A DNA stretch of 64,000 bases, taken from a virus. Shown piece by piece: positions 1-64,000 of the stretch. The position numbers and the translations under genes were made by a program. Under the pieces are notes generated by a model. That model was not told the origin of the DNA. It saw nothing but the letters and a program-made list of their open reading frames with translations, and searched no databases. Each line of letters begins with the position of its first letter. Position 1 is the stretch's first letter. The stretch lies in the IMG/VR virus record IMGVR_UViG_3300036790_000386, positions 37,928-101,927 of that record, one strand, 5' to 3'.

Positions 1-651
1 GCTTTGAGTTACAGAATATGGAGCACTCTCATGTGCTCGGCCTAGTAAGGACAGAGCCATATGATGATCGCCCGATCCCAAGATAGCAGTTGTAATAAAA
101 CCGCCTGTAGCCTGAAGAAATTCACGACGAGCAATCCAAGCATAACCCGGATGAGCTAACTTGATGCTTTTTTTAACATGAGATGGAACATTTGGGCCTT
201 GAATAATGGCACGTCGATCTTTAATAGCTTTGCCAAAAGATTCATGTGTTTCAGCTACATTGCCATCAGGACCAAGATCTTGACAGGTTTCCCAAGCAGA
301 TGCAATATCGTGATCTTGAAGAATATCAATTGCATCACGAACCCAATGAGGATTTTGAAAAATGATATCTGCATCAAAGAAACCGATATAGTCAGAAGAA
401 TTATTTGAAAAAACGTAATCTAAGCCAACTTGAAATTGGCTTTCTTTTTGCCAACAGATTGTGGACGCAGAAACTGGAATGTGGTTAATTGCTGTTGAAG
501 TTAAAACGTGTTTTTCACCAACTCGATTGCATTCAACAACAGTTAAATCCACATTGGATTCAAGCATATGGCGTTCAAATTCAAGATAGCGAAGTAAACG
601 ATTTTTGTAGCCTATTGGATTGAAATATGTTGTTATAATTTGGAGACGCAT
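1..651 (-). CDS. Glycosyltransferase family 2-like protein (partial, C-terminus beyond window)
   Basis: The reading frame opens with ATG at 651 and stays open to base 1, giving 217 visible residues. The N-terminus (MRLQIITTYFNP) and the motif FFDADIIFQNP near residue 95 look like the nucleotide-sugar-binding half and DxD metal site of GT-A glycosyltransferases. The stretch ATGGFITTAILGSGDHHM is typical of the acceptor region of such enzymes. It is the most promoter-distal visible gene of the leftward operon, just after the nucleotide-metabolism genes. It may glycosylate a phage or host component; the substrate is unknown. The family call is fairly sure, the specificity is not. Confidence 0.7.
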   Translation of the reverse strand, partial: MRLQIITTYFNPIGYKNRLLRYLEFERHMLESNVDLTVVECNRVGEKHVLTSTAINHIPVSASTICWQKESQFQVGLDYVFSNNSSDYIGFFDADIIFQNPHWVRDAIDILQDHDIASAWETCQDLGPDGNVAETHESFGKAIKDRRAIIQGPNVPSHVKKSIKLAHPGYAWIARREFLQATGGFITTAILGSGDHHMALSLLGRAHESAPYSVTQS

Positions 652-659
652 AAAGTTTC

Positions 660-1127
660 CTAACCGTAGAGCAAGATAGAGCGTGTTAATACAAGCGCAT
701 CCGGTAAATTGTTAACCCTGTAGCTGATTGCTTCACGAATCATTGGATGTTCGTGTAAGTTATTTTCATCTTCCATAGCTACAATAAGAGGCTTGCGATA
801 AGCAAAAGCCCATGCAATTTCCATTACTGTGCCGATAGAAACGGTTGTCGCGCCGAGAAGGTTACATAGAATAAGATCAGAAGTAGAGCAGTCATAATGA
901 TCTCTAGTGTTAATGCCGCGATCGGTTGCTAAAGGATGACAGTCATATGACTGCGTTAAAACACCTTTGTCTTTTAAAAAGTTTTTCTTACGTAAAGGTG
1001 AAAATGCTTGTATTTCTGGCGAAATTGTCTCAAAGATCTTTTGAACACCTTCGCGCCAGTCTACAGCTTGTTCAAATGTCAGACCAGAAATTGGACCTGC
1101 TAAGTATACTTTAAATTTCTGGGTCAT
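660..1127 (-). CDS. Nucleoside 2-deoxyribosyltransferase-like protein
   Basis: 155 residues. The N-terminus has KVYLAGPISG, the signature beginning of nucleoside 2-deoxyribosyltransferases. Later motifs are DLILCNLLG and GTVMEIAWAFAYRKPLIV, where the glutamate of MEIAWA corresponds to the family catalytic region. Such enzymes exchange or hydrolyse bases on deoxyribonucleosides. The gene overlaps the preceding dNTP hydrolase gene by 17 bp, so the two are probably co-translated, fitting a nucleotide-pool module. Confidence 0.75.
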   Translation of the reverse strand: MTQKFKVYLAGPISGLTFEQAVDWREGVQKIFETISPEIQAFSPLRKKNFLKDKGVLTQSYDCHPLATDRGINTRDHYDCSTSDLILCNLLGATTVSIGTVMEIAWAFAYRKPLIVAMEDENNLHEHPMIREAISYRVNNLPDALVLTRSILLYG

Positions 1128-1668
1128 TGTTTGAACCTATGTTGTAATGTTTTGGTTTTTTGTCTTTATGTGACTCTTTGATACGCTTCACATGTGGAGT
1201 TAGTTTATTGACAAGTTTAATATATCCACCTTTAACATTGCGATCGTCGTTCATTTTGTCTGCGGCTTCTGCATCAATGATGATTGCAATACAAGCCAGA
1301 GCGTGAGCAAGATGAGGAACACCAGAATCCGAAGCAAATTCTTCGCCCTCAAACCAAGCATTAAGGTGACGTTTACAAGCATCGATATAGATAGAAGGTC
1401 TAACTCCGATGGCTCTGAAATTGCCTCGACCGTATTTTAATGCTCCGTCCAACATACCTAAACAACCCATCGCTGTAGCTGTTTCAGGCCAAAGATGTAG
1501 TGGTAATTTATCTGAACCAATTATATCTTTTGGATTTGTTGGTTTTAATTCAGGCACAGATAATTGAGCACGCAACTGGTGCTTTATAGGAATTCGACTT
1601 ACCAAGTTAGTTCCCCTATTTATTTGTATGTCGTTTATTGCCCTTTTAAAGAACATCTCTTTGGGCAC
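1111..1668 (-). CDS. dATP/dGTP diphosphohydrolase-like protein (DUF5664 type)
   Basis: 185 residues from a GTG at 1668; an in-frame ATG lies four codons later. The core (residues 46-135) contains NPKDIIGSDKLPLHLWP, ALKYGRGNFR, YIDACKRHLNAWFEGEEFASDSG and HLAHALACIAIIID. This is the helical metal-dependent pattern seen in phage dATP/dGTP diphosphohydrolases. It would convert dATP or dGTP to the monophosphate plus pyrophosphate, altering the dNTP pool during infection. The first 40 residues look unrelated to the fold. No purZ-like gene for modified-base synthesis is visible in this window. Confidence 0.7.
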   Translation of the reverse strand: MPKEMFFKRAINDIQINRGTNLVSRIPIKHQLRAQLSVPELKPTNPKDIIGSDKLPLHLWPETATAMGCLGMLDGALKYGRGNFRAIGVRPSIYIDACKRHLNAWFEGEEFASDSGVPHLAHALACIAIIIDAEAADKMNDDRNVKGGYIKLVNKLTPHVKRIKESHKDKKPKHYNIGSNNDPEI

Positions 1669-1712
1669 ATGCTATAAATAGAGGATTTGTTTGACTTTGT
1701 CAACAAAACTGA

Positions 1713-3122
1713 TCAGTGGCTTTCTTCAAACATTGAAGGATTTACAGTGTTACGCCCTACTTCACCATAATCTTGGTGTAGAATTATTGATTTCATATCT
1801 CGGATCGGGCGATAACCATTGTTATAATGCCAAGCATCTGGTGGCAATAAAACTCTAAAGCTTTCAACCGAGCAACCATTATAATCTTGTGATTGTTCAA
1901 TTGTAGACTGAGATTTACGATGGTGTATGTGGCCAGTCCACCAATAACGATGAATTGTTTTACCCCAAAGCTCAGATTGATCAGTAGCCATAAGTAGCGG
2001 TAAACGTTCCATCTTGACATCATGGCCGTGATGGGTGCCAATTAAGACTTTACCAAAGTTAAAGAAATGAAACGGTCTTGCACTTGTGTTAACAGTTACA
2101 CGGGGGTCGTTTTCATAGATATTTTTTAAGCATTCAGCTAAAAAAACTGAAGTATAAATATCATGATTGCCGATCTCAGTGATAATTGTAACATGGCTAT
2201 GTTTTCTCAAAGCTGCGCGGATTAAGTATCTGAGCGCTCTAATTGCGCTACGGATCATTTGAGGATATCTACCATCGGAATCAACTCTATTGCGATTCGT
2301 CGGGGTGACTGGCTCATGACTATCGTAATGAGTAAAATCACCAAGACATGCAATTAAGGCTTCTACGCAAGCAGGTGAATTATCAATAAGATAATCGATA
2401 GAATTGTATAGAAGCTTTTCGCTAAGCTCAATATTGAAATCGGTGCTGCTTTCTTCTTCTGTTGTTTTAAGACCTAAATGAAGATCACTGACAACATAAG
2501 CTGCCATGATTTTATTATTAAAGTCTTTAGGGCCGATTGAAATTTCAGCTTTTGGGAGTGCTTCAGCTAGAGTTTCTGAAAACTGTTTCCAAAGTTTTTC
2601 ACGATCTACATCTTCTAGTTTTTCTGAAACCCACTGTTGAGTTACTTTCCCTTGCTGATCATAAAGTGTTGCTGTTTTAACAATTTTCTTTGGATCAGGC
2701 AGCTGAACTGTTTCTTCTTTATCTCGGCCTTGAATTTTTGTTTTATTCCAATATTCTTGAACTTTTTTATTTCCATCATATTTGATAGAAGTTCCTCTAA
2801 GAGTTAAGCCATTAGGGATAGGATGAATTAAATCATATTGAGGTGCAAATCCCTGCTGTGCTGATAATCTTTCTTGTTCAGATTTTTTAGTTCTTTCAAA
2901 ATCTACGCTAGAGATGCCAACTGACGATAATTTGAAACGAGAAAGAACAGGAATTGGATCATTAACATCTAGTCCTGCATTTTTAATAAGGCGGATTCTA
3001 TCACATATTGACCTTCGATTAATATCTAATATTTTAGCAGCAACAAGTCTGTTATAATTGCTCTTTCTCAGAGTTTCAAGAGTGTATTTTAATACTTCTA
3101 GTGTTAAAGGTTTCCCTGACAT
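1713..3122 (-). CDS. HTH domain fused to calcineurin-like metallophosphoesterase
   Basis: 469 residues. Residues 8-48 form a Fis-like helix-turn-helix (RLVAAKILDINRRSICDRI). The second half carries the full metallophosphoesterase set: DLHLG, LGDFTHYD, TEIGNHD, THHGHD and WTGHIHH. All metal ligands are therefore present and the enzyme should be an active phosphoesterase or nuclease. The linker contains KKVQEYWNKTKIQG. The DNA-binding head suggests action on DNA, but the substrate cannot be read from sequence. It lies between the lysis/tailspike genes and the nucleotide module. Confidence 0.8.
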   Translation of the reverse strand: MSGKPLTLEVLKYTLETLRKSNYNRLVAAKILDINRRSICDRIRLIKNAGLDVNDPIPVLSRFKLSSVGISSVDFERTKKSEQERLSAQQGFAPQYDLIHPIPNGLTLRGTSIKYDGNKKVQEYWNKTKIQGRDKEETVQLPDPKKIVKTATLYDQQGKVTQQWVSEKLEDVDREKLWKQFSETLAEALPKAEISIGPKDFNNKIMAAYVVSDLHLGLKTTEEESSTDFNIELSEKLLYNSIDYLIDNSPACVEALIACLGDFTHYDSHEPVTPTNRNRVDSDGRYPQMIRSAIRALRYLIRAALRKHSHVTIITEIGNHDIYTSVFLAECLKNIYENDPRVTVNTSARPFHFFNFGKVLIGTHHGHDVKMERLPLLMATDQSELWGKTIHRYWWTGHIHHRKSQSTIEQSQDYNGCSVESFRVLLPPDAWHYNNGYRPIRDMKSIILHQDYGEVGRNTVNPSMFEESH

Positions 3123-3173
3123 TTATTAATCTCCACTAAAGCTACGCATGGTAGCAAGCGAAGTCAAAGCAAA

Positions 3174-3401
3174 CTAATGTATTTTATGAAAACTTAAATA
3201 GGCAAAGATAAATTCACCTACCCCAGCAAGTAATATAAAAAAGGCTCCCACTTTCATGAAAGCCCAAATAGCTCCTTTACCTAAAGATGCAATTTCTTTT
3301 AAGACAGATAGATCAGATTTAATTTGTTTTAGATCTTCTCTCATATCTTTATCGGATTGTTCTAAAAGTGCAAGGCGTTCACCATTTGTAAGATCATTCA
3401 A
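3174..3401 (-). CDS. Small coiled-coil membrane protein, XhlA/holin-like
   Basis: 75 residues if translation starts at the TTG at 3401, which has GGAGG five bases upstream; a longer frame from a TTG at 3413 exists but would place that Shine-Dalgarno inside the gene. An N-terminal amphipathic coiled coil (LLEQSDKDMREDLKQIKSDL) is followed by one C-terminal membrane segment (AFFILLAGVGEFIFAYLSF). This layout is that of XhlA-type haemolysin/holin-associated proteins. It sits after the tailspike, a usual place for lysis genes. A role in lysis is an inference. Confidence 0.55.
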   Translation of the reverse strand: MNDLTNGERLALLEQSDKDMREDLKQIKSDLSVLKEIASLGKGAIWAFMKVGAFFILLAGVGEFIFAYLSFHKIH

Positions 3402-3436
3402 TTTAGCCTCCAATAGTTATTATTTATTTTAAATAA

Positions 3437-4312
3437 TTAAGAAATATTTATATTTCCAGCGCTGATATGTGAACCTGAGACAGCAATAGATTGAAAAGCA
3501 TAGCTGCCTACAATTGTAATTAGATTGGGACTGCTATTGTTAATACTAGATCCAAATTCACAACCACTAAAACCTGTAGTACGATGTTGTATAATTTTAA
3601 TTGGAGAACTAAAGACGCATCCATTAAAAAATGTTACTGCTGCTGTATTATTTCCGTCTTCAATTTCGACACTGCTTGTGTAGTTTCCAGTAAAATCACA
3701 TTGTGTAAAATGATTTTCACTCAATGCTTGACCTGAAACAGGAGATCCTTGCAAGAAACCACAATTAGCAGTATCACCTTCAGAATCAAATTTAACCCGA
3801 TGCCACCAATTAGCTCCATTTGAGGTAACTTGAGCGCTCCCAGTAGAATAACCAGCAAAGACATTTTCAAAGTAACAATCAATACCTTCAGTAAAAATTG
3901 CAGAGAATCCATAAAAGGCTGTAACGTCACGAACAAGACAACCAACACAACCAAGAGAAACAGTAAGCGAATTAGTTTCTGGATTTGGTCCTTGATAACC
4001 AAAAATACCGCAATTTTTTATTCCTGAATATAAAGAATTTGGAGCAAATTGCACAGTATTTGTATTGGAGCTTGCACCACTTTTGTTGGTGCTGGTAAAA
4101 ACTGTTACTTGTTGACCATCGCCTTCAAATATAACATCAGTTGGGATTACAATGCCTTCTGGTATAAAGAAAGTTTTAGCAGAATTAAAGCCTGTATAGA
4201 CCTTACCTCCCCCATTAGCTAATGCAGCATTAAATGCATTTTGAATTGCTGCACTATCGTCAGTATTGCCATCACCAACAGCTTGAAAATCTTTTAATGT
4301 AATTATACTCAT
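3437..4312 (-). CDS. Tailspike with right-handed beta-helix (pectate-lyase superfamily)
   Basis: 291 residues. The N-terminus ITLKDFQAVGDGNTDDSAAI is the standard opening of phage tailspikes with a pectate-lyase-type parallel beta-helix. The rest is rich in N, S, T, G and short hydrophobic rungs, as expected for such a helix. It is short for the family and lacks an obvious separate head-binding domain, so it may attach to another fibre. It follows the glycine-rich fibre gene and probably recognises or cleaves host surface glycan. Confidence 0.75.
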   Translation of the reverse strand: MSIITLKDFQAVGDGNTDDSAAIQNAFNAALANGGGKVYTGFNSAKTFFIPEGIVIPTDVIFEGDGQQVTVFTSTNKSGASSNTNTVQFAPNSLYSGIKNCGIFGYQGPNPETNSLTVSLGCVGCLVRDVTAFYGFSAIFTEGIDCYFENVFAGYSTGSAQVTSNGANWWHRVKFDSEGDTANCGFLQGSPVSGQALSENHFTQCDFTGNYTSSVEIEDGNNTAAVTFFNGCVFSSPIKIIQHRTTGFSGCEFGSSINNSSPNLITIVGSYAFQSIAVSGSHISAGNINIS

Positions 4313-4340
4313 ATATAGCTCCCGTGGAGTATAGTTAAAT

Positions 4341-6020
4341 TTACCACCTTATAATAACAAGTCCATTCGCACCTGAACCCCAAACTGATGAACTTCCAGC
4401 ACCAGCAGCACCACCCCCACCTGGAATTGTTGCGGCAGCTATAGCAGAAGTATTTGCTGTACCTCCCAATCCGCCACGAGGTGCATTTCCTCCTGGTGCA
4501 TTTGAATTAGATCCATCTAAGTCTGTTCCACTTTGGCCTGAAAGATTTAAATAACCACCAGAACCAGCACCACCAGGACCAGGACCAGCAGTGCCCCCTG
4601 TACCGCCAGTTGCTGAGCACATAGCGCCAAAGCTACTAGTTCCACCGTTAGCTGAAACAGTAGATCCACCAAGACCAACAGTTACAGTGATATGTGCTCC
4701 GGAAGTTACAGTAAAGATTCCTAAAGAATAACCACCAGCAGCGCCGCTAGCTCCATTACCGCCAAGCCCTGCACCACCACCACTCCACAATTCAACTTCT
4801 ACAACGGTAACACCAGAAGGAACTGTAAAAGTTCCACTATTGGTAAATACGCTATAATTTGCAAATACACCTGTAGCAACATATAGATTAGTTCCAGTTA
4901 CAGATCCAGTTACATCTAAAGTACCACCAATTGTTGTATTATCAGTAACCCCAAGAGAGTTGAGTGTTGTTGTACCTGCTACACTAAGATTTCCATTAAG
5001 TGTAGTATTACCAGTAACACTTAAACTAGAAGATAGATAAACAGCACCAGTGGTATTAAGAATTCCACTAAGTGTAGTATTACCAGTAACGCTTAGAGTT
5101 CCACCGACTGTTTGATTTAGTGTAACAGCAAAATTTCCAGAAGCACCCATAGTTGAAGCATCTGCTGCTACGATTCGAAGATTTGAGCCATCTGGTTCTA
5201 CTGCAATCCAACCTTTATTTGGAATAGTGATTGATGTTTGACCGTTGCTTGTAGTACCAATAAAGGCACCTGTTTGTGCTGTAACAATACTAGAATAACC
5301 GCTATAATTACCTATAACAACCGGACCATTAGCTGAATTAACGAAGCCGGTGGTAAAAGTTACAGTTAAACCATTGGCGCCTACATTGATATTTTTACCA
5401 CCATCACCAGCTATAACAGAATAATTTTGAGTGATAGTTACAGCACGGTTAGCGTAACCTTTTGCTGTAGTAAATCCTGGAGCAAAATTAGTTAGTTGCC
5501 ATTCTGTACCATCAAATACAAAAGTTGCATAACCATTTGCAATAAGTTCAGTGCCTATCAATGCTGTTTTAGCAATTGTAGTTACAGCTGCATTGCCATT
5601 ACCCATCCAATTTAAAGTTGTAGCTCCATTATTAGTTGCAGCAATTTGAACAGTAACAGCTAAACCAGCAACTGGAGCGGGGAAAGAAAGACCAGCTACT
5701 GGAACTGCAACAACAATTGCATTAGCTGTACCTGAATCTATAAAACTATCACCGAGAAGAAGTGATTGCCAAAATTGAGACCAAAAATCATCAAGAACGC
5801 CGTTGTCTAAAATATTTTGGTTTAATACATTGCCCATATAATTGGCAATTGCAGCTGAGACAAAGCTCGGCTGGCGAACAGCTTTGTTAACTTGAGTAGA
5901 TTGTGCAGTGCCTGTAACAAAGCCATTGGTGACAACGGTGTCAACTGCCCAATTAGCTTGCGACTCAACACCAGCACCATCACCAATAGCAAATGGCAAA
6001 AAGTCAATTTCAAGAGTCAT
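4341..6020 (-). CDS. Large tail fibre with glycine-rich tip
   Basis: 559 residues. The first 180 residues (IDFLPFAIGDGAGVESQANW through GTEWQLTN) are paralogous to the whole 177-residue protein encoded at 6676-7209. The middle has repeated units of the type SVTGNTTLSG/NGNLSVAGTTTL, and the last 110 residues are glycine-rich and end in GLVIIRW, an ending seen in many phage fibre tips. Probably a receptor-binding fibre: baseplate-attachment head, repetitive shaft, variable tip. The repeated shaft units could support recombination that changes host range. Confidence 0.75.
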   Translation of the reverse strand: MTLEIDFLPFAIGDGAGVESQANWAVDTVVTNGFVTGTAQSTQVNKAVRQPSFVSAAIANYMGNVLNQNILDNGVLDDFWSQFWQSLLLGDSFIDSGTANAIVVAVPVAGLSFPAPVAGLAVTVQIAATNNGATTLNWMGNGNAAVTTIAKTALIGTELIANGYATFVFDGTEWQLTNFAPGFTTAKGYANRAVTITQNYSVIAGDGGKNINVGANGLTVTFTTGFVNSANGPVVIGNYSGYSSIVTAQTGAFIGTTSNGQTSITIPNKGWIAVEPDGSNLRIVAADASTMGASGNFAVTLNQTVGGTLSVTGNTTLSGILNTTGAVYLSSSLSVTGNTTLNGNLSVAGTTTLNSLGVTDNTTIGGTLDVTGSVTGTNLYVATGVFANYSVFTNSGTFTVPSGVTVVEVELWSGGGAGLGGNGASGAAGGYSLGIFTVTSGAHITVTVGLGGSTVSANGGTSSFGAMCSATGGTGGTAGPGPGGAGSGGYLNLSGQSGTDLDGSNSNAPGGNAPRGGLGGTANTSAIAAATIPGGGGAAGAGSSSVWGSGANGLVIIRW

Positions 6021-6039
6021 GGTTTATTGGCCCTTTGGG

Positions 6040-6663
6040 TTACATTGGCAACCAAGTTGCTGTTGGCGTCCCAGTATAAGTCACAATAATTTTATCATTT
6101 TGACTTACAGTTACGCAACCAGTTGTTGTGCCACAAGTAAAAGCAGCAGCGGAACCGCGCTTAATTTGAACAGTTGTTAGTGTTGTGCCTGCAAGATATA
6201 AAGAACCATATGCAGATGCAGTAAAAGTAAAAGGTGAACCAGTTAAAGATATAGTAGAAGGAGCAACTGGAACTGAAGGATTACCTAATCCAATGATTCC
6301 CCAATTAGCATTTGTTCCGGTTGAATTTGTAAGAACTTCTGCTTCAACGACTGCATATTGCGTGAGATTGAAAACAGCAGTTGTACTACTATTGATGGAA
6401 GCTCCACTAGCAGGAACTACTGTTGTTCCAGTGCTAGTAGTTGTTAATTGAACTCTAGAACCAACAATAGCAGTTGTATTTAGAGATATAACGAGATTAA
6501 CGCTAGTCATCTCTACTAGATTGCCAATATCTGTTAACGTTATAAGATAATTAGCAGATCGTGTATTGACTGTAACAGCGCGAACATATGTTGGATTTAC
6601 AGCAACAAAGCCACTTCCATTGACAATAATAGTTTGATTGTCGATGCTAACTGTACTTGACAT
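6040..6663 (-). CDS. Virion-associated fibre or adhesin-like protein
   Basis: 207 residues, rich in T, V, S and G, with no recognisable catalytic motif. It has beta-strand-like alternation (YLITLTDIGNLVEM, SRVQLTTTSTGTTVVPASGA) and a C-terminal half that looks like a small beta-sandwich. It lies between two genes that share a fibre head module, with 12-19 bp spacing, so a structural role on the fibre is likely. The family was not recognised. Confidence 0.45.
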   Translation of the reverse strand: MSSTVSIDNQTIIVNGSGFVAVNPTYVRAVTVNTRSANYLITLTDIGNLVEMTSVNLVISLNTTAIVGSRVQLTTTSTGTTVVPASGASINSSTTAVFNLTQYAVVEAEVLTNSTGTNANWGIIGLGNPSVPVAPSTISLTGSPFTFTASAYGSLYLAGTTLTTVQIKRGSAAAFTCGTTTGCVTVSQNDKIIVTYTGTPTATWLPM

Positions 6664-6675
6664 TAGAATTTCCTA

Positions 6676-7209
6676 TTAAGAAATATATTGCCACTCAGTG
6701 CCATCAAAGCAGAAGCGATAAATACCACCACTAAGAATTGTTGTACTGGATAGCGCGCCTTTAGCTTGAGTTGTTACAGCAACTGCGCCATGACCCATCC
6801 AATTAAGAGTTGTTGCACCTGTATTAGAAGCAGCAATCAACACTAAAATTGAAGTACCAGCAACTGGAGCGGGGAAAGAAAGACCAGAAGGTTCTGTAAT
6901 AACGATGGTATTGGCTGAACCAGAATCTGTAAAATAATGGCTTTGCAGCATTGTTTGCCAAAACTGTACTTCTAAACCTGCAACACTGCCATTATCAAAA
7001 ACACTAGCATTAAGAATTTGAGAGGCTAAATTTGCCCAAGTAGCTGCAACAACAGATGCCTGACGAATAGCTTTATTAACCTGGATAGAAAGAGTAATTC
7101 CAGATTGAAATCCATTAGTAACTACAGCATCTGATACCCAAGCAGCTTGTGATTCTACGTTTGCACTTCCACCAATAGCAAATGGAAGAAAATCAACTGT
7201 ATTTGTCAT
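6676..7209 (-). CDS. Tail fibre head protein (paralogue of fibre N-terminus)
   Basis: 177 residues. It aligns over its whole length with residues 1-180 of the large fibre encoded at 4341-6020: VDFLPFAIGG/IDFLPFAIGD, QVNKAIRQ/QVNKAVRQ, LSFPAPVAG in both, GATTLNWMG in both, and FDGTEWQ in both. It is either a stand-alone attachment protein or the remnant of a fibre that lost its distal part. Start ATG at 7209. Confidence 0.6.
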   Translation of the reverse strand: MTNTVDFLPFAIGGSANVESQAAWVSDAVVTNGFQSGITLSIQVNKAIRQASVVAATWANLASQILNASVFDNGSVAGLEVQFWQTMLQSHYFTDSGSANTIVITEPSGLSFPAPVAGTSILVLIAASNTGATTLNWMGHGAVAVTTQAKGALSSTTILSGGIYRFCFDGTEWQYIS

Positions 7210-7219
7210 AAAAATTTCC

Positions 7220-8035
7220 TTAAGTAGTGGAAACTAAACTAACCCAAGCGCCATGATCTAAACCTGACACAGTAACATTTTCAGCATCAAGCCCAAATAA
7301 TGGAGTTCCACCTAAAATACCACCTGGATAGACTGAAGGCATAGCCAAATAAACTGTAACACCAGCTGTGCCTAAAGCAATTGCACTACTTGAAAAAATA
7401 GCAGATACAATCGCATTTGGTTGTTGACCAGTTAAAATAAACATCATTTGCATATTGCCCATATCTTGAATTGCAATATAGGACAATTCACCAAATAAAG
7501 GTGCAATAACAGTTGAAACTACACCATTAACTGTTGCGACTAAAGTTAAAGGTGTTTTACCAGTTTGAAGAATAACTACTGGAACATTATCAGCGCCAAA
7601 AATTTGATCCCAAGAATTATAGGCTTGTTGAATTGTACCGTTCCAGTGATTTGCTACAACTTTCGCTTCAAGTAAAAGTCTATAATCACTATCATCAAGT
7701 TCAACAAGACCTGATTCTGGTGCTCCAGTAGTAAACCAAATTGCCTGATTAAACCCTAAACCAACTATATTAAAACTAAAATAAGAATTAATAGCTTCGC
7801 TTAGAAATCGTGTTACACCGATCCAAAGACCAACAGTATCAAGTTGTGTTCCAACTGCTTGGTCTAAATCAAAATTTGTAGGTAAGCTAAGTAAGACAGC
7901 TGTAAGATCAGCAAATGGTTGAACACAAGCAGATATCGTAGCCATAAAATTTGGCTGATTTTGATTTTGAGATGGTATTAAATTTGTATATGTAGTTATT
8001 GGAGCCGGCACAGTTGCATTTAATGATAAACTCAT
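7220..8035 (-). CDS. Baseplate wedge protein, DUF2612-like
   Basis: 271 residues from ATG 8035, which overlaps the stop of the baseplate J gene by four bases (ATGA); an upstream TTG is less likely. The region LPTNFDLDQAVGTQLDTVGLWIGVTR and the later LLLEAKVVANHWNGTIQQAY match the pattern of DUF2612/gpI-type baseplate proteins that connect wedge to fibre. Translational coupling with the J-like gene fits joint assembly. Confidence 0.7.
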   Translation of the reverse strand: MSLSLNATVPAPITTYTNLIPSQNQNQPNFMATISACVQPFADLTAVLLSLPTNFDLDQAVGTQLDTVGLWIGVTRFLSEAINSYFSFNIVGLGFNQAIWFTTGAPESGLVELDDSDYRLLLEAKVVANHWNGTIQQAYNSWDQIFGADNVPVVILQTGKTPLTLVATVNGVVSTVIAPLFGELSYIAIQDMGNMQMMFILTGQQPNAIVSAIFSSSAIALGTAGVTVYLAMPSVYPGGILGGTPLFGLDAENVTVSGLDHGAWVSLVSTT

Positions 8036-9477
8036 GCAACCACCACCGTAACACTTGCAGCTGTGCAAGAAGCCTCATAATTAAATGGAACGGTTAGATC
8101 TGCAACTCCATAAACAATAGCGCCAATTGAAACTGTGTTAGAAACAGGAATAGCTGGACTAAATGTTAAAATATTACCATTAACATTTGAAATAGTTGTT
8201 TGATATGTTGTACCGCCAGTTAACGTTATGAAAATTACTTCACCATCAACGTAAAGAGAGCCTTCACCGACAGTGATTGTAGTTGCAGAACCAGCAGCCG
8301 TCGCAGTCGTAACCATAAAATCAGTTCTTGCTTGTGCCACCGCATATGGCACAACTAAACTATAAGTATCTGAAATTAAGTCTAATGCTGATTGAAGTGA
8401 TCCAGTAGCTGTAGTTGCTGCATCACCATCAAGATTAGCTGGACCCCACAAACGACCACAATAAGAATTTTCACCAATAGCAAGCTCATTAACAGCATAA
8501 GCTATTGCAGCTTGAATATTAGATGCTGCATTTGAAGTATAACCTGTCAATGGATTAAGATTGACTAGAACTGCCACTGGTACATAAGCAAGTACAAAGA
8601 AATTAATTGTACTTGGGACACCAATAGAATCGTAAACTATTTCAGTTGTTGTTCCATAGGTTGAAACACCTGGTGATTTATATAGTGCAATTGTTTGAGC
8701 AATTTGTGTAGCACTTCCACCTGCAACAACAGCCGTAATTGAATGAGGCGGTGTTCCATTGGCATCTGTACTACCTGTATCGTTTTTATACATCGCAACA
8801 GCAGTAATGCCGGCAAGATTTTCAAGACCCCCTTGAATACCAGCTAAAACTGTTTGAGCTGGAAGTGAAACTGATCCACTCTGACGTTGACGTAGAGTAG
8901 CGTCTATTTCAACAGCAGTGCCAACAGAAACTGTATTAGAACCATTAGTTACAGTTTGCCATCCTGGAATTGGAGTTAAAATAATAGTTAAAGAATTGTT
9001 TGGCAGAGTTACATTGCCAGAAGTTGTACTTGTTGCTGTAACTTCGATTGTACCTGAATTTGGAATTACAGTTCCATTTGGAATTGACCACTGAGTTCCA
9101 AGATTCAAATTATCACCAATCAAAGCATTATCAATAGGTGTTCCGGCTTGACCTACAAGAGTAACAATAACTGAAGAATTTGATGAACTTTCACGTTGTA
9201 AACCATTAATTTTGACAACAGAAGAAAGACCAGCACCTATAGCTGTTGCTGGGCTGAATTGATTGTAAACAAAAATTGCAGTATCATTGCAATCATGAAT
9301 TGCTTGAGCAATAATACCTAACCACTGGCCATCTTGGCTATCTGGGCCAAGATAAACATCTGAACCATAAATGGATTGAAAACTGGACTGAAGAGATGCC
9401 AGAATCTGATCCATCGTTGGAGCAGAGATGCCGGTCGAACTGACAGTTGCAGCTAACGTTGTTAATGTCTGGCTCAT
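8032..9477 (-). CDS. Baseplate J-like protein (gp6/gpJ family)
   Basis: 481 residues. The order of motifs is that of gpJ-type wedge proteins: N-terminal ISAPTMDQILASLQSSFQSIYG, then SPATAIGAGLSSVVKINGLQR, then VEIDATLRQRQSGSVSLPAQTVLAGIQ, then the C-terminal NSYCGRLWG and VPFNYEASC regions. It forms the baseplate wedge core together with the gp25-like and DUF2612 proteins encoded on either side. Confidence 0.85.
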   Translation of the reverse strand: MSQTLTTLAATVSSTGISAPTMDQILASLQSSFQSIYGSDVYLGPDSQDGQWLGIIAQAIHDCNDTAIFVYNQFSPATAIGAGLSSVVKINGLQRESSSNSSVIVTLVGQAGTPIDNALIGDNLNLGTQWSIPNGTVIPNSGTIEVTATSTTSGNVTLPNNSLTIILTPIPGWQTVTNGSNTVSVGTAVEIDATLRQRQSGSVSLPAQTVLAGIQGGLENLAGITAVAMYKNDTGSTDANGTPPHSITAVVAGGSATQIAQTIALYKSPGVSTYGTTTEIVYDSIGVPSTINFFVLAYVPVAVLVNLNPLTGYTSNAASNIQAAIAYAVNELAIGENSYCGRLWGPANLDGDAATTATGSLQSALDLISDTYSLVVPYAVAQARTDFMVTTATAAGSATTITVGEGSLYVDGEVIFITLTGGTTYQTTISNVNGNILTFSPAIPVSNTVSIGAIVYGVADLTVPFNYEASCTAASVTVVVA

Positions 9478-9486
9478 TATCTCTTC

Positions 9487-9870
9487 TCAGGTAGTTGCTG
9501 GCGCAATAGTCTGAATAGATGGAAATGTAGTTGTGCCAAATACAGTATTTATATTTGAGCCTGAAACAGAATATGTTCGTGTAGATGCTGTATAATTGAC
9601 ATTCCAATTTTCAATATTAATTACACCAGGAACCGCCAATACAGCAGTCTTTAAAATTAATGCACCCATAGTTAAATTGCCATAACCAGCAATTTGAGTA
9701 TTATACGGGATGCCCGCTGAAAGATTTAAAAACCACTCTGTTTGCCATAATTTTAAACTGGTGCCAACGATTTGAGATACAGCAGCTGCACTATCAATAA
9801 GATAATTTGCTGAACCTTGCCCAAATGTCATATCACCAGTTGAGCTTAATGTTCTGACCCTAAGAACCAT
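9487..9870 (-). CDS. Baseplate wedge protein gp25/gpW-like
   Basis: 127 residues. DMTFGQGSANYLIDSAAAVSQIVGTSLKLWQTEW is followed by AVLAVPGVINIENWNVNY, the usual pattern of the gpW/gp25 lysozyme-like wedge family that nucleates sheath polymerisation. It lies next to the J-like gene, as in most contractile systems. Confidence 0.8.
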   Translation of the reverse strand: MVLRVRTLSSTGDMTFGQGSANYLIDSAAAVSQIVGTSLKLWQTEWFLNLSAGIPYNTQIAGYGNLTMGALILKTAVLAVPGVINIENWNVNYTASTRTYSVSGSNINTVFGTTTFPSIQTIAPATT

Positions 9871-9903
9871 TGAATACCACGCTGCTGCTTAAATAGATGT
9901 AAT

Positions 9904-11523
9904 TTATAATTCTGCACTTGCTGTTACTGAGCATTCCATTAAACCTGCTCCTGAAGAGGTTATTAATGCTTGCAATATACATCCAGTATCAGATTCAAAA
10001 TTTACAGCACCTGTAGATGCATTAGTGTAAGCTGGAGATATTATACTAACACTAGGAGTTCCTCTCATCATCGCAGGCCACGTGAACCATTGAAAAATAC
10101 CACCACCAGGTCCATTATAACCTGGTACGATAACAGTTCCAAATTCACAATAATACCTTTGGCACGAAATAAATTCAGTTGCAATGCTACGCCGTTCAAA
10201 TGATGTAGCAACTGTACCTTTTTCAAGTTGAATATCTGTAGCGCCAATTTCGTTATTAATAGTTTCAGGCCAATTTGTACTTGTTGAACTACACAAATAA
10301 GAACCACTTTGCCATGAACCAAAAATGGATGTGGCATAAGTTCCAATAGTGTACGCACCTATAACAAGAGTCAAGCCTGTTGAAGATGAATTAGGAACAT
10401 TTGCTCCTGATGGTATAGATGTTACAGGAATTACTACTTTTTGAAACGCCCCAGATCCTGTATAGGAGAAGTTTTGAACAAACGAGTTTGTGCCAGTCCC
10501 ATCAAGCAAAGCAACGCTATATGTACCATTTACCGTTGCGTAAAAAATAAACGAAATAACAACTGGCTGACCAACAAGATCATAGCAGTTGGCTCCTTCA
10601 ATTCTCTGCTCTATGCCTCCAACATAATTTGTTCCAGTGAAACCAGAACAAGCAGAAATAGCTTGCAAATATATAAAATTGTGCGTTGTTACGCTGCCAT
10701 AACTGCCACCACTTGCTTGACTTTGATAAATGGTCCCAGATACTGCATTATTAATTCCAATAAACCTATCAGGACCACCATAAGCTGTTGTACCGTTGGG
10801 AAGTGAAACCGTACTTCGCTGAGCTACTCGACAATCACCGTTAATAATTCTATTTTTTAAAGTATTGAACTGGCTAACAGTTAAGCCCTGACCACTCGCA
10901 GTACCTGGTGCAATTTGAACAGTACCACCCCCTGAAATAAGATTCCAAGTAGAAGAAGTTGAACTATATTGCAACAATGCTGTATTGCTTGCAACAATTT
11001 CACCTCCTTGCAAAGTAGAGCCACCCATAGTTATGTTCTTAGCATCGCCGCCTGCATTAAATGTTGATGCTCCTATATTTGTATTAGCTGGATTAAACGA
11101 AACAAACATTCCATCAGTATAAGTTGTAATTGCAGGAGTTAAAGCAACAACATAAGCGTTAGCTGAGCCTGAATCTGTTGCTTGATAATTATATGAATTT
11201 TGTTGAATAACATTATTGAAATTAGTTAAAATTCCAGCAGTAACATCAGAATAAATTGTATCTCCTTCAACCCATTCTTGTGCAGTTGAACCTTCTTGTC
11301 CACGAAGAACAGTAAGATTTAAACCTGATATTGCTGTAACCCAAACAATTTCAAATATGCCAGCAGTTGCTGGATGAATAATTGTTAGAGATAAATAAGA
11401 TCCTGAAGGTATTGCCGGAAATCCAGAAACACTTGCTACAGAAACTGTAGTAACAGCATCATTAATGCCGGAAGTTAAATCTGTATCAATATTAGTTCCA
11501 AAAACAAAAACTTCTGTTGTCAT
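9904..11523 (-). CDS. Tail fibre/appendage protein with carbohydrate-binding-like C-terminal domain
   Basis: 539 residues. The first 100 residues (SYLSLTIIHPATAGIFEIVWVTA, VLRGQEGSTAQEW) form an attachment domain common in phage fibres. The C-terminal half starts with NRIINGDCRVAQRS and includes FERRSIATEFISCQRYY, a signature of phage distal fibre domains that bind surface glycans. The gene is inserted between the spike and gp25-like genes, so the protein probably attaches near the central baseplate. Confidence 0.7.
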   Translation of the reverse strand: MTTEVFVFGTNIDTDLTSGINDAVTTVSVASVSGFPAIPSGSYLSLTIIHPATAGIFEIVWVTAISGLNLTVLRGQEGSTAQEWVEGDTIYSDVTAGILTNFNNVIQQNSYNYQATDSGSANAYVVALTPAITTYTDGMFVSFNPANTNIGASTFNAGGDAKNITMGGSTLQGGEIVASNTALLQYSSTSSTWNLISGGGTVQIAPGTASGQGLTVSQFNTLKNRIINGDCRVAQRSTVSLPNGTTAYGGPDRFIGINNAVSGTIYQSQASGGSYGSVTTHNFIYLQAISACSGFTGTNYVGGIEQRIEGANCYDLVGQPVVISFIFYATVNGTYSVALLDGTGTNSFVQNFSYTGSGAFQKVVIPVTSIPSGANVPNSSSTGLTLVIGAYTIGTYATSIFGSWQSGSYLCSSTSTNWPETINNEIGATDIQLEKGTVATSFERRSIATEFISCQRYYCEFGTVIVPGYNGPGGGIFQWFTWPAMMRGTPSVSIISPAYTNASTGAVNFESDTGCILQALITSSGAGLMECSVTASAEL

Positions 11524-11525
11524 TA

Positions 11526-12275
11526 TTATGATCCAGGGACAGGAGGTGCAGTTGTACCAGTACCAGGTTTAACACCATTGTGATCATGATTCTGTAGAGT
11601 AACAGAACCACCTGTACCGCTACCTGCTGTAACATCGCCACTTGCTGTAACGTTACCATTACTATCAACACTAAAAAATCCACCAGGAAATGCTAAACTA
11701 AAACCAGCAGGAGTTAAACTCATAGTAGCTGCGCTATCTGGAAGTGTTGCTACTAAACCTGATTTGCTAAAAGTTACTGAAGCTGTGCCATCATCAGAAC
11801 GAAGCTGAACTGTAGTATCACTAACATTATTAAGCAATCTAGTTGAATTGCGACCGCCTAGCTCAAAAAAGCCATCTGAAAGATCATGCTTGCGAAGAGA
11901 ACCAGAATTATTTGAGGCTAGTGTTGGTTGAACTCCACCAAGAAGCCACCAGTTATCAATACACCTAGATGAAAATGAAATTGTTCCTTCGTCACCTACA
12001 GCGACTGGAAACGTCATTGTATAACCACCACCGGATGGAAACTTAATCGGAACCATTGGCATAAGTGGCATTGGAAATGGAACCCAACTTACATTGCCGC
12101 TAGCGTCAACTTGTCTCAATAATGGTGTTATTGTAGATTGAACTGTAACATGCTGGCCATCATCTTCAATTGCTGTAACTATACAAGGCAACTTTGTCCA
12201 CATTCTACTTTGGAGATTGTCCAAAGCAGCATTCATTGCATTTTGTGGGTCTTCCCAGCGTTCATAATTTAACAT
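11526..12275 (-). CDS. Membrane-puncturing spike, Gp138/gp45-like
   Basis: 249 residues. The N-terminal OB-like part (LPCIVTAIEDDGQHVTVQS, PIKFPSGGGYTMTFPVAVGDEG) is that of Gp138-type baseplate spikes. The triple beta-helix part (SDDGTASVTFSKSGLV, GGFFSVDSNGNVTASGDV) ends in HDHNGVKPG, near the C-terminus. In related spikes an HxH motif at the apex binds an iron ion. It overlaps the hub gene by one base. Confidence 0.8.
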   Translation of the reverse strand: MLNYERWEDPQNAMNAALDNLQSRMWTKLPCIVTAIEDDGQHVTVQSTITPLLRQVDASGNVSWVPFPMPLMPMVPIKFPSGGGYTMTFPVAVGDEGTISFSSRCIDNWWLLGGVQPTLASNNSGSLRKHDLSDGFFELGGRNSTRLLNNVSDTTVQLRSDDGTASVTFSKSGLVATLPDSAATMSLTPAGFSLAFPGGFFSVDSNGNVTASGDVTAGSGTGGSVTLQNHDHNGVKPGTGTTAPPVPGS

Positions 12276-13372
12276 TAGGAACCACCACCATTTATTCCAG
12301 AATATGGTTGAACTTGCTGATAATTTTTTGGATTAGTTGAACCACCAACAGGAACAGCAGAAATAACAACTAAATCAGAATACCAATCATTTCCGCGAGA
12401 GTCGCCTCGATGCTCTACAACAAGAATAATATAAGTTCCATCAGCAGAAACATCCATAATGTAGTCAGAAATTCCAGGACCAGGAAAAATTGGCTCTTGA
12501 ATTCCTTGAATGCTATTGCCTTGCGCAGCTAATGTTTGATTAACTATTGTATTGTTAATTATAACTGGCCGTCGAATTCCATAAGAAGGATTTAAAAGTG
12601 TTCTAACTTCCAATCCATCAGATGTTGTTACTGGAAACCCAACCATACCAGTTAAAGAATTAATAATAAAAGCTGTTGTATCTGAAATCGATACATTAGA
12701 TGGAACTAAAACAAACTGTCCATTCTGTATAGACCACTCCATTGGCTGGCCACCAACGTATACAGACTTAGCTGTATTATCTAAAATTGGAGCAGACAGC
12801 CCATATTGAACAGTTGGTCGAGGTTGTATAGGAAGCACAGGGGCAGCAAGAACTTGACTACTAGGAACAGTTGTATCCCAAGGAGTTAAAGACTGAGCTA
12901 ATGCTTTAATTCTTCCTTGTGGTGTATTTGCAGATCCTATAAGTGTGCTTGATATAGTTGCATTATTGTAGGGTCTATCACCATCAGCTGCATCAATTTC
13001 TAAAAAGCTATCAACAGCCGTTTCGCCTCCAAATTTAATTTGACGAATTGTTCCATCGAAAATAACACCAAAACGGCCATTTAGATAACCAGCAGAAAGT
13101 GTAACTCTACGATACTGATTTTTAATCATAGTTACTAAATTATTACTAACATTATAAATTTTAATACTACAATAATTTGGAATACTTGCAGTTGTTTGAT
13201 GTACTTCAAAGACAATATGAAGCTGTTCTTCACCTGGAGCATCAGACCCAGCAGAAATTTGTGTTGCTACATTAGCTCCAGCCGCTGAATCATAAACAAC
13301 TACTGACCATTTTCGTAACCATTGGTCTGATACAGTTGAAGTTGATGTTGGAGTTGAATATGCTTGTGACAT
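12275..13372 (-). CDS. Baseplate hub protein (gp27/gpD-like)
   Basis: 365 residues. Located directly before the spike gene, with features of hub proteins: VVYDSAAGANV, IVFEVHQTTASIPNYCSIKIYNVSNN, VTLSAGYLNGRFGVIFDGTI, followed by a long variable region and a C-terminal DYIMDVSADGTYIILVVEHRGD. Its start codon lies eight bases downstream of the first copy of the repeated hairpin element, so the element forms most of its leader. Confidence 0.7.
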   Translation of the reverse strand: MSQAYSTPTSTSTVSDQWLRKWSVVVYDSAAGANVATQISAGSDAPGEEQLHIVFEVHQTTASIPNYCSIKIYNVSNNLVTMIKNQYRRVTLSAGYLNGRFGVIFDGTIRQIKFGGETAVDSFLEIDAADGDRPYNNATISSTLIGSANTPQGRIKALAQSLTPWDTTVPSSQVLAAPVLPIQPRPTVQYGLSAPILDNTAKSVYVGGQPMEWSIQNGQFVLVPSNVSISDTTAFIINSLTGMVGFPVTTSDGLEVRTLLNPSYGIRRPVIINNTIVNQTLAAQGNSIQGIQEPIFPGPGISDYIMDVSADGTYIILVVEHRGDSRGNDWYSDLVVISAVPVGGSTNPKNYQQVQPYSGINGGGS

Positions 13373-13379
13373 TCAGTTT

Positions 13380-13460
13380 CCCGCGCGCGTTGCGCGCCTC
13401 GCCGCCTTCGGCGGCTCGCACAAACACAAAGAAGAATTAAGATTTATTACACCAGGCCCC
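13380..13460 (-). repeat. Structured repeat element, copy 1 (leader of hub gene)
   Basis: On the minus strand the order is GGGGCCTGGTGTAATAAATC, a T/C-rich spacer, TTTGTGTTTGTGCGAG, hairpin GCCGCCGAAGGCGGC, GAG, hairpin GCGCGCAACGCGCGC. It then runs within about eight bases into the ATG of the hub gene at 13372. The 3' GTGAAATTATAA tail found in the other copies is lost here. The gene upstream ends at 13464, so the element fills the whole intergenic space. Confidence 0.8.
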
Positions 13461-13463
13461 GAA

Positions 13464-13766
13464 CTAAATTTGTCCAAAATCAGTGGTGAAGTATAAATAG
13501 CCATTTGACCCAAAACTTGCGTAAGTTAGCGGAGCATCTGGATCATTTGCAGTTTGAACAAAAAAATCACCGCCGCCTGCAATATCTAAATAGCCATATT
13601 GTCGAAGAAGACCAATACCTGTAACAAGAGCAATACCTGCGACGATTGGGTTGTTAGATGAATCATTGATATCCATAATCCACTCTTGGCCGATATTATT
13701 CCATACAATTTTGAGATTGTAGGTTTCACCTCCGAGGGAGATTGTGAATTGTTGTGGAACACCCAT
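13464..13766 (-). CDS. Baseplate central plug/DUF6983-like protein
   Basis: 100 residues, all beta in appearance: QFTISLGGETYNLKIVWN, WIMDINDSSNNPIVAGIALVTG, LYFTTDFGQI. This matches small proteins placed between the Dit-like and hub genes of contractile phages of this type, described as a baseplate plug. Located one base after the Dit-like gene. Confidence 0.6.
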   Translation of the reverse strand: MGVPQQFTISLGGETYNLKIVWNNIGQEWIMDINDSSNNPIVAGIALVTGIGLLRQYGYLDIAGGGDFFVQTANDPDAPLTYASFGSNGYLYFTTDFGQI

Positions 13767-13767
13767 A

Positions 13768-14493
13768 TTAACCTACATTTGGAAAAGTGTTACTAGATAA
13801 AGGTACCGTAGAAGCACCTGTTTGAATTGGAATTGTTTGAGCATTTGAGGGGGATGAAGTGGGTGCTGTAAATACACTGTTATAGGAAGAGGAGTTTAAA
13901 GCTGAAGGTGGAGTAGTTGTTTGAGCACCATTATTAGTTGTTGGTAGAGATGATTGAGGATTTGATTGGTTAGCTGGGTTAGACGAGATTGTTGTTGTTT
14001 GTGTGTTGACAATGAAGACTTGTTGAAGACTCATTTCAACGCGAAGCGCCCATTCGGATGTTTCATCCGTTTCGACAACTAAGCTTTGCATGAGTATGTT
14101 TTGATAAACACGCTTGCCTGTATAAAGAGTGAATGGTGCACGATCTGCTTGAAATTTAAGCAAATCTAAATAGATAGAATTAATATAATAGGGATCAAAG
14201 TTAAATGGAGCAGAGTTTGACCAACCTAAACGAAGTTGAACTTGAGCCGGGCGTTTGTAAGCGTGATCTGAGATGTTTGCGCCGGCTTCGATTGGGTGTT
14301 CAGTTATATAAAGTTCATCTCTGTGTTCTTCGCTTTCTGTTACGTCTGCAACAAAGTATAAGCCTCCAGATGGGCCGCCTGGAGATTCTGGGCCAATGGC
14401 CCGAAAAGGTACTGATGGCGTTAGAAAGACGGGGCCGATAACGGTGCCGCCAATACCTTGACCTGTGTTTGCGGTTGTTCCAGCACCTGACAT
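13768..14493 (-). CDS. Dit-like baseplate/tail protein
   Basis: 241 residues. The central segment ITEHPIEAGANISDHAY, PAQVQLRLGWSNS and YTGKRVYQNILMQSLVVETDE is the pattern of Dit-like proteins that link tube to baseplate. The N-terminus is glycine-rich and the last 90 residues are a low-complexity S/T/N/P tail, probably disordered. It is encoded directly after the tape measure. Confidence 0.7.
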   Translation of the reverse strand: MSGAGTTANTGQGIGGTVIGPVFLTPSVPFRAIGPESPGGPSGGLYFVADVTESEEHRDELYITEHPIEAGANISDHAYKRPAQVQLRLGWSNSAPFNFDPYYINSIYLDLLKFQADRAPFTLYTGKRVYQNILMQSLVVETDETSEWALRVEMSLQQVFIVNTQTTTISSNPANQSNPQSSLPTTNNGAQTTTPPSALNSSSYNSVFTAPTSSPSNAQTIPIQTGASTVPLSSNTFPNVG

Positions 14494-14494
14494 T

Positions 14495-16639
14495 TTATGT
14501 CACTTGTGAATAAAAATTACGGTAGAGAGTTGAATTGGTTCTGCCAACCGCCTTAGCAACCTTTGAGCCAATTTCAGGCCCATTGACGCCATGAACGTGG
14601 ACTTCGGTATGTGGACTAAAGGCATAATGTGTATTTCCCATACCAGATATTGGAGCAAGACCATTAATGATATGTTTACCAAGATTGTGTAAAGGATCTA
14701 AATTAGGGGCAGCTTGGTGCTGGTTAGTTTTATCAAGATGGGATGCTGGTTTATATTCTGTTGCTTTAGCTTCAGGGATTATACCAAAAGCTGTATGAAG
14801 TTGTTTGGTAACAAAATTTGTTAGAGAAGCAGCATATTGAGTGAATGCTGGATCTTTAGCGCGCTCATATTGTTCCATAGCACGAGCAGCATCTGGTGCA
14901 GTTTTTGAAGTTTTAATAGCTGTTAGTGCTGCATTTTCAGTGCTGTTCATCTCATGCCAGATAAGTTCAAGCTGTTTGTTGAGGTCACCGCCTGTCTGTG
15001 TAGCTGCTGATCTACGAGAACCTAGCCACTGAGCTATACCATATGCACCGGATAGTGGATTAACTGCATTTGGGTTTAAGTTGGATTCTGCGTCTAGGCG
15101 AGCTACAACACCAACAGATTGATCTTTTGTTAATCCTTTGGATTCAAAGAATGCAACAGCTTTTTGAATATTTAGATCTTCTTGTTTAGACCCAATTTTT
15201 TGTCCAGCATTAGCTGGAAGTTGATCTTTTTCTTGTGGAGTTGCTGGTCCGGTAGCTGGACTAATCCCTAAAGATTGTTCAAGAGCTTTAGCAAGAGTTT
15301 GAACTTGATCTTCAAGCGCAGTTTGAGTGCTACCTGATTTTGGTTTAAGTTGAACAAATGGGATATAGCTTCCGACGCCGCGAAGCCAATTTAGAAAAAT
15401 AGGCCAAATTCCATCAGCAGCTGCAATTTCAACGTTAGGAGATTGAGTGACACCAGTAAGCCAAGTGTGCATTGGGTCCCAAATATAAGTTTTGATCCAA
15501 GCATTATCTTGTTTGGCTCTGTCAGCTGCTTGTTTGTCGAATTCTTGTTTATTTTGATCTAAATCACTTAAATTAGATTTAAAAGTATCTGAAAATAATT
15601 TGATCCATGGGCCAAAAATTGCAGCAGGAATTTTATTTATTTGCGCTGTTACTCCGCCAGGTGCTAGTGCTGCTTCAGTTTTATCGTGTGGTTGAAGCGC
15701 CCCAGATGAATAACCTAACATGTTTAAGAGTGCAGCAGTTTTGTTGCCAAAATCCACTAAAGATTGTATGAAATGCGTTAATTGATCAAATGCGTGTGGA
15801 AGCTGATCTGCAAGACCGTTGATTTGTGTTGTGTGTGTAGAAATATAATCGTTTAATTGGCCTAATAGGTGAATTAAAGTTGGAAAAGATTTTAGAGTAA
15901 AATCTGCAAGAGTAGCTTGCATTTGAGCATCAAGTGTATCGAGTTGACGCTGCAAATCTACTGCATTTTTTGCTCCACCTTGTGTTCCAAGATTAAGACC
16001 TGTTAGAGTCTTATGGTATTGCTCTATATATGGCGCTGTTTGATTAAGATTTTGGCCTAATTGACGAATAATATCAGGATCAATATTGAGAGTACTAAGG
16101 AGTGAACGCTCTGCGTATTGCTGTTGTTTGGTGAGACTGTTGTACCATTTAGCTAGATCGTGCAGAGCCTTTTCAGGATCTGTTTCATTGCCAATAATTT
16201 GCTTTAAGAGAGCATCTTTAGGTTGGTCGCGTAAAGCTTTAGAGACAGCTAAAAGTTGATCAGTTAAACCATTAACGCCAAGGCCAGCCAGTTGCGATTG
16301 CAACTGGATTTCCATTAAATCTTGAATGGGAACTTTGAAGGTAGAGTTTAGTTGCTGAGCAGTATAATAAAAACCTGTAAAGGTCTTCATTGTACTATCG
16401 ATGGCTTTAGCTATGCCACCAAGTGCTCCGCCAACGCCTATAGCATAAGTACTAAAACCTAAGAGACTTAAATCTAGAATTCCCTTCAAAATCTTTGAAG
16501 AGTCTCCAGTTTTGCCTACAAAAGCTTTAAAGCCTGCCGTGATATTGTCTTCACTTTTGGCTAAAGAACTGTCGTCTACGACGTATTTAATGGAAACGAC
16601 AAATTCTTTAATTACCTCACCGCCCGTAGTTGCTGGCAT
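14495..16639 (-). CDS. Tape measure protein with tail lysozyme domain
   Basis: 714 residues. The N-terminus has hydrophobic helical segments (LLGFSTYAIGVGGALGGIAKAI), the middle is helical with many Q, and about residues 480-590 form a phage tail lysozyme domain: VAFFESKGLTKDQSVGVVARLDAESNLNP, GAYGIAQWLGSRR, ELIWHEMNST. The glutamate in DAESNL is the likely catalytic residue. It sets tail length and opens peptidoglycan at entry. Its ATG overlaps the stop of the -1 extension of the upstream chaperone gene. Confidence 0.85.
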   Translation of the reverse strand: MPATTGGEVIKEFVVSIKYVVDDSSLAKSEDNITAGFKAFVGKTGDSSKILKGILDLSLLGFSTYAIGVGGALGGIAKAIDSTMKTFTGFYYTAQQLNSTFKVPIQDLMEIQLQSQLAGLGVNGLTDQLLAVSKALRDQPKDALLKQIIGNETDPEKALHDLAKWYNSLTKQQQYAERSLLSTLNIDPDIIRQLGQNLNQTAPYIEQYHKTLTGLNLGTQGGAKNAVDLQRQLDTLDAQMQATLADFTLKSFPTLIHLLGQLNDYISTHTTQINGLADQLPHAFDQLTHFIQSLVDFGNKTAALLNMLGYSSGALQPHDKTEAALAPGGVTAQINKIPAAIFGPWIKLFSDTFKSNLSDLDQNKQEFDKQAADRAKQDNAWIKTYIWDPMHTWLTGVTQSPNVEIAAADGIWPIFLNWLRGVGSYIPFVQLKPKSGSTQTALEDQVQTLAKALEQSLGISPATGPATPQEKDQLPANAGQKIGSKQEDLNIQKAVAFFESKGLTKDQSVGVVARLDAESNLNPNAVNPLSGAYGIAQWLGSRRSAATQTGGDLNKQLELIWHEMNSTENAALTAIKTSKTAPDAARAMEQYERAKDPAFTQYAASLTNFVTKQLHTAFGIIPEAKATEYKPASHLDKTNQHQAAPNLDPLHNLGKHIINGLAPISGMGNTHYAFSPHTEVHVHGVNGPEIGSKVAKAVGRTNSTLYRNFYSQVT

Positions 16640-16889
16640 TATTTTCTCCTACTAGGTGACGTAACTGAAGGTTTTGATGCGCGATATTGATTTTCAATTT
16701 TTGCATCAAGGTAGTCATTGGCATCTGCAAAATCACACAGACTGTAGTTAGAATCATTCATGTTCTCCCATCTAAGCATTCCTGCTTCAACAGGTCGCAT
16801 AAGAAAATCTAGGCCAGTGCCGGAATCAACTAGATTTACCGTGGACGCACTTGGGAAGCTAAAACTCCAGCTGCGCCCTGGCCTGGAAA
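16639..16889 (-). CDS. -1 frame extension of tail assembly chaperone (GT product)
   Basis: An open frame in -1 relative to the chaperone gene runs from the slippery T run to a TAA at 16641-16639, adding about 82 residues. It contains LVDSGTGLDFLMRPVEAGML and WENMNDSNYSLCDFADANDY. It has no good start of its own and its stop overlaps the tape measure ATG. This is the classical G/GT arrangement: a minority of ribosomes slip and make a fusion of about 197 residues that binds the tape measure. Confidence 0.75.
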
Positions 16890-17231
16890 AAAACCGCCGA
16901 GGTTTTCCTTAAGAACTGCAACAACAATCTGAAAGATATCTTGTGCTTTTAGATCATCAAACATCAGTTGGTTTGTATGCTGGGCTGTTAAAGGTGACCA
17001 GACACCATCGGCAATCTTCTTGGAAACGATAGCCAAGCAAGGATCTACAATGGCGTCTACATCAGCGTCAGACATTTTAGCAACGTGTTCAGTGAACGCA
17101 GCGATAACTTGATCTTCTTCGCCTTTGAAAGCTAGAGAGAGCGGCGCAATGCGTCGCGCAATATGTAATTGTTGTTTTGGTGTAAGTTTTCCAATCCTGT
17201 ATGTAGTGCTCTCAATAACAATCTCAGCCAT
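16836..17231 (-). CDS. Tail assembly chaperone (G product)
   Basis: 131 residues, mostly helical: RIGKLTPKQQLHIARRIAPL, VIAAFTEHVAKMSDADVDAIVD, DDLKAQDIFQIVVAVLKENLGGFFPGQG. Position between tube and tape measure genes and the T7 slippery site at codons 113-115 identify it as the short chaperone of the frameshift pair. Start ATG at 17231. Confidence 0.8.
   Translation of the reverse strand: MAEIVIESTTYRIGKLTPKQQLHIARRIAPLSLAFKGEEDQVIAAFTEHVAKMSDADVDAIVDPCLAIVSKKIADGVWSPLTAQHTNQLMFDDLKAQDIFQIVVAVLKENLGGFFPGQGAAGVLASQVRPR
16887..16893 (-). promoter_or_regulatory. Predicted -1 ribosomal frameshift site T TTT TTT
   Basis: On the minus strand GGT TTT TTT CCA provides a perfect X XXY YYZ heptamer in the zero frame (phase checked against the ATG at 17231). 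The -1 frame downstream is open to 16639. No stem-loop was worked out downstream. Confidence 0.75.
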
Positions 17232-17244
17232 TTAAACGCTCCAA

Positions 17245-17742
17245 TTAAAGCACCGACGCCACAGCGGCATTGATGAGGCCAACAAGGCCCTGACCCAACT
17301 CAGGCACGATATAGCCGGTGAATTCCCATTCATTCATGTTGCCTTCTGTTGCATAAACAACATCTGGGTGTTTAGCGAATGCCATATAGACACCGCCAAT
17401 ATTGTCACCCTGAACAGAGTTATTAATAGAAATGACGTTTTTACCCCAAAGAGCAGAACCACCAATACGTTGATAGTTGTAAAGAGAAGAAAGCATCCCG
17501 TTAACTGGAGATGCTTTCAGAAGACGGACAGTGATGGAACCAGTCATACCAGCGTGAAGGCTGTGCATGATAGAACCATCAGCGCCTGTAACGATTGTAT
17601 CCTTTGGATCTGTGTGAGCAAAAGTAATACCTTCAGCAGAAACGCCAGCACCATTTGCAAGACCAAAGTTTCCCCCTGGTCCTGTAATAGTGGCATTAAC
17701 GTCCTGAAAGGAATAGGTATATGCACCACTTGCAAGTGTCAT
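17245..17742 (-). CDS. Tail tube protein, DUF3277-like
   Basis: 165 residues. YSFQDVNATITGPGG, MHSLHAGMTGSITVRLLKASP and GGVYMAFAKHPDVVYATEGNMNEWEFTG follow the DUF3277 tube family. It lies right after the sheath gene, as expected for a contractile tail. Forms the inner tube. Confidence 0.8.
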   Translation of the reverse strand: MTLASGAYTYSFQDVNATITGPGGNFGLANGAGVSAEGITFAHTDPKDTIVTGADGSIMHSLHAGMTGSITVRLLKASPVNGMLSSLYNYQRIGGSALWGKNVISINNSVQGDNIGGVYMAFAKHPDVVYATEGNMNEWEFTGYIVPELGQGLVGLINAAVASVL

Positions 17743-17778
17743 TTTAGTTACTCCAAACTAAATTGAATTAAAGCTACT

Positions 17779-19641
17779 TTATTGGTTAATCAACATATTC
17801 ACGATGATATCGTGAACTGCTCCAGCTTCTTTTCCGAGAATCTGGATAGTCGGAGAAACACGAATATCACGCTGAGCCGCCGATTGAGTAGAAATTGGAG
17901 CAGCCCAAACATAGTAGCCGTTAGAAAGAGTTTGACCAGTTTGAACAGGACCAACAGCAGCTGAAGTCCAAGTACCTGCGGCAAGATAGCCATTGTTAAC
18001 AAATGCCTGGCAAGCGTTCTGGCAAACAGTTACCAGTTGAGCAATGCCTGCATCGGTCTGTGGAATTTTGGTGCCAGTAGAAACCATAAAGTTGAAGAGA
18101 TCAGTCTGAATGTAATTAACAAGACCATCAAGACCAAAAATTTCATCAACGAAAGCGCCAGCAGCCATTGTACCATTAACAACAATAGCAACACCATTGT
18201 TAAAAAGAGCATAATAGTTATAACGCTTGGCGTTAAGCGTAGCAGCGTTGTTTGGAGAAAGCGTTTCGTAACTGAAGCCAGAAAGCTGCTGCCACATTAA
18301 GGTAAGCATGGAATCTTCAGCAGCGAAGTTAACAGTTAGAAGCTTGCCATAGAGGCCGCCTACACCATATGGATTCTGAGAACTATACATATAGAACGTG
18401 CGCTGATAGCCTTGCGCATGAAGCTCTGAACCAATATCACTGGAACTTTCAGCATTAAGTGCTGAAGCTTCAGATGTAGTTAAACCAAAGATATGCGGAT
18501 TGCCGGTAGTAGCTGTACTTGCTTCAATATATGCTGCAATTGTAAGAGCATCAGCATCTGTAAAGTCTTCATTATTGGTGCCTGCTGCAAATTCAAGACC
18601 ATACCAATAGACGGTAAGATTGTCGAGAATTTCAACAGCTGCAAGTGGAGTTTCAGCTGCAACACCTGAAGAAGCATAACTTGCAAGTGCACTAGTACAA
18701 AGAAACTGAGACGAGATATCTGTACCAGTGCCAGCATTCGTCATGAAACTGACAGAAGAAGTTGTGCCAGTGGTGCCTGAAGTCAGAATGAATTCTGCTG
18801 CATTCAGATTCCAGAGGAAAGTGGCGCTTGTGCTGCCAGCAGTTGTAGCAGTATTGGTATTTGGAAGAGCAGCGCCAGAAATTAAGCCAGAACCTGGAAG
18901 TTGAAAGTGAGTTCCAATAGCAATTGGTGAAAGATTCTGTAAAGTTTCAGCACCAGTTGAGGATGCAATATAGCAATTCCAAGTTGTGACTTCTGGACCA
19001 TTTGCAGCTGGACTTGCAACTACAGGAACATTGTCAATAAGAATAAGCTGGCTCGCCTCAGCTGATGGCAAAGTTTCACCGTTAGCTGTATTATATGTTG
19101 TTTTAACATAGTACGTTGTTTGTGCAAGCGAACCACTGGTAGCGGAGGTAATAACAGGCAAAGCTGGAACAGTAACACCAGCAGACTGAATAGCAGATTG
19201 AACGGTGGAAGCAACGCCATTCAGATTGGTCTGAGCGCTGAAGTTCAGGCTAGAGATAATAAAGCTGGAACCATCAATCGAAACTTTAAAAGAACCAGCA
19301 GCAATTGAGGTCCAATTTGCTATTACTTGGTCAGCAGAAGACAAAGGACCAGATACAAGATCACCACTGGAAGCAGAAGATGCCCAACGACCAATATAAA
19401 GATATGTTGGTGATGGTGTTTGGTCAAAATAGATTTCAGCTGCAAGATATTCAGGTGTTGTGCCTGAAAAATCGTTTCCAACTTCAGCAAGAGACTGATA
19501 AAATCTAATACGCTGATAAGTGTCGATTACGTTACTATCACCAACAATCAGAAGCGTTTGCAGATTAAGAAAACTTGCTCCGATTGGAGTCAGCGATGCT
19601 GTTACATCGACAACTTGGGTAACAGGAAGACCCTGGGTCAT
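17779..19641 (-). CDS. Tail sheath protein, DUF3383-like
   Basis: 620 residues. The N-terminus LPVTQVVDVTASL and then TLLIVGDSNVID, RIRFYQSLAEVGNDFS, EYLAAEIYFDQTPSP and LYIGRW are characteristic of DUF3383 sheath proteins. The middle holds an inserted domain (roughly 150-290), including YYVKTTYNTANGETLPS, which looks fibronectin-like. The C-terminal region NGYYVWAAPISTQSAAQRD is the conserved sheath core. The family is usually nearer 500 residues, so the insertion is an enlargement. Confidence 0.85.
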   Translation of the reverse strand: MTQGLPVTQVVDVTASLTPIGASFLNLQTLLIVGDSNVIDTYQRIRFYQSLAEVGNDFSGTTPEYLAAEIYFDQTPSPTYLYIGRWASSASSGDLVSGPLSSADQVIANWTSIAAGSFKVSIDGSSFIISSLNFSAQTNLNGVASTVQSAIQSAGVTVPALPVITSATSGSLAQTTYYVKTTYNTANGETLPSAEASQLILIDNVPVVASPAANGPEVTTWNCYIASSTGAETLQNLSPIAIGTHFQLPGSGLISGAALPNTNTATTAGSTSATFLWNLNAAEFILTSGTTGTTSSVSFMTNAGTGTDISSQFLCTSALASYASSGVAAETPLAAVEILDNLTVYWYGLEFAAGTNNEDFTDADALTIAAYIEASTATTGNPHIFGLTTSEASALNAESSSDIGSELHAQGYQRTFYMYSSQNPYGVGGLYGKLLTVNFAAEDSMLTLMWQQLSGFSYETLSPNNAATLNAKRYNYYALFNNGVAIVVNGTMAAGAFVDEIFGLDGLVNYIQTDLFNFMVSTGTKIPQTDAGIAQLVTVCQNACQAFVNNGYLAAGTWTSAAVGPVQTGQTLSNGYYVWAAPISTQSAAQRDIRVSPTIQILGKEAGAVHDIIVNMLINQ

Positions 19642-19680
19642 TTTAGATACCTTTCACCAATTCTTTAATTAAAAGTTGAT

Positions 19681-20370
19681 TTAGGGACCAGGGACAACAA
19701 CAGTTGTCTCTCCTGTCATTATACTACTATTACCATCAGAGACTGAAGCAGAAATAGTAGCACCTAAAATATTTAAAATAGGATATTGACGCAGAATTGC
19801 GCGAGTAAATTTGTAGTTTCTATCAACTCGTCTTAACCAAGTATTTTTAATCAGCTGAGGAACAATTGTCTTTTTGTAATAACTGACAACACCCATAGAA
19901 GTTAATTGAAGAATTTCACGATTCTGTGGGATTTGAAGACCGTCTCTCAGCGCTGCATCATATTGATCAGCATTGGGGCCGTAAAATGAAACCAATAGAT
20001 TAAATGTTTCATATTGCTCCATGATATCACGACCACCATTTGCTCCATCGTGCATCACAACAGCCCAACCTGGGATAAGATCTTGTTCAGTTACGCCAAC
20101 AGCAGCCCATGTAACATTAGAAGGTGGAAGCACTGGAGGTTCTGGCTGCCAACGAGGCCAAACTAGAGTAGGATCTAGTGTAGAAATTCCTGCAACAAGC
20201 TGTTGCATAAAATCATCTAGATCCTGCCCCTCCATTGGCTTTGTGCCGTCAGAGTAGCCAGCATCAAGACCAAGACCAGGAACATCGAATTGAAAGCGAA
20301 AAAGACCAGGGCCTGGAGCAACAAATCCCTGTTGAGCCGATGTTTGAGCAATAACAGGGGTATTTGCCAT
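19681..20370 (-). CDS. Neck/tail terminator protein gp12-like
   Basis: 229 residues from ATG 20370; a longer frame begins with TTG inside the preceding gene. LVWPRWQPEPPVLPPSNVTWAAVG and VVMHDGANGGRDIMEQYETFNLLVSFYGPNA match the phage neck terminator gp12-like family. It lies between the neck genes and the sheath and probably caps the tail. Confidence 0.7.
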   Translation of the reverse strand: MANTPVIAQTSAQQGFVAPGPGLFRFQFDVPGLGLDAGYSDGTKPMEGQDLDDFMQQLVAGISTLDPTLVWPRWQPEPPVLPPSNVTWAAVGVTEQDLIPGWAVVMHDGANGGRDIMEQYETFNLLVSFYGPNADQYDAALRDGLQIPQNREILQLTSMGVVSYYKKTIVPQLIKNTWLRRVDRNYKFTRAILRQYPILNILGATISASVSDGNSSIMTGETTVVVPGP

Positions 20371-20371
20371 T

Positions 20372-20824
20372 TTAGTACTCCAGTACAACCAATTCTTTGC
20401 TAGTGCTGATACCTAGAAGTTTAGTTGTAGTATTACGTTTGACAGCAGCAACAACTAGCGGATCACTAGAAGCAAGAAGCTTCTGAAGCGCGATGTGAGC
20501 AGCAAGCGTAACATTACGATTTTCAGCAGATGCTCGAATTTGCGCTGCTGCGAGAGTGTGCTTTACATGAGCTTCAGCATCAGATGAAGAACCAACGGCT
20601 CCAGCAATAAAACGTTTCTTACGAGCTTCGTTCAGAAGTGGCGCAGCTTTCAGTCGTTCCAGATGCCTTTTACTTGCAAGAGCAGCTTCTGCTTTCTTTT
20701 CCAATTTTTCGACTTCCAAAAGTAGTGAACGTTTCCCTTCAAGATTCGATGGAGCAGCGTGGATTTCTGCCAGCTTTTCATGCCACACCGCAGCAGGAAG
20801 CATTTTTGGACGCAACATATTCAT
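20372..20824 (-). CDS. Hypothetical helical protein in neck cluster
   Basis: 150 residues, strongly helical and rich in A, K, E and L (LEGKRSLLLEVEKLEKKAEAALASKRHLE). No family was recognised. It sits between the stopper-like and terminator-like genes with a 2-base gap to the next start. A structural or assembly role is a guess from position. Confidence 0.45.
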   Translation of the reverse strand: MNMLRPKMLPAAVWHEKLAEIHAAPSNLEGKRSLLLEVEKLEKKAEAALASKRHLERLKAAPLLNEARKKRFIAGAVGSSSDAEAHVKHTLAAAQIRASAENRNVTLAAHIALQKLLASSDPLVVAAVKRNTTTKLLGISTSKELVVLEY

Positions 20825-20842
20825 TCTCCATTTTAAAATGCA

Positions 20843-21259
20843 CTAAGAATCAACTCCTTGAGGGGAATTGTCAATATAATCAAGTGAAACAGCGATCACC
20901 TTAACATAGCCAGGATTATAGTTGGAGTAGTCATCTAATGCTGTGACTAGATATTTATCGTTATTCCAAACTATAATATCAGGGCCATAGATATTTGGAT
21001 CATTAGGTCTTATCGCTGGACCCCGTAAAAGAAAAGGAGTTGTAATTGACAATGCTTTATATTCAGTTTGCATGTCAGTTTCGCGCCGCAAAGAGTCAGG
21101 CACAAATGGTGTTACAGTCCCACGAGCCGCAATTGGAAGAGATTGTTTAAAAACAGCTCTACCATTAGAATTAAGTGTTTGTGTTTGTCTGATAACTAAA
21201 AAGAAATCAAGAGTTTCAGGAGAAAGAATTGCATCCTTCATATCAAAAGGAACAACCAT
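20843..21259 (-). CDS. Head-tail connector/stopper-like protein
   Basis: 138 residues with a beta-rich profile: FFLVIRQTQTLNSNGRAVF, GTVTPFVPDSLRR, IYGPDIIVWNNDKYLVTALDDYSNY. The last part (requirement for a value in a defined field, VTALDDY) resembles phage head-closure/stopper proteins. Position after the gp10-like gene supports this. Family certainty is moderate. Confidence 0.5.
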   Translation of the reverse strand: MVVPFDMKDAILSPETLDFFLVIRQTQTLNSNGRAVFKQSLPIAARGTVTPFVPDSLRRETDMQTEYKALSITTPFLLRGPAIRPNDPNIYGPDIIVWNNDKYLVTALDDYSNYNPGYVKVIAVSLDYIDNSPQGVDS

Positions 21260-21268
21260 AGCAACTCC

Positions 21269-21880
21269 TTAAGGAATAATGTTGCGCCCAACTCTACGAA
21301 GCAGAGTTTGCGGACTAGCTGGAAGAATTTCTCTAAGTTTATCTGAGAGAAATACTCGTTGATTATTTCTATCGATCATATATGAAAGCGCATTGCGCAT
21401 TCGTCCGGTTTCAATAAGTGGTGTTGTTAAAGATATTCCAGCACGTAAACGATACCAAAGCGTTGCACCTGCAAGACCTCTAACTGCGCCAAATAAAATA
21501 TAAGCGCGTACAGCATTTCTACCAGTGCGCCCCATAATAATTAAGCTATCTCTAGGTGAACCTTTCGTTAAAACTTCTCTTATCGCTGGTCCCAAGAGTC
21601 TGATTATCGTTGGCATAGCAGAATAAATACCAGGTATCAGAGTTGGCCGAGGTGGAATATTTAACGCTGGATCGCCATATTCATTTATGTAAGCAAGTTC
21701 AGGATTAGTTGCAGTAACACCTTCACGACGAAGTTCGTCAGTAGCCATTACTTCACGTTCGCGGTATTCATATGGATAACCAATTTTAACTTGATATTGC
21801 TCAAGTTCTGAAAGCGCAGATCGAATCAAAGACATTTTATCAATAGTAACTTTTGTTCCGATCTGCGTTATAACTTTCAT
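21269..21880 (-). CDS. Neck protein, gp10/virion morphogenesis-like
   Basis: 203 residues from ATG 21880, which shares its A with the stop of the upstream DUF4054 gene (TAATG). VKIGYPYEYREREVM, ELAYINEYGDPALNIPPRPTLIPGI and PLIETGRMRNALSYMI are typical of HK97-gp10-like and Mu-gpG-like neck proteins, in which a conserved IPPRPF/L motif precedes helices. Probably part of the head completion complex. Confidence 0.7.
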   Translation of the reverse strand: MKVITQIGTKVTIDKMSLIRSALSELEQYQVKIGYPYEYREREVMATDELRREGVTATNPELAYINEYGDPALNIPPRPTLIPGIYSAMPTIIRLLGPAIREVLTKGSPRDSLIIMGRTGRNAVRAYILFGAVRGLAGATLWYRLRAGISLTTPLIETGRMRNALSYMIDRNNQRVFLSDKLREILPASPQTLLRRVGRNIIP

Positions 21881-22422
21881 TAATAAATTCCTGAACCTGG
21901 AGAACCTGGAAGCCAAGGAGGTGGACCAGCCCAACCTGGGCCATTTTGTCCGCCAGTTGGATCACAGCCAATACCAATTTGAAGTGGAACTGCACCAACA
22001 ACACGAGCAAGACGAATAAATCGTCTGCCATACATTGTTAGGTTCCAATGGCCTGCATCTTTTTCAATACCACCATTAGAGTCATAGTTTACATTAACAC
22101 CATTTACAGTACGACCACTAATAGCACCGCCAACTGTGCCTGGAGTTGCATTAATAGAAGATGCATCTTGAGACTGAACTTCAAGAGCAAGGTTATGAGC
22201 AGTAAAAAGCTCAATACCATGATCCTGTAGAGAGCGAGGGCTAGAAGCTCCAGGTGGAGTATAGGTTCCTGGAGTTGTATCCCAAAAAGAAGTTCCATAA
22301 GCAGTTTGAGTCAGCATAAGATAAGCAATGCTGATCCAATATTGAACAGAAGATTGAAGAAATCTACCTTGGTTCGAAAATTCAGGATAATCTGCTACAA
22401 AATCTTCGTAACCGACGGTCAT
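21880..22422 (-). CDS. Head-tail adaptor, DUF4054-like
   Basis: 180 residues. VGYEDFVADYPEFSN, VQYWISIAYLMLTQTAYG and LQDHGIELFTAHNLALE follow the DUF4054 adaptor family, which binds the portal. The C-terminal GPPPWLPGSPGSG tail is proline/glycine-rich. First gene of the neck group after the capsid block. Confidence 0.75.
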   Translation of the reverse strand: MTVGYEDFVADYPEFSNQGRFLQSSVQYWISIAYLMLTQTAYGTSFWDTTPGTYTPPGASSPRSLQDHGIELFTAHNLALEVQSQDASSINATPGTVGGAISGRTVNGVNVNYDSNGGIEKDAGHWNLTMYGRRFIRLARVVGAVPLQIGIGCDPTGGQNGPGWAGPPPWLPGSPGSGIY

Positions 22423-22425
22423 TGG

Positions 22426-23088
22426 TTAATCTTTCCCGTAAGACTCCGGTGGAACACCTGGACCTTCGACTGGATAGTCAGAAGGCAAAGAAGAAGGTGT
22501 TGAGGTGAAAGTCTCTGTTTCGCCCCAATAACGTTTATTTGCTGAGTTGACCTCAGAGAGGGACAAATCTTTCTTTTCGTAGGATGGTGCCACCGATGGT
22601 TTATCATAGCCAGACTTGCTTATTGACTTATCACTTGGTGAATTTATAAGTCCCATATTTGGGCGATATAGAGGATCTTCAATGCCTTTTGGCTCCAAGT
22701 AGCTGTGGACATTCTGACCTTCACCCATAGCACTCGGCATGGCTGATTCTGTTGGCATATCCATTCTAGAAGCTTCCATTGGATTTTCCAGCATAGAATG
22801 TTCGCCTTGAACAATTGGTCTCTCGCCTGGTTGCCAATTTTCAGGCTGACGATCCCCCCAAAATTCAGCATTTTTTTGATTTAATCCGCCAAGTGTTTCT
22901 GAACTTGGTTGTGTCTGACGAGTTCCATATTCAGGGACAGCTTTCATAGGCCCACCTGCACTTTCATCTGAATGGCGAGCTTTATTTAAAGCTGCTGCCA
23001 CAGCTTGTTTCTGAGGATGACCACTGTGAACCATCTCAGAAATATTGTGTGAAATAGTTTTTTGAGATTTTCCTTTACTCAGTGGCAT
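22426..23088 (-). CDS. Hypothetical protein with phage KSQKTIS motif
   Basis: 220 residues. The N-terminus KGKSQKTISHNISEMVHSGH and PQKQAVAAALNKAR is a motif found in many small phage proteins near structural genes. The remaining 180 residues are low complexity, rich in P, S, E and G, and look disordered. Function unknown; its place between capsid and neck genes suggests a minor virion or assembly protein. Confidence 0.5.
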   Translation of the reverse strand: MPLSKGKSQKTISHNISEMVHSGHPQKQAVAAALNKARHSDESAGGPMKAVPEYGTRQTQPSSETLGGLNQKNAEFWGDRQPENWQPGERPIVQGEHSMLENPMEASRMDMPTESAMPSAMGEGQNVHSYLEPKGIEDPLYRPNMGLINSPSDKSISKSGYDKPSVAPSYEKKDLSLSEVNSANKRYWGETETFTSTPSSLPSDYPVEGPGVPPESYGKD

Positions 23089-23099
23089 CTCTTAATTAC

Positions 23100-23402
23100 C
23101 TATTTGGTTGTTGTTTTTGTTGGTTTCAGCATTTCAGCTTGACGCTGAGCTTCTTTTGCTTCCTGTACTGCGGTATCTTCCGGCTTTACTGGTAAAGAAG
23201 CTGCAAGTTGATTATCTTCTGGATTTGGAACAGATGCTGGTTTGATTTTACCATCAACTGGAACTCTCCGACCAACAAAATCAAAAATTTTATTATGAGC
23301 AAGAATTTCGTCATCAACTTCCTGTTTACCAGGACCGTACCATGTAAAAACATTGGCCGGATGTTGGATGCGAACTTTTTTCGGGAAAAAGTATTCAGCC
23401 AT
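23100..23402 (-). CDS. Hypothetical protein in capsid-neck interval
   Basis: 100 residues from ATG 23402, overlapping the end of the upstream gene by eight bases. FPKKVRIQHPANVFTWYGPGKQEV looks like a small folded beta domain; the C-terminal half is charged and probably disordered (QEAKEAQRQAEMLKP). No family recognised. Confidence 0.45.
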   Translation of the reverse strand: MAEYFFPKKVRIQHPANVFTWYGPGKQEVDDEILAHNKIFDFVGRRVPVDGKIKPASVPNPEDNQLAASLPVKPEDTAVQEAKEAQRQAEMLKPTKTTTK

Positions 23403-23802
23403 CAAACTTTACTCCTTGATAGGGATTAGAAATTTTAAACTCAGCTTCATCAATAAGGGTTGAAGTACCTCTATATGGCCAAGCACGTTTAATCGCCTCT
23501 GCAATTTCTTCTCTATTAACTGACGGGCACTCACGCAGCAATGCTATTACTGCGCGGCGCAAGTTCAGTTCGGTTAGATCTTCTCGTACAACTTTGATCC
23601 AGCCAAGTCGTGGAATCACCAATACAATTAGCTTTGGAAAATCAATTCCTTTTCTCTTTGCATTTTTACGGTGTTCTTCAATAAACTCCTGAATAGATAG
23701 AAGTTCATTGCTGTCTAGATCTTCACCTAACCAAGAAGATAGTCCCTCAGTTAGGCCGACCAATTCCATACACACAGCTGGATCATCTTCATCTTGATGC
23801 AC
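23395..23802 (-). CDS. Hypothetical protein following capsid gene
   Basis: 135 residues from a GTG start with GGAT upstream. Features: an acidic N-terminus (HQDEDDPAVCMEL), ELLSIQEFIEEHRKNAKRKGIDFPKLIVLVIPRLGWIKV, and a C-terminal helix REEIAEAIKRAWPYRG. No family recognised. Position directly after the capsid suggests head completion. Confidence 0.45.
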   Translation of the reverse strand: MHQDEDDPAVCMELVGLTEGLSSWLGEDLDSNELLSIQEFIEEHRKNAKRKGIDFPKLIVLVIPRLGWIKVVREDLTELNLRRAVIALLRECPSVNREEIAEAIKRAWPYRGTSTLIDEAEFKISNPYQGVKFDG

Positions 23803-23829
23803 GTTAAAATCCTAACCAGTAAGTCAGTC

Positions 23830-24930
23830 TTAGATACCATCGCGATATGCGACAGTTTCAGGATACACAACTTCCAGCACGCCAAGACGGCAGAAATATG
23901 TGGACTTGTGATAGATACCATCGTACTGGATAGGTGTACGCTGAAGCAGAGTCATTGGATAGCGAAGGCGCTCTGGATCTTTGGTGTAGGCAACCATACG
24001 ATCGACTGTACCAAGAGTACCAACAGTACCACCAATACCGGCACCAATCAGCCACTTCAATGGAAAGATCTTCAACTTGGCAACGCCTGAAGAAGTCAGC
24101 AGATTGTTTTCAAGAAGATAACGCAGAATAGATACGTTACCAGCAGCAGAGACAATCTGAGTAGAAACATAGGAATACTGAGCAGGAGGCAGAAGCAGGC
24201 GGTTGGGTGGGAATGCCCAGCCAGAGGTTGCCCATGTATTATTCAGAATTTCATTAACGTCATTCAGAATTTCTGGTGGAGTCTTGTTAACCCATTGAGT
24301 GGCATTAGTAGCACCAACAGCAACAGTAGCAACATTGGAAACTTGACCAAGATTTGCACTGGAGTTGTTATAATTAACAACACCATATTCAGCAAACTCA
24401 GTATCGCCGTAATACACCATTTCGTCAATGTCCATCTGGTGCTTCAGCTGCATACCGAAGAACTTTTGCTGATCAATAGGACGACCAACAAGAGCAGATG
24501 ACTCAAGTTCAAGAATGGTATACTTCAGTTCCATTGACCAGGGACGCAGAGCATGGGGAATCTTAGCAATATCAACTGAGATACCAGTAATCTGCGTAGT
24601 ATCTTTGCCGACCCAAGATTTACCGTTGCCAATGCCAACGCCAGAGGTACCGATGTTTGCGCCTGCCGCAGAACCATAGGTGGACAGTGTAAAGCTGGAC
24701 ACCTCGTTTGCAATGGTCACATCTTCTCGAAGATCAATATCACGACCCCAAGTAACAGCAGCCAGTGGTTCATGCAAACGCAGGTCTAAGCGCTCAAGCT
24801 CGCCAACTAGAAATGAACCAGTGGAGTCAGCAACCTTGCCATCTGCCATCTTAACACGCATTGGCAAAGTTTTGCCTCGCATATTACCTTGCGCATCATG
24901 CGAATATTCGCGTCCATCAAAAGTCATCAT
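23830..24930 (-). CDS. Major capsid protein, DUF2184-like
   Basis: 366 residues. Recognisable DUF2184 features: PLAAVTWGRDIDLREDVTIANE, DIAKIPHALRPWSMELKYTILELESS, KHQMDIDEMVYYGD, NRLLLPPAQYSYV and LRYPMTLLQRTPIQYDGIYH. Builds the HK97-fold shell. Preceded by the cement and the protease/scaffold genes. Confidence 0.85.
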   Translation of the reverse strand: MMTFDGREYSHDAQGNMRGKTLPMRVKMADGKVADSTGSFLVGELERLDLRLHEPLAAVTWGRDIDLREDVTIANEVSSFTLSTYGSAAGANIGTSGVGIGNGKSWVGKDTTQITGISVDIAKIPHALRPWSMELKYTILELESSALVGRPIDQQKFFGMQLKHQMDIDEMVYYGDTEFAEYGVVNYNNSSANLGQVSNVATVAVGATNATQWVNKTPPEILNDVNEILNNTWATSGWAFPPNRLLLPPAQYSYVSTQIVSAAGNVSILRYLLENNLLTSSGVAKLKIFPLKWLIGAGIGGTVGTLGTVDRMVAYTKDPERLRYPMTLLQRTPIQYDGIYHKSTYFCRLGVLEVVYPETVAYRDGI

Positions 24931-24959
24931 AATTAAATTCCTTTGCCTTTCAATTGGTC

Positions 24960-25490
24960 TTAAAGATTGAACGCGATTTCAGCAATGCCATTAGAGTCCG
25001 CACCTGAATTAAAATAAGTCTGACCATCAGCGCTCAAACCAATGCAACCAGCAGCGGAAGTTGCTTCAAATCCACCCTGTGTATGCACGCCCGAAGAAGC
25101 CGAGCACCAAACATAAACAGTACCGCCCTTGACTGGAGTACCGACAACTGGAGCCATAATATAGCCAGATTTCAGTACGTCCATTGCATTGGCTGGAGTT
25201 GGCCCATTGCCTGAAGTAAAGCCCTGAGCAAAATCAGCTTCACCCCAGTTTTCAGTTGCAGTAACCTGCTGAATAGGAAACTGACGAACCACAACACCAG
25301 AAACAGAAGAAGTACCTGTATCACCAAGCTGCATGACACGAAATGTACCAGTTGCAGTATAGATACCGCATGTGCCAAAATAAATAATAGGATAAGTAGA
25401 GTCATTAATATTAGGCTCGATAGAAGCTGGATGCGTGCGGTTCACGTCACCTGCAAACCCCGCTCCCATACGATATTGAAACGCAACCAT
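24960..25490 (-). CDS. Capsid cement/decoration protein
   Basis: 176 residues. The opening FQYRMGAGFAGDVNRTHPASIEP is the hallmark of structural cement proteins that bind between hexamers and pentamers. GTVYVWCSASSGVHTQGGFE and the C-terminal beta-strands agree. Encoded 29 bp before the capsid start. Confidence 0.75.
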   Translation of the reverse strand: MVAFQYRMGAGFAGDVNRTHPASIEPNINDSTYPIIYFGTCGIYTATGTFRVMQLGDTGTSSVSGVVVRQFPIQQVTATENWGEADFAQGFTSGNGPTPANAMDVLKSGYIMAPVVGTPVKGGTVYVWCSASSGVHTQGGFEATSAAGCIGLSADGQTYFNSGADSNGIAEIAFNL

Positions 25491-25526
25491 TTTAAATACC
25501 TTTCCTTACGAATGGAATAATTGAAA

Positions 25527-27179
25527 TTAGCGAGTCGAGCCGCCGGTGCCCCAGATTTCGCTGGATTTTTCGTCGATACGCTTACGCAGATCGGCAAGAG
25601 AAGAAACCGTCCCAGCTTGATGGGCTGCCGAGTGTGGATTACCGCCAGTAACCTGAACAAAGGCTTGATTATTACGGTCACGGTAGACAGAAGCCAACGC
25701 ACGATAAGTTGTTCCAATGGAATCGCAAGTCATGCGTCGCATGTCGGCTCCACCAGTAATATTTTCCAAATCAGTAGCTTTCTCCATATCATGAGAAACA
25801 TGATTCAAAATACGGCGACGGAAACCGCAAATAGCGGTAACAGCCGAAACTGGATTTGAACGAGAATCAAAAGTTGGAACGCGAACACCTGGAACAATGA
25901 TTTCAGCATCAGCTACAACTGCTTCCCAAAGACTCTGGAGACGTACAGCAGCATCAGCAGCGCGACGACGCTTATCACCAACTCCAGCATTAACTGCTGA
26001 AGAAGAACCGGCTGGAGCTTCTGCACCAAATCCGCGTGGAATTTTCTTTGACGCAACTGTCACCGGACCTGGATGATCGCTTTCAATTGCAGTGCCTTCG
26101 TTGTAATCAGCGCCTTCATAGATACCTTTATTAGGCTCATGATTATACTGAGGTGTTTCACGATGCAAATTAGCTTCATCTCCGAAATTACCCATACCAT
26201 CACCTTCGGTGTCTTCTCCGCCACCTTCGGCCCCAACTTCAAGCTCTCCACCTTCATTGCCTTCTTCACCAATACCAAGAGCTTGGCAAATTTGGCCTAC
26301 TTGGCTTTTTAGTGCTTCAACATCAGCTGCAACTGTCGCAAGATCAGCAGTTGGAGCAGCTGGTGCAGCAGCAGGCGCTGCCGCTGGAGTAGGTAAAGTA
26401 GAAGTATTTGGAACTGTAGGCGGCATAGCATCTTCTCCTGCAGAATGTGGGTGTAAATGAATATGAGTATGATCGCCGTCACCAGAAGTAAGTTCTGCTG
26501 CTTTCTTCTGACCTTCAACGGCCAAATTTGCTAATTCGCCGGCATCGGTGGTCTTTGTAGCTTTAGACAAAAGTTCACCGATCCAACCAAATTTATTCTC
26601 AGCTGGCATTGATTGATTCTCCACTTGAGTTGGTGCACTGTCGTAAATTCGACATTTTGGTCCACACCGAGCAGAATCAACCAATGCGACATGATTGCCG
26701 ATTATATTAATCTGCCTCGCTTTACCCGGACCCATTTGCTCGTATTCAGCATCATAGCCACAAGATAGCTCTCTCTTAGATTTATTGAGAACCATATCAA
26801 TAGCTAATTCATCAGTAATCAAAAGATCCGCTAGAACTACATCATCTTGTACTCCAGTCCCTCGGCGTGGATTTAAAACTACTCCGACAGCTAAATCACG
26901 CCAATTTTCAGGTGTAACATCAACTACTGAGCCATCTTGAGTTGGATGCTCAATAACAAATGGTTTACCTGAATAAGAGGCTAAAGACTCTGGTTTAAAT
27001 ACTTCTTCAGGCGGACGATCAACATGAATAAAACCATTACCATCTGGCTGAAATGGCATTTCGTCTGAAGTATAAAGTTGAACTCCTGTACGCGCTATAA
27101 TCGTATCTTTACACAGCAGAAAACCTTCTGGTGTTTTGAACATTTTATCGCTAAGTTGCTCAGTGAAATAAAATCGCAT
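25527..27179 (-). CDS. Prohead protease/scaffold, DUF2213-like
   Basis: 550 residues. The first 180 residues (EGFLLCKDTIIARTGVQLY, GKPFVIEHPTQDGSVVDV, NKSKRELSCGYDAEYEQ, IIGNHVALVDSARCGPKC) are DUF2213, a prohead-protease-related domain with HP, RELSCGYD and NHVALV motifs. The middle contains GDGDHTHIHLHPHSAG, an alanine/proline linker and an acidic stretch EGNEGGELEVGAEGGGED. The C-terminal part would act as scaffold. Confidence 0.75.
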   Translation of the reverse strand: MRFYFTEQLSDKMFKTPEGFLLCKDTIIARTGVQLYTSDEMPFQPDGNGFIHVDRPPEEVFKPESLASYSGKPFVIEHPTQDGSVVDVTPENWRDLAVGVVLNPRRGTGVQDDVVLADLLITDELAIDMVLNKSKRELSCGYDAEYEQMGPGKARQINIIGNHVALVDSARCGPKCRIYDSAPTQVENQSMPAENKFGWIGELLSKATKTTDAGELANLAVEGQKKAAELTSGDGDHTHIHLHPHSAGEDAMPPTVPNTSTLPTPAAAPAAAPAAPTADLATVAADVEALKSQVGQICQALGIGEEGNEGGELEVGAEGGGEDTEGDGMGNFGDEANLHRETPQYNHEPNKGIYEGADYNEGTAIESDHPGPVTVASKKIPRGFGAEAPAGSSSAVNAGVGDKRRRAADAAVRLQSLWEAVVADAEIIVPGVRVPTFDSRSNPVSAVTAICGFRRRILNHVSHDMEKATDLENITGGADMRRMTCDSIGTTYRALASVYRDRNNQAFVQVTGGNPHSAAHQAGTVSSLADLRKRIDEKSSEIWGTGGSTR

Positions 27180-27185
27180 TGGAAT

Positions 27186-27521
27186 TTACTTTCTACCAGC
27201 TTCCGCTTTATGTTCAAATTTCTTAGTACCAAATTTCTTGCGGCCAATAGACGCCGCAAGACCAGCAGGATCAGAAATCCCTTTCTCATGACTCAACTTA
27301 GATTCAAGCTTTTTAAATCCAAGATGTTCATCTTGATTGTGACCGATACCTTTAAAAGTATCGCTAGCACCAGGCACTGCGGTTGTTGGCATAGCATGTC
27401 CACCACAACCGCAATCATGAACCGCCGGCTTAGCGACGTTCTTTGGCATTGGTGCACTATTCATAGGTGCACCACCTAGTTTGCCATTATAGAAATGAAG
27501 ATGAATATGGTGTTCTGCCAT
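27186..27521 (-). CDS. Small His-rich protein with HHIHLHF N-terminus
   Basis: 111 residues. MAEHHIHLHFYNGKLGG opens the protein; HDCGCGGHAM in the middle may bind metal; the C-terminus is basic (GRKKFGTKKFEHKAEAGRK). The HxHxHF start recurs in the gene at 34236 and inside the DUF2213 protein. Function unknown; 6 bp from the protease gene. Confidence 0.5.
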   Translation of the reverse strand: MAEHHIHLHFYNGKLGGAPMNSAPMPKNVAKPAVHDCGCGGHAMPTTAVPGASDTFKGIGHNQDEHLGFKKLESKLSHEKGISDPAGLAASIGRKKFGTKKFEHKAEAGRK

Positions 27522-27526
27522 CTAAC

Positions 27527-27994
27527 TTAATGATAATAAACATCAAGATGAGTAGCAGCGGTCAAAGTTGTATGATCACCATCAGCAATAGCAGAAGTCA
27601 CACAATACCCTGTAAATGGGCCAACACCATACTGGTCATTCAGAATTGTGCGGCTAACACCGGAAGGAATAACAACCAAAGCAGACACAGTTGTCAAGGA
27701 ACAAGTTGGCGCCGCAGTTGTGCCAGAATAGAAATGCACAAACTCTTGAGCACCAGCTGTTGCTTGAATATCATAAACTGCATTACCTGTCGTAGACAAA
27801 AGACTGGTAATTGTAACACCAGAAACTGCAACAGTATCCTGAATTTTCAACCCTGGACCAGTCGGTACAAGACCAAAATTCTGCTGAGGAGAACCAAGTG
27901 CTGGTGGAGTGTATGCATAAGCACTTGCTAGGCCAAAGCTGGTTGTAAGAGCCGCCATAGCAGCACCCACGCCAAAATTAAGAATTTTCGACAT
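27527..27994 (-). CDS. Secreted or virion protein, paralogue B
   Basis: 155 residues with a signal-peptide-like N-terminus (KILNFGVGAAMAALTTSFGLASAYA). It shares YTPPALGSPQQNFGL, AAPTCSLTTVSALV, ILNDQYGVG and a final DVYYH with the neighbouring gene at 28028. Probable beta-sandwich. A Sec signal is unusual for a capsid-region protein; it could instead be a virion decoration with an N-terminal hydrophobic helix. Confidence 0.55.
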   Translation of the reverse strand: MSKILNFGVGAAMAALTTSFGLASAYAYTPPALGSPQQNFGLVPTGPGLKIQDTVAVSGVTITSLLSTTGNAVYDIQATAGAQEFVHFYSGTTAAPTCSLTTVSALVVIPSGVSRTILNDQYGVGPFTGYCVTSAIADGDHTTLTAATHLDVYYH

Positions 27995-28027
27995 AAAGAA
28001 TTCTCCTTTTGATCAGATTGGCGCTAC

Positions 28028-28507
28028 TTACTTGTAGTAAACATCTACATCATCGCCAGCAAGCAATGCTGTTGTGTCGCCATTAGCTGCAAGACCTGTT
28101 GCACAGAAACCAACACCGCCAGCAAAGCCAACACCATACTGGTCATTTAAAATGACACGCGTTGTTGCCGACGCTGGAAGCTCAACAAGAGCAGAAACTG
28201 TTGTCAATGAGCAAGTTGGCGCTGCTGTAACCCCAGCATATAGATGCAGCCAAACAGGTGAAGTACTAGGCACAAAACCTTCAACATCAAAAACAGTACC
28301 AGTCGAAGATTTAACAAGTACGGACATAACAGAAGTTGTGCTGACATTGTGAGTAACACTGAGACCAGAACCAGCAGGCTCAAGACCCATATTCTGCTGA
28401 GGCGAACCAAGACTTGGTGGTGTATAAGCATATGCGTTTGCAGTGCCCAAACCAACGGTAAGTGCTGCAACCGCAACGCCTTTACCAAAATTAAGAATCT
28501 TCGTCAT
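28028..28507 (-). CDS. Secreted or virion protein, paralogue A
   Basis: 159 residues, tandem duplicate of the next gene downstream: same signal-like start (MTKILNFGKGVAVAALTVGLG), YTPPSLGSPQQNMGL, AAPTCSLTTVSALVELP, VILNDQYGVG and terminal DVYYK. Two cysteines are shared with the paralogue. Function unknown. Confidence 0.55.
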   Translation of the reverse strand: MTKILNFGKGVAVAALTVGLGTANAYAYTPPSLGSPQQNMGLEPAGSGLSVTHNVSTTSVMSVLVKSSTGTVFDVEGFVPSTSPVWLHLYAGVTAAPTCSLTTVSALVELPASATTRVILNDQYGVGFAGGVGFCATGLAANGDTTALLAGDDVDVYYK

Positions 28508-28534
28508 AATTTATTGCCCTTCAAATGAAACTCA

Positions 28535-28795
28535 TTAAACCCATGTGTTCCAATTTACAATAGAACCGCTTTTTGGATAAACTACAGGAAGCCCACTTAG
28601 TCCACGATTCCCTAGTAAGGTTGTAATTGGAAGAGTTCCACCAAAAGAATTTTGACCTTGGCCTGAACTCCGTGGAGTATTTCTGGGAATCTGCTGTATA
28701 TTGACAGCATTGAAACTCTTCTTTTCTGGAAGAATAGTGCGACTACGTAACCCTGGCCTACCAATAAAAGTCAAAGGACACGAGGGATACACCAC
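28535..28795 (-). CDS. Hypothetical basic protein
   Basis: 86 residues from a GTG at 28795, with AAGGAG about nine bases upstream. Rich in R, P, G, S and T (GRPGLRSRTILPEKKSF, IPRNTPRSSGQGQNSFGG). No domain recognised. Lies between the lipoprotein and the paralogue pair. Confidence 0.4.
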   Translation of the reverse strand: MVYPSCPLTFIGRPGLRSRTILPEKKSFNAVNIQQIPRNTPRSSGQGQNSFGGTLPITTLLGNRGLSGLPVVYPKSGSIVNWNTWV

Positions 28796-28804
28796 ACAAA
28801 CTCC

Positions 28805-28978
28805 TTATCGATGAAAGAAAGGATGAAAATAAAATGGAGGCACAACATAAACAGGAGGTGCAACATAAATAGGCGCGGAACCATAATTACACTCTGTTCC
28901 AACAAACGAAGTCTCACATTCTGCAACACAACCAGACAAAGCCAAGCTAAAAACAAGTAATACAAGAATTTCAGCCAT
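28805..28978 (-). CDS. Small outer-membrane-type lipoprotein
   Basis: 57 residues from ATG 28978, which has AAGGAG upstream. MAEILVLLVFSLALSGC is a lipoprotein signal peptide with a clear lipobox (LSGC). The mature part is short, has two more cysteines (AECETSFVGTEC) and a Y/P/F-rich tail (YVAPPVYVVPPFYFHPFF). It overlaps the end of the PSD-like gene. Could be an Rz1-like spanin or a superinfection-exclusion lipoprotein; neither is proven. Confidence 0.55.
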   Translation of the reverse strand: MAEILVLLVFSLALSGCVAECETSFVGTECNYGSAPIYVAPPVYVVPPFYFHPFFHR

Positions 28979-29732
28979 ACTCAGGCTCCTTGGTGCCATT
29001 TTGTATGTCTCCTAATTCAATTTTATCGGACATACTCAAAATTTCAAAAAGAGCGTCAATTCCAGCTTCAACATGTACGCCATTTTTAATCAATGGCTTC
29101 ACTTTAGAGGCTGGAATAATCAAATCAACCTGACTTCCACTTCTCAAAAAACTAAAACGCTCATTCTGATGGAAATAAGCATTCTGTTTAGTCGAAAATG
29201 GTGTAATTGTATTAACTTCATCATCTGCAATTTGAACTACATAGTATTTGAAGCCTAAAACAGGGCAAAAAACTGTATTCACAAACCTTGCGTTATAGAC
29301 TTCATAGCCGGAATACTTAAAATTAACAATATCTTTTAAAATATCATTTTCAGTCATAAGCATCGGCGCGTTATAGCTCAAAATTGAAGGCAAAGCACGG
29401 TAATAGACAATTCCGTTTGTCGGCATACGATTAATATGCACATCGTAATAAGTCATAAAAATTCCAGCTACAAAATAGCTTTTTTCTTCAAGTTCTTCAT
29501 CAACTATTTCACTAATTTTGTGATGTTTTCCTTTGAATTCTATAGAACCGTCAGCTGAAACTTCTGAAAGATAAAGCAAAACACCATCAGCAGGTGAATA
29601 CAACACTGACGAGTCCATAATTCGGCTTCTGTATGGATCGCGAAAGAACAAAACCTCCGACATGAGCCTTTCAGAAACTGGATTAAATGCTTCACTGGTC
29701 TCTTTTGCCCAATCTTCAAGATTTTTAGCCAT
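28971..29732 (-). CDS. Phosphatidylserine decarboxylase-like protein
   Basis: 253 residues from ATG 29732; a longer frame from TTG 29759 overlaps the upstream gene more. Motifs of the family: LYSPADGVL (Asp 49), YYDVHINRMPTNGIV (His 99) and FLRSGSQVDLIIP (Ser 200). These are the Asp-His-Ser residues needed for self-cleavage to a pyruvoyl enzyme. The usual LGST is changed to SGSQ. It has no membrane helix. It overlaps the DDAH-like gene by eight bases, so the pair is co-expressed. Substrate may be a lipid or a small amine precursor. Confidence 0.7.
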   Translation of the reverse strand: MAKNLEDWAKETSEAFNPVSERLMSEVLFFRDPYRSRIMDSSVLYSPADGVLLYLSEVSADGSIEFKGKHHKISEIVDEELEEKSYFVAGIFMTYYDVHINRMPTNGIVYYRALPSILSYNAPMLMTENDILKDIVNFKYSGYEVYNARFVNTVFCPVLGFKYYVVQIADDEVNTITPFSTKQNAYFHQNERFSFLRSGSQVDLIIPASKVKPLIKNGVHVEAGIDALFEILSMSDKIELGDIQNGTKEPEYG

Positions 29733-30645
29733 CTTCAGATCTGCCTGGTTGAAAATCAAAGTAATTTAAATGCATTACAAGACAAGAAAGAGCAGCACCA
29801 GACTTACCAAATTCAGAAATATTAAAAACAACAGAATCCATACTATTGTCAGCAGCAAATTTTCCAACAAAATCGACCAAATCACGTTCGACCTTGTATT
29901 TATCATCCGAAATCTTTAACTTTGAAATAGAAGAACCAACAACAACAAGACGCCTAACCCTAAGACAGTTTGTTGCTCCAGCTGCAACCAATTCTGAAGG
30001 AGCAGAAATGACTTCAGTGACTTTTTCAAGCTCTTTAAGTTCTTTTGCATCAATCTCTCCTATGGCTACAACTGTTTTCTCCTTTGTTAAAGGAAACAAA
30101 ACGCAGTCAAGGTGATATGCTTCAGGATTTTTAAGTCTAATTCCTATAATATTCATATTATAAGTTTCTTCAAACCATCTAATAGCAGCTGCATTTGTCC
30201 TCATGCCATAAGACATAGCATAATTATTGCCACCAAGATATTTACAGTCTGCTTCTCCTTCAAAATACTTTGGTGCAAGATCAACTACATCTTTAATTCC
30301 AAGCATTTTTAAGAATTCAAAGCCTGGTCTTGTTTCACCTTGACGCGGCGGTGAACGAAAATTCGCCACCACCACAGTGTACTCTGGCAAATGAGGCAAA
30401 ACCACACCAAGATTGGCCACAAAAGGTTGGTCCTGAAGACCAGCATATGAAGGAAGCAAATAAACAAGAGAAATAGAAGACAAAAAATTATAAAAATCGA
30501 GAAACTGCCGTAAAGCAATTGACTTATCAATCTTTCTCTCAGTTGGAGAAAGCTCTTGCATGAAAACATTATTAGGGCTTCCAGAGTCTAAAAAGAATGG
30601 AGGACTCATTAAGAAGCAAGGATAATTTACTTTATTAAAATCCAT
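29725..30645 (-). CDS. Amidinotransferase-fold enzyme, DDAH-like
   Basis: 306 residues. Pentein-fold guanidine-modifying features: LQDQPFVANLGVVLP, a glutamate in YFEGEADCKYLGGNNYAMSYG (about residue 131), AYHLDCVLFPL (His 178) and SGAALSCLVMHLN (Cys 288). Together these give the usual Glu-His-Cys active site, so it should be catalytically competent on arginine, methylarginine or a related guanidine. It is translationally coupled to the PSD-like gene. The role in a phage is unknown. Confidence 0.7.
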   Translation of the reverse strand: MDFNKVNYPCFLMSPPFFLDSGSPNNVFMQELSPTERKIDKSIALRQFLDFYNFLSSISLVYLLPSYAGLQDQPFVANLGVVLPHLPEYTVVVANFRSPPRQGETRPGFEFLKMLGIKDVVDLAPKYFEGEADCKYLGGNNYAMSYGMRTNAAAIRWFEETYNMNIIGIRLKNPEAYHLDCVLFPLTKEKTVVAIGEIDAKELKELEKVTEVISAPSELVAAGATNCLRVRRLVVVGSSISKLKISDDKYKVERDLVDFVGKFAADNSMDSVVFNISEFGKSGAALSCLVMHLNYFDFQPGRSEDG

Positions 30646-30878
30646 TAGCGTTCCCAGCCCTTATATCTCTCATAAGCATCATACCAATTATTTAAGGCAC
30701 GCTTCCAATTAGAATGTAAAACTCGCAGATTATAGCTTAAATGATCAACTTGCCATCTTAACGCTATTGCCCTTGACCATCCATATTCTTTAACAAGAGC
30801 TTCAGTAAATTCACTGTCTGCTCTTTGAAGTAATACATACGCTTCTGATAATGTTTGCTTTGTTTGGGGCATTCTCAT
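30645..30878 (-). CDS. Hypothetical helical protein
   Basis: 77 residues from the ATG at 30878, which shares its A with the stop of the preceding gene. Tryptophan-rich and helical: ALVKEYGWSRAIALRWQVDHL and WKRALNNWYDAYERYKGWER. No family recognised. Stop and start are overlapped on both sides, so it belongs to the DDAH-PSD operon. Confidence 0.45.
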   Translation of the reverse strand: MRMPQTKQTLSEAYVLLQRADSEFTEALVKEYGWSRAIALRWQVDHLSYNLRVLHSNWKRALNNWYDAYERYKGWER

Positions 30879-31366
30879 CAACCCATAAAAAAGGGCTTGA
30901 CGTAAAATTTTCCAGGATATGCAAAATTAAATTTACTATCCTCAAACAACTTAACAAATTTTCCTTGCTCTTCTAAAGACAAATGATGAAAGTAAAATTT
31001 AAAAGTATTAAACTGAGAAGCTTTACCAAAGAAAGGACGTTTATAAAAATTATTTATCATTTCTTCATCAGTAATATCTTCAGGAGCATATAACGATTTT
31101 ACCAATTCACCTTTGGCATTCTTTCTAAAGACTGGACCTGAACTAGATCCAATTTCAATAGTTTCACCATATTGTAGATTTGGTAAATTAACATAGGCTT
31201 TATAATTCTTATCTGTTGGAACTATTTTGTGACCAGCTTCAACTGCCCACAAAAATCTACCTGAACTAATTCCACCACAATAAGAACAAATATGTTCAAT
31301 GCTCCATTTATCTTTGTTTATAACACCACTTATAGCATTTTCAATTCTACGAGGGCAGGTAAACAT
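30878..31366 (-). CDS. Conserved phage protein with Cys-containing N-terminus
   Basis: 162 residues from ATG 31366, chosen because GGGAG lies eight bases upstream; a GTG at 31381 is also possible. MFTCPRRIENAI with SIEHICSYCGG could form a zinc site. The C-terminus TFKFYFHHLSLEEQGKFVKLFE and YPGKFYVKPFF is a pattern seen in phage proteins near portals. Its leader carries copy 2 of the repeated hairpin element. Confidence 0.5.
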   Translation of the reverse strand: MFTCPRRIENAISGVINKDKWSIEHICSYCGGISSGRFLWAVEAGHKIVPTDKNYKAYVNLPNLQYGETIEIGSSSGPVFRKNAKGELVKSLYAPEDITDEEMINNFYKRPFFGKASQFNTFKFYFHHLSLEEQGKFVKLFEDSKFNFAYPGKFYVKPFFMG

Positions 31367-31392
31367 TGAAGTTACTCCCACGAAAAATTAAT

Positions 31393-31486
31393 TTATAATT
31401 TCATGCCGCCTTCGGCGGCCTCGGGCGCTTACGCGCCCTCGCACAAACACAAAAAGAAAAGATAAAATTTTATTACACCAGGCCCC
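31393..31486 (-). repeat. Structured repeat element, copy 2
   Basis: Minus strand order: GGGGCCTGGTGTAATAAAAT, TTTGTGTTTGTGCGAG, hairpin GGGCGCGTAAGCGCCC, GAG, hairpin GCCGCCGAAGGCGGC, then TGAAATTATAA. It ends about 25 bases before the start of the gene at 31366. The GC-rich stems differ in sequence from copies 1 and 3 but keep pairing. Confidence 0.85.
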
Positions 31487-31489
31487 AAA

Positions 31490-31606
31490 TTAACCAGTCA
31501 CAACATCAGAGTTAGCCGAGGCTTCTGCCGCTGCAAGGATGTTATTAACAACATTGCCAACGTTAACAACATAGCAAAGAGCAAGAATTAAGAAAATTGA
31601 GCGCAT
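31490..31606 (-). CDS. Small exported or membrane peptide
   Basis: 38 residues: MRSIFLILALCYVVNVGN, then VVNNILAAAEASANSDVVTG. It is almost a bare signal sequence or single membrane helix. Its stop lies four bases upstream of the conserved GGGGCC of repeat copy 2. No family recognised; the small size lowers certainty. Confidence 0.45.
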   Translation of the reverse strand: MRSIFLILALCYVVNVGNVVNNILAAAEASANSDVVTG

Positions 31607-31610
31607 GATT

Positions 31611-31820
31611 TTACTCTGAAATTGTATACAAGCAGTTACCACAAAATCGCTCTTTCATTAGCGGTTTGAAGTTCTTTTTGCATAAGGGACAAATTTTAGA
31701 TTCAATTGTAGGTTTTGCCTTGGAGGCTGCAACTGAAGCTGCATTATATGCTTCAGTTGCTTTAGTTTTAAGATGTTCAATCGTTTTTGGAAACTTTCTA
31801 TTAGACCGCTTTATTGACAT
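31611..31820 (-). CDS. Small zinc-ribbon protein
   Basis: 69 residues. KICPLCKKNFKPLMKERFCGNCLY is a four-cysteine zinc ribbon (CxxC, 13 residues, CxxC). The N-terminus is basic and alanine-rich. It overlaps the 3' end of the portal gene by 20 bases in another frame. Probably nucleic-acid or protein binding. Confidence 0.6.
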   Translation of the reverse strand: MSIKRSNRKFPKTIEHLKTKATEAYNAASVAASKAKPTIESKICPLCKKNFKPLMKERFCGNCLYTISE

Positions 31821-33981
31821 TGCCGATCTCCAACCAGCGCTTTAAGCCAGGGATATCAGTCTCACGAATTGAGAGAATGTTGCCGCCACCAGGATATGAA
31901 TTTCTGTACGCTGCAACAGCATCGGCGGAAGATTTAAAGCCAAGCATAATCTTGTGTTCATCAAAACTATTAGCATCGGCCCCAGATGTATTCATCTTGC
32001 CTTGGTTAACAATCCAAGCACGAGTTGAATCCGCATGCGGCCCCACGAAACAGTCCATCCCTTCACCAAATCCTTCGGCGGATCTGGTGTTTCTGATGTA
32101 TCCATAATCAGCTGCCAAAGGAGGAAACCCATCAAATCTAATCTGACCAATAAAGTTTTCTAAAAAGATAGGCAAACCTTGAAAATCAATTAAAGGCATA
32201 TTGTTAATAGCAGTAGCTACGTCATCGATGGCTTCTGTAAGCGAAGAAGTTGAACCGTTATTCATGATTCCTTTAGGGGATTCATATTTTTCATAAGTTG
32301 CATTAATGGTGCCTGGGTTTTCAATAGGAAGACCAGGACCTTCATTTACACCAAACGGACCTGTAGCAATATCATCAGTTGCGTCTGGCTTAACTTCAGG
32401 AGCAGCAGATGGAATTGGTGTTGATTCGCCAGACAACTTATTTAAGTGGCCCGGTTGAACGCCAGGAGCACCTGTTGGAGAACCATTATTAGGCGATTGA
32501 GTGCTATTTGCACCAGGCTCAGTTGGCGCTGTAGCTGCCATTGTTAGACTTGGCGGCATTTTACCTTTAGCCGCAGCAATTTCAGCATCAGTAATATTGG
32601 TCCACAAGCCATTAACAATAGATGCTTGTTTCAGTTCCTTCATGGCTGTAGATGCGTCAACTAGGCCAGCTTCCCAAGCAGAGAGTACGGCAGATGTTGT
32701 CTGAGCAGAAGCTGTTGCACGTTCTGTTTCAGAAAGCTGCCAAAGAGGATTGAAAACAAAATTAAAATCTTCAGGAATTGGAATACCTTCTGATTTTGCC
32801 ATCGCACGGTATGTGCGATCAATCATCGGGCGAAGTTCACGTTCCTGACGCTGGCGGATGCCGTCATAGTAGTTGCGCATGTCAGATTCGCCAGTTGAGT
32901 TTAAGCCGGCGGGAGACTGACCAAAAAGACGAACCAGTGGAATTTGCAGAGCACCCGAAATCTGCTGCCCAAAGTGAATAAGAGCATCAGCAATGCCGGA
33001 GAAAGATGTTCCAGCGCTAACTTGCGCAGCAAAATCATCTTCACTATCGATAAGTGTTATACCTTCAATACCTTGGTAACGGCGCATCATTTCAACGTAC
33101 TGTTGAAGCTGATTTACCTGCATGCCACCAGCAGCTACAATTTCTCTGAGGCGAGCAATCTTGAGCGTACGAATATATGATTTGTAAACAAGCTGTGCTG
33201 CGCCATTAGTTGCGGAGTCAAATGCGATAAGGCGATCGTAGAGTCTTTCCACAACGGAAATGCCCCACATATTCTCCATAACTCGTTGCCAGTAGGGAAG
33301 TCTAACACCTTCGTGACGCAAGACTCTTGAATGGTGGATACGCATACCTTCAAAAGAGACACCCGAACCTGACGCGATAACCCAGTAAGATCTTGGTACA
33401 AGCGAATCGTCCCCAACACCGCGAATCATATGTTGAAGATCTGGTTCGACCATCCAACGATCAAATACCATTAAGCCACGAAAAGAGCCACGACCGATGC
33501 GTTCAATATCAAGAGGATTACGTGGGTCTTGACCATCAATCATAATGGCAGATAAAGCTCCACCATAAAGACGACCCCAACGAATTGTATCGTTAATAGC
33601 GTACCAAATGCCCCACTTAGTAGCAGCCGCTTCAAGTTTTTTAATCGCGCCTGGAGGCATCTCAGAAGTAATAGTGATGCCCATCTTAGTCATATCATCA
33701 GCAATAGCATCAATCGCTACACCAACGATCCATGATCCTCTATGAATCCATTCTAAAAGAGTTCTGTCCCGCGTAACAGGAAGAAATCCATAAGTAGAAT
33801 CTGAAAGTGCGTTATTGGTACCAAGGCCAAGATTTAATGAAAAATTTTGGAAAGTATCACCGACTTTAGCACTAATTAATCCATCGGGATTGACGGTAGT
33901 CCCTTGTGCGCGAGTCTGTTGTTTATCAGACCGCGCTGAAACTCTATAACGAGGCTTTGTTGGTTTCTCTTCTTCAGCCAT
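31801..33981 (-). CDS. Portal protein (DUF1073) fused to inorganic-pyrophosphatase-like domain
   Basis: 726 residues. Residues 50-480 are a DUF1073/phage portal: TLLEWIHRGSWIVGVAIDAIADDMTKMG, WGRLYGGALSAIMIDG, RIHHSRVLRHEGV, GTSFSGIADALIHFGQQISGALQIPLVRLFGQSPAGLNSTGE. A linker of about 90 residues rich in P, S and T follows. The last 150 residues (AADYGYIRNTRSAEGFGEGMDCFVGPHAD, WIVNQGKMN, FDEHKIMLGFKS) match the InPase-like domain that is often fused to phage MuF-type proteins. Portal ring plus an enzymatic or effector tail. Larger than the usual 450-500-residue portal. Confidence 0.85.
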   Translation of the reverse strand: MAEEEKPTKPRYRVSARSDKQQTRAQGTTVNPDGLISAKVGDTFQNFSLNLGLGTNNALSDSTYGFLPVTRDRTLLEWIHRGSWIVGVAIDAIADDMTKMGITITSEMPPGAIKKLEAAATKWGIWYAINDTIRWGRLYGGALSAIMIDGQDPRNPLDIERIGRGSFRGLMVFDRWMVEPDLQHMIRGVGDDSLVPRSYWVIASGSGVSFEGMRIHHSRVLRHEGVRLPYWQRVMENMWGISVVERLYDRLIAFDSATNGAAQLVYKSYIRTLKIARLREIVAAGGMQVNQLQQYVEMMRRYQGIEGITLIDSEDDFAAQVSAGTSFSGIADALIHFGQQISGALQIPLVRLFGQSPAGLNSTGESDMRNYYDGIRQRQERELRPMIDRTYRAMAKSEGIPIPEDFNFVFNPLWQLSETERATASAQTTSAVLSAWEAGLVDASTAMKELKQASIVNGLWTNITDAEIAAAKGKMPPSLTMAATAPTEPGANSTQSPNNGSPTGAPGVQPGHLNKLSGESTPIPSAAPEVKPDATDDIATGPFGVNEGPGLPIENPGTINATYEKYESPKGIMNNGSTSSLTEAIDDVATAINNMPLIDFQGLPIFLENFIGQIRFDGFPPLAADYGYIRNTRSAEGFGEGMDCFVGPHADSTRAWIVNQGKMNTSGADANSFDEHKIMLGFKSSADAVAAYRNSYPGGGNILSIRETDIPGLKRWLEIGNVNKAV

Positions 33982-33984
33982 AAT

Positions 33985-34224
33985 TTATTCAGACTTTTCA
34001 ATCTTGTTAAAATCTACGTAGAAGAAATCACCATTTTTAAATTCTTTAAAAACAGTGGAATTGGTCACATACATTTCAATTGCACCAGATGATGTAGCTT
34101 CCATAAAGCGCTGGTCTTCAGGAATCAAAGGATCGTATTGAGGTACGAATTTAAAACTTTTTCTAGCTAAATAACCATGATAATCGGTAGTAGAAATAAG
34201 TTGGAATTTCGCACGAACAGCCAT
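33985..34224 (-). CDS. Hypothetical small protein
   Basis: 79 residues: FQLISTTDYHGYLARKSFKFVPQYD, SGAIEMYVTNSTVFKEFKNGDFFYVDF. It looks like a compact beta protein. No family recognised. Three bases from the portal gene. Confidence 0.45.
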   Translation of the reverse strand: MAVRAKFQLISTTDYHGYLARKSFKFVPQYDPLIPEDQRFMEATSSGAIEMYVTNSTVFKEFKNGDFFYVDFNKIEKSE

Positions 34225-34235
34225 GTTTAGTTTCC

Positions 34236-34493
34236 TTACTTATTACTAGACTCAATAGATCTACCAGATTCGCTTTTGTGTTTGCGCCAGCGTGCTTTGG
34301 CAGCTTTGATAGCAATTTGTTTTCGACGGCCTGGTGCTAGTTTTGAAGCGCGAGCCATGCCACCAAAGTGCCCTAAAGTAGCTGCTGCTTCTCGGGCAGA
34401 AGCTTCAACATCAGTATCAACAACTTTAACTGAAAAAGGAATTTCAGTAAAACTGTTATCACTAAAGTGAATATGGATATGCTTGGTTGCCAT
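34236..34493 (-). CDS. Small basic protein with HIHIHF N-terminus
   Basis: 85 residues. Starts MATKHIHIHFSDNSF; residues 33-70 (LGHFGGMARASKLAPGRRKQ, IAIKAAKARWRKH) are a basic motif of the GGxARAxxLxPxRRxxIAxKAAxARW type found in many small bacterial and phage proteins thought to bind nucleic acid. Between terminase and portal genes. Confidence 0.5.
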   Translation of the reverse strand: MATKHIHIHFSDNSFTEIPFSVKVVDTDVEASAREAAATLGHFGGMARASKLAPGRRKQIAIKAAKARWRKHKSESGRSIESSNK

Positions 34494-34521
34494 AGGATTC
34501 TCTCAGAAAAAGATCCGATAT

Positions 34522-37500
34522 TTAAATGTGTTTGTTTAAGGCTCGCGTACCTTTAGGTACGATCCAAGTTCCTGGCTTTAAGACTCTTTCTTCAAGATCG
34601 CACGGAAAAGTAATTTTTGATGGAGAAGATAAAAATAGAATTTCTTCATCAGCTTTCGGCTGTTCACGTCCACGACGAATTCTAATTTCATTCATGAGAT
34701 GAACTACCTTTGCAACCTCTACTCTTTCTTTCCAACTTTCATATCTTGCAGTTTGTATTGCAAGCTGTTGTTCTTTGTCAATTTTAGCTTTACGTGCAAG
34801 TTTCTGCCATGTGGCCCATGTGCCACGACATGAAGTGACAATAAGACCAGCAACACACCTAGCAAGGTAATCAGATCCAGAGGAAAATACAGAATCGCGA
34901 CCTGCTTTAGTTATTGAACGTTCAAGATCGCCCATTTGATTGAGCATCTTAGCGTTTTCTAAGAGTTCTACTTCACCAGCCGCCAAAATTGGCATGAAAT
35001 CACGATAGATTTCAGGAAGCGTTAAAGAAGTTGGACTATAGATGATACCGTGAACGGAGAAATATTCTTTGGGCCAATTTCCACCAAAGTGATCACCTTC
35101 AATCTTTGCGATGCCATAGCTGCGCATAATAGAGCATATGTCAGCAATAGTTTTTTCAAGACTTTCTTGAATCGAATAATCTTTAACAAAATCTAACATC
35201 GCTACATTATCTTCAGCCATATGTGCGATAGCAAATGCTGGCCTCTCTGACGTTGACCCCGGTACGGCGAAGAAAGCAGAGTAAACTATGTTATTTGAAG
35301 GTGGCAGTTCAAGCCGGCCTTCAACTACGCAACGACCAATAACCCCACGCGAAGCATAAGAGGATTTAGTGAAGCTAGCTTTAATTTCATTCCACTTATA
35401 GCGCGCAAACGCCAAAGAGCAAACACAATCATCGTAAAGACCCTCGGGTGCTGTATATTTGATACCAGCGCGAGTGATTTCATAAGTGAAATCCTGCATT
35501 TCAGATTTAATCGGACCATCAGGAAAATGCACTTCATGAGTCTGAACCGACATCGCCAAACCTTCCATGAGGTTTTGCTTGGATGACGGATTTAAAATAT
35601 AACCTTCAAAGTTTTCGTAACCACCTTCTTGGAGTGACTCTAAAACTGGATCACCTAGCCCTGAACCATCAACAACACAAGGAGTGAGGTCACCAACGAT
35701 TTCTCTAACGAGTTTAACTGACTCTTTCCAAGATTTATTTTTCCAGCGATCAAAGTGGCAAACATAGCCATCTCGATCAAGACCAATGATAACGAACCAA
35801 GTTTTTTTACGAGCTAGATCAACTCCCCAAGCCACAGGAGACTCAGAACTAAGATTAGCAACACAGCGTAAAATATGGTCTTCACCGAATGGATTACCGT
35901 AATCGTCACTCGGCTCTGCAAGATAAAGTTCACGAAATACCGCATCTGGAAGTTGCTCTTTTAGGGATTTAACTTCAGAGTCTGACATAACACCACCTTC
36001 GATGGCGTCAAAAATTGTCAGTTTTGCGTAATGTAAATCGCTATCTTCTTCGTCCATCGTGGACTCAGCAAGACGCGCCATATTATAGAACCAGTTACGC
36101 TTTCCTTTAACGTTACCAATAATGATAGCAGCGCCTTGAGTCGCTGAAAGCGTAGAGCGAACAGCGTGCCAGGATAATTCCTTTACACGCGAAGCTTCAT
36201 CAATAACAGCACCATAAACATCTTCACCGAAAAGAGAATCAGGATTATCACCTGATTTAAACCAAAGAACAGCGCCATTCATTAAAGTTATTGTTTTGCG
36301 TTGTTCGTTAGTCATATAGCTGCCAGGAGTTAAATAGGTCTTCAACCGGCGAAAGGCAATATCAGCTTGATCTGAAATTGGAGCAACCCACCAATAGTTT
36401 CTATTGGTTGGGCCAAGCAAAGCCATTTCGGTAATCCAAACAATGGAACCGACGGTGTTATGTGTTGGTACGAAACCATTTGTAAGATACAGGTGTCTTG
36501 TATCTTCAACTTCAATACATTGCGCCTCCGCAATTCTAGAAAATTCAATTTTATTGAAAAATCTATTTCCAGTCTTCTTCATAGGCTTCATTAATTGAAG
36601 TTTACGAGGAAGCCTAAATGGAATAAGATTAGATGGCAAAATTAAAACTTGACGATAACGACCTCTACCGTGGCGCAATGTTCCAATTGGACTGCAATAT
36701 GACGCAGACTCATCATAAGTCTGTTTAACCATACCTCCTAAAGATTCTACAAGTTCTTTCACATCTTTTGCAAGTTGTTCAGAACTTTGTTCTAAGATTG
36801 GTTGGCCATGTTTATTTACTGATCCATCTGAATCCATAATTCCCTGAAGAATAGAAATTCTAATTTCCGTGGAATTATAAAGATAGGATATCGGAATAAA
36901 TTTCTGGTGAGAATAACAACCCCACAATTTCAGATTTTTTAAATAGCTGGCTATGTGTTGTTTTGCCTCTCTTATTTTAGCGGCAAATTTTCCACATGTA
37001 ATATGATAATCATACTGGTCTACGTGCCGCAAAAAATGGCCAGCAGGTAAGACTTTTTTAATTTCTTCTAAAATTTCAAAATCAGCAGAAGAAACTCTCA
37101 CAACTTCAGTTGTAAAATTGCCATCGCCAATAAGAATCCCTAAAAGATAAGGATCAATATCTATAGATTTAATTTCAAATTCAACTGGAGCACAATCAGG
37201 AACATATTGATACCTGAGCCAGCTACTTTTAAGATCTAAAAGTTCAGAAACTGCCCTAATTCTTGGTTTACCTTGATTATTATGAACTTCCCAAAGATGT
37301 TCTTTGTCGCATTCAACAATAGTTCCATCAACAAAAGTTATAGCATAAATCTCGCGCAAACCTTGCGGATGTATGGCTACAATTTTAGTAGCTTTACCAT
37401 TAGCTCCAAAAACAAAATCACCTACTTTCAGGTCTCCCATAAGTTTGGGACCTGCTGGTGTATAAATTTTTGAATCTAAAGGTTGAGCTTTACCTGCTTT

Positions 37501-37590
37501 TGAAGTTGCTTCAACTAGGGTAAATCGTTTGCCCGAAAATAGAGCGGCCTCTTGTTTCGGATACAACCCTGGTCTTGAATATTCAGGCAC
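34522..37590 (-). CDS. terL: Terminase large subunit with intein and degenerate second nuclease domain
   Basis: 1022 residues from a GTG. The Walker A motif EATSKAGK/T is interrupted after Lys34 by an intein (residues 35-378). The ATPase continues with WWVAPISDQADIAFRRL and Walker B AVIDEA (461-466). The packaging nuclease has WGVDLARKKTWFVIIG (Asp591), CVVDGSG (Asp641) and GLYDDCVCSLAFA (Asp720/721). Beyond it, residues 768-918 look like a second terminase nuclease fold (AFAIAHMAEDN, IEGDHFGGNWPKEYF, AAGEVELLENAKMLNQMGDL, GSDYLARCVAG) in which expected metal ligands are missing. Cleaves and translocates DNA into the prohead. Confidence 0.9.
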   Translation of the reverse strand: MPEYSRPGLYPKQEAALFSGKRFTLVEATSKAGKAQPLDSKIYTPAGPKLMGDLKVGDFVFGANGKATKIVAIHPQGLREIYAITFVDGTIVECDKEHLWEVHNNQGKPRIRAVSELLDLKSSWLRYQYVPDCAPVEFEIKSIDIDPYLLGILIGDGNFTTEVVRVSSADFEILEEIKKVLPAGHFLRHVDQYDYHITCGKFAAKIREAKQHIASYLKNLKLWGCYSHQKFIPISYLYNSTEIRISILQGIMDSDGSVNKHGQPILEQSSEQLAKDVKELVESLGGMVKQTYDESASYCSPIGTLRHGRGRYRQVLILPSNLIPFRLPRKLQLMKPMKKTGNRFFNKIEFSRIAEAQCIEVEDTRHLYLTNGFVPTHNTVGSIVWITEMALLGPTNRNYWWVAPISDQADIAFRRLKTYLTPGSYMTNEQRKTITLMNGAVLWFKSGDNPDSLFGEDVYGAVIDEASRVKELSWHAVRSTLSATQGAAIIIGNVKGKRNWFYNMARLAESTMDEEDSDLHYAKLTIFDAIEGGVMSDSEVKSLKEQLPDAVFRELYLAEPSDDYGNPFGEDHILRCVANLSSESPVAWGVDLARKKTWFVIIGLDRDGYVCHFDRWKNKSWKESVKLVREIVGDLTPCVVDGSGLGDPVLESLQEGGYENFEGYILNPSSKQNLMEGLAMSVQTHEVHFPDGPIKSEMQDFTYEITRAGIKYTAPEGLYDDCVCSLAFARYKWNEIKASFTKSSYASRGVIGRCVVEGRLELPPSNNIVYSAFFAVPGSTSERPAFAIAHMAEDNVAMLDFVKDYSIQESLEKTIADICSIMRSYGIAKIEGDHFGGNWPKEYFSVHGIIYSPTSLTLPEIYRDFMPILAAGEVELLENAKMLNQMGDLERSITKAGRDSVFSSGSDYLARCVAGLIVTSCRGTWATWQKLARKAKIDKEQQLAIQTARYESWKERVEVAKVVHLMNEIRIRRGREQPKADEEILFLSSPSKITFPCDLEERVLKPGTWIVPKGTRALNKHI
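36457..37488 (-). mobile_element. Intein with LAGLIDADG homing endonuclease in TerL
   Basis: 344 residues in frame. It begins AQPLDSKIYTPAG (Ala1 instead of Cys/Ser, seen in several phage inteins), has a splicing block B (GTIVECDKEHLWEV), two LAGLIDADG-type helices (YLLGILIGDGN at 148-158 and ILQGIMDSDGS at 247-257) and the terminal block LYLTNGFVPTHN followed by Thr379 of the host protein. Splicing would restore KAGKTVGSIVW and so the ATP-binding loop. Confidence 0.9.
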
Positions 37591-37601
37591 TTAAATCAAC
37601 A

Positions 37602-37694
37602 TTACATTTGCGCAAGCAAATGAAAAAATGACCAATAAGCGACATAAGCGACAACAATAAAAACAACTACTGCAATCAGAGTTAATTTAAACAT
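37602..37694 (-). CDS. Small single-span membrane peptide
   Basis: 30 residues: MFKLTLIAVVVFIVVAYVAY then WSFFHLLAQM. One hydrophobic helix covers most of the peptide. Lies between a terminator and the terL start, 11 bp from terL. Could aid lysis or membrane association; short length limits certainty. Confidence 0.45.
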   Translation of the reverse strand: MFKLTLIAVVVFIVVAYVAYWSFFHLLAQM

Positions 37695-37735
37695 ATTATA
37701 CTGCTTTCGACTCTTGATGCTGATTCTTAATAAAT

Positions 37736-37776
37736 CAATAAAAAAGCGGAGAACTGCGCACTGGCAATCCTCCGCT
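37736..37776 (-). terminator. Rho-independent terminator-like hairpin upstream of terL
   Basis: On the minus strand AGCGGAG and CTCCGCT pair over seven bases around an 18-base loop and are followed by a run of T. It separates the DUF6362-like gene from the small membrane peptide and terL. The interval 37783-37957 holds no convincing gene. Confidence 0.6.
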
Positions 37777-37957
37777 AAAGGTCAACAGGGAGAGGAAACT
37801 AACGCACGAACCGCAACAAGAAAACCAACAAGCCGATATGGAAAAGAAGAAGCTTTCGCCTACAGATTTTCCCAATCTACAAATTGAACTTATACCAGAG
37901 TGGGAAAGGTGGCAATAAGATATGAGAGAAATCTTCAAGACAAACACTAAAAGTAGT

Positions 37958-38431
37958 CTAAGCGACATACGATCCTGCCATGAAATTAGCAATTCTTTTC
38001 GCCTGTTCTGGTTCAATTGAATAAGCAATGGTAAGTAATCCTGTATTATGTAAAGTTGCAATTCTTTTTCGGTTAGTTTTTAAAAGCTTAGCTAAACGAA
38101 CCCAAGAGTAAAGATGTTTACCTGATACTGGAGCTACTAAAGCTCGCGCATGAAGTATGCGGCGTACAGTTGGATCAGGCACAAGAAGAACTAAATCTAA
38201 GATATCATCAATGAATTTAATTTCGTGTCCACCTGGTGGATTTGATTTTAAATTTGAACCTGATTGTTCTAAATCTGATGTAGGCCAACAAGCAGTTGGT
38301 ATTGTAGGCCCTGGCTTTGATACCGGCATACAAAGAAGTTTTTCACCAGCCCATCTAAGCCATGTGTCTACTTCGTAGATTTGGACTATTAATTTTTTAT
38401 TTTTTGGTCCATCTGTCGGCTGCGTACCCAT
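37958..38431 (-). CDS. DUF6362-like phage protein
   Basis: 157 residues. WLRWAGEKLLCMPVSKPGPTIP then CWP, and RRILHARALVAPVSGKHLYS with WVRLAKLLKTNRKRIATLHNTGLL resemble small phage proteins of the DUF6362 type found near terminase genes, which end in a helix-turn-helix-like segment. The HTH (AKLLKTNRKRIATL) suggests DNA binding. Its start lies inside the end of the upstream small gene. Confidence 0.45.
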   Translation of the reverse strand: MGTQPTDGPKNKKLIVQIYEVDTWLRWAGEKLLCMPVSKPGPTIPTACWPTSDLEQSGSNLKSNPPGGHEIKFIDDILDLVLLVPDPTVRRILHARALVAPVSGKHLYSWVRLAKLLKTNRKRIATLHNTGLLTIAYSIEPEQAKRIANFMAGSYVA

Positions 38432-38574
38432 GTTTTTGCTCCAGGGTAAAAATCAACTAACAATCCAAAAGTAGATGATTTAGTTGCATAATAACAAGCG
38501 GAACTTCCATTCAAATATTGAACTAAGATATAATCAGTTCCATTTTTACCATAATATCTTGCGACAATTTTCAT
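38389..38574 (-). CDS. Hypothetical small protein
   Basis: 61 residues: KIVARYYGKNGTDYILVQYLNGSSACYYA then a basic C-terminus. It has a KTR/SH3-like beta pattern but no recognised family. The ATG at 38574 directly follows repeat copy 3, so the whole leader is the repeat element and no separate Shine-Dalgarno is visible. Confidence 0.45.
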   Translation of the reverse strand: MKIVARYYGKNGTDYILVQYLNGSSACYYATKSSTFGLLVDFYPGAKTWVRSRQMDQKIKN

Positions 38575-38664
38575 TTATAATTTCACGCGCGCGTTGCGCG
38601 CCTCGCCGCCTTCGGCGGCTCGCACAAACACAAAGAAAAAATGGATTAAATTGTAACCAGGCCC
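38575..38664 (-). repeat. Structured repeat element, copy 3
   Basis: Minus strand: GGGCCTGGTTACAATTTAAT, TTTGTGTTTGTGCGAG, hairpin GCCGCCGAAGGCGGC, GAG, hairpin GCGCGCAACGCGCGC, GTGAAATTATAA and then immediately the ATG of the gene at 38574. Nearly identical to copy 1 in the hairpins but retains the 3' tail. Confidence 0.85.
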
Positions 38665-38708
38665 AAACTTTTAATAGATTATGTTGGTGCTGAGGTTAAG
38701 TGTTAGTT

Positions 38709-39125
38709 TCATTTGCAAAAGATAGTCATCTTGTTATTGTTTATGTTGAGGGAAATTTGTTTGATAGCAGATTCGCCGAAAAGTATAAATGGCATATCTG
38801 TATCGGTCATGGTAGCGGTGATATTGTATAAATTGCAGTTGCCTAATTTGAGTTCTTTTACTGTAACAAAGTATTCTGGAATTCGTGCGCCGTCTGCGGT
38901 GGAAGCTGACTGTGAAGAAAGAGCAGGAATGCTGATGTTTAAAGATTTTGCAAGATATAATGGAATATTGAGATAGGAGGCGCCAGAGTCAATTAGAAAA
39001 ACAACAGGTTTGTTGTTGATGGATGCATCAACAAAATAGACGCCTACATCTGGGTCTGGGGGAATGGAAAGTGAGGAACAAGAAGCTAAAGAGAGAAGGA
39101 GAAGAAATGGCTTTAAAATTTTCAT
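38709..39125 (-). CDS. Retropepsin-like aspartic protease lipoprotein
   Basis: 138 residues. The N-terminus KPFLLLLSLASC is a lipoprotein signal with lipobox LASC (Cys16). VVFLIDSGASYLNIPLYLAK carries the DSGA catalytic motif (Asp46) of clan AA proteases; the single domain would have to dimerise as in retroviral proteases. The second conserved region is FILFGESAIKQISLNINNNK. A membrane-anchored periplasmic protease is unusual cargo next to a small terminase. It adjoins the nuclease gene by one base. Confidence 0.7.
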   Translation of the reverse strand: MKILKPFLLLLSLASCSSLSIPPDPDVGVYFVDASINNKPVVFLIDSGASYLNIPLYLAKSLNISIPALSSQSASTADGARIPEYFVTVKELKLGNCNLYNITATMTDTDMPFILFGESAIKQISLNINNNKMTIFCK

Positions 39126-39653
39126 TTATGTTATCTTTGAATGGATCAACCATTGTAAAATGTTGGTTGAATTAGGCTTAGCTTCTGCAAGTGATTTTAT
39201 TGTTTTTACTTTTACATCTAGTGATAGATGTTTGCAGATTTGAATTCCGATGGGATCGTAGTTTAGTTTGAAGGCACAACGAACTACGGGAAGATAAAGG
39301 TTAGTTAGTTTTAAAGTTCCATCTGGGTTATATTTAAGTTTGCATTCAATGACTAAAAGAGGTAGAGGCTTGTCTGTAGTGTAGTTGGGGACAAGGATGA
39401 AGTCAGGAGCGCAGATAAGGCCGGCGTTATAAGTGAACCAGGTTTGATACCAGATGTCATATCCGGGAAATGTTGTCAGTTCTTTGTTTAGTTTACGTTC
39501 GTAGTTGAGGCCCACGGCGCCTAAAGTTGAGGTGGCTTTACTTGAGGCGAAGCCGGGCGGTTTAATTTGGTGGGCATCTGTTATTAACATGCGGATCTTT
39601 TTCCACCGGGGCGCAGATTTTCGCTTCCTTCGTTTGGGCAAGATTAAATTCAT
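39126..39653 (-). CDS. PD-(D/E)XK-fold nuclease-like protein
   Basis: 175 residues. After a basic N-terminus, VGLNYERKLNKELTTFPGYD, CAPDFILVPN and LLVIECKLKYN give the pattern E52...D84...E103-x-K105 of PD-(D/E)XK nucleases. Residual specificity unknown; Holliday-junction resolvase or restriction-like functions are possible. It overlaps the small terminase gene by four bases. Confidence 0.65.
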   Translation of the reverse strand: MNLILPKRRKRKSAPRWKKIRMLITDAHQIKPPGFASSKATSTLGAVGLNYERKLNKELTTFPGYDIWYQTWFTYNAGLICAPDFILVPNYTTDKPLPLLVIECKLKYNPDGTLKLTNLYLPVVRCAFKLNYDPIGIQICKHLSLDVKVKTIKSLAEAKPNSTNILQWLIHSKIT

Positions 39654-40333
39654 TTATTTTCTGGATCGTTAGATTTCTCAACCAAAGATTTAATTGGAGT
39701 TTGGTCATCTGTGAAATCAAGATCGATTGGAGGCTTGACGTGCTCAATAGTTTTTTCTTGAGGTTTTTTATTGGATTCAGCAAAGCGCGGTGCTCCGATA
39801 TTGAGAGTTATTTGAGTTGGATTGGTTGTAATTTGAACTGAAGCTTTTGGAGGAGAAACTGTTCTATCTCCTCCCATTTCAACGATTTTGCGAAGTTCTC
39901 CGACTGGCATTGCGGTGCGAAGTTCTTCGTCTTCTAGCCTGTGATTAAGTTCATCAAGAGCTGTTTCAGCCGCTGATTTAAGTTTTTCGTGAATTCGTTC
40001 ACCGTCTTCGATTTGGGCGGTAGTCATTTGATCGTTATAGTAGGAGAGAAGTTCTTGAAAAGCCGGATCTGCTTGGAGTTTAGAGATTCTGGAGGTGCTG
40101 GAAGAGCAGAGTTTAGCAACTTCCATTGCTTTATAGCCTTGAGCTAGTAGTTGGGCCATACGATGGTGAATGGCTCTGATTGATTGGAGTGGTTTGTGAG
40201 ATAGAAGAGAACCTGTACCTACTCTTAAGATGTCGTCTGGCGTTAGTTCGCGCACTAATTCAAAGCTGAGGCTTTTGAAAGCTCCGCGCTTAGGTAGGAG
40301 GCTGCTGAAATCGAAGCTTTCGTTGTCTGACAT
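39650..40333 (-). CDS. Terminase small subunit-like protein
   Basis: 227 residues. Residues 58-90 form a helix-turn-helix (RMAQLLAQGYKAMEVAKLCS, ISKLQADPAFQELLSYY), as in small terminases that bind pac/cos DNA. A helical middle (residues 100-150) could oligomerise. The C-terminus is acidic and disordered (DLDFTDDQTPIKSLVEKSND). Location upstream of terL supports the call. Confidence 0.6.
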   Translation of the reverse strand: MSDNESFDFSSLLPKRGAFKSLSFELVRELTPDDILRVGTGSLLSHKPLQSIRAIHHRMAQLLAQGYKAMEVAKLCSSSTSRISKLQADPAFQELLSYYNDQMTTAQIEDGERIHEKLKSAAETALDELNHRLEDEELRTAMPVGELRKIVEMGGDRTVSPPKASVQITTNPTQITLNIGAPRFAESNKKPQEKTIEHVKPPIDLDFTDDQTPIKSLVEKSNDPENK

Positions 40334-40342
40334 ATTTGGATT

Positions 40343-40516
40343 CTAGTTTTCTTTTGGTTTGAAAGAGCCTGTGAGCAAGAATTTTAGAAAGTCTTCTGGA
40401 GTATAGGCTGCGTTGGAAGCGATGCTGAGTTCGGCTGCTGTGACACGAAGCTGAAGGATGTTGGAGGCTTCAGTTTGAGTTAGAAAGATTAGTTCTGGGT
40501 TGGAGTCGTTTTCCAT
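40343..40516 (-). CDS. Hypothetical small protein
   Basis: 57 residues: MENDSNPELIFLTQTEASNI, later LRVTAAELSIASNAAYTPEDFLKFLLTG. GGAA precedes the ATG. Helical, phage-like; perhaps a regulator of packaging or of TerS. No family recognised. Confidence 0.45.
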   Translation of the reverse strand: MENDSNPELIFLTQTEASNILQLRVTAAELSIASNAAYTPEDFLKFLLTGSFKPKEN

Positions 40517-40548
40517 TTTAGTTTCCTTCGGTTTTAGTGGGTTTTTGT

Positions 40549-40606
40549 CCGCTTTAGCATTCTGTTCGCTTTAGCGTTTTGGCGCGCTATGCTTTAGCGC
40601 GCTATT
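40549..40606. repeat. Clustered CGCTTTAGC repeats
   Basis: Within this stretch the core GCTTTAGC/CGCTTTAG occurs about four times with varying spacers, flanked by a GGCGCGC palindrome. The same core in reverse complement (CTAAAGCG) is clustered at 42581-42666 and forms an inverted repeat at 48727. The interval 40517-40829 holds no gene apart from this cluster, a hairpin and A/T-rich sequence. Confidence 0.55.
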
Positions 40607-40743
40607 TTTTGGTATGTATTGAAAATCTTGATAATTTTATTTTTGAAAATTTTTGTATGTCCTTAAAAAGTATGGTTTAAGAAATAAGTCTGTGGGGGCC
40701 GCCCGAACAACTTTAAAAAGATTTTCGCTCTAAACCTTCTTAA

Positions 40744-40766
40744 TGACCGCTCTCGCGGAGCGGTCA
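40744..40766. terminator. Strong hairpin downstream of small gene
   Basis: TGACCGCTC and GAGCGGTCA form a perfect 9-bp stem with a five-base loop. It lies downstream of the leftward gene at 40830 but lacks a clear T run on that strand, so it may be a processing or RNA-stabilising hairpin instead of a true terminator. Confidence 0.4.
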
Positions 40767-40829
40767 CTATAAAAACCATCAACAAAAGAATAGTATCAAG
40801 CCGCCGGCGGAGTGTCAAGTGAAAATCAA

Positions 40830-41075
40830 CTACACAGCAGATTTTAATTTAACAATATAATTTTTCAAATCGCACGGCTTTATGCTGCACATGTTGATAA
40901 CCTGTTGAACCGCTTTAACATGAGACGTGTTCAATTTAATCTGTTGACCGTCGATGAAAAGCAACTCGCCATCAACACCACGCACTTTAACAGCTTGAAT
41001 ATCTAAACTTGTATGCCAAGCGATGACAACGCCATCTATTAGTAAATCAGACAAGTGAGACATGTTTTGTGACAT
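40830..41075 (-). CDS. Hypothetical small protein
   Basis: 81 residues: LLIDGVVIAWHTSLDIQAVKVRGVD, ELLFIDGQQIKLNTSHVKAVQQV. Beta-rich start and helical end. No family recognised. Part of the first leftward group. Confidence 0.4.
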   Translation of the reverse strand: MSQNMSHLSDLLIDGVVIAWHTSLDIQAVKVRGVDGELLFIDGQQIKLNTSHVKAVQQVINMCSIKPCDLKNYIVKLKSAV

Positions 41076-41085
41076 GATCTAGCTC

Positions 41086-41271
41086 CTATTGCTGATTAAA
41101 CTGGCAGGCGCAAACCATACGATACTTCAATAAAGCCGCGCGCTTGCTGTAAACAGAATTATCAGCCATCGGCTTGTATTCTCTGCTGACACTAAAAGAG
41201 AGCGTCAGCCTGCCAAGTTTAACAAATCTTAGGCCGCCAACTTTGCGCGTGGAAAAATTGAAAATGCCCAT
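41086..41271 (-). CDS. Conserved small phage protein (DUF-like, RFVKLGRLT motif)
   Basis: 61 residues from ATG 41271, chosen over an upstream TTG because AGGAG lies ten bases before it. MGIFNFSTRKVGGLRFVKLG then RLTLSFSVSREYKP is a recurring motif in small proteins of phages infecting Gram-negative bacteria. Function unknown; basic and beta-rich. Confidence 0.5.
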   Translation of the reverse strand: MGIFNFSTRKVGGLRFVKLGRLTLSFSVSREYKPMADNSVYSKRAALLKYRMVCACQFNQQ

Positions 41272-41464
41272 TTGACTTGGCTCCTTTTGATATAAGAACC
41301 TTAAATCAAACAATTTAACTAATCAAGCTTTAAACTAAAGAACCAATAAAATTTTTATTGTTTTTATTATCAGTTTTTTAATTTAAAATAGATGTAGGTT
41401 TTTAAATTAAAATAGACACAGGATTCTCAGACTGTTACAATTGAAAAAATCTAAGAAAAATAAA

Positions 41465-41500
41465 CTACAAAACAACAATAAAGCGGCGCTCTCGCGCCGC
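41465..41500 (-). terminator. Rho-independent terminator
   Basis: Minus strand GCGGCGC-GAGA-GCGCCGC stem (7 bp, 4-base loop) followed by TTTATTGTTGTTTT. It closes the transcript of the gene at 41520-41741. The interval 41314-41464 is A/T-rich and without a gene. Confidence 0.75.
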
Positions 41501-41519
41501 CCTAATCCAGCATCAAACC

Positions 41520-41741
41520 TTACCAGTGAAACAAGCCGTCAAAGCCCAAATCAGGATATAGAGGCTCACAAGGCTCCTGCGGAGCCTTCTCATACATCCG
41601 AGGTTCCTGCGTAGCTTTCTCATACACAGACTCTCGCTTCAATTCTTCCTTGCGTGCCTTCTCACGAATGACAACACAACTCTCAATCAAATCTCTGTCT
41701 TTTTTCGACAATCCGTCAAAAATTTCGCGTAACGTTCCCAT
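41520..41741 (-). CDS. Hypothetical small acidic/charged protein
   Basis: 73 residues. GTLREIFDGLSKKDRDLIESCVVIREKARKEEL is followed by a twice-repeated YEKATQEPR/YEKAPQEPC unit. No family recognised. Bracketed by terminator hairpins on both sides, so probably its own transcript. Confidence 0.4.
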   Translation of the reverse strand: MGTLREIFDGLSKKDRDLIESCVVIREKARKEELKRESVYEKATQEPRMYEKAPQEPCEPLYPDLGFDGLFHW

Positions 41742-41798
41742 AATTTCAGTCTCCTTTATGCAAAACTATGTTGCGAGACAAAAAATAAAAGAAAGAAT

Positions 41799-41848
41799 AA
41801 GGCGCTCAAGGCGCTCAAGGCGCTCAAGGCGCTCCCGAAGGAGCGCCC
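41799..41848 (-). terminator. Terminator hairpin with tandemly repeated 3' arm
   Basis: Minus strand GGGCGCTCC-TTCG-GGAGCGCC is an 8-bp stem with a UUCG-like loop. After it come three more copies of TTGAGCGCC (four 9-base AAGGCGCTC units on the plus strand) and then TTATTCTTTC. Each repeat can replace the first 3' arm in pairing. It lies just after the gene at 41865. Confidence 0.65.
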
Positions 41849-41864
41849 TAAACCAAATCAACCC

Positions 41865-42470
41865 TTACAGGTCATCAAGCGCCAAGGCATCACTCTTTTC
41901 AACCTTAACCGCAGCCTTCGCCGCATACTCTGCCCGAACCTGAGCCTCCAGTTCCGCAAGGCGACCCGCATGCTTCGGCGACCCACCGATATGCGCCTTC
42001 ATAGCATTGCGCTTATCAAGGCTACCCTTACCCTTGGGCACCGGCTTGCCAATCGCAGCCGAAATCTCATCCAACAGCGCATCAAGCGCCTCATCACGAA
42101 TAGCCTCATCACTCGGACCACGCCCACGTGGCGCACCCAACACATAATTATCATAATACTCAGCAGCGCTCGCCTCATCCCAAGTCTTCTTATTGCGCTT
42201 AGCAAGCGAAATCATATTCGAAGTGCAACGCGAGCGAATGAAATTCGAATAATGGCCGGCTTCGTCGCCCGTCATAACATGCCCTTCGGCATACTTATCG
42301 GGAGCCACAACCGTCAAAACCTTATCAACGCCATCAACGTTAACGGTAAACTTAATCGTTGCAACGCCGCTCTCGTCGAAATCCTCTTCGCCAAAATTCT
42401 CACCCAAATCAGCCGCAGTCTCCTCAACAGCGACTTCAGTCTCAGTCTCATGTTCATGTTTGCGCGACAT
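41865..42470 (-). CDS. Hypothetical phage protein, possible recombination/ssDNA-related
   Basis: 201 residues. Acidic N-terminus (HEHETETEVAVEETAADLGE), a middle VATIKFTVNVDGVDKVLTVVAP and a C-terminus rich in A, K, E (GGSPKHAGRLAELEAQVRAEY). NFIRSRCTSNMISLAKRNKK is a helical basic segment. No family recognised with confidence. Richer in G/C than its neighbours by eye. First large gene of the leftward side, so possibly expressed early. Confidence 0.45.
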   Translation of the reverse strand: MSRKHEHETETEVAVEETAADLGENFGEEDFDESGVATIKFTVNVDGVDKVLTVVAPDKYAEGHVMTGDEAGHYSNFIRSRCTSNMISLAKRNKKTWDEASAAEYYDNYVLGAPRGRGPSDEAIRDEALDALLDEISAAIGKPVPKGKGSLDKRNAMKAHIGGSPKHAGRLAELEAQVRAEYAAKAAVKVEKSDALALDDL

Positions 42471-42580
42471 ATTAGTTTCCTATAACAAAAATTGAAATTC
42501 CATTTAGCGAGCTAGCCTTAAGTCTCTCGCCATAAAAAGAAACCTAAGCTAAACAAGAAAGTATTGCAAGCAAAAAAGAA

Positions 42581-42666
42581 CACTAAAGCGCGCTAAAGCG
42601 CTAAAGCACTAAAGCGAACACAAACAAAATTAAAGCACGCTAAAGCGTTAAAACAACACTAAAGCA
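42581..42666. repeat. Clustered CTAAAGCG iterons
   Basis: The core CTAAAGC(G/A) occurs about seven times between 42581 and 42666, in one orientation, with spacing from 0 to 17 bases. The interval 42471-42832 has no gene; besides these repeats it holds a terminator and a candidate -35 TTGCAA on the minus strand near 42564. The pattern resembles origin iterons or multiple operator sites. Confidence 0.6.
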
Positions 42667-42775
42667 GGCAGAGGCAATCCAGCAAGCCAGCACAAAGCAA
42701 AATTGCCCCTATATATAAGGACAAGCTAGGCCGGCCTAGAAACGCCTAGAAAACCCTTCCTTTCCAGCCTGCCCT

Positions 42776-42805
42776 AGACAAAAAGAAACCCAGCCTAAGC
42801 CGGGT
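42776..42805 (-). terminator. Rho-independent terminator
   Basis: Minus strand ACCCGGC-TTAG-GCTGGGT (7 bp with one G-T pair) followed by TTCTTTTTGTC. It terminates the short transcript of the gene at 42833-43066. Confidence 0.8.
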
Positions 42806-42832
42806 CCTTTCCTTTCACGCTACAGCCTAGAA

Positions 42833-43066
42833 CTATGCGGCCTTAAGCCGCCTCTTCCCCGGCTTTCCTGGCTTCCTCTTCTCTGCCTCCTGGCGCTCTC
42901 TTTCTAGCATCGCATTGTGCCTCTTCGTTTCCTCGCTCTCTTCCCACTCTTCCACCCTTCCCACCAAACAATAAACAGGCAACAGCACACTAGCAACACT
43001 TCCACAATAAAACGATCTATAAACAACCTCATTTTCCAAAACAAACGCTGGCAATCTATAACCCAT
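42833..43066 (-). CDS. Hypothetical small protein
   Basis: 77 residues. YRLPAFVLENEVVYRSFYCGSVASVLLPVYCLVG is hydrophobic and may span the membrane once; the C-terminus is highly charged (EETKRHNAMLERERQEAEKR). First leftward gene behind the promoter at 43151 and closed by its own terminator. Could be an early host-takeover peptide; no family recognised. Confidence 0.45.
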   Translation of the reverse strand: MGYRLPAFVLENEVVYRSFYCGSVASVLLPVYCLVGRVEEWEESEETKRHNAMLERERQEAEKRKPGKPGKRRLKAA

Positions 43067-43150
43067 AACCCTAATCCTTCATTTAAACTTCATTAAAACC
43101 AAAAGCACAATAAACCAATCTTTAACAAAACACAAGTTAAACCCAACTAA

Positions 43151-43183
43151 ACTATAATGATAGAAAGACTAACCTTCAAGGTT
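43151..43183 (-). promoter_or_regulatory. Leftward sigma70-type promoter with overlapping inverted repeat
   Basis: Minus strand TTGAAG, 17 bases, TATAGT. The perfect palindrome AACCTTCAAGGTT (43171-43183) covers the -35 box and could be an operator. It drives the small gene at 42833-43066. Confidence 0.6.
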
Positions 43184-43714
43184 AGAACAACACAACCCAA
43201 CAAATCATCCAAAATTTAAAACAAAACACCAGCACGAAAGCTGACCCATAAATTCAAAACCAAGCTAAACCTTTGAAATCATTACAGAAAACAGCCCTAA
43301 TCGCTCAATATATAGGTTGATGTTTAGTACAATTGACACTAGGGCATAGGCATGTGTGAGCGAGATTTGAGACACTATAATCTATCTTTCTATATATATA
43401 TCTATATTATATCTTCTTTTTTTTTTTTAGATAGTTTTTTAAAAGCAACTCCCTCCTACCGTGCTAACTCTGCCTTAGTCTCACGTGTCTCATTATCTAG
43501 AATTCATGCATATGCCACCCTTTCAATTGTACTAAACATCGACCTATATATCTACCTCAAAACCCTCTTTTCCCTAACCTTTTCAAAGGCTTACGGGTCA
43601 AAAAAATAAATGACCCAGCTTTGGCACTTGTGCGCTTGCTAAGCCTTCGCGCTTGTGCTAATTTCTCCTTTAAATACATACACTTAGAAAAATTTCTCTT
43701 ACTCTTTAAACCAC
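43184..43714. other. Divergent intergenic region without convincing gene
   Basis: About 530 bases of A/T-rich sequence between divergent promoters, with a run of ten or more T near 43412 and TATATA stretches. An 85-codon frame at 43352-43609 has composition unlike a protein (FYIYIYIISSFFF). The region may hold control sites or an origin; nothing firmer is visible. Confidence 0.4.
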
Positions 43715-43743
43715 TTGCAACAAATCTAAATGAAGCCTATAAT
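43715..43743 (+). promoter_or_regulatory. Rightward sigma70-type promoter for the AAA+ operon
   Basis: TTGCAA, exactly 17 bases, TATAAT. About 50 bases separate the -10 box from the ATG of the AAA+ gene, and that leader has a small hairpin (TGCCAGATGGCA). Confidence 0.7.
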
Positions 43744-43795
43744 TTCAAGGCTTAGTTAACTCTAACGTGCCAGATGGCACAACAAGGTTTAAGCC

Positions 43796-45148
43796 ATGAG
43801 CGACACAACAGATTTAAGCCAAGAACAAAACCTAATTAAAGAACTAGCCAGACTAGAGCACGCCATTGGCGTGCCATCTTGGCAAGGTCTTTTAGCAAAC
43901 ATTACCGCTAACAATAGATTTAGCGTTCAAGCTTGGCTGACAACTAAAAAATTAAGCTATTCTGGCGTTTTTAAAGCACGCGATGCTTCATTGTTGCGAG
44001 CATACAATAACTACAATTATTTCAACGTTTGGCTTTCAAACGAACAAAATAGAACTCCAAAAACAACTAGCTCTCATTCAAATCAAACTCTAGATTTCTT
44101 TGACTTAGAATTTGACACAACAGCAGCTAGCAAAAAATCAACCTCTAATTCAAATGCCCTAGACGTTGAACAAATTGAAACAATCGCGCGCGAAGCAGCT
44201 AAGCATACAATCAAATTAGACGTCCCCGCGCTTGTTGCTGCTGAACTAGAGAATAAAAATGTTACAATAAGCGCCAACGTTAAAGCCCAAATCAAGGCTC
44301 TAGCGATAGCTGCTGCTATTGAACAAATCGAAGCTAACAAACAACCATCAACAATCGAAATTTATAACCCAGAAACGGAAACAAGAAAAAATATCGGCGT
44401 TCAACACTTCAAATTCCCTACTCTATTGCGTGCTTGCTGTGCTCGGCTTCCTAACGGTTTCCGGCCCAATGTTTGGCTGACCGGCCCAGCCGGTTCTGGA
44501 AAAACAACGGCTGCTGAAAAGGTTGCAGAAGCCTTAAATATGCCATTTGCAAGCAACGGCTCCTTAGACGCAGACTACAAGGTAGTCGGCTTTAAGGACG
44601 CAAACGGCAATTTTCAATCAACAGAATTTTTGTCAATTTTTGAAAACGGCGGAATTTATTGCGCCGACGAAATTGACAACTGGCATAGCGGAGCGCTTTT
44701 AGCCCTTAACGCTGGCCTAGCAAACGGCTTCATAGCCACGCCCCGAGGCATGATTAAACGCCACCCAGATTGCATTGTAATCGCATGTGCAAACACTTGG
44801 GGCTTAGGCGCTAACTCAGAATACGTAGGAAGAGTAAAGCTTGACGCAGCCTCTTTAGACCGCTTCTTTCCTAAAATCGATTGGCCGATTGACGAGCAAC
44901 TAGAACGCGCAATCGCCACCAAACTTAAATGGTGCAATCTTGTTCAAGCAACACGCTCTAAAGCAAAAAAACACGGCTTAAAAATTCTGATCACACCGCG
45001 CGCAACCTTTGCCGGGTGCGCTCTCTTAGAAGCCGGTTTCACGCTCTATGAAACAATCAATATGACACTGGCCGCAGGCCTATCCTCCCAGCAACTAACC
45101 TCTATCGGCCTGTCAGATGTAGCAGACTTAGAAGAATATCGGGATTAA
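43796..45148 (+). CDS. MoxR/CobS-like AAA+ ATPase
   Basis: 450 residues. Walker A GPAGSGKTT (230-238), Walker B IYCADEID (287-294), sensor CIVIACANTWG near 330, and SEYVGRVKLDAASLDRFFPKIDW before the C-terminal lid, as in CobS/MoxR ATPases. The first 200 residues are helical with a low-complexity segment. First gene of the rightward operon and followed after four bases by the VWA-like gene. MoxR ATPases usually remodel targets with a VWA partner. Confidence 0.8.
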   Translation: MSDTTDLSQEQNLIKELARLEHAIGVPSWQGLLANITANNRFSVQAWLTTKKLSYSGVFKARDASLLRAYNNYNYFNVWLSNEQNRTPKTTSSHSNQTLDFFDLEFDTTAASKKSTSNSNALDVEQIETIAREAAKHTIKLDVPALVAAELENKNVTISANVKAQIKALAIAAAIEQIEANKQPSTIEIYNPETETRKNIGVQHFKFPTLLRACCARLPNGFRPNVWLTGPAGSGKTTAAEKVAEALNMPFASNGSLDADYKVVGFKDANGNFQSTEFLSIFENGGIYCADEIDNWHSGALLALNAGLANGFIATPRGMIKRHPDCIVIACANTWGLGANSEYVGRVKLDAASLDRFFPKIDWPIDEQLERAIATKLKWCNLVQATRSKAKKHGLKILITPRATFAGCALLEAGFTLYETINMTLAAGLSSQQLTSIGLSDVADLEEYRD

Positions 45149-45152
45149 AGCC

Positions 45153-45968
45153 ATGTTGAAAAGATATGATAGCATTGCCGATTTAACTCAAGCTGCAATA
45201 AATTTCAATATCCGCAATAACTACGCATTCAAATCTAACTCAGATATGGGCTCATCTTGGTTCAATAACGAAACCATTGAACAGTGTTTAACCTACGCTG
45301 CTTTTGGTAACGACAATCTTGTTCCAGAAGCAGAACGCTACATCGAACAACTAAACACAGACATGGAAGTCAAGCGGCCGGAGTGGATACCTTCACCAGC
45401 CGGCGCTTTCCCTTCCGTGCCAGACTATTGCCGTGGCTTGCCTTGTTCAATGCGTCGGCAATCATTCGAACCAAACGACAACGCCAAAATAAACATAATT
45501 GTCACAACGACATGCAGCGGTGGCATTGACGCCAAAACACAAGCCAAACGCGGCGCGGCAATTCTAGCCCTAATCATAAAGCTAGCAGCTGCGCGCCCCA
45601 TTGCCCTTTACCATCTTGCTACAACGCACGGCGTAGACAATGGCGAAACTCTTCTCTTAACCGAACTAAACACCGCGCCACTAGACCTCGCCAGCGCCTG
45701 CTACGTGTTAACATCCGCTGGCTTTGACCGCTACATAACTCACCACGTCGCCTATCACTTAAACGGCTTCAATGGCTCTTGGCCTAAGAACTACGAGGGA
45801 AAAGAAGAGCAATTTTATCGTGAATTGATACCACGCCTCGGCTTCAATCCAGCCGACACAATTTTCGTCAAACCCACCTACTTAACTGATCCAATTGTCT
45901 CTAAGCCGCTTTTGTGGGTGACTGAACAAATAGAGCGTTTCAACAATCTAATTGAAGAGGAACAATAA
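45153..45968 (+). CDS. VWA-like partner of the AAA+ ATPase (degenerate MIDAS)
   Basis: 271 residues. RPEWIPSPAGAFPSVPDYCRG precedes KINIIVTTTCSGGIDAKTQAKRGAAILALIIKL, which has the strand-loop-helix outline of a von Willebrand A domain, but the DxSxS metal site is replaced by TTTCSGG. Later ARPIALYHLATTHGVDNGETLLLTE fits the next strand. It resembles phage proteins of the DUF7192 type that travel with CobS-like ATPases. The pairing is the best evidence; the VWA call is inferred. Confidence 0.5.
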   Translation: MLKRYDSIADLTQAAINFNIRNNYAFKSNSDMGSSWFNNETIEQCLTYAAFGNDNLVPEAERYIEQLNTDMEVKRPEWIPSPAGAFPSVPDYCRGLPCSMRRQSFEPNDNAKINIIVTTTCSGGIDAKTQAKRGAAILALIIKLAAARPIALYHLATTHGVDNGETLLLTELNTAPLDLASACYVLTSAGFDRYITHHVAYHLNGFNGSWPKNYEGKEEQFYRELIPRLGFNPADTIFVKPTYLTDPIVSKPLLWVTEQIERFNNLIEEEQ

Positions 45969-45969
45969 A

Positions 45970-46239
45970 ATGACCTCAAACACGGACAAAAAATTAAAAA
46001 TGACCCCCGATATAAATACAGAGCTAGAAAGGCAAATTGCCGAAAAAATCCTAGCTAACGCTATCCAGGCCCGCAAGGTTCAAGCTTTTGATATGATATC
46101 CCTAATTTTGAGAGGCGACACCTATCTAGCAGCTGCTAGCTACAAAAACACAGCACAAACTATAGAAAGCATACATAACCACACAAATAGAGACATAAAG
46201 AAGTATAAAGACGAATTTTTAAAAAGATATCCAGACTAA
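45970..46239 (+). CDS. Hypothetical helical protein
   Basis: 89 residues from ATG 45970, one base after the stop of the preceding gene; an upstream TTG is unlikely. Helical and charged: ERQIAEKILANAIQARKVQAFDMISLILRGDTYLAAASY, IKKYKDEFLKRYPD. Third gene of the AAA+ operon. No family recognised. Confidence 0.45.
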   Translation: MTSNTDKKLKMTPDINTELERQIAEKILANAIQARKVQAFDMISLILRGDTYLAAASYKNTAQTIESIHNHTNRDIKKYKDEFLKRYPD

Positions 46240-46278
46240 AGACGGATTACATAAAACTGGCACTGGCGAAAACAATTC

Positions 46279-46388
46279 GGGGCTGGTGTCAATTTTATAC
46301 AATCTTCTTTTTGTGGTTGTGCGAGCGCGACTTGTCGCGCGAGGCCGCCGTAAGGCGGCGGGAAATTAAACGAAAGTGAAATTATAGA
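46279..46388 (+). repeat. Structured repeat element, copy 4
   Basis: Plus strand: GGGGCTGGTGTCAATTTTAT, TTTTTGTGGTTGTGCGAG, hairpin GCGCGACTTGTCGCGC, GAG, hairpin GCCGCCGTAAGGCGGC, then GTGAAATTATAGAACGGAG and the ATG at 46404. This is the only copy in the plus direction, and again it lies in sense just upstream of a gene. Stem bases differ from the other copies but pairing holds. Confidence 0.85.
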
Positions 46389-46403
46389 ACGGAGAAACCT
46401 AAA

Positions 46404-46925
46404 ATGACTAAAACCAAAAAAAGAGCTAAATTAAAAAATCATACAATAAATGGGACAAAGGATCTTTCTATGAAACCGTGTTCAGTTATTGGTAAAATTC
46501 TCACACCACTAGAACAGTCTACTAGACTGAAGCTAGAATCAATTCTTGAGGAACAGCGTCAAAAAGAAGCCGCACTCATAAAGCTTGAAATTGTTGTCAC
46601 TTTATCCCTCGACACAGGACAACTTATTTTCGACAATGGTAGACATTTAATTGAACACGAACCTGACGGTCCAACAGGCCAATATTTATTGGCTGCGTTA
46701 AGAAACCAGAAAAAACTATTCGATAAACAGCGCTCAGAGAGAATTTCAAAGCATACATCTATTTCAAAACATGACCCACAAATAGAAGTACAAACAAAAC
46801 TTGTTATTTCAAATTACGTCAATCTTGGGTCAGGCAAAGGTAAAGTAAGAATAGAAGAAAAGGTTTCTGGTTTAAAAAAACAGCCAATTGTAACGTTAGC
46901 TTTAAGTGACCTTTTAGAACTTTGA
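46404..46925 (+). CDS. Hypothetical protein behind repeat copy 4
   Basis: 173 residues, basic N-terminus (MTKTKKRAKLKNHTINGTKD), then EQSTRLKLESILEEQRQKEAAL and beta-strands (VRIEEKVSGLKKQPIVTLAL). GGAG lies ten bases upstream of the ATG. No family recognised. Confidence 0.45.
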   Translation: MTKTKKRAKLKNHTINGTKDLSMKPCSVIGKILTPLEQSTRLKLESILEEQRQKEAALIKLEIVVTLSLDTGQLIFDNGRHLIEHEPDGPTGQYLLAALRNQKKLFDKQRSERISKHTSISKHDPQIEVQTKLVISNYVNLGSGKGKVRIEEKVSGLKKQPIVTLALSDLLEL

Positions 46926-47041
46926 TTAATAAATGTAGACATTGTGAGGCGCACCCTAACTTGCGCCTCCATATGTGTATGTTTGTTGATGCTTACCGCC
47001 AAGCTTCTTATTACCTCACACCAATTATAAGGAACAATCAA

Positions 47042-47329
47042 ATGAAACAAGCAATAACAACAAGCCATCATACAACCTCCGACGGTAACACTAGAATAAC
47101 AGTTAAATGCTGGAGCGGTAAATTAACCGTTAACTATAATCAAGGTTTATGTTCTGAAATAAATCATTGGAATGCTGCGAAAGCTTTAATTCTAAAAATG
47201 GGCTGGGTTAGCGCTGATTTCTCTGGTAATTGGTTATGCGGTGAAACTCCAGAAGCAACTGGCTATGTTTATGTTTATGATGACGGAGACGATAAATATA
47301 CCAGATATGTTTATGATGATTCTGTATAA
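47042..47329 (+). CDS. Hypothetical small protein
   Basis: 95 residues from ATG 47042 with AAGGAAC upstream; a longer frame reaches back to 46922 but starts inside the preceding stop. TRITVKCWSGKLTVNYNQGL, WNAAKALILKMGW and a repetitive acidic tail YVYVYDDGDDKYTRYVYDD. No family recognised. Confidence 0.4.
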   Translation: MKQAITTSHHTTSDGNTRITVKCWSGKLTVNYNQGLCSEINHWNAAKALILKMGWVSADFSGNWLCGETPEATGYVYVYDDGDDKYTRYVYDDSV

Positions 47330-47387
47330 AAATTATTGATGCTCTAACTGCCAATATAATCTCAATCTATAACAGAAAGCCAATAAC

Positions 47388-47648
47388 ATGATCTATCCCA
47401 TTGTTAACCTTAACGGCACCAGCCGATCCGAACTCTTCGATCTCAATTACGAAGCTCTAAGAGTAATCGAAAAAGCTTTAAACACGCTTCAAAAAGCAGC
47501 ACCGCATTGGAGTGACTATCCCAACGGTGACTACCGTGGCGCAAGAGCCGAACATGATGAGCGATTCTTAAAGCTCTCCCACATGCAAAGCGATTTCACG
47601 GACCTCTGCATGAAACTTCACCCCAACAACAAATCTGACGGCGGTTAG
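47388..47648 (+). CDS. Hypothetical protein, family shared with 50053
   Basis: 86 residues. ELFDLNYEALRVIEKALNTLQKAAPHWSDY, RGARAEHDERFLKLSHMQSD. It shares order and residues with the protein at 50053-50301 (ELFYGYHTAMIAVETAIEAIQDAAPHPRDY), so they are paralogues. Helical hairpin; function unknown. Confidence 0.5.
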   Translation: MIYPIVNLNGTSRSELFDLNYEALRVIEKALNTLQKAAPHWSDYPNGDYRGARAEHDERFLKLSHMQSDFTDLCMKLHPNNKSDGG

Positions 47649-47656
47649 AGCTTAAC

Positions 47657-47697
47657 GAGACCGGCCACATGGCGTAGCCATTTCTAGTCCGGTTTTA
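47657..47697 (+). terminator. Terminator-like hairpin
   Basis: ACCGG...CCGGT encloses a second stem ATGGC/GCCAT, and the outer stem is followed by TTTATTAAA. It lies 10 bases after the stop of the gene at 47388. Confidence 0.45.
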
Positions 47698-47742
47698 TTA
47701 AACCCTATGCTTGCTGCTAACCTACAACAACCGGAGCCAATC

Positions 47743-48021
47743 ATGACCGAAGAGTACAATTCAATTGCATTAACACCTGCTAAAACAGCTAAGCTTAAAA
47801 TCGGAGATAAAATTGTTTGCATTAAATCAGGTGACTTCAGATACTCTCTTGAAGTTGATAAAGTTTATGAAATCATTGGTTTTTATGAAACTAAAAATGG
47901 AAGACTAAAGTATCCTGCAATTAATATAAGTGGTACTTATCCGTGGAATTTTATTCTCAATGATATTGATTGTGGTTGCTTCTCAAATTTTGACTCCGAT
48001 GCTTGCCGGCAAGGGGATTAA
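47743..48021 (+). CDS. Hypothetical small protein
   Basis: 92 residues from ATG 47743 with CGGAG upstream. KLKIGDKIVCIKSGDFRYSLEVDKVYEIIG, with LKYPAINISGTYPWNF, looks like an SH3-like barrel of a type common in small phage proteins. Cysteines near the end (DCGCF). Function unknown. Confidence 0.45.
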   Translation: MTEEYNSIALTPAKTAKLKIGDKIVCIKSGDFRYSLEVDKVYEIIGFYETKNGRLKYPAINISGTYPWNFILNDIDCGCFSNFDSDACRQGD

Positions 48022-48249
48022 ATGACAAAAGAAGAAATTTTCAGAGCAATTCAAAATGAACAACGAATAGGTTTAATTATTATTGCAGATTTAATTAATT
48101 ATAACTCTGATGCAAAAACAGTTAATCAATTGTTGCGTTTCTACAAAGAAGTTAAAGAAGCAATGGAACAAGTAGAGCGTAATCTTGAATATTTTTTAAA
48201 AATGCTTGAAGATAAAAAGGAACAAATAAATGAAACAAACATTTTATAA
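48022..48249 (+). CDS. Hypothetical helical protein
   Basis: 75 residues; ATG immediately follows the previous stop. Coiled-coil-like throughout (FYKEVKEAMEQVERNLEYFLKMLEDKKEQ). No family recognised. Confidence 0.4.
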   Translation: MTKEEIFRAIQNEQRIGLIIIADLINYNSDAKTVNQLLRFYKEVKEAMEQVERNLEYFLKMLEDKKEQINETNIL

Positions 48250-48487
48250 AAACATTGCAACTGCTGTTTCAAATTTAGGAAAAGCAAATAAAAGTGTAAT
48301 CGCAATTCAAACTGATCCAATCTTTTTTTCTTACGAGCGAACCAAACAATATAAAACAACAACAGACAATTTAAGAGCATACCCAATACTAAGACTTTTA
48401 GCCTTGATTGCTTTTATCTTTGTGCTTCTATGTTTTTCACTTTCTAGTGCGTTGCTTGTGACTGTTTTGATTTTGCGCCAATTCTAA
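48230..48487 (+). CDS. Small membrane protein
   Basis: 85 residues, overlapping the preceding gene by 20 bases. The C-terminal half is a long hydrophobic segment (ILRLLALIAFIFVLLCFSLS, ALLVTVLILRQF), probably one or two membrane spans with a soluble N-terminus. AAGGAA precedes the ATG. Confidence 0.45.
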   Translation: MKQTFYKNIATAVSNLGKANKSVIAIQTDPIFFSYERTKQYKTTTDNLRAYPILRLLALIAFIFVLLCFSLSSALLVTVLILRQF

Positions 48488-48505
48488 ACAAAAAGGAAAT
48501 AAACA

Positions 48506-48718
48506 ATGGCTGACGATAACATAAATATTATCTATATTGATACAGGTGAACGTCGAGATAAAACCTACCTCACTGATGGTGTTTATGTAGATCATGATGA
48601 CATGCAAATGTGGCTTTCAGCGGAACGCGACGGTAAACTGCATGAAATTGCAGTAGATCATAATGTTCTTAATGCATTGTTGAATTACGCAAGACGTTTA
48701 GGTTATTTCGGCACTTAA
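48506..48718 (+). CDS. Hypothetical small acidic protein
   Basis: 70 residues: NIIYIDTGERRDKTYLTDGVYVDHDDMQMWLSAERDGKLHEIAVDH. AAAGGAA lies before the ATG. Beta-rich then helical. No family recognised. Confidence 0.4.
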   Translation: MADDNINIIYIDTGERRDKTYLTDGVYVDHDDMQMWLSAERDGKLHEIAVDHNVLNALLNYARRLGYFGT

Positions 48719-48726
48719 AGTTTAAT

Positions 48727-48756
48727 GAAACTAAAGCTTTTATTCGCTTTAGTTTC
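48727..48756. repeat. Perfect inverted repeat with CTAAAGC core
   Basis: GAAACTAAAGC and GCTTTAGTTTC form an 11-bp perfect stem around an eight-base loop, between the genes at 48506 and 48784. The core is the same CTAAAGC found in the clusters near 40.6 and 42.6 kb. It has no following T run, so a protein-binding site is as likely as a terminator. Confidence 0.5.
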
Positions 48757-48783
48757 GGTCAACTACAGACAAGGATTTAGGAT

Positions 48784-49134
48784 ATGAAAGCCTTAATTCT
48801 AATTTGCGGTTTAACGGCTATATCTATTCAACCAACACTAGCAACAACAACACAGTACAATCCAAACAACACAAGTGACTGGTGGGTTGAGTCGGATGTT
48901 GCTTTTGAATGTGTTCATCCTGCTTTAAGCCCAAATGATCTTTTAAAGTTTGAACAAACTCACGGCATGCATATACTAGCTGCCGGTGGTGGCAATGTTT
49001 TAAACGTTATTTATTGGTCACCGGGCGCAAATTCTGATCAAGATAATACTATGTATTTTCATAATCAGTCTGATTGTTTATATTACTATAATATACCTCA
49101 AACTCAACTGCCAGTGCAGCCATTAAATCAATAA
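48784..49134 (+). CDS. Secreted protein of unknown function
   Basis: 116 residues with a Sec signal peptide (KALILICGLTAISIQPTLATT). The mature part has NTSDWWVESDVAFECVHPALSP, a second cysteine in HNQSDCLYYY, and is probably disulfide-linked in the periplasm. AGGATTTAGGAT precedes the ATG. No family recognised. Confidence 0.5.
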   Translation: MKALILICGLTAISIQPTLATTTQYNPNNTSDWWVESDVAFECVHPALSPNDLLKFEQTHGMHILAAGGGNVLNVIYWSPGANSDQDNTMYFHNQSDCLYYYNIPQTQLPVQPLNQ

Positions 49135-49222
49135 TGCTTGCCGATAAGTGTATAAGTTATATTTTATTGTTTATTCAGATAACTAGCTCATTTTTATATC
49201 TGATATGCTAAATTTGATTAAC

Positions 49223-49317
49223 TTATAATTTCACGGCCGCCTTCGGCGTCCCTCGCGCTCTTTCAGAGCGCTCGCACAAACACAAAAAGAAGATAGAATT
49301 TTATCACACCAGGCCCC
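49223..49317 (-). repeat. Structured repeat element, copy 5 (antisense to surrounding genes)
   Basis: Minus strand: GGGGCCTGGTGTGATAAAAT, TTTTTGTGTTTGTGCGAG, hairpin GCGCTCTGAAAGAGCGC, GAG, hairpin around GACGCCGAAGGCGGCC, GTGAAATTATAA. It is the only copy facing against the neighbouring genes, and no minus-strand gene follows it. The stretch 49135-49439 holds this element, a short GGAGC/GCTCC inverted repeat near 49390 and no gene. Confidence 0.8.
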
Positions 49318-49439
49318 AACGCAGTAGTTTAAATGGCTCTATATGAAATTGTAATTCATATTTAAATCCTTCTTAAGGCTTAATTTACTGGAGCCAAAGT
49401 GCTCCAGACTATTAAACCTTAATTTGAGCGGAGATATAA

Positions 49440-49661
49440 ATGCTTAAGAAGTTAACACCAGATCAAACTGAAAGTTATAAATATTTTCTTCAAACTTATG
49501 AAGCAATGTATAATACATCAGTAACATTTGTAGAAAGAACAGAAGCCTTCTTTTGTGCAATTCACAAAGATAACAAACTTCCATGGTGGCTTGCACATTG
49601 TAAAGCTGTAACAGATGAATATTATCAGTACAACGTGCATAACCTCTATCCTGGAGATTAA
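49440..49661 (+). CDS. Hypothetical small protein
   Basis: 73 residues: ESYKYFLQTYEAMYNTSVTFVERTEAFFCAIHKDNKLPWWLAHCKAV. GCGGAG lies nine bases upstream of the ATG. No family recognised. Confidence 0.4.
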   Translation: MLKKLTPDQTESYKYFLQTYEAMYNTSVTFVERTEAFFCAIHKDNKLPWWLAHCKAVTDEYYQYNVHNLYPGD

Positions 49662-49666
49662 AAACA

Positions 49667-49855
49667 ATGGGACTTTCTAAAGCAGATAAAACAAGATCAA
49701 TATGGATGATTTCTTTTGAAAATTTTGTTATCTGTTTACTCCCAGAGCAGCGAGGTAAGGTTGAATGGGATAGTGCAGTGTTTTTCTACAACAGTGGTCT
49801 AACACCGTTACAAGCCGCAGACAAATATGTTTTATCAAGGAGCAAAAAGCCATGA
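49667..49855 (+). CDS. Hypothetical small protein
   Basis: 62 residues: SFENFVICLLPEQRGKVEWDSAVFFYNSGLTPLQAADKYVLSR. GGAG is in the end of the previous gene. It overlaps the next start by four bases. No family recognised. Confidence 0.4.
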   Translation: MGLSKADKTRSIWMISFENFVICLLPEQRGKVEWDSAVFFYNSGLTPLQAADKYVLSRSKKP

Positions 49856-50016
49856 CCAAAAAAGATTTTGAGCTAATTGCCAAAACGATTCAGAATATGA
49901 CTCTTGAAATTGATGACAAGGTAATAGTAGCGAGAGCATTTGCAATAGCGCTAAAAGAAACAAATGTTAATTTTAAAATTGACTTGTTTTTAGATGTAGC
50001 TCTCAAACAAGGCTAA
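49852..50016 (+). CDS. Hypothetical small helical protein
   Basis: 54 residues: MTKKDFELIAKTIQNMTLEI then VARAFAIALKETNVNF. The FELIAKTIQ...VARAFA...LK.TN..F pattern is that of small phage proteins widespread in Gram-negative phages. Starts ATGA over the preceding stop, with AAGGAG upstream. Confidence 0.5.
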   Translation: MTKKDFELIAKTIQNMTLEIDDKVIVARAFAIALKETNVNFKIDLFLDVALKQG

Positions 50017-50052
50017 TCAATTAACACTCATGCTTGCCGCTAAGGGGTATCA

Positions 50053-50301
50053 ATGCAAGTTCCATCTATTCATAATAACAGCACCGATAAACAAGAATTA
50101 TTTTATGGTTATCATACTGCGATGATAGCGGTGGAAACTGCGATTGAAGCAATACAAGACGCTGCACCTCATCCAAGAGATTATTATGTACAAGAAGCTG
50201 GAAGCTTTAGATCAGCTTTGCATGAGCACATGGAACGTTTAAATAAATTGTACCAAATAAAAGGAGAATTGAGTTTAATTATTATTGCAATTCAGCCATA
50301 A
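50053..50301 (+). CDS. Hypothetical protein, paralogue of 47388
   Basis: 82 residues. QELFYGYHTAMIAVETAIEAIQDAAPHPRDYY and RSALHEHMERLNKLYQIKGEL match the protein at 47388 in register. The ATG follows GCTTGCCGCTAAGGGG, a motif that recurs before other genes of this region. Confidence 0.5.
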   Translation: MQVPSIHNNSTDKQELFYGYHTAMIAVETAIEAIQDAAPHPRDYYVQEAGSFRSALHEHMERLNKLYQIKGELSLIIIAIQP

Positions 50302-50312
50302 GGACAGCAAAA

Positions 50313-50546
50313 ATGATAATAGCAGATATTGATGGAAGAGAAATCACTTACAGTGAGGATACTGAATTTTTAATTCAAATTGGTAAAGGATCAAAAGGTA
50401 AATACAGAACCAAATATAAAATTATAGGAAATCTATATCAAGCTTATTTTTATTATAAAAGTATCAACATCGGTAATGGTTATAAGAAGCGACTATTAGT
50501 TCCAATATTTAATAAGCCATCACTGTTAAAACAGGTCAGTTTTTAA
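50313..50546 (+). CDS. Hypothetical small protein
   Basis: 77 residues, beta-rich: IIADIDGREITYSEDTEFLIQIGKGSKGKYRTKYKIIG. AAGGAC lies upstream. The stop overlaps the next ATG (TAATG). No family recognised. Confidence 0.4.
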   Translation: MIIADIDGREITYSEDTEFLIQIGKGSKGKYRTKYKIIGNLYQAYFYYKSINIGNGYKKRLLVPIFNKPSLLKQVSF

Positions 50547-50719
50547 TGCAAAACACAAAAACATATATCACAATATTTAACTATTTAGTTGGAGTTTTAC
50601 CTAATTTATCGAAAGATAAATGTTCTATGTTGGCTTCACAGTTAACAGCTAGATTGGCAATAATGGAGCCAATTAATGAAGTTAAAGCTGACGCCACTCT
50701 GGCTTGTTGTCTATTTTGA
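50546..50719 (+). CDS. Hypothetical small protein
   Basis: 57 residues: MQNTKTYITIFNYLVGVLPN, then SKDKCSMLASQLTARLAIMEP. Translationally coupled to the preceding gene. No family recognised. About 130 bases without a gene follow. Confidence 0.4.
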   Translation: MQNTKTYITIFNYLVGVLPNLSKDKCSMLASQLTARLAIMEPINEVKADATLACCLF

Positions 50720-50850
50720 ACTAATAGCGGTTATTATGGCTATATTTTACATTCTTTATTTGTTTCTATGACTTTGAATATACCAGAGAATTTAAATATT
50801 CTCTGGCGTATTGAGGGCCTAAAGAAATAATATAAATAAAGGAAATTGAA

Positions 50851-51075
50851 ATGCACTCATTTTTTGAAGACAGGAAAATTTTTTACAAGGAAGATCATCC
50901 TAAAATTTTTGAAAGAGTTTTTTCTGAAATGATTAATTCTGGTTTAAGGACTCTTTTAGAGGCTCAAACAGCAATCATTGCCATTAAAGGTACTATAGAG
51001 AAACCAACTGAAATTATCTTCTATGATGAAGATGAATATCAAATCATTAATATTGTAAGATGTCGAATACATTAG
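50851..51075 (+). CDS. Hypothetical small protein
   Basis: 74 residues: SFFEDRKIFYKEDHPKIFERVFSEMINSGLRTLLEAQTAIIAIKG. AAAGGAAA precedes the ATG. Helical then beta. No family recognised. Confidence 0.4.
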   Translation: MHSFFEDRKIFYKEDHPKIFERVFSEMINSGLRTLLEAQTAIIAIKGTIEKPTEIIFYDEDEYQIINIVRCRIH

Positions 51076-51117
51076 TTGATTAATGTTTGTCGGTTAGGGA
51101 CACAAGGGGCTTAACAA

Positions 51118-51198
51118 ATGAAACATAAACCAAATTTATTTATAACTATTCTTATAGTTTGGTTAGTGATTTATGGGATAGTTGTATTGTTGATTTAA
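51118..51198 (+). CDS. Tiny single-span membrane peptide
   Basis: 26 residues: MKHKPNLFITILIVWLVIYG then IVVLLI. Basic start followed by one hydrophobic helix. AAGGGGC lies upstream. Very short, so uncertain. Confidence 0.4.
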   Translation: MKHKPNLFITILIVWLVIYGIVVLLI

Positions 51199-51217
51199 TA
51201 AAAAGAAAAAATATCTA

Positions 51218-51382
51218 ATGAAAAAAGAATATATCAAAGCTATAGTTAGATTAAATATCTGGGATAGTGTTAAAGATTATGGTATTCCATATTCAGTGAT
51301 TTCAGATATAGCAAATAAAGTTTTACTAGATATGGAACACTCTCAGTTAACTGTGGAGAGAAAAGATGATAAACAACCCTAA
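51218..51382 (+). CDS. Hypothetical small protein
   Basis: 54 residues: MKKEYIKAIVRLNIWDSVKD, then SVISDIANKVLLDMEHSQL. Its 3' end overlaps the next gene by 17 bases. Helical; no family recognised. Confidence 0.4.
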   Translation: MKKEYIKAIVRLNIWDSVKDYGIPYSVISDIANKVLLDMEHSQLTVERKDDKQP

Positions 51383-51527
51383 AGATAAGCTTCAAATAAG
51401 GAAAATAATCATAAATACAATTTTTGAAGAGTCTGGTAGTGTAACTTATAAAGCAAGTGAGCGTATCGCAATTCAAATTCTTTATGCTCTTGAAAAATCA
51501 GGCTTTAAAATAATTAAAGCTCTATAA
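51366..51527 (+). CDS. Hypothetical small protein
   Basis: 53 residues: INNPKDKLQIRKIIINTIFEESGSVTYKASERIAIQILYALEKSGF. Overlaps the preceding gene in another frame and has GGAGAG upstream. Its layout (helix, SVTYKASERIA, helix) resembles the preceding small protein, hinting at a tandem pair. Confidence 0.4.
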   Translation: MINNPKDKLQIRKIIINTIFEESGSVTYKASERIAIQILYALEKSGFKIIKAL

Positions 51528-51543
51528 GAAAAGGTAATTTAAT

Positions 51544-51678
51544 ATGAGTCGCGTCAATTTAGCTAATATACCTACAGTAGATGTTGCTGCCTGTTTTATT
51601 TCTATTTTCTTTGTGTTTATGCTTTTTGTAGTCATCGCTGCTTTAGCAGCTGATAGTAATGATGATGATGAATGTTAA
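51544..51678 (+). CDS. Small membrane protein
   Basis: 44 residues: MSRVNLANIPTVDVAACFIS then IFFVFMLFVVIAALAADSND. One membrane span with an acidic C-terminus (DSNDDDEC). It overlaps the next frame by 20 bases. Confidence 0.4.
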   Translation: MSRVNLANIPTVDVAACFISIFFVFMLFVVIAALAADSNDDDEC

Positions 51679-51847
51679 TATTTGTTCTTTGAGAGAAGCA
51701 ATTCTTTCAGTAATTTGTGTATTTGGTTTTCTTTCTGCAATGACATATCTTGTTATTGAAGGAACTGAAACAAGCAGACAAATAAAAGCTTTATGTCATA
51801 TTAGAAAGAAGAAACAGAATGGATTTCAAAAAACCGCTAGAAAATAA
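51659..51847 (+). CDS. Small membrane protein
   Basis: 62 residues: NICSLREAILSVICVFGFLSAMTYLVIEG followed by a basic tail (IRKKKQNGFQKTARK). One membrane span. It overlaps both neighbours, like many genes here; the start within the ATGATGATGATG run is uncertain. Confidence 0.4.
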   Translation: MMMMNVNICSLREAILSVICVFGFLSAMTYLVIEGTETSRQIKALCHIRKKKQNGFQKTARK

Positions 51848-52016
51848 GAAGCAAGAGGCAGCGGCTCAGTTGTATAATGTGACGCGACAAATACACACTT
51901 GTCATAACTCTGATATAGAATATGCTCGTTGGTGGGCTGTTTATCATCCTGGCGAGGTAGAGATGATGTTTAATGCTGTGCTTGCTAGTTACTCTAACTG
52001 GTTTCAAACCAAGTGA
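51819..52016 (+). CDS. Hypothetical small protein
   Basis: 65 residues: KKPLENKKQEAAAQLYNVTRQIHTCHNSDIEYARWWAVYHPGEVEMM. Helical with a tryptophan pair. AAGAAGAAA upstream. No family recognised. Confidence 0.4.
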   Translation: MDFKKPLENKKQEAAAQLYNVTRQIHTCHNSDIEYARWWAVYHPGEVEMMFNAVLASYSNWFQTK

Positions 52017-52031
52017 GTTGGAGTCAAAAGA

Positions 52032-52736
52032 ATGATCAAAACATCAGCAGATCGTATCGCAAAGCTTGAGGAAGCTGTAATAGACGCATTGAGTCATCTG
52101 GTTGCTGCGACTTCTTTACTAGAACACGGTGGGAAGAAAGCAGCACCATCTGATAAAATGTTCCAGCAAATGTTGCTTGACTATAACAACTCAATAAAAC
52201 GAGTTCGTAACATTCTCCAGCAGTCGCAGCAAGAGTCAACTCCATATGCAGGCCCCGCACGCGATGGCATCGAAGCCCAAAGAGGTTATAACGATATATT
52301 TCCAGGTGATTCTTATCCACCTGAAAATAAGCTGAAAGCAAGAGACGGCATCGAGGTCCAAAGAGGATTAAATGATGTTTTTCCCGGCGGCACTTACACG
52401 CTGCTGGGTGAAGTGAAAAAAATGTCGGAGTCTGATAAGCCCCTGGCGCTTATACCAGAAGGTCTTTACGAAGCTTCAATCGTCTCTGTGTATCTCACCA
52501 GATCAGGATATGGTGAATGGACTGGTATCAAGGTGTATATTCCTAAAATCTATCGGCATGTTACTGCAATGGCGCGCGGTGATTTAAGCAAACAGTGGGA
52601 TGCTGTTCATGCTGCTAATCCACTACTGATCGTTCGCATCATTCACCGTATGTCAACTCGACACCCAGACAGGATTTATACTAATGTCTTGATCGAAGAA
52701 GTGCGACACCGGCCGCAGGCAGAAGATTCATCATGA
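52032..52736 (+). CDS. Hypothetical protein with internal repeat
   Basis: 234 residues. N-terminal coiled coil (ADRIAKLEEAVIDALSHL), then two copies of a 20-residue unit, ARDGIEAQRGYNDIFPGDSY and ARDGIEVQRGLNDVFPGGTY, about 30 residues apart, then a domain from GEVKKMSESDKPLALIPEGL that includes YEASIVSVYLTRSGYGEWTGIKV and looks OB-like. Function unknown; possibly a nucleic-acid-binding regulator. Confidence 0.5.
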   Translation: MIKTSADRIAKLEEAVIDALSHLVAATSLLEHGGKKAAPSDKMFQQMLLDYNNSIKRVRNILQQSQQESTPYAGPARDGIEAQRGYNDIFPGDSYPPENKLKARDGIEVQRGLNDVFPGGTYTLLGEVKKMSESDKPLALIPEGLYEASIVSVYLTRSGYGEWTGIKVYIPKIYRHVTAMARGDLSKQWDAVHAANPLLIVRIIHRMSTRHPDRIYTNVLIEEVRHRPQAEDSS

Positions 52737-52924
52737 ACAACCTTTGGTACAACATCAACGCCGTCTGCCAAGCCGTCATCTTCTTTATCGGTGGCATCCT
52801 CTACACCCATTTCCAGGGAACTTTCATCGGATACTTTATCGTAGGTATCGCTGGAGGCTACTGCTCATGTTTCCTTCGCTTCAAATTCTTCAATCGCTAC
52901 CCACGCCGCCATCGGAGTTTTTAA
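52733..52924 (+). CDS. Small membrane protein
   Basis: 63 residues with hydrophobic stretches VCQAVIFFIGGILYTHF and FIGYFIVGIAGGYCSCFL, then a basic end (FFNRYPRRHRSF): two spans with a cytoplasmic positive tail. ATGA overlap with the preceding gene. Confidence 0.5.
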   Translation: MNNLWYNINAVCQAVIFFIGGILYTHFQGTFIGYFIVGIAGGYCSCFLRFKFFNRYPRRHRSF

Positions 52925-52945
52925 CGATATATTTCCTGGAGATAA

Positions 52946-53497
52946 ATGTCCGCCATGACTGATTTAACAATAAAAGATACTATCATTAGACTTATTGCCA
53001 CTTATGATGGGATGACAGTAGAGCATGCAGTAAAACATCTAACTTTGACTAAAGCCGACTTACTTCCACCATGGCGACGTGTTGTAAATGAAGTTAATCT
53101 TATTTTTAAAGAGCAACATATAGCTCTTATATATGAAAATGAACGTTTGCGTGCTGCACTTAGCGTCAGCAAAGATCCTTGCATTTATTGCAAGTTGCCA
53201 GCGGAAGATTTCAATAAATGCGAATTTGGATTTCCTGGTTGCTCTCGTGCTGATGATATTCTTGGTTGTCCTCATCTTGGGGCAGCGCTGAATGCTGAAA
53301 TTAATCTCAAATGTGCAAAAGAGGTGGCCGAGAAACTTGGGCGTATGAAAGCTCTCGAAGAAATTTGTAGTCTAATGTTACCAGGCGCAGATCGTGCATT
53401 TGTTGAATTACTAATCACTCAAACTCAAAAAGATATTATTCAACTTGAAGGAACACAAGATGACAAAGCGGATGGAAATGGATATATTTCACAATAA
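52946..53497 (+). CDS. Zinc-binding phage protein with CxxC...GFPGC motif
   Basis: 183 residues. CIYCKLPAEDFNKCEFGFPG then CSRADDI is a motif that recurs in phage proteins and probably binds one zinc. Helices before and after it (VVNEVNLIFKEQHIALIYENERLRAAL). The 5' flank carries GATATATTTCCTGGAGAT, almost the same DNA as part of the internal repeat of the gene at 52032. Confidence 0.55.
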   Translation: MSAMTDLTIKDTIIRLIATYDGMTVEHAVKHLTLTKADLLPPWRRVVNEVNLIFKEQHIALIYENERLRAALSVSKDPCIYCKLPAEDFNKCEFGFPGCSRADDILGCPHLGAALNAEINLKCAKEVAEKLGRMKALEEICSLMLPGADRAFVELLITQTQKDIIQLEGTQDDKADGNGYISQ

Positions 53498-53693
53498 TCT
53501 TCGTATCTTGCTGAATATTGAATTTCAAGAACTAGTCCAATTTAAAGTTTTCAATGAAGAAGACATAGATGTAAATTCAAAATGGACTGCCTTTCAACGT
53601 AATCCGTTTAAATTCTTTATCCGTGCTGATACTGAATCAGCTAACAAGATTTGGGGCTTAATTCAAGCAAGACAGCCAAAAAATAGAGAATAA
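53460..53693 (+). CDS. Hypothetical small protein
   Basis: 77 residues from ATG 53460, inside the end of the preceding gene. DIFHNNLRILLNIEFQELVQFKVFNEEDID, WTAFQRNPFKFFIRAD. No family recognised. Confidence 0.45.
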   Translation: MTKRMEMDIFHNNLRILLNIEFQELVQFKVFNEEDIDVNSKWTAFQRNPFKFFIRADTESANKIWGLIQARQPKNRE

Positions 53694-53695
53694 CA

Positions 53696-54118
53696 ATGGT
53701 AAAAGAAATTGAACTTACAGATACACCATCATTGGATGTGTGGCTTGCCCAAACCGTGCTAAAAAATCGTCAAATACCAAGGCGTGCTTGGCTCATATGG
53801 CGAGGCAAGATGGATGTATATATAAGAGTAACTGCTCGTGTTTTTGATCATGGCAACGAACGCATGTGCTGCATAGATATAGCCAATGTGCTCACTATCG
53901 AGAGTTACCGGGGGCAAGGACTCTTTTGGGCTTTGATTGAACACATTAAAGCTTCCTACCCGCACGAATACATTGTTATAGAAAGCATTCATAATAAACG
54001 TCTTTTAAGTAGTCTCTTAAATAAACAAGCTGAATTGTTGCCTTCTGATTTTTCAAAAACATCTGTGTTTTTGCGCCCAATTTCAGAGCCTATTAAGTGT
54101 TCTTTTTCTAGACTTTAA
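53696..54118 (+). CDS. GNAT-like acetyltransferase
   Basis: 140 residues. MCCIDIANVLTIESYRGQGL followed by FWALIEHIKASYPHEYIVIES has the strand-turn-helix of GNAT motif A, with RGQGLF in place of the usual R/Q-x-x-G-x-G/A acetyl-CoA loop. It is shorter than most GNATs. Target unknown. Confidence 0.5.
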   Translation: MVKEIELTDTPSLDVWLAQTVLKNRQIPRRAWLIWRGKMDVYIRVTARVFDHGNERMCCIDIANVLTIESYRGQGLFWALIEHIKASYPHEYIVIESIHNKRLLSSLLNKQAELLPSDFSKTSVFLRPISEPIKCSFSRL

Positions 54119-54145
54119 CATACATACAATACTAGGATTTTTTTA

Positions 54146-54379
54146 ATGTCAAAAGAAAGTAAAGTTTGCTACCGTAACAGGCGCGTTGTGATTAGCAATC
54201 AAAGTAGGCCAGATTGCGGAGAAACAGGGCGTATCATAGAGGTATTTTCAACATTTGCGACCGTTAAACTTACGCCAACGGCAAATGTTTTGAAATATGC
54301 TTTAACCAATAAAGATAATTGTTTTATAGAATACAGAGACATTGATATAATGTGGGAAGAGCTTTGTTTGTTGCCTTAA
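54146..54379 (+). CDS. Hypothetical small protein
   Basis: 77 residues: VCYRNRRVVISNQSRPDCGETGRIIEVFSTFATVKLTP, a KOW/SH3-like barrel outline. No family recognised with certainty; translation-type KOW folds bind RNA or protein. Confidence 0.4.
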   Translation: MSKESKVCYRNRRVVISNQSRPDCGETGRIIEVFSTFATVKLTPTANVLKYALTNKDNCFIEYRDIDIMWEELCLLP

Positions 54380-54399
54380 TTTAGCGGAAAGATAAACCA

Positions 54400-54837
54400 A
54401 TGAAAACTCTTGCAGGTTGTATTGCTACAGTAGAAAGTTCAAATAATCTTGATGCAATTAAATTTGAACGAAGGTTATTTGACAATACACCACCTTGGAT
54501 TTTAGACCAAGTACCGACCATTCAAAAATACAATAAGTGTGATGAAACAACTGCAATAGCTATCGGTTGCACATCTTACGGTGAATATCAGTTGCTTGGT
54601 GCCAACGTCTACGCTAAAGGCGCAGATACGTCAATTATCAGTTGGTGTTATTTAGTTTCTGAGCAAGAGGCAATATTTGAGGCATTTATTAAGACTAAAG
54701 GCTACGAACCTTATGAAGACATAACTTTATGGAATGATCAAAAATTTATTGACTTTGCTACATTTTATAATGGACCAGATGATGTAGAAAACTATGTCAA
54801 AGCAATGAAAGCAACGATACCAAATGGAACTGAATGA
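54400..54837 (+). CDS. N-acetylmuramidase-like peptidoglycan hydrolase
   Basis: 145 residues. GCIATVESSNNLDAIKFERRLFDN, ATAIGCTSYGEYQLLGANVY-type sequence (actual residues TTAIAIGCTSYGEYQLLG) and FATFYNGPDDVENYVKAMKA mirror the three blocks of N-acetylmuramidases of the DUF3380 type, with the glutamate of VESSN as likely catalytic residue. Shorter than the family and lacking a cell-wall-binding domain. Being far from the holin-like gene, it may not be the main endolysin. Confidence 0.5.
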   Translation: MKTLAGCIATVESSNNLDAIKFERRLFDNTPPWILDQVPTIQKYNKCDETTAIAIGCTSYGEYQLLGANVYAKGADTSIISWCYLVSEQEAIFEAFIKTKGYEPYEDITLWNDQKFIDFATFYNGPDDVENYVKAMKATIPNGTE

Positions 54838-55057
54838 AGAAAAACACAGAAACTTTAAGCGTATATCTGCGGGGCGAGTTCAAGATATTACAAATAAACT
54901 TAGATTAATAGAAAATCTGAGTAGCTCAAATTATGATTTCACTGAAGACGAAATAGCTAAAATGTTCTCTGAAATCGATAGAATTTTATTTGCTGTTAAA
55001 GCTTCCTTCGTAAAACGCATAGAGCGCACGCACAAAGCACAACAAAGGAAAGAATGA
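54824..55057 (+). CDS. Hypothetical helical protein
   Basis: 77 residues: RISAGRVQDITNKLRLIENLSSSNYDFTEDEIAKMFSEIDRI. Overlaps both neighbours. Three-helix outline, a common phage type with unknown role. Confidence 0.45.
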   Translation: MELNEEKHRNFKRISAGRVQDITNKLRLIENLSSSNYDFTEDEIAKMFSEIDRILFAVKASFVKRIERTHKAQQRKE

Positions 55058-55515
55058 TGGTTGCCTTATTGAAAGTTCAGTTAAGCTACAAAGATAAAGA
55101 ATTTTATAAAGGTCTTGAGTCTGAAGTTTATCAGAGGCTCCGTAAAATCACGCAAGCAGATGGACTAACCTTGAAACAAGAAGATATCAGCTATGTTGGC
55201 TATATAAAAGCAATCATTGAAGATACTGATATAGACTTTTTTCATGATCTTGGTTTTAATGTTGAAATAACAAAGTGGAAAAGTTGTTATCCTATCCAGA
55301 TTGCTGATGCAATGGGCACCAATTCAACAGTTCACATTCATTTACCGAATTTAGGTATCATGATGATTGACGAAGTAACTAATCTCGATGATGCTTGCAC
55401 AGATAATCTTCAAGATCATCTTAATCTAGGCTGGCGTATTATTGCAATTTGCCCTCCCAACGGTGCGCGCCGGCCTGACTACATTTTAGGGCGCACTAGA
55501 ATTAAAGAAGACTAA
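55054..55515 (+). CDS. Hypothetical protein
   Basis: 153 residues; ATGA overlap with the preceding gene. DISYVGYIKAIIEDTDIDFF, DEVTNLDDACTDNLQDHLNLGWRIIAICPPNGARRPDYILGRT. The last part recurs in phage proteins as a segment that ends in RRPDYILGR-type sequence. Function unknown. Confidence 0.5.
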   Translation: MMVALLKVQLSYKDKEFYKGLESEVYQRLRKITQADGLTLKQEDISYVGYIKAIIEDTDIDFFHDLGFNVEITKWKSCYPIQIADAMGTNSTVHIHLPNLGIMMIDEVTNLDDACTDNLQDHLNLGWRIIAICPPNGARRPDYILGRTRIKED

Positions 55516-55550
55516 AGACTAAACCTTTAACAGAAAGAACACAACCAACA

Positions 55551-55910
55551 ATGACTTCAAAAGCAATTAAGAAATCAAACGTTATTACCTTTATGAAGCC
55601 GGTAAAGCCACGTTTCAAAGACAGAATTTTCTTTGACAAAGAAGATGTAACTGTTGGAACTTCTTTGGCGCGCACCAGCCGGCGTGAGCCTATTAGTTTT
55701 TGGCAGGTGACTTCAATTTTGTCGCTATTCCGCGATAAGAAGGAAGGTCAGGTAAACTTCAGAGCAACTGATAAGCGTAAGGTTGCTCGCAAAGTTTTAA
55801 GCATTCGCCATTTTGGTGATAGGCTAACCATCAAAAATGAAAAAACAGGTGAGATGAGAACTCTTTCATTTGCTTATATCGTTACATCGGCAATTTGGCG
55901 TCTCAATTGA
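55551..55910 (+). CDS. Hypothetical basic protein
   Basis: 119 residues: AIKKSNVITFMKPVKPRFKDRIFF, TSRREPISFWQVTSILSLFRDKK, a beta-rich C-terminus (RLTIKNEKTGEMRTLSFAYIV). Rich in K and R. No family recognised. Confidence 0.4.
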   Translation: MTSKAIKKSNVITFMKPVKPRFKDRIFFDKEDVTVGTSLARTSRREPISFWQVTSILSLFRDKKEGQVNFRATDKRKVARKVLSIRHFGDRLTIKNEKTGEMRTLSFAYIVTSAIWRLN

Positions 55911-55921
55911 TACCAATCTCT

Positions 55922-55960
55922 GCCACGCCCGAAGTCTGGGGCGTGGTAAACTTTATTTTA
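55922..55960 (+). terminator. Terminator-like hairpin
   Basis: CCACGCCC-GAAGTCTG-GGGCGTGG (8 bp) followed by TAAACTTTATTTT. The T run is imperfect. Confidence 0.55.
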
Positions 55961-55978
55961 AAAAGAGTTTAAAATTAA

Positions 55979-56101
55979 ATGTCAGATAGTATTGTGTGGC
56001 GATGCGTTGCCTGTGGAAGCAAGACTTTTAGTCATATTAAAAATTGTTCTTATTGTGGTGAATTTAAACCACCTGAACCAGCGCCGCCCCCAAAAAAGTA
56101 G
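55979..56101 (+). CDS. Tiny zinc-ribbon protein
   Basis: 40 residues. WRCVACGSKTFSHIKNCSYC is a two-CxxC zinc ribbon (CVAC and CSYC), followed by GEFKPPEPAPPPKK. No strong Shine-Dalgarno (AAAGAG upstream). The paired cysteines make it credible despite its size. Confidence 0.5.
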   Translation: MSDSIVWRCVACGSKTFSHIKNCSYCGEFKPPEPAPPPKK

Positions 56102-56113
56102 AAAGACAATTAA

Positions 56114-56521
56114 ATGCAAAATGGAAGTTCCCAGAATCTTAGAAAAGGCGCTACAGCAGTATTGCCCCGTGATTGGGCAACTGGTTATCTAGATGTTTTA
56201 GCAAAACAAGGCTACAGAGAAGAATATGAAAGCGCTGAAGAAAATTGGCAAGTAAACTACGAAGCTGGGAGATTTACTGCTAGTCAAATATTAGCTTTAG
56301 GCTTTAAACTTCCATTGCTTCTTCAGTGGAATTTGGATGGCAATGTCTGCATACCAGAGGAATTATGTTTTATAATTCAACAATGTGGTTTACACCTCAA
56401 TCCTAGTTTGGTTATACCATTTCCAGAGGATAAATTACCGAATAATTCTAATTTAAAATTTGGAAATATATTAAGAGATTTAAAGAAAATAACTCCAAGT
56501 AAAAAAAGGAAAAGGTTCTGA
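56114..56521 (+). CDS. Hypothetical protein
   Basis: 135 residues. WATGYLDVLAKQGYREEYESAEENWQVNY, ASQILALGFKLPLLLQWNLDGNVCIPEELCFIIQ. It has alternating helix and strand but no recognised family. Confidence 0.4.
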   Translation: MQNGSSQNLRKGATAVLPRDWATGYLDVLAKQGYREEYESAEENWQVNYEAGRFTASQILALGFKLPLLLQWNLDGNVCIPEELCFIIQQCGLHLNPSLVIPFPEDKLPNNSNLKFGNILRDLKKITPSKKRKRF

Positions 56522-56526
56522 TTAAT

Positions 56527-56784
56527 ATGCCAAGTTATCGTGCAATATTTTTAAATATGATTCAATCAACTCTACTAAATCAAGATTATGAAGCTGAAAA
56601 TGATAGTGCAGCTTTAGATTTTGCTCGTTCTTCTAGCAAGTTTCCAATTCTTCTTTCTCGTGTAGCTCGCTATGGTGATCCAGACCCAAAAACAGGACAA
56701 AGAAATCTGTTTGAAATCAAACTCTCACCACAGCGTAATACTGTAGCTGATATCACGATTATAGATCACGGTGAATTATCATGA
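56527..56784 (+). CDS. Hypothetical small protein
   Basis: 85 residues: PSYRAIFLNMIQSTLLNQDYEAENDSAALDFARSSSKFPILLSRVARYGD. The layout (basic beta-alpha, then RVARYGDPDPKTGQRNLFEI) is that of small phage proteins with unknown role. Overlaps the next start by four bases. Confidence 0.4.
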   Translation: MPSYRAIFLNMIQSTLLNQDYEAENDSAALDFARSSSKFPILLSRVARYGDPDPKTGQRNLFEIKLSPQRNTVADITIIDHGELS

Positions 56785-57038
56785 GTGAAAATGAAAAGAC
56801 TAACGTAAGAGCAACAGCAGCAGATGTGCGTAAAGAACTTTTAGGTTCAGCTTTATGCAACAACTTGCAAGATATTCTAAAGCAGCTAAATTATCTTTTA
56901 GCTGAAAGTGCTGTTGCAGCAGAGAAGCACACCAATTGTACTCTCTGTAATAGACCACACTACGATAACTTTGCGCTGCGCCTTGCGCGTAAAGATATAA
57001 CAGAAGCTGTTAAACAATTAAATAAGCTTCTGTCTTAG
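56781..57038 (+). CDS. Hypothetical helical protein
   Basis: 85 residues. ATAADVRKELLGSALCNNLQDILKQLNYLLAES, then NCTLCNRPHYDNFALRLARKDI. CTLC could contribute to a metal site. No family recognised. Confidence 0.4.
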   Translation: MSENEKTNVRATAADVRKELLGSALCNNLQDILKQLNYLLAESAVAAEKHTNCTLCNRPHYDNFALRLARKDITEAVKQLNKLLS

Positions 57039-57055
57039 AAAGAAAGAATAAAGCT

Positions 57056-57418
57056 ATGGCCATCACATTTGACAGATTAGACAATCTAGTCAAAGTAGTA
57101 AAGAACTATCAGTTTATGTTTGATATGCTGAGAGAACAAACTGATAGCATAACTAAATCTAAGTATCCAGCAGAGACAAAACTGAATATGCTGACAGAGT
57201 ATATTCAGACTCAAACTGTGCTTTCTCAAGAAATTTTAGAACTACAAATCAATGAACTATTTAAGCACAAAACTACAGTAAAACGTCTTAAAGAGGCTAA
57301 TTTAAGAGAAAGAAGAAGGCGTGGGAGTGAAGTGTTAACTATTGGTGAAGTTAAACGAAGTATCAATAAAGTTGAACAAGACTTAGATGATTCTGATGTT
57401 AATGATGAAGCATTTTAA
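57056..57418 (+). CDS. Hypothetical coiled-coil protein
   Basis: 120 residues, helical throughout: RLDNLVKVVKNYQFMFDMLREQTDSI, QTVLSQEILELQINELFKHKTTVKRLKEANLRERRRRG. Basic patch RERRRRG. No family recognised. Confidence 0.4.
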   Translation: MAITFDRLDNLVKVVKNYQFMFDMLREQTDSITKSKYPAETKLNMLTEYIQTQTVLSQEILELQINELFKHKTTVKRLKEANLRERRRRGSEVLTIGEVKRSINKVEQDLDDSDVNDEAF

Positions 57419-57426
57419 CAAGTTTA

Positions 57427-57475
57427 AAAGAGAGAAGTTGAAACAGAAAAAATTTCTCTCTTTGACCTTTTAAAA
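57427..57475 (+). terminator. Hairpin after coiled-coil gene
   Basis: AAAGAGAGAA and TTCTCTCTTT form a 10-bp stem with a 17-base loop, followed by GACCTTTT. Terminator-like and located between the gene ending at 57418 and the promoter at 57501. Confidence 0.5.
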
Positions 57476-57500
57476 GAATTTTCTCCTAGCTAACAAAGTC

Positions 57501-57529
57501 TTGACAGAGCCTCAGACATATCATAAAAC
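57501..57529 (+). promoter_or_regulatory. Candidate promoter of the HIRAN gene
   Basis: A perfect TTGACA with 17 bases to TAAAAC (a weak -10). About 70 bases upstream of the HIRAN ATG, after the hairpin at 57427. Confidence 0.45.
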
Positions 57530-57598
57530 AGAAGTCAGCCATGTGGGATTGTATGTCCCTTGCTGGCCTAACCCCAACAATTGAACGGCCAGGAAATC

Positions 57599-58018
57599 AT
57601 GAGCGATACCAGCAAAACTGCTTCTTTTCACCCAGCACAGGTAAAGACTTTGCCTATTGTAGGTGCTTTTTGGCGCCCTCCAGCGAAAACAATACTTGAG
57701 AATTTGGCTCTAGATACAAAGCTTCATTTAATCCCAGAGCCTGAAAATCAGTATGACATTAACGCTGTTGCGGTGTATGTTCACCACAAAGATATTCCGA
57801 TTGCTTCTCTTAAGGCTCTTGAATCTCAACTTCCAGGTTGTGGTCATTCGCTTGAGTCACTTGAAGATTTGGTGATTATTCACCTTGGTTATATTCCGAA
57901 AGAGTTAGCCAAAATTCTTCGTGAGCGTGGCTTTAATGGTGCCGAAGGCACATTTCAGACCGGCGCAAAAGGCGGACCATACGTTGAGTTTGTCGATCCG
58001 ACAAAGAAAGTAGAATAA
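57599..58018 (+). CDS. Stand-alone HIRAN domain protein
   Basis: 139 residues from ATG 57599 with AGGAAA upstream. LPIVGAFWRPPAKTILENLA, LHLIPEPENQYDINAVAVYVH and HLGYIPKELAKILRERGF are the conserved blocks of the HIRAN domain, which binds 3' ends of single-stranded DNA. No helicase or nuclease domain is attached. Last protein gene before the RNA island. Confidence 0.75.
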   Translation: MSDTSKTASFHPAQVKTLPIVGAFWRPPAKTILENLALDTKLHLIPEPENQYDINAVAVYVHHKDIPIASLKALESQLPGCGHSLESLEDLVIIHLGYIPKELAKILRERGFNGAEGTFQTGAKGGPYVEFVDPTKKVE

Positions 58019-58049
58019 GATAAAACAGTTTAATTTTAAAATAATTCAG

Positions 58050-58121
58050 TTTATGGTGAATTAGTTGCGAGAAGGGCCTGTGATTAATTCCGTAAGTGCA
58101 GCTAGCCCCTGTAACCATAAA
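58050..58121 (+). ncRNA. Structured RNA-like unit, 72 nt (possible Y RNA relative)
   Basis: TTTATGGT and ACCATAAA close an 8-bp stem; inside, GGGC/GCCC and CTG/CAG could pair. Length equals that of the next unit, but the TAGCGTAGA motif is absent, so its membership is unsure. Confidence 0.35.
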
Positions 58122-58128
58122 GTTTAAT

Positions 58129-58200
58129 AAATATGCAGTAGCGTAGATTAGAATTTCATCATTGTACGAAAGATTCTATTCGCTTAATCTCTGCATATTT
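58129..58200 (+). ncRNA. Y RNA-like unit, short hairpin form 1
   Basis: AAATATGCAG and CTGCATATTT form a perfect 10-bp closing stem. Just inside lie TAGCGTAGA (5' side) and CGCTTAATCT (3' side), then a second stem TAGAAT/ATTCTA with an 18-base loop. AGCG and CGCT can pair, leaving TAATCT bulged. No T-arm. The two motifs repeat in the tRNA-like units further on. Confidence 0.6.
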
Positions 58201-58265
58201 AAATCTGAAATATACGAGCCAAGTACATAAGCAATAACTAGATAGTCGCGAAAGTGGCAATCTTA

Positions 58266-58335
58266 TCAAGCGGTAGCGTTAGATTGCAGTTACTTCAATG
58301 GATGAAAACAACTGTAATTGATTATTCTCCGTTGA
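58266..58335 (+). ncRNA. Y RNA-like unit, short hairpin form 2
   Basis: TCAA(G)CGG and CCGTTGA form a 7-bp stem with one bulged G. Inside are TAGCGTTAGATT on the 5' side and TTGATTATTCT on the 3' side, and an inner stem TTGCAGTT/AACTGTAA. Same plan and nearly the same length as the unit at 58129, with diverged motifs. Confidence 0.5.
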
Positions 58336-58740
58336 CTGAACTAGTGACCATATAGCGTCTGTGTGAGTTGCCATAGCCTATAATCAATTAAGACGCATTG
58401 GAAATTTAATCTACAAATGTATAATAATAACATTAGTAATGAAACCAGCAAGCAACACAAAAATAAATCAACAATTGTTTGCTGGTTCTTTTCAAACACC
58501 AATTTTAAATAACGCTGCAATAGCGTTCCACAGCGAGAATTCACTACTATAGTCAGTGCTTCTCTCTGTAGACAATCCTTTGCAAAAATCAAATACCACA
58601 GTATAAAGCGGATTTTTTAAAAATCGGCTAACGTGACTAGAAATCCGATTCATATCTTAACATACGTGTAATCGCTGCGTAATCTTTAAGTCATTTTTCT
58701 CTAAATCAGCCTATAGTTGTATTTCATCCTGTAAAGTAAA
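58336..58740 (+). other. Non-coding stretch of the RNA island with several hairpins
   Basis: No convincing gene. Visible: GCGTCT/AGACGC paired across about 30 bases near 58355-58405, the large hairpin at 58443, AACGC/GCGTT near 58508, and CGGATTT/AAATCCG near 58605-58650. Any of these may be further RNAs, but they lack the shared Y RNA-like motifs. Confidence 0.35.
58443..58493 (+). terminator. Terminator-like hairpin inside RNA island
   Basis: AACCAGCAAGCAA and TTGTTTGCTGGTT pair over 13 bases with one G-T pair around a 19-base A-rich loop, followed by CTTTTC. Could end a transcript of the first RNA units. Confidence 0.55.
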
Positions 58741-58804
58741 ATTATAGAACGTAGTGCATCTATTGTACATACAATCCCTCTAGGCTTTCTGTAGAAGCTA
58801 TAAT
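58741..58804 (+). ncRNA. Structured unit of unknown type
   Basis: ATTATAG and CTATAAT close a 7-bp stem, with ATTGTA/TACAAT and CTA/TAG pairs inside. The shared TAGCGTAGA motif is absent. The first bases AAATTATAGAACG match the 3' end of repeat copy 4. Confidence 0.3.
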
Positions 58805-58856
58805 AACAGCCAGTTAGATATATGTTTCACTCCAACAATAGGCATAAACAAAACAA

Positions 58857-59063
58857 ATGGAATATAAAAAGATATCTCTAACTGACTTCAAAAATAAAGT
58901 TGGGCCAACTTTACAAGATGTAGAAAAGGCGCCAATCGCTTTAACTGCTTATGGCAGACCAGCTTACATGCTTCTATCGCTAGTTGAATACAACAGATTA
59001 AAAGAAGCTGAAAGCATTACAAATGAAATTTTCGGTAAAAACTTGAAAGAAAATAAAGTTTAA
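58857..59063 (+). CDS. Orphan Phd/YefM-type antitoxin
   Basis: 68 residues. KKISLTDFKNKVGPTLQDVE, KAPIALTAYGRPAYMLLSLV and EYNRLKEAE are the normal order of Phd/YefM antitoxins (DNA-binding N-terminus, toxin-binding tail). No toxin gene adjoins it. It sits among the Y RNA-like units. Possible roles: neutralising a host toxin or repressing transcription of the island. Confidence 0.7.
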   Translation: MEYKKISLTDFKNKVGPTLQDVEKAPIALTAYGRPAYMLLSLVEYNRLKEAESITNEIFGKNLKENKV

Positions 59064-59073
59064 AGATAAAATT

Positions 59074-59268
59074 TTGTGAGTAGCGTAGACTCTCGATTTC
59101 ATCGTAAACTTTTGTTTAATGCTGAAGTGGTTCGAATCCACCGTTAAATAAAGAAACCATTGATGAGAACCTCGTTCACAACGAAGTATTCAAAATGTGC
59201 TAACTTTTTTATTTAAACGGCTGCAAGCTTGGTGGGCAGCAATTTCGAGGTCGCATAATCTCTCACAA
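59074..59268 (+). ncRNA. YrlA-type Y RNA-like unit 1 (tRNA-like module, large)
   Basis: TTGTGAG and CTCACAA close a 7-bp stem. Inside are TAGCGTAGA (5') and CGCATAATCT (3'), then CTCGA/TCGAG. The module holds a T-arm (GTGG-TTCGAAT-CCAC, 59127-59141), an acceptor-like stem (GTTAAATAAA/TTTATTTAAAC, closed by an extra hairpin) and a D-arm (GCTG...CAGC around AAGCTTGGTGGG, 59220-59240). T-arm precedes D-arm, as in bacterial Y RNAs and unlike tRNA genes. About 60 nt longer than the other two. Confidence 0.7.
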
Positions 59269-59286
59269 CTTCAAATGGAAAACACT

Positions 59287-59376
59287 ATGAAAAAGTATTT
59301 TAATTGGATATTGCTCATTGTAAGCATATCTATAATAACAGGCTTTGTAAGTCACATTCACACCTCTTCGCATTAA
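59287..59376 (+). CDS. Tiny membrane peptide in RNA island
   Basis: 29 residues: MKKYFNWILLIVSISIITGF then VSHIHTSSH. A basic start and one hydrophobic helix, like a small toxin or membrane peptide. AATGGAAAAC lies upstream. Situated between two RNA units, which recalls type I toxin arrangements; this is only a suggestion. Confidence 0.45.
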   Translation: MKKYFNWILLIVSISIITGFVSHIHTSSH

Positions 59377-59378
59377 GC

Positions 59379-59510
59379 GGGAAGCCGCAGATCAACTTGT
59401 AAACTGAAGCGTAAAGATTAGTAAACTAGACGCAATCCAGCAGCATTGATAACTTGATAGTTCCATGTTTCATTGTGTTTGATCTACACAAATATCAAGC
59501 GCGGCTTTCC
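59379..59510 (+). ncRNA. Structured RNA-like unit with GGAAGCCGC closing stem
   Basis: GGAAGCCGC and GCGGCTTTCC close a stem of nine pairs with one bulge. Inside, AGATCAA pairs with TTGATCT, and GCGT pairs with ACGC around AAAGATTAG. AAGCGTAAAGATTAG is close to the TAGCGTAGATTAG of the Y-like units. Classification is uncertain. Confidence 0.4.
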
Positions 59511-59528
59511 ACCTAATATAAAGAAAAC

Positions 59529-59666
59529 TAATCAAGTAGCGTAGAAATGGATTTCTTCATGGTGACAATAGGTCGTTGGTTCAAATCCAACTAGCAAGGG
59601 ATACCTAGCTATAGCTCAGTCAGGTAGAGCGATTGTATAGAGCCTTTTCGTCTGATCTCTTGATTA
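59529..59666 (+). ncRNA. YrlA-type Y RNA-like unit 2 (tRNA-like module)
   Basis: TAATCAAG and CTTGATTA close an 8-bp stem with TAGCGTAGA inside on the 5' side and CGTCTGATCT on the 3' side. ACAAT/ATTGT forms the stem that replaces the anticodon stem. The T-arm is GTTGG-TTCAAAT-CCAAC (59575-59591). An acceptor-like stem TAGCAAGG/CCTAGCTA is closed by a GATA tetraloop instead of free ends with CCA. The D-arm is GCTC-AGTCAGGTA-GAGC (59614-59630). This is the clearest copy of the permuted tRNA mimic of Y RNAs. Confidence 0.75.
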
Positions 59667-59692
59667 AATTTAACTCCAACAAAAGTAACAAA

Positions 59693-59857
59693 ATGACAAA
59701 GAAAGAAGCTCTTAAATTAATTGACAACCACAAAAACAAACTTATTAATCCAACCGAAATGCTTTCTTGGGTATATTTGCGTGTCATCATTCTAAATCTA
59801 AATGATGAAGTCTGGAAAACAGCATATAACGAAGCTTTGAAAATTCTTTCAGCTTAA
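59693..59857 (+). CDS. Hypothetical small protein between RNA units
   Basis: 54 residues from ATG 59693. A longer frame to 59633 would run through the 3' part of the RNA unit and has no ribosome-binding site. KKEALKLIDNHKNKLINPTEMLSWVYLRVIILNLND. The N-terminal KEALKLIDNHKNKLINPTEML-type sequence recurs in small phage proteins. Function unknown. Confidence 0.5.
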   Translation: MTKKEALKLIDNHKNKLINPTEMLSWVYLRVIILNLNDEVWKTAYNEALKILSA

Positions 59858-59860
59858 CTG

Positions 59861-59996
59861 CTCAAGTAGCGTAGATTAGAGTTACTCCTTTACATGGACG
59901 GGTTGCGGGTTCGAATCCCGCTTAGAGTTGCTAAGCGTCTCTAATAGTTTAATTGGATAAAATACGTAAAAGACTCTGATCGAATAATCTCTTGGG
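59861..59996 (+). ncRNA. YrlA-type Y RNA-like unit 3 (tRNA-like module)
   Basis: CTCAAG and CTTGGG close a 6-bp stem (one G-T pair). TAGCGTAGA (5') and CGAATAATCT (3') lie just inside, followed by AGAGT/ACTCT. The T-arm is GCGGG-TTCGAAT-CCCGC (59905-59921), the acceptor-like stem TTAGAG/CTCTAA is closed by an 11-base loop, and the D-arm-like segment is TAGTTTAATTGGATAAAATA. At 136 nt it matches unit 2 in length and plan. Confidence 0.75.
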
Positions 59997-60006
59997 ACTA
60001 AAGTTA

Positions 60007-60093
60007 ACAGATAGCGTAAATTAGAGATACTTCTAAACACTCAGTCTGGAAACATGATTTTTCATGTAAAACTCTAATTGATTAAACTTCTGT
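60007..60093 (+). ncRNA. Y RNA-like unit, short hairpin form 3
   Basis: ACAGA/TCTGT closing stem, then TAGCGTAAA (5') and TTGATTAAACT (3'), an inner stem TTAGAG/CTCTAA, and an apical hairpin ACATGA/TCATGT. No T-arm or D-arm. Lies 10 bases after unit 3. Confidence 0.55.
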
Positions 60094-60195
60094 GAAGAGG
60101 TGGATTGACAACTGACACGAACCGACCACGCAAACGGGCACAGTGTTGGAATTGTAGATTAATTCCGCTTAAATCTTCATTAAAAATTGCTTAAA

Positions 60196-60272
60196 CTGCC
60201 TGTGGCGTAGCTTGGTAGCGCACTAGTTTTGGGTACTAGGGGTCGCAGGTTCAAATCCTGCCGGGCAGACCA
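60196..60272 (+). tRNA. tRNA-Pro (anticodon TGG), CCA encoded
   Basis: Acceptor CTGCCTG/CGGGCAG (one G-T pair), D-arm GCG-TAGCTTGGTA-GCGC, anticodon arm CTAGT-TTTGGGT-ACTAG with TGG, T-arm GCAGG-TTCAAAT-CCTGC, then A plus CCA. All arms are regular, in contrast to the permuted units just upstream. Confidence 0.95.
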
Positions 60273-60340
60273 ACTAAAGAGTATCGTGACGATTTTATGC
60301 CTCTTGGTGTGGCGAAATCTAGCATAAATAGGTGCAGATA

Positions 60341-60523
60341 ATGAGCGAAACTCTCGCTGCATTTTCAGATGCGGAACTGAAAGCGGAGCTTAGCCGGCGA
60401 AAAGAACTTAAGGACCAAGCGCATTGGGACACCCGGAAGGCCAATGCAAAATATCTCTGCCTCGGCTGCGGAACACCGGATAGCTGGCACACTCGCGGTT
60501 GCCCCATCGATACTTCTGGTTGA
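60341..60523 (+). CDS. Small zinc-finger protein
   Basis: 60 residues from ATG 60341 (a frame to 60332 exists). SDAELKAELSRRKELKDQAHWDTR is a helix, then CLGCGTPDSWHTRGC gives a Cys/His zinc site. Richer in G/C than the genes of 46-57 kb, and the first of a run of tiny, closely spaced genes. Confidence 0.55.
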   Translation: MSETLAAFSDAELKAELSRRKELKDQAHWDTRKANAKYLCLGCGTPDSWHTRGCPIDTSG

Positions 60524-60534
60524 AAGGACGAATT

Positions 60535-60666
60535 ATGAGGATCGTGGCGACATACCGACGCCAAGGCCATAGCGGGCAGGCGTGGCGGCTCCTGGAAAAC
60601 GGCGTCTGCCAGAGATGGTTTCCTCAGTTTTCGTTCTGGATTTACGCTAGAACATATGAAAAGTAG
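60535..60666 (+). CDS. Tiny basic protein
   Basis: 43 residues: MRIVATYRRQGHSGQAWRLL, then CQRWFPQFSFWIYARTYEK. AAAGGAC lies ten bases upstream. Aromatic and basic; no family recognised. Confidence 0.4.
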   Translation: MRIVATYRRQGHSGQAWRLLENGVCQRWFPQFSFWIYARTYEK

Positions 60667-60719
60667 TCCGCATCATGAGCATTTTAGCCCGAACCACCTG
60701 TGACAGAAAGATCAAATAA

Positions 60720-60833
60720 TTGAACCCATTCACGCCTTGGCAGCGTTTTACGTTGCGTGTGCTTATCTATTGGGATCGGTTCGTATGGGCGCTGTATCGG
60801 AAGCGCCAAGTTGATAGGAAGTACAATCCATGA
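60720..60833 (+). CDS. Possible tiny protein (TTG start)
   Basis: 37 residues: NPFTPWQRFTLRVLIYWDRF, then WALYRKRQVDRKYNP. No ATG in frame; the TTG is a guess. Its stop overlaps the next ATG (ATGA), as in the other genes of this cassette, which is the main support. Confidence 0.3.
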   Translation: MNPFTPWQRFTLRVLIYWDRFVWALYRKRQVDRKYNP

Positions 60834-61093
60834 GCAAAATAACCAATTTAAGGCAGCGAACGATTTCCGAGAAACATGTAGTAGGGATTGCGTGTGACGC
60901 CTGCCAAAAAGAAATTTCGGACGCGTATTTTGACGTTGTGACCAGTCACAGTGATTGGGGGAATGACAGTATCGACAGCGTTGAAAATTTCGATTTTTGC
61001 TCTCTCGAATGTCTTATGCCGCACATGTCTGCGTTTTTTAAAAAAGCCGGCGGAACAGAGCAATATGAAATTGAGAGAAAGACGTACAAATGA
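60830..61093 (+). CDS. Zinc-binding protein (Cys-rich)
   Basis: 87 residues. VVGIACDACQKEISDAYFDV and NFDFCSLECLMPHMSAFF give a CxxC...CxxxC arrangement, as in small treble-clef or MYM-like zinc proteins. ATGA overlaps on both sides. AGGAAG upstream. Confidence 0.55.
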   Translation: MSKITNLRQRTISEKHVVGIACDACQKEISDAYFDVVTSHSDWGNDSIDSVENFDFCSLECLMPHMSAFFKKAGGTEQYEIERKTYK

Positions 61094-61284
61094 GCCAACC
61101 AGAGCCTGGCATCATAAAAAAGATCTTTGATCGATTAGATGCTGGTTCTGCGCCAGGAGGTGGCGTTGCGTATTGCGCGCTTTGGCTGAGTGAGTTCAAA
61201 AAGACCATCCCATGGCAGTATTTTTTGAAGTGCGTACGTCGATGGGAATATCTTCGGAAAAATGCAAGGCAGTCCGTACCATGA
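61090..61284 (+). CDS. Hypothetical small protein
   Basis: 64 residues: SQPEPGIIKKIFDRLDAGSAPGGGVAYCALWLSEFKKTIPW, basic C-terminus. Coupled by ATGA at both ends. No family recognised. Confidence 0.45.
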   Translation: MSQPEPGIIKKIFDRLDAGSAPGGGVAYCALWLSEFKKTIPWQYFLKCVRRWEYLRKNARQSVP

Positions 61285-61457
61285 GCAAAAAGGACGGTGC
61301 AGAAAAGGCGTTGGATGCCATCCTGAACGACCCGTCTCTTAGGGAAGAGTTAGAGGGCTCCATAAAGGAGGGAAACCGGCCAGATACTGACAAGACAAAA
61401 GCGATTAGGGATGCGCTCTCTAAAATGCGGGAAGGCAGTAAAAGGAAGTTAAACTAA
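61281..61457 (+). CDS. Hypothetical small charged protein
   Basis: 58 residues from ATG 61281, which overlaps the preceding stop (a longer frame from 61212 would lie fully inside that gene). KKDGAEKALDAILNDPSLREELEGSIKEGN. No family recognised. Confidence 0.45.
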   Translation: MSKKDGAEKALDAILNDPSLREELEGSIKEGNRPDTDKTKAIRDALSKMREGSKRKLN

Positions 61458-61600
61458 TGAGCGCCACAGAATGGCTTATTGCGGGCGTGGTCATATTCAT
61501 GATTTTGGTGTGGGTCTTTAGCGAACCAAAATATCCAATGGGCGTTGGTGAGCGGCCGAAAACGTCCAAGCCAATACCCGCGAAAGGATACATCAAATGA
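61457..61600 (+). CDS. Small membrane protein
   Basis: 47 residues: MSATEWLIAGVVIFMILVWV is one membrane span, followed by a proline/lysine-rich tail. Coupled to its neighbours (TAATG, ATGA). Confidence 0.5.
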   Translation: MSATEWLIAGVVIFMILVWVFSEPKYPMGVGERPKTSKPIPAKGYIK

Positions 61601-61650
61601 GCCAAACTTTGTTGGAGGTCGGACAAACCTGGGTTGCTGATGGGTGTTAA
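61597..61650 (+). CDS. Possible 17-residue leader-like peptide
   Basis: MSQTLLEVGQTWVADGC, starting ATGA over the preceding stop and ending 10 bases inside the next frame. Kept because of the strict ATGA chain in this cassette; it may be only a coupling peptide. Confidence 0.25.
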   Translation: MSQTLLEVGQTWVADGC

Positions 61651-61915
61651 CATTTACATCGCCATCGAAGGATGGAATTCCTGCGCAAACGGCGGGATGA
61701 AAGAAATCTTTCGGAATGACGAGAAGTTCCCCAAGGTATATCGTCCATCTGTTCCAGGATCAGACCCTGGCGACTATGACGACGATTTCCGGCCATCCGA
61801 TTTCGTAAAATGGCGCGAATCAATCTTAGCGCAAAACATAAACGTCGAGATGTGGATGCGCGCCATAGACGCCATGGAAGCCGAGCCTGATCTATGGGCA
61901 GGGGCGTCGTCTTAA
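61640..61915 (+). CDS. Hypothetical acidic protein
   Basis: 91 residues from ATG 61640. VNIYIAIEGWNSCANGGMKE, PSVPGSDPGDYDDDFRPSDFVKWRES. Last gene of the cassette; the tRNA-Thr follows after 34 bases. No family recognised. Confidence 0.45.
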   Translation: MGVNIYIAIEGWNSCANGGMKEIFRNDEKFPKVYRPSVPGSDPGDYDDDFRPSDFVKWRESILAQNINVEMWMRAIDAMEAEPDLWAGASS

Positions 61916-61949
61916 CCGAATTCAACAACTGCCGCGCAGATAAATGAGC

Positions 61950-62024
61950 GCTGGATTAGCACAATGGCAGTGCAGTGGTTTTGTAAACCGAAGGTTGCGG
62001 GTTCGATTCCTGCATCCAGCACCA
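61950..62024 (+). tRNA. tRNA-Thr (anticodon TGT), CCA encoded
   Basis: Acceptor GCTGGAT/ATCCAGC, D-arm GCAC-AATGGCA-GTGC, anticodon loop TTTGTAA (TGT), T-arm GCGGG-TTCGATT-CCTGC, then A plus CCA. The first anticodon-stem pair is a mismatch, otherwise canonical. Confidence 0.93.
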
Positions 62025-62096
62025 AATTCTGCCAGAGACACCGATATCTGGGTAAGCAGAATAATTCGGTTATATCAACAGAGAGTAACTTAAAAT

Positions 62097-62462
62097 ATGC
62101 GTAAATTCTTTCTTGCAACTGCACTAGCTTCACTTTTTGGAACTGTCGCTCTTGCTTCGCCTCCTTCTTTCAATATCTCCAGTGGTAGTTCTCTTTCGCT
62201 TGGGTCTGGTTCTGAATCTATTTCAAGTGCTGAAGCAGGATCTCCAACGCAAACAACTTTTGCATTTTCTGGCAATATTGGCACGGGTACAACAACAATT
62301 TCCGCAGACAACCTTGGTGGAACTTCGACTTCGACTTCTTTCAATCTCGGCGGCAGTCTTGCATCTCCGGGTGCGAACGCCAATGAAAATGGTATCTCTT
62401 ATGGCCAAGCATCTCTGACAAATACTTTCAACACAAATCTTAACGGCTTCGCTCCTTTCTAA
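62097..62462 (+). CDS. Secreted low-complexity protein
   Basis: 121 residues with a Sec signal peptide (RKFFLATALASLFGTVALAS). The mature part is rich in S, T, G and N (SSGSSLSLGSGSESISSAEA). No family recognised. Its gene opens a short rightward run of two secreted proteins before the Ro60 gene. Confidence 0.5.
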   Translation: MRKFFLATALASLFGTVALASPPSFNISSGSSLSLGSGSESISSAEAGSPTQTTFAFSGNIGTGTTTISADNLGGTSTSTSFNLGGSLASPGANANENGISYGQASLTNTFNTNLNGFAPF

Positions 62463-62540
62463 CTATCAATCAAACAACACCAAACAAAGGATTCGGCCGG
62501 AAGAAGACTATCTCTTCCGGCTATCTCAGCAGGGGACCAA

Positions 62541-63161
62541 ATGCGTAAAATTGTTATTGGCTCTATTCTAAGCCTCCTTTTAGCTTCTCCTTCATTCGCT
62601 TCATCAACAACAACTTCAACTTCAGGCTCCGAATCAGTAGGTGCTGCCAGCATCATTCAAAATTCTACTGGCGCTAGTGGTGTTAACTATTCAGGTGGCT
62701 ACACAGTTCGCAATACTCCAGATCTTGGAGGACTAACAGCTATTCCATCTGCCAATTGCATGGGTGTTGATGGTATTGGTCTTGTTGGTCCAGGTGGCGG
62801 CCTCCAGCTTCTTGGTTCCAGACGTGATAGTGTTTGTACTTGGGAAGGTAAAGTTAATATGGCTGTTCATACCGGCCAACCCCAAGTTGGTCTTGTTATG
62901 TGGTGTATTAATGACCCAGATTATCGCAAAGCTCGCGAAATTTTAAATGAGCCTTGCCCGATTGCAAGTTATCCAAAAGGGCAGCAAGCTAAACTCCTAG
63001 AACAGATTGCTAAAGTTCAAACTCCAGCACCACAGCCCAAACAGACAGTAATCATCGAAATTGTTCCGGTGCCTATGTCAATCAATAAAAAAGTTACAGC
63101 TGATGATCTCAATAGAGAAATGCTTCAAGATATAAAAAACAGTAAGCAGCACAACGAATAA
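62541..63161 (+). CDS. Secreted protein with Cys pairs
   Basis: 206 residues; signal peptide RKIVIGSILSLLLASPSFAS. Then a S/T-rich stretch, SANCMGVDGIGLVGPGGGLQLLGS, DSVCTWEGKVNMA, QVGLVMWCINDP and NEPCPIASYPKGQQ, so four cysteines likely form two disulfides. The VGPGGGLQLLGSRRD-type block recurs in phage secreted/virion proteins of unknown role. Ends in a charged tail. AGGGGAC upstream. Confidence 0.55.
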   Translation: MRKIVIGSILSLLLASPSFASSTTTSTSGSESVGAASIIQNSTGASGVNYSGGYTVRNTPDLGGLTAIPSANCMGVDGIGLVGPGGGLQLLGSRRDSVCTWEGKVNMAVHTGQPQVGLVMWCINDPDYRKAREILNEPCPIASYPKGQQAKLLEQIAKVQTPAPQPKQTVIIEIVPVPMSINKKVTADDLNREMLQDIKNSKQHNE

Positions 63162-63189
63162 AAAAAACAACGCATAAACTAGAATCTTC

Positions 63190-63225
63190 ATGCCCAACGA
63201 AATTATATCTTAGTTGGGCATTTTA
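63190..63225 (+). terminator. Rho-independent terminator
   Basis: ATGCCCAAC and GTTGGGCAT form a 9-bp stem around a 14-base loop, followed by TTTTAA. It separates the secreted-protein operon from the Ro60 gene 28 bases on, so that gene may have its own promoter or read-through control. Confidence 0.8.
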
Positions 63226-63252
63226 ACCTATAGCAAAACTTAGGAAATTGAA

Positions 63253-64000
63253 GTGAAGAGCAATATAAAAAAGGAAACTGAAGTTAATTTTACACATGAA
63301 GGTGCGCGTGCAGCAAACATCAATGCAGAGCAGCAACTGCGCCGGTCTGTTATGAATTGCCTTCTCTTTGAGAAAGAATTCTACGAAGACGGTGTTGAAA
63401 TTGCTAATCGCATTAAATCTCTTGTTGCACAAGTTTCTCCGTCCAAGGTTGCAGCTATCGCAATCCAAGCCCGAGATGAAATGCATCTTCGCCATGTACC
63501 GCTCTACTTGGTTGCCTGCCTTGCAGGAGTTACCAGTGGCACAAATCTCGTATCCAACACGCTTGCACACGTTATTCAACGTGCTGATGAACTTTCTGAG
63601 TTTCTTGCCATTTATGCCAAAGTGAATGGAGTCAAGCCAAGCGAAATCAAACCGAAACTATCAAATCAAGTACGCAAGGGCCTTGCACAAGCTTTTACCA
63701 AATTCAGCGCTTACTCCCTAGGTAAATATAACCGAGACGCTGAAATCAAGCTTAGAGATGCGCTTTTTCTTTCACACGCTAAACCAAAAGACGCAGAACA
63801 AGCTCTCACCTGGAAGAAGCTAATAGACGGCACTCTTGAAACTCCTGATACTTGGGAAGTTTCTCTTTCCAGCGGAGCCGATAAAAAGGAAACATTTGAG
63901 CGATTAATTAAAGAAGGCAAGCTTGGCTATTTTGCCCTCATCCGCAATCTGCGCAACATGAGCGAAGCACATTGTGATTTTTCTTTGGTTCATGAAGCAA
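63253..64000 (+). CDS. rsr: Ro60/TROVE-domain protein (partial, C-terminus beyond window)
   Basis: 249 residues visible from a GTG with AGGAAA upstream; no stop before the window end. RRSVMNCLLFEKEFYEDGVE is the signature of the TROVE domain. Further matching blocks: AIQARDEMHLRHVPLYLVAC, HVIQRADELSEFLAIYAK, KGLAQAFTKFSAYSLGKYNR, TWKKLIDGTLETPDTWEV and YFALIRNLRNM. Ro60 forms a HEAT-repeat ring that binds Y RNAs on the outside and free 3' ends of misfolded RNAs in the hole. A C-terminal VWA domain would be expected beyond the window. Its genomic neighbours include the Y RNA-like cluster 3-5 kb upstream. Confidence 0.9.
   Translation, partial: MKSNIKKETEVNFTHEGARAANINAEQQLRRSVMNCLLFEKEFYEDGVEIANRIKSLVAQVSPSKVAAIAIQARDEMHLRHVPLYLVACLAGVTSGTNLVSNTLAHVIQRADELSEFLAIYAKVNGVKPSEIKPKLSNQVRKGLAQAFTKFSAYSLGKYNRDAEIKLRDALFLSHAKPKDAEQALTWKKLIDGTLETPDTWEVSLSSGADKKETFERLIKEGKLGYFALIRNLRNMSEAHCDFSLVHEA

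Follow-up and report, generated by a model that had tools for sequence, protein, structure and literature searches.

Why would a phage keep, between the genes for its portal and its capsid, a guanidine-modifying enzyme and a decarboxylase that resembles phosphatidylserine decarboxylase (PSD)? Such a pair lies in the window analyzed here, a 64,000-nt part of a virus record of 101,927 bases (~ 102 kb), and we looked for an answer in the setting of the two genes, in their relatives in phages and bacteria, and in the predicted chemistry of each enzyme.

The gene pair and its distribution

The guanidine-modifying (GM) enzyme, an arginine dihydrolase-like protein of 306 aa, is encoded at 29725..30645 on the minus strand, followed on that strand by a PSD-fold, presumably pyruvoyl-dependent decarboxylase (hereafter PSD-like) at 28971..29732, which has 253 aa counted from its ATG. 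Both reading frames are intact, and the end of GM and the beginning of PSD-like share exactly 8 bases (29725..29732, minus strand, ATGGCTAA), through which translation of the two is presumably coupled. The ATG start of PSD-like (MAKNLEDW...) is also used by its homologues, and a longer ORF of 262 aa begins at an upstream TTG. Upstream in the same block are the terminase, which contains an intein, and a portal protein fused to an inorganic-pyrophosphatase-like domain (31801..33981, minus strand); downstream are a DUF2213 head maturation protease (25527..27179, minus strand) and the major capsid protein (23830..24930, minus strand), so that the placement of the overlapping pair between portal and capsid genes, as given in the initial annotation, is correct. 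Measured against the nearest relative, both genes are under purifying selection, with dN/dS of ~ 0.11 for GM and ~ 0.19 for PSD-like.

Some neighbors of the pair deserve mention in their own right. The intein of the terminase large subunit (34522-37590, minus strand) has a LAGLIDADG endonuclease domain, and the terminase of the nearest relative (L001) is without an intein. The C-terminal domain of the portal protein is PF18823, and the portal ORF of that relative is alike in length and C-terminal sequence. Two adjacent paralogues with signal-peptide-like starts (27527-27994 and 28028-28507, minus strand) lie between the pair and the protease; the relative has a similar tandem, and the one member scanned gave no family match. 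The early region, in the left part of the same virus record, encodes a uracil-DNA-glycosylase-like protein (L183:9467-10639) and a ParB/DNA methylase fusion (L183:7279-8775).

Searched against 50,697 phage records, GM had 46 matches and PSD-like 45, and the same 45 records, 39 from Campylobacter phages of the Fletchervirus type and 6 from Bacteroides phages, had both; the 46th GM match comes from a Xanthomonas phage and is a distantly related DDAH. Eighty aquatic loci from IMG/VR, which were picked by the GM enzyme alone and show some redundancy, their GM sequences reducing to 20 at 85% identity, held the PSD-like gene in all but one case (L084), which ends at the contig end; the gene was nearly always directly downstream of GM, its start abutting or overlapping the GM stop. 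Among 387 Verrucomicrobiota genomes that served as a control group, a close GM was found in 2 and PSD-like in the same 2, while 5 further genomes had distant dihydrolase-type relatives only. Physical linkage cannot by itself account for the retention of both genes, as they are ~ 43 kb apart in the Campylobacter phages. Independent occurrence of the two was not seen among the phage relatives, and by this strict co-occurrence the two genes are a real functional module.

The location of the pair varies between phage types. Aquatic T4-like phages (83 loci, a few contigs among them occurring twice) have it downstream of the major capsid gene, an assignment checked on one representative (phrog_138); protease and portal lie upstream of that gene, and a PhoH-like gene follows the pair. 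The head module of the window phage is unrelated to theirs, yet the pair again sits there. The label of virion operon, which the locus had been given initially, therefore suits the window phage and the aquatic T4-like phages but not the Campylobacter phages, where the genes are unlinked and outside the head block, or the Bacteroides phages, where they lie outside that block near replication genes (primase and dCTP-deaminase-like). The pair is also found in cultured phages (NCTC12673 and Bacteroides SJC03).

Chemistry of the guanidine-modifying enzyme

The GM enzyme has no Pfam match, and its NCBIfam matches to dimethylargininase (6.6e-17) and arginine dihydrolase (3.8e-13; 49 bits, with a cut-off of 450 bits) both fall under the curated cut-offs. 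In a profile search of the PDB, its only significant matches were the arginine dihydrolases ArgZ/AgrE, which were also the best structural match of its model (pLDDT 93; Z 35.4, rmsd 2.1). Z scores were lower for DDAH (27.9), succinylarginine dihydrolase (27.8) and arginine deiminase (26.8), and lower again for glycine amidinotransferase (GATM, 24.6), SxtG (24.5) and agmatine deiminase (21). The Glu-His-Cys set noted initially is indeed intact: Glu129-His178-Cys288 are invariant in the enzyme and 41 relatives and align with Glu118/His168/Cys264 of ArgZ/AgrE. Asn26 and Asn78, likewise invariant in the 41 relatives, align with Asn22 and Asn71 of ArgZ/AgrE, the latter being the residue that is mutated in 6juz, a structure with a trapped intermediate. 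We considered this asparagine signature as proof of a dihydrolase, an argument weakened by the Mycobacterium-type DDAH relatives, which have both asparagines too, so that the signature does not separate dihydrolase from deiminase or DDAH chemistry. Arg101 and Arg149, also invariant, match the arginines that in DDAH bind the alpha-carboxylate of the substrate, and their retention suggests an amino acid as substrate rather than agmatine.

It can thus be hypothesized that the Cys-His-Glu center strips the guanidine group of L-arginine, most likely by a double removal as in ArgZ/AgrE, which would yield L-ornithine, CO2 and ammonia. The two enzymes could also be joined by another intermediate, either with PSD-like converting arginine to agmatine and GM acting on the agmatine, or with GM stopping at citrulline and PSD-like producing N-carbamoylputrescine. 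Aspergillus oryzae does have a PSD-fold arginine decarboxylase (9jf5), and the asparagines common to GM and the Mycobacterium-type DDAH relatives would fit as well, but we consider such routes unlikely, given that ArgZ is clearly the best match of GM, that agmatine deiminases are far from it (Z 21 vs 35), and that it keeps two arginines for an alpha-carboxylate that agmatine does not have. GenBank entries of the Campylobacter phages annotate GM as an amidinotransferase, in which case amidino transfer would give a guanidino compound and the by-product or precursor would be decarboxylated. GM does belong to the same fold superfamily, as the Z scores of GATM and SxtG indicate, but ArgZ is much closer. 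Moreover, hydrolases presumably use Glu at the position of Glu129 and amidinotransferases Asp (Cys-His-Asp triad); the Asp expected for a glycine-type amidinotransferase is absent from GM, where the hydrolase-type Glu129 is invariant, and amidino transfer is in our view very improbable.

Substrate of the PSD-like decarboxylase

PSD-like matches Pfam PS_Dcarbxylase (PF02666) well above the cut-off (2.8e-21; 76.5 bits, cut-off 22) and fails every NCBIfam equivalog cut-off (best 66 bits vs 183). Its model is moderately confident (pLDDT 83), and E. coli PSD was the sole family with significant Foldseek E-values. Counted from the upstream TTG ORF, as are Gly208-Ser209-Gln210 throughout, the residues Asp58, His108 and Ser209, and also Gly208, are invariant in 32 relatives. 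The Asp-His-Ser set described in the initial annotation thus holds, while the change in the LGST motif that it stressed turns out to be ordinary: GSQ is at least 90% conserved in the PSD-like family, and canonical short PSDs read GSRVD. We therefore rejected SGSQ as a mark of lost activity, since the canonical short PSDs deviate from LGST as well. His147 of E. coli PSD is replaced by Arg111, the same as in canonical short PSDs, and the equivalent of His144 is retained. Self-cleavage between Gly208 and Ser209 would generate the pyruvoyl group, and the enzyme would then decarboxylate the free amino acid to putrescine.

That the substrate is a free amino acid is suggested above all by the bacterial relatives. 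When 84,980 genomes were scanned with the GM alignment, 52 loci spread over many phyla came up, and in 41 of these PSD-like adjoins GM, mostly in the order opposite to that of the phages; a MATE exporter follows the pair in many loci, and in Xenorhabdus an ABC exporter. Eleven loci are without PSD-like, two of them uninformative because masked or cut. Beside GM, four cyanobacteria of this group have a PLP ornithine/diaminopimelate-type decarboxylase, one Spirulina an Orn/Lys/Arg decarboxylase and one myxobacterium a carboxynorspermidine decarboxylase (6e-89); in the alphaproteobacterial loci L131, L132 and L148 there is no decarboxylase beside GM. Unrelated decarboxylases, all of them known to act on free amino acids or on precursors of polyamines, hence take the place of PSD-like, and this replacement, the strongest argument that we have on substrate class, points to a free amino acid as the substrate of PSD-like as well. 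Absence of PLP decarboxylases from the pair-carrying bacteria was considered as a further argument and set aside, as the picture is mixed, some of these bacteria having one PF02784 copy and no OKR_DC, and others having more.

An agmatine-deiminase-like gene is present in the cyanobacterial clusters as well, and their product may therefore be a different one. In three of them (L104, L105 and L106) genes for GM, an ornithine-type PLP decarboxylase, the agmatine-deiminase-like protein and an ABC transporter are clustered, and this may be an uncharacterised amine pathway. PSD-like and GM genes also occur in the insect-associated Xenorhabdus and Photorhabdus (L120-L126 and L129); in L120, read in detail, the ABC exporter gene comes next, and in Photorhabdus L121 the PSD-like gene is in two pieces ~ 1 kb apart.

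The initial annotation had also proposed that the pair modifies a head group; in such a lipid pathway, PSD-like would act on phosphatidylserine or another aminophospholipid and GM would alter a head group that bears a guanidine. The Pfam match and the PSD fold are what such an enzyme would have, and in one survey psd genes of ocean phages were read as serving phosphatidylethanolamine synthesis (PMC11360552). However, the PSD-like family forms a clade apart from the canonical PSDs (95* in the tree), and the hydrophobic N-terminal membrane segment of canonical short PSDs was not found in it; the maximum N-terminal hydropathy is 0.26 for PSD-like (about -0.7 to 0.9 in the family) versus 1.2 to 2.6 in the canonical short PSDs. 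Nearly all examined bacterial genomes with PSD-like retain a separate canonical PSD, a Latescibacterota genome being the exception. Together with the soluble PLP amino-acid decarboxylases that stand in for PSD-like in cyanobacteria and the small-molecule exporters that adjoin the pair, this leaves a lipid pathway with little probability. The PSD fold itself is compatible with a free amino acid, as the PDB has such enzymes for arginine (9jf5, Aspergillus oryzae) and for tryptophan (PsiD, 8zia).

A candidate route to putrescine and its known counterparts

Taken together, it is probable that the pair makes some arginine-derived amine, and to the specific two-step route, from arginine to ornithine and on to the diamine putrescine, we would give an even chance on the strength of sequence and models. 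In bacteria, the pair beside an exporter would make the amine for export. In the window phage and most of its aquatic relatives, the position among the head genes would mean late production, when DNA is packed, and putrescine could provide counter-ions for the packaged DNA and also for late synthesis. In T4, both the synthesis and the maturation of DNA depend on polyamines, and polyamines are packaged by several phages (PMC7226272). A polyamine-like molecule for DNA charge balance, one of the functions first proposed for this locus, is thus the best-fitting option, although we are less sure of the packaging role than of the chemistry, as the pair is outside the head block in Bacteroides phages and its genes are unlinked in Campylobacter phages. 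We also considered an extension to spermidine and rejected it: AdoMet decarboxylase (PF02675, AdoMet_dc) had no match in the window phage and 24 other virus records, and neither the window phage nor any of the scanned relatives has a spermidine synthase, so that the diamine is the expected end product.

Both genes occur in the Fletcherviruses, a group known to have unusual DNA, and the presumed product would be suitable for joining to a base, like putrescine in phage phiW-14, but such hypermodification is the least probable reading of all, with no thymidylate synthase homologue found in the window, Campylobacter or Bacteroides phage, no base-hypermodification family (0) among 40 early proteins scanned, and an exporter adjoining the pair in bacteria.

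In its fullest form, the proposal for the putrescine route is that an ArgZ-like dihydrolase and a PSD-fold pyruvoyl ornithine decarboxylase constitute an undescribed arginine-to-putrescine pathway, found in scattered bacteria and in phages with no fewer than four unrelated types of genome, and run late by the phages to neutralise DNA at packaging, and that the labels 'phosphatidylserine decarboxylase' and 'amidinotransferase' in Campylobacter phages are wrong; we hold this whole to have somewhat less than an even chance. If true, a PSD-fold enzyme would join the decarboxylases of polyamine synthesis, annotations would be corrected in therapeutic Campylobacter phages and in ocean gene surveys, and the old question of whether phages make their own counter-ions for DNA packaging would gain a direct genetic handle. 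The pair is small and conserved, and cultured phages have it.

We found no description of this enzyme pair in the part of the literature that was searched, but each half has known counterparts. The GM enzyme resembles the N-terminal domain of ArgZ/AgrE (PDB 6jv0, 6jv1, 6juz and 6lrh) in fold (Z 35, rmsd ~ 2), in its Cys-His-Glu center, in the equivalents of Asn22 and Asn71 and in its substrate-binding arginines. Unlike ArgZ/AgrE, it is a stand-alone protein of 306 aa, with a decarboxylase as its partner and no fusion to an ornithine cyclodeaminase, and it is only 23% identical and far under the NCBIfam cut-off. PSD-like shares its fold and its Asp/His/Gly-Ser cleavage motif with the PSD and archaetidylserine decarboxylase family (PF02666, TIGR00164), and the Arg after the catalytic His with the short PSDs. 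It differs from canonical PSDs in its separate clade, in GSQ, in being without a hydrophobic N-terminus and in coexisting with a canonical PSD. The arginine decarboxylase of A. oryzae (9jf5) and PsiD (8zia) likewise use the PSD fold on a free amino acid, but these are fungal and distant from PSD-like (13-15% identity, Z ~ 9). Polyamine genes already known in phages and viruses include AdoMetDC-derived pyruvoyl ornithine/arginine decarboxylases, arginase and agmatine deiminase (PMC9992855). The pair would share with these the presumed output, the pyruvoyl trick and the phage-borne location, while it uses unrelated enzyme families at both steps and would bring together, in one coupled cassette, a complete arginine-to-putrescine pair.

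What the first reader, a model, noticed from the sequence alone, without database searches (positions are those of the whole stretch)
58129..64000. Phage Ro60 system with an expanded, mixed family of Y RNA-like RNAs
A TROVE/Ro60 gene starts at 63253. Between 58.1 and 60.1 kb there are six units with a closing stem, TAGCG(T)TAGA or a close variant on the 5' side and a TNATCT/TGATTA-type motif on the 3' side. Three of them hold T-arm, closed acceptor and D-arm in the permuted order of YrlA-type Y RNAs; three are short hairpins. Single Y RNAs next to bacterial or phage Ro60 genes are known; six or more diverse ones in one locus, of two architectures, is unusual. This could be a multi-specific RNA surveillance, tRNA-decoy or anti-defence RNP.
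Basis: partly seen in the sequence, partly recalled or inferred. Interest (0 to 1): 0.95.

Follow-up and report, generated by a model that had tools for sequence, protein, structure and literature searches.

The report
Phage Ro60 with six Y RNAs
This phage carries a ring-shaped RNA-handling protein (Ro60) and six different small RNAs that almost certainly bind it; such sets turn out to be common in related phages and some bacteria, where they are unannotated or mistaken for tRNAs.

Summary
Window 58129-60093 has six non-coding units, U1-U6; Ro60 starts at 63253 and is complete across the closed contig ends. A motif-plus-helix scanner finds exactly these six in the 102-kb genome, both strands, and none in 20 shuffled genomes. 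All six share one Ro-site: outer helix, bulged U, 2 bp, CGUA opposite a 7-nt loop, inner helix. Covariance models built only from relatives detect five of six (U4 E=2e-23). Covariation is very strong (0.72 and 0.75 versus 0.21 shuffled). The relatives' motif alone finds 26 stretches in 2.9 million viral contigs; 25 carry Ro60, against 0 of 14 for the reversed motif. U3, U4 and U5 are permuted tRNA mimics (YrlA-type); U1, U2 and U6 are hairpins.

That such an array is unusual is not supported: the median is 3 units per locus, 8 of 68 loci have 6-8 (including Caulobacter phages CcrColossus and CcrPW), and mixed architectures are the rule. What is odd here is that the array lies 3.2 kb from Ro60, versus 0-0.3 kb in relatives. 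Most likely function: several Ro60-Y RNA particles that gate the ring or tether a host nuclease. That function is inferred, not shown.

The parts
58129..58200 (+). U1: short Y RNA hairpin (outer helix AAATATGCAG/CTGCATATTT, bulged U, AG:CU, CGUA x GCUUAAU loop, inner helix)
   Evidence: scanner 57.1; relatives-only hairpin model R1, 37.4 bits, E=1e-8
58266..58335 (+). U2: short Y RNA hairpin with the TTACTTC element; 5' loop is CGUUA (one extra U)
   Evidence: 51.0; R1 46.6 bits, E=1.6e-11
59074..59268 (+). U3: long (about 195 nt) YrlA-type unit: T-arm 59127-59141, extended acceptor-like stem with inserted hairpins, D-arm 59220-59240
   Evidence: 47.2; for arms; not found whole by the covariance models, so it rests on motif, geometry and arms
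59530..59665 (+). U4: YrlA-type tRNA mimic: T-arm 59575-59591, closed acceptor-like stem 59592-59611, D-arm 59614-59630
   Evidence: relatives-only model R2, 98.6 bits, E=2.3e-23; Rfam YrlA 29.2 bits, below gathering score
59861..59996 (+). U5: YrlA-type tRNA mimic: T-arm 59905-59921, acceptor-like stem 59922-59944, AT-rich D-arm 59945-59963
   Evidence: R2 83.9 bits, E=1.5e-19; Rfam YrlA 29.1 bits; borderline Rfam tRNA match 59860-59929 (30 bits)
60007..60093 (+). U6: hairpin Y RNA with an extra internal stem-loop; TAGCGTAAA variant with a compensating A-U at the inner helix
   Evidence: 40.1; R2 33.9 bits, filters off; R1 18.7 bits
63253..64000 (+). Ro60 (TROVE plus vWA) gene, 5' part; continues at contig start, 459 aa in all, DVSGSM metal site intact
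   Evidence: a relative's fold matches phage phiLo Ro60, vertebrate Ro60 and Deinococcus Rsr
60196..62024 (+). Not part of the system: GC-rich (46-50%) block bounded by tRNA-Pro(TGG) and tRNA-Thr(TGT) that lies between array and Ro60; possible later insertion

Best explanation
A phage-encoded Ro60-Y RNA system in which one Ro60 ring is served by six paralogous Y RNAs. Each Y RNA presents the same Ro60-binding stem to the outside of the ring but carries a different insert: a short hairpin (U1, U2, U6) or a permuted tRNA-like domain with T-arm, closed acceptor stem and D-arm (U3, U4, U5). Most likely mechanism: all six compete for one Ro60, giving a mixed pool of particles. Hairpin forms mainly stabilise the ring and gate its RNA-binding face. 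tRNA-like forms also tether a host partner that recognises tRNA elbows or structured RNA, most plausibly host PNPase as in Deinococcus RYPER, because neither this phage nor the relatives searched encode an RNase PH-type enzyme. The particle would then bind loose 3' ends of misfolded or damaged structured RNA during infection and hand them to decay (or shield them). Shown: the units, their common Ro-site, their covariation and their near-exclusive linkage to Ro60. Inferred: transcription, physical binding, gating versus tethering roles, and the host partner.
For: Exactly six units genome-wide, none in shuffled genomes. Covariance models built from relatives only find U1, U2, U4, U5 and U6. Covariation scores 0.716 and 0.751 against 0.207 shuffled and at most 0.18 when slid. 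GG:CC in most relatives is replaced by AG:CU in all six window units. RNA motif alone predicts Ro60: 25 of 26 stretches against 0 of 14 for the reversed motif; the window-type motif gave 12 of 18 records. The Ro-site loop is more alike within a locus than between loci (3.55 against 5.30 differences, 0 of 2000 permutations), as expected for RNAs that share one protein or arose by local duplication. A relative's Ro60 fold matches Ro60 and Rsr structures. PNPase tethering and gating by Y RNA are established in Deinococcus (PMC4726728, PMC8394870). No conserved neighbour gene other than Ro60, so partners are probably host-encoded. In the P100-like Listeria phage CKA15, putative ncRNA loci near an Rsr-like gene give 7-34% of all transcripts and the Rsr-like protein was found in virions (PMC12282133).
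Against: No transcription or binding data for this phage; promoter-like sites are not above the shuffled expectation (14 found, 12.7 expected). The array lies 3.2 kb from Ro60, so co-expression is not assured. The host and its PNPase are unknown. U3 is not found by the models. The abundant Listeria RNAs may instead be ROOL RNA, which lies in the corresponding P100 region.
Confidence: 0.6

Rival explanations
1. tRNA decoy or anti-defence: the tRNA-like units titrate host enzymes or defence nucleases that act on tRNAs, and Ro60 serves to stabilise and display them.
For: Elbow elements are intact in U3-U5 (GG in the D-loop, TTCRA in the T-loop). The phage also carries real tRNA genes. Salmonella work proposes competitive inhibition of an anticodon nuclease by YrlA (PMC7790460).
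Against: No anticodon arm, and the acceptor end is closed by a loop. 96 of 201 units have no tRNA feature and 27 only a T-arm. The same arrays occur in alphaproteobacterial genomes. Salmonella YrlA fragments were not detected after tRNA cleavage (PMC7790460).
Confidence: 0.18
2. RNA-repair arm: Ro60-Y RNA holds broken tRNAs or rRNA for ligation (RtcB-type repair) rather than for decay.
For: RtcB lies directly downstream of Ro60 in phage contig L010/G005 and is also encoded by CcrColossus and Bambus. In Salmonella rsr-yrl genes sit with rtcBA (PMC7790460). A jumbo-phage review links TROVE proteins with RNA repair (PMC7824862).
Against: RtcB is absent from 15 of the 18 phage records searched, this genome included (some records are fragments). 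No conserved repair gene next to Ro60.
Confidence: 0.12
3. Degenerate tRNA cluster, terminators or chance hairpins with no link to Ro60.
For: The region is AT-rich and contains other structured stretches without the motif. One unit scores marginally as a tRNA in Rfam.
Against: Covariation, models from relatives, and the 25/26 versus 0/14 linkage to Ro60.
Confidence: 0.02

Closest known systems
Bacterial Y RNA YrlA (Rfam RF02553) with Rsr/Ro60, e.g. Salmonella, Mycobacterium, Deinococcus
   Same: U3-U5: long stem made by the two ends, asymmetric internal loop, then T-arm, closed acceptor-like stem and D-arm in permuted order; Ro60 gene nearby on the same strand.
   Different: Scores 29 bits against a gathering score of 69; no viral relative examined reaches it either (best 48.6). 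Own Ro-site consensus (bulged U, GG:CC or AG:CU, CGUA x GNNURUU).
Non-tRNA bacterial Y RNAs (YrlB-like), from own knowledge and PMC7790460
   Same: Short Y RNAs accompany the tRNA-like one near Ro60.
   Different: Here about 70 nt (55 nt between Ro-site blocks), with a TTACTTC element shared with the tRNA-like units; sequence homology to YrlB not tested.
Y RNA arrays of Caulobacter phages CcrColossus and CcrPW, Brevundimonas phages Bambus and Gurke, Xanthomonas phages, and Hyphomonadaceae genomes (found here)
   Same: Same Ro-site, both architectures, 4-8 units, Ro60 at 49-55% identity.
   Different: Their arrays end 0-0.3 kb before Ro60; here 3.2 kb. Several of their units are annotated as tRNA-Gln, -Ser or -Thr.
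Vertebrate Y RNA and Ro60
   Same: Ro60 site on the terminal stem with a single bulged base and an asymmetric loop (PMC4726728, PMC4030889).
   Different: Bulged base is U in 117 of 126 units and C in 9, against a conserved C in vertebrates.
Thermus phage phiLo Ro60 (PDB 9l5y)
   Same: Nearest solved structure by sequence and by fold.
   Different: About 25% identity; its Y RNAs were not examined here.

Membership tests
Ro60/Rsr (TROVE) protein | TROVE domain over Pfam cut-off | tested here: met
   57.7 bits against 23
Ro60/Rsr (TROVE) protein | HEAT-repeat ring closed by a vWA domain with metal site | tested here: met
   Model of L006 relative (58% identical), pLDDT 84.8; best matches are all Ro60/Rsr structures, TM 0.59-0.72; DVSGSM nearly invariant and present in the window's protein. 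The window protein itself was not folded.
Ro60/Rsr (TROVE) protein | Binds Y RNA | not testable with these tools
   needs purified protein and RNA
YrlA (RF02553) | Rfam gathering score of 69 bits | tested here: not met
   29.2 and 29.1 bits for U4 and U5; 0 of 32 viral records over it
YrlA (RF02553) | Permuted T-arm, closed acceptor stem, D-arm on a terminal stem | tested here: met
   U3, U4, U5; helices covary across relatives
YrlA (RF02553) | tRNA-type modification by tRNA enzymes | not testable with these tools
   target positions present; needs biochemistry
Bacterial Y RNA in the broad sense | Genetic linkage to Ro60 | tested here: met
   25 of 26 motif-bearing viral stretches against 0 of 14 control
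Bacterial Y RNA in the broad sense | Terminal stem with bulged base and asymmetric internal loop under covariation | tested here: met
RYPER (Ro60-Y RNA-PNPase) | PNPase tethered by Y RNA | not testable with these tools
   no RNase PH-family gene in this phage or in the 17 other phage records searched; a host PNPase would be needed
rsr-yrl-rtcBA repair operon | RtcB in the same operon | tested here: not met
   absent from this genome

The most novel reading that the evidence does not exclude
The array is a modular adaptor set: one Ro60 ring accepts interchangeable Y RNAs whose inserts (hairpin, T-arm only, full tRNA mimic) recruit different host factors, so the phage tunes several RNA-processing or counter-defence activities with one protein. 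The particle could even be packaged in the virion, as the Rsr-like protein of Listeria phage CKA15 appears to be.
Probability: 0.25. Interest if true: 0.8.

Novelty: new variant of a known kind. Interest (0 to 1): 0.5.

Why it matters
Ro60 RNPs have been known for decades, but why a ring would need several Y RNAs and what phages use them for is open. The comparison here gives a sequence-structure definition of a phage/alphaproteobacterial Y RNA subfamily that Rfam's YrlA model misses, shows arrays of up to eight units of three architectures per Ro60, and shows that the RNA motif alone predicts Ro60. It also shows that such RNAs are annotated as tRNAs in deposited phage genomes. Because cultured phages (CcrColossus on Caulobacter crescentus) carry eight-unit arrays, the roles of hairpin and tRNA-like Y RNAs become directly testable by genetics.

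Tried and rejected
Rfam: no family reaches its gathering score for the island except a marginal tRNA hit; YrlA is sub-threshold. A plain TAGCGT search in relatives failed because relatives use GTGGCGTAGA; the consensus was then taken from their tRNA-like units. Two further structured stretches of the island (58040-58125 and 59374-59518) lack the Ro-site and were not counted. Promoter and terminator scans gave nothing above shuffles. Island DNA has no match in the phage collection. The conserved-neighbour search found only Ro60. PNPase/RNase PH and RtcB are absent from this genome. The scanner found no unit of this class next to the Rsr-like gene of Listeria phage P100, but three tandem hairpins with a different shared motif are visible there. 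Key papers (Chen 2014, Sim 2018 and 2020) are not in the library, so how many Y RNAs per locus have been reported could not be checked.
Full report
WHERE IT IS. The window is bases 37928-101927 of a 101,927-bp viral contig. The contig's first and last 127 bases are identical, so it closes into a circle of about 101.8 kb. The Ro60 gene that leaves the window at 64000 is complete (459 aa) across that junction. It is a tailed phage: terminase, portal, capsid, baseplate and tail-fibre-type ORFs are visible, and its nearest isolate capsid is 56% identical, in Edwardsiella phage ZHS. The host is unknown.

THE OBSERVATION. Six units lie at 58129-60093 on the + strand. I derived block matrices mainly from the tRNA-like units of relatives (23 training units plus four window variants) and combined them with outer-helix and inner-helix scores. 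In the 102-kb genome, both strands, this finds exactly the six units and nothing else, and it finds nothing in 20 dinucleotide-shuffled genomes. Because four window variants were in the training set, the independent test is a pair of covariance models built from relatives only. R1 (hairpins) finds U2 (46.6 bits, E=1.6e-11) and U1 (37.4 bits, 1e-8). R2 (tRNA-like) finds U4 (98.6 bits, 2e-23) and U5 (83.9 bits, 1.5e-19). With filters off, R2 finds U6 (33.9 bits). U3, about 195 nt with a long acceptor-like insert, is supported by motif, geometry and its two tRNA arms only.

ANATOMY. All units share: outer helix; one bulged base (U in 117 of 126 units, C in 9); two base pairs (mostly GG:CC, but AG:CU in all six window units); a 4 x 7 internal loop (CGUA opposite GNNURUU, with small variants in the window); an inner helix; and in most units a TTACTTC element. 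The two-base-pair segment was not scored as pairs by the scanner, so its covariation (GC/AU and GC/CG/UA/AU) is independent evidence. Formal counts on the alignments: 90.7% and 94.2% of cells paired, covariation scores 0.716 and 0.751 against 0.207 for shuffles, at most 0.18 when slid, 0 of 500 shuffles as high. U3, U4 and U5 then hold T-arm, closed acceptor-like stem and D-arm, with the elbow letters intact but no anticodon arm and no free 3' end. U1, U2 and U6 are hairpins.

LINK TO RO60. A search of 2.9 million viral contigs with the relatives' consensus motif alone (GTGGCGTAGA-N4-GGTTACTTC) gave 26 stretches, of which 25 encode Ro60. The same kind of pattern reversed gave 14 stretches, none with Ro60. 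The window-type pattern gave 18 stretches: 11 encode Ro60 on the same strand nearby and a twelfth elsewhere in the record. A few of these contigs had already been met in the protein search, and some helped to train the motif, so the counts are not wholly independent of it. Within a locus the loop of the Ro-site is more alike than between loci (3.55 against 5.30 differences, none of 2000 permutations as low). This fits one protein shared by all the RNAs of a locus, or local duplication, or both.

HOW UNUSUAL. In 68 loci (some near-duplicates) I count 201 units: 96 hairpins, 78 with T-arm and D-arm, 27 with a T-arm only; the classifier is rough and calls U5 T-only because its D-arm is AT-rich. 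The median is 3 per locus and eight loci have 6-8. CcrColossus and CcrPW have 8, Gurke 6, Bambus 5; Hyphomonadaceae and other alphaproteobacterial loci have 5-7; contig L105 has 8. So six units of mixed architecture is at the upper end but not exceptional. What is unusual here is position. In 39 relatives the last unit ends within about 0.3 kb of Ro60; here it is 3.2 kb away, the six units are spread over 2 kb with two small ORFs between them, and a GC-rich block bounded by two real tRNA genes lies in the gap.

PROTEIN. The window's Ro60 is a TROVE plus vWA protein. The predicted structure of its L006 relative (pLDDT 84.8) matches Ro60 of Thermus phage phiLo best, then vertebrate Ro60 and Deinococcus Rsr.

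MECHANISM. Established elsewhere: in Deinococcus, Y RNA tethers Rsr to PNPase and gates it (PMC4726728, PMC8394870). Neither this phage nor the other 17 phage records searched encode an RNase PH-family enzyme, and only 3 of 18 encode RtcB, so a partner would be the host's. I therefore favour a pool of Ro60 particles in which hairpin Y RNAs stabilise and gate the ring and tRNA-like ones also tether a host factor. Identity as a Ro60-Y RNA system: about 0.95. Binding of all six to this Ro60: about 0.85. The gate/tether division and PNPase: about 0.4. The overall figure of 0.6 blends these. Decoy and repair readings remain open but explain fewer of the features.

PRECEDENT FOR EXPRESSION. In the P100-like Listeria phage CKA15, two putative ncRNA loci upstream of an Rsr-like gene give 7-34% of all transcripts and 67% of phage transcripts at 40 min, and the Rsr-like protein is in virions (PMC12282133). 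In P100 itself the corresponding protein, gp165, matches DUF2828/DUF7788, and its upstream region holds a ROOL RNA match (86 bits, gathering score 99.1) and three tandem hairpins with a shared CAGCAATTACTA-type motif. That gp165 corresponds to CKA15_055 is my inference from size and position. So the abundant RNAs could be ROOL, Y-like RNAs, or both.

NOVELTY. Phage Ro60 and Y RNAs, including mixed tRNA-like and other Y RNAs, are known in outline (Chen et al. 2014, from memory; the paper is not in the library; PMC12282133 cites it for bacteria and mycobacteriophages, and PMC7765460 notes phage YrlA). The subfamily consensus, the failure of Rfam YrlA to reach its threshold in any of 32 viral records, the T-arm-only class, and arrays of up to eight were not described in anything I could read. 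I rate it a new variant of a known kind, with the caveat that the key reviews could not be opened; if they already report such arrays, it is a new member of a known kind.

Noticed in passing
L037:4149-4216, L039:4766-4840, L040:4831-4898: GenBank annotates parts of YrlA-type Y RNAs as tRNA-Gln (CcrColossus), tRNA-Ser (Gurke) and tRNA-Thr (Xanthomonas phage 10KY502B); a tRNA-Leu next to Ro60 in Microcystis phage Mvi-JY20 (L042:4879-4963) may be another case.
   Followed up: partly
window 58857-59063: Phd/YefM antitoxin-like ORF (Pfam PF02604, 30.1 bits) inside the Y RNA island, no toxin partner seen; an inverted repeat (about 58811-58885) surrounds its start.
   Followed up: no
window 60196-62024: GC-rich (46-50%) block bounded by tRNA-Pro and tRNA-Thr between array and Ro60, in a region otherwise 33-45% GC; looks like an insertion that separated array from Ro60.
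   Followed up: partly
window 58040-58125 and 59374-59518: Two more structured non-coding stretches (8-bp and 10-bp closing stems) without the Ro-site motif.
   Followed up: partly
window 62097-62462 and 62541-63161: Two ORFs just upstream of Ro60 with similar signal-peptide-like N-termini (MRKFFLATALA..., MRKIVIGSILS...); no Pfam match.
   Followed up: no
L010 (G005:3147-4289): RtcB RNA ligase gene directly downstream of Ro60 in a phage contig, a phage counterpart of the bacterial rsr-yrl-rtcB arrangement.
   Followed up: no
L048:38092-39700 (Listeria phage P100): Upstream of the Rsr-like gp165: a ROOL RNA match (86 bits, below its gathering score) and three tandem hairpins with a shared CAGCAATTACTA-type motif, perhaps a different Y RNA class.
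   Followed up: partly
L084, L088, L090: Three control contigs share a lone unit-like hit (score 42.2) without Ro60 nearby: an orphan Y-like RNA or a false positive.
   Followed up: no
window 34522-37590 and L004:10850-12784: Terminase-like and DNA-polymerase-like ORFs appear to contain inteins.
   Followed up: no
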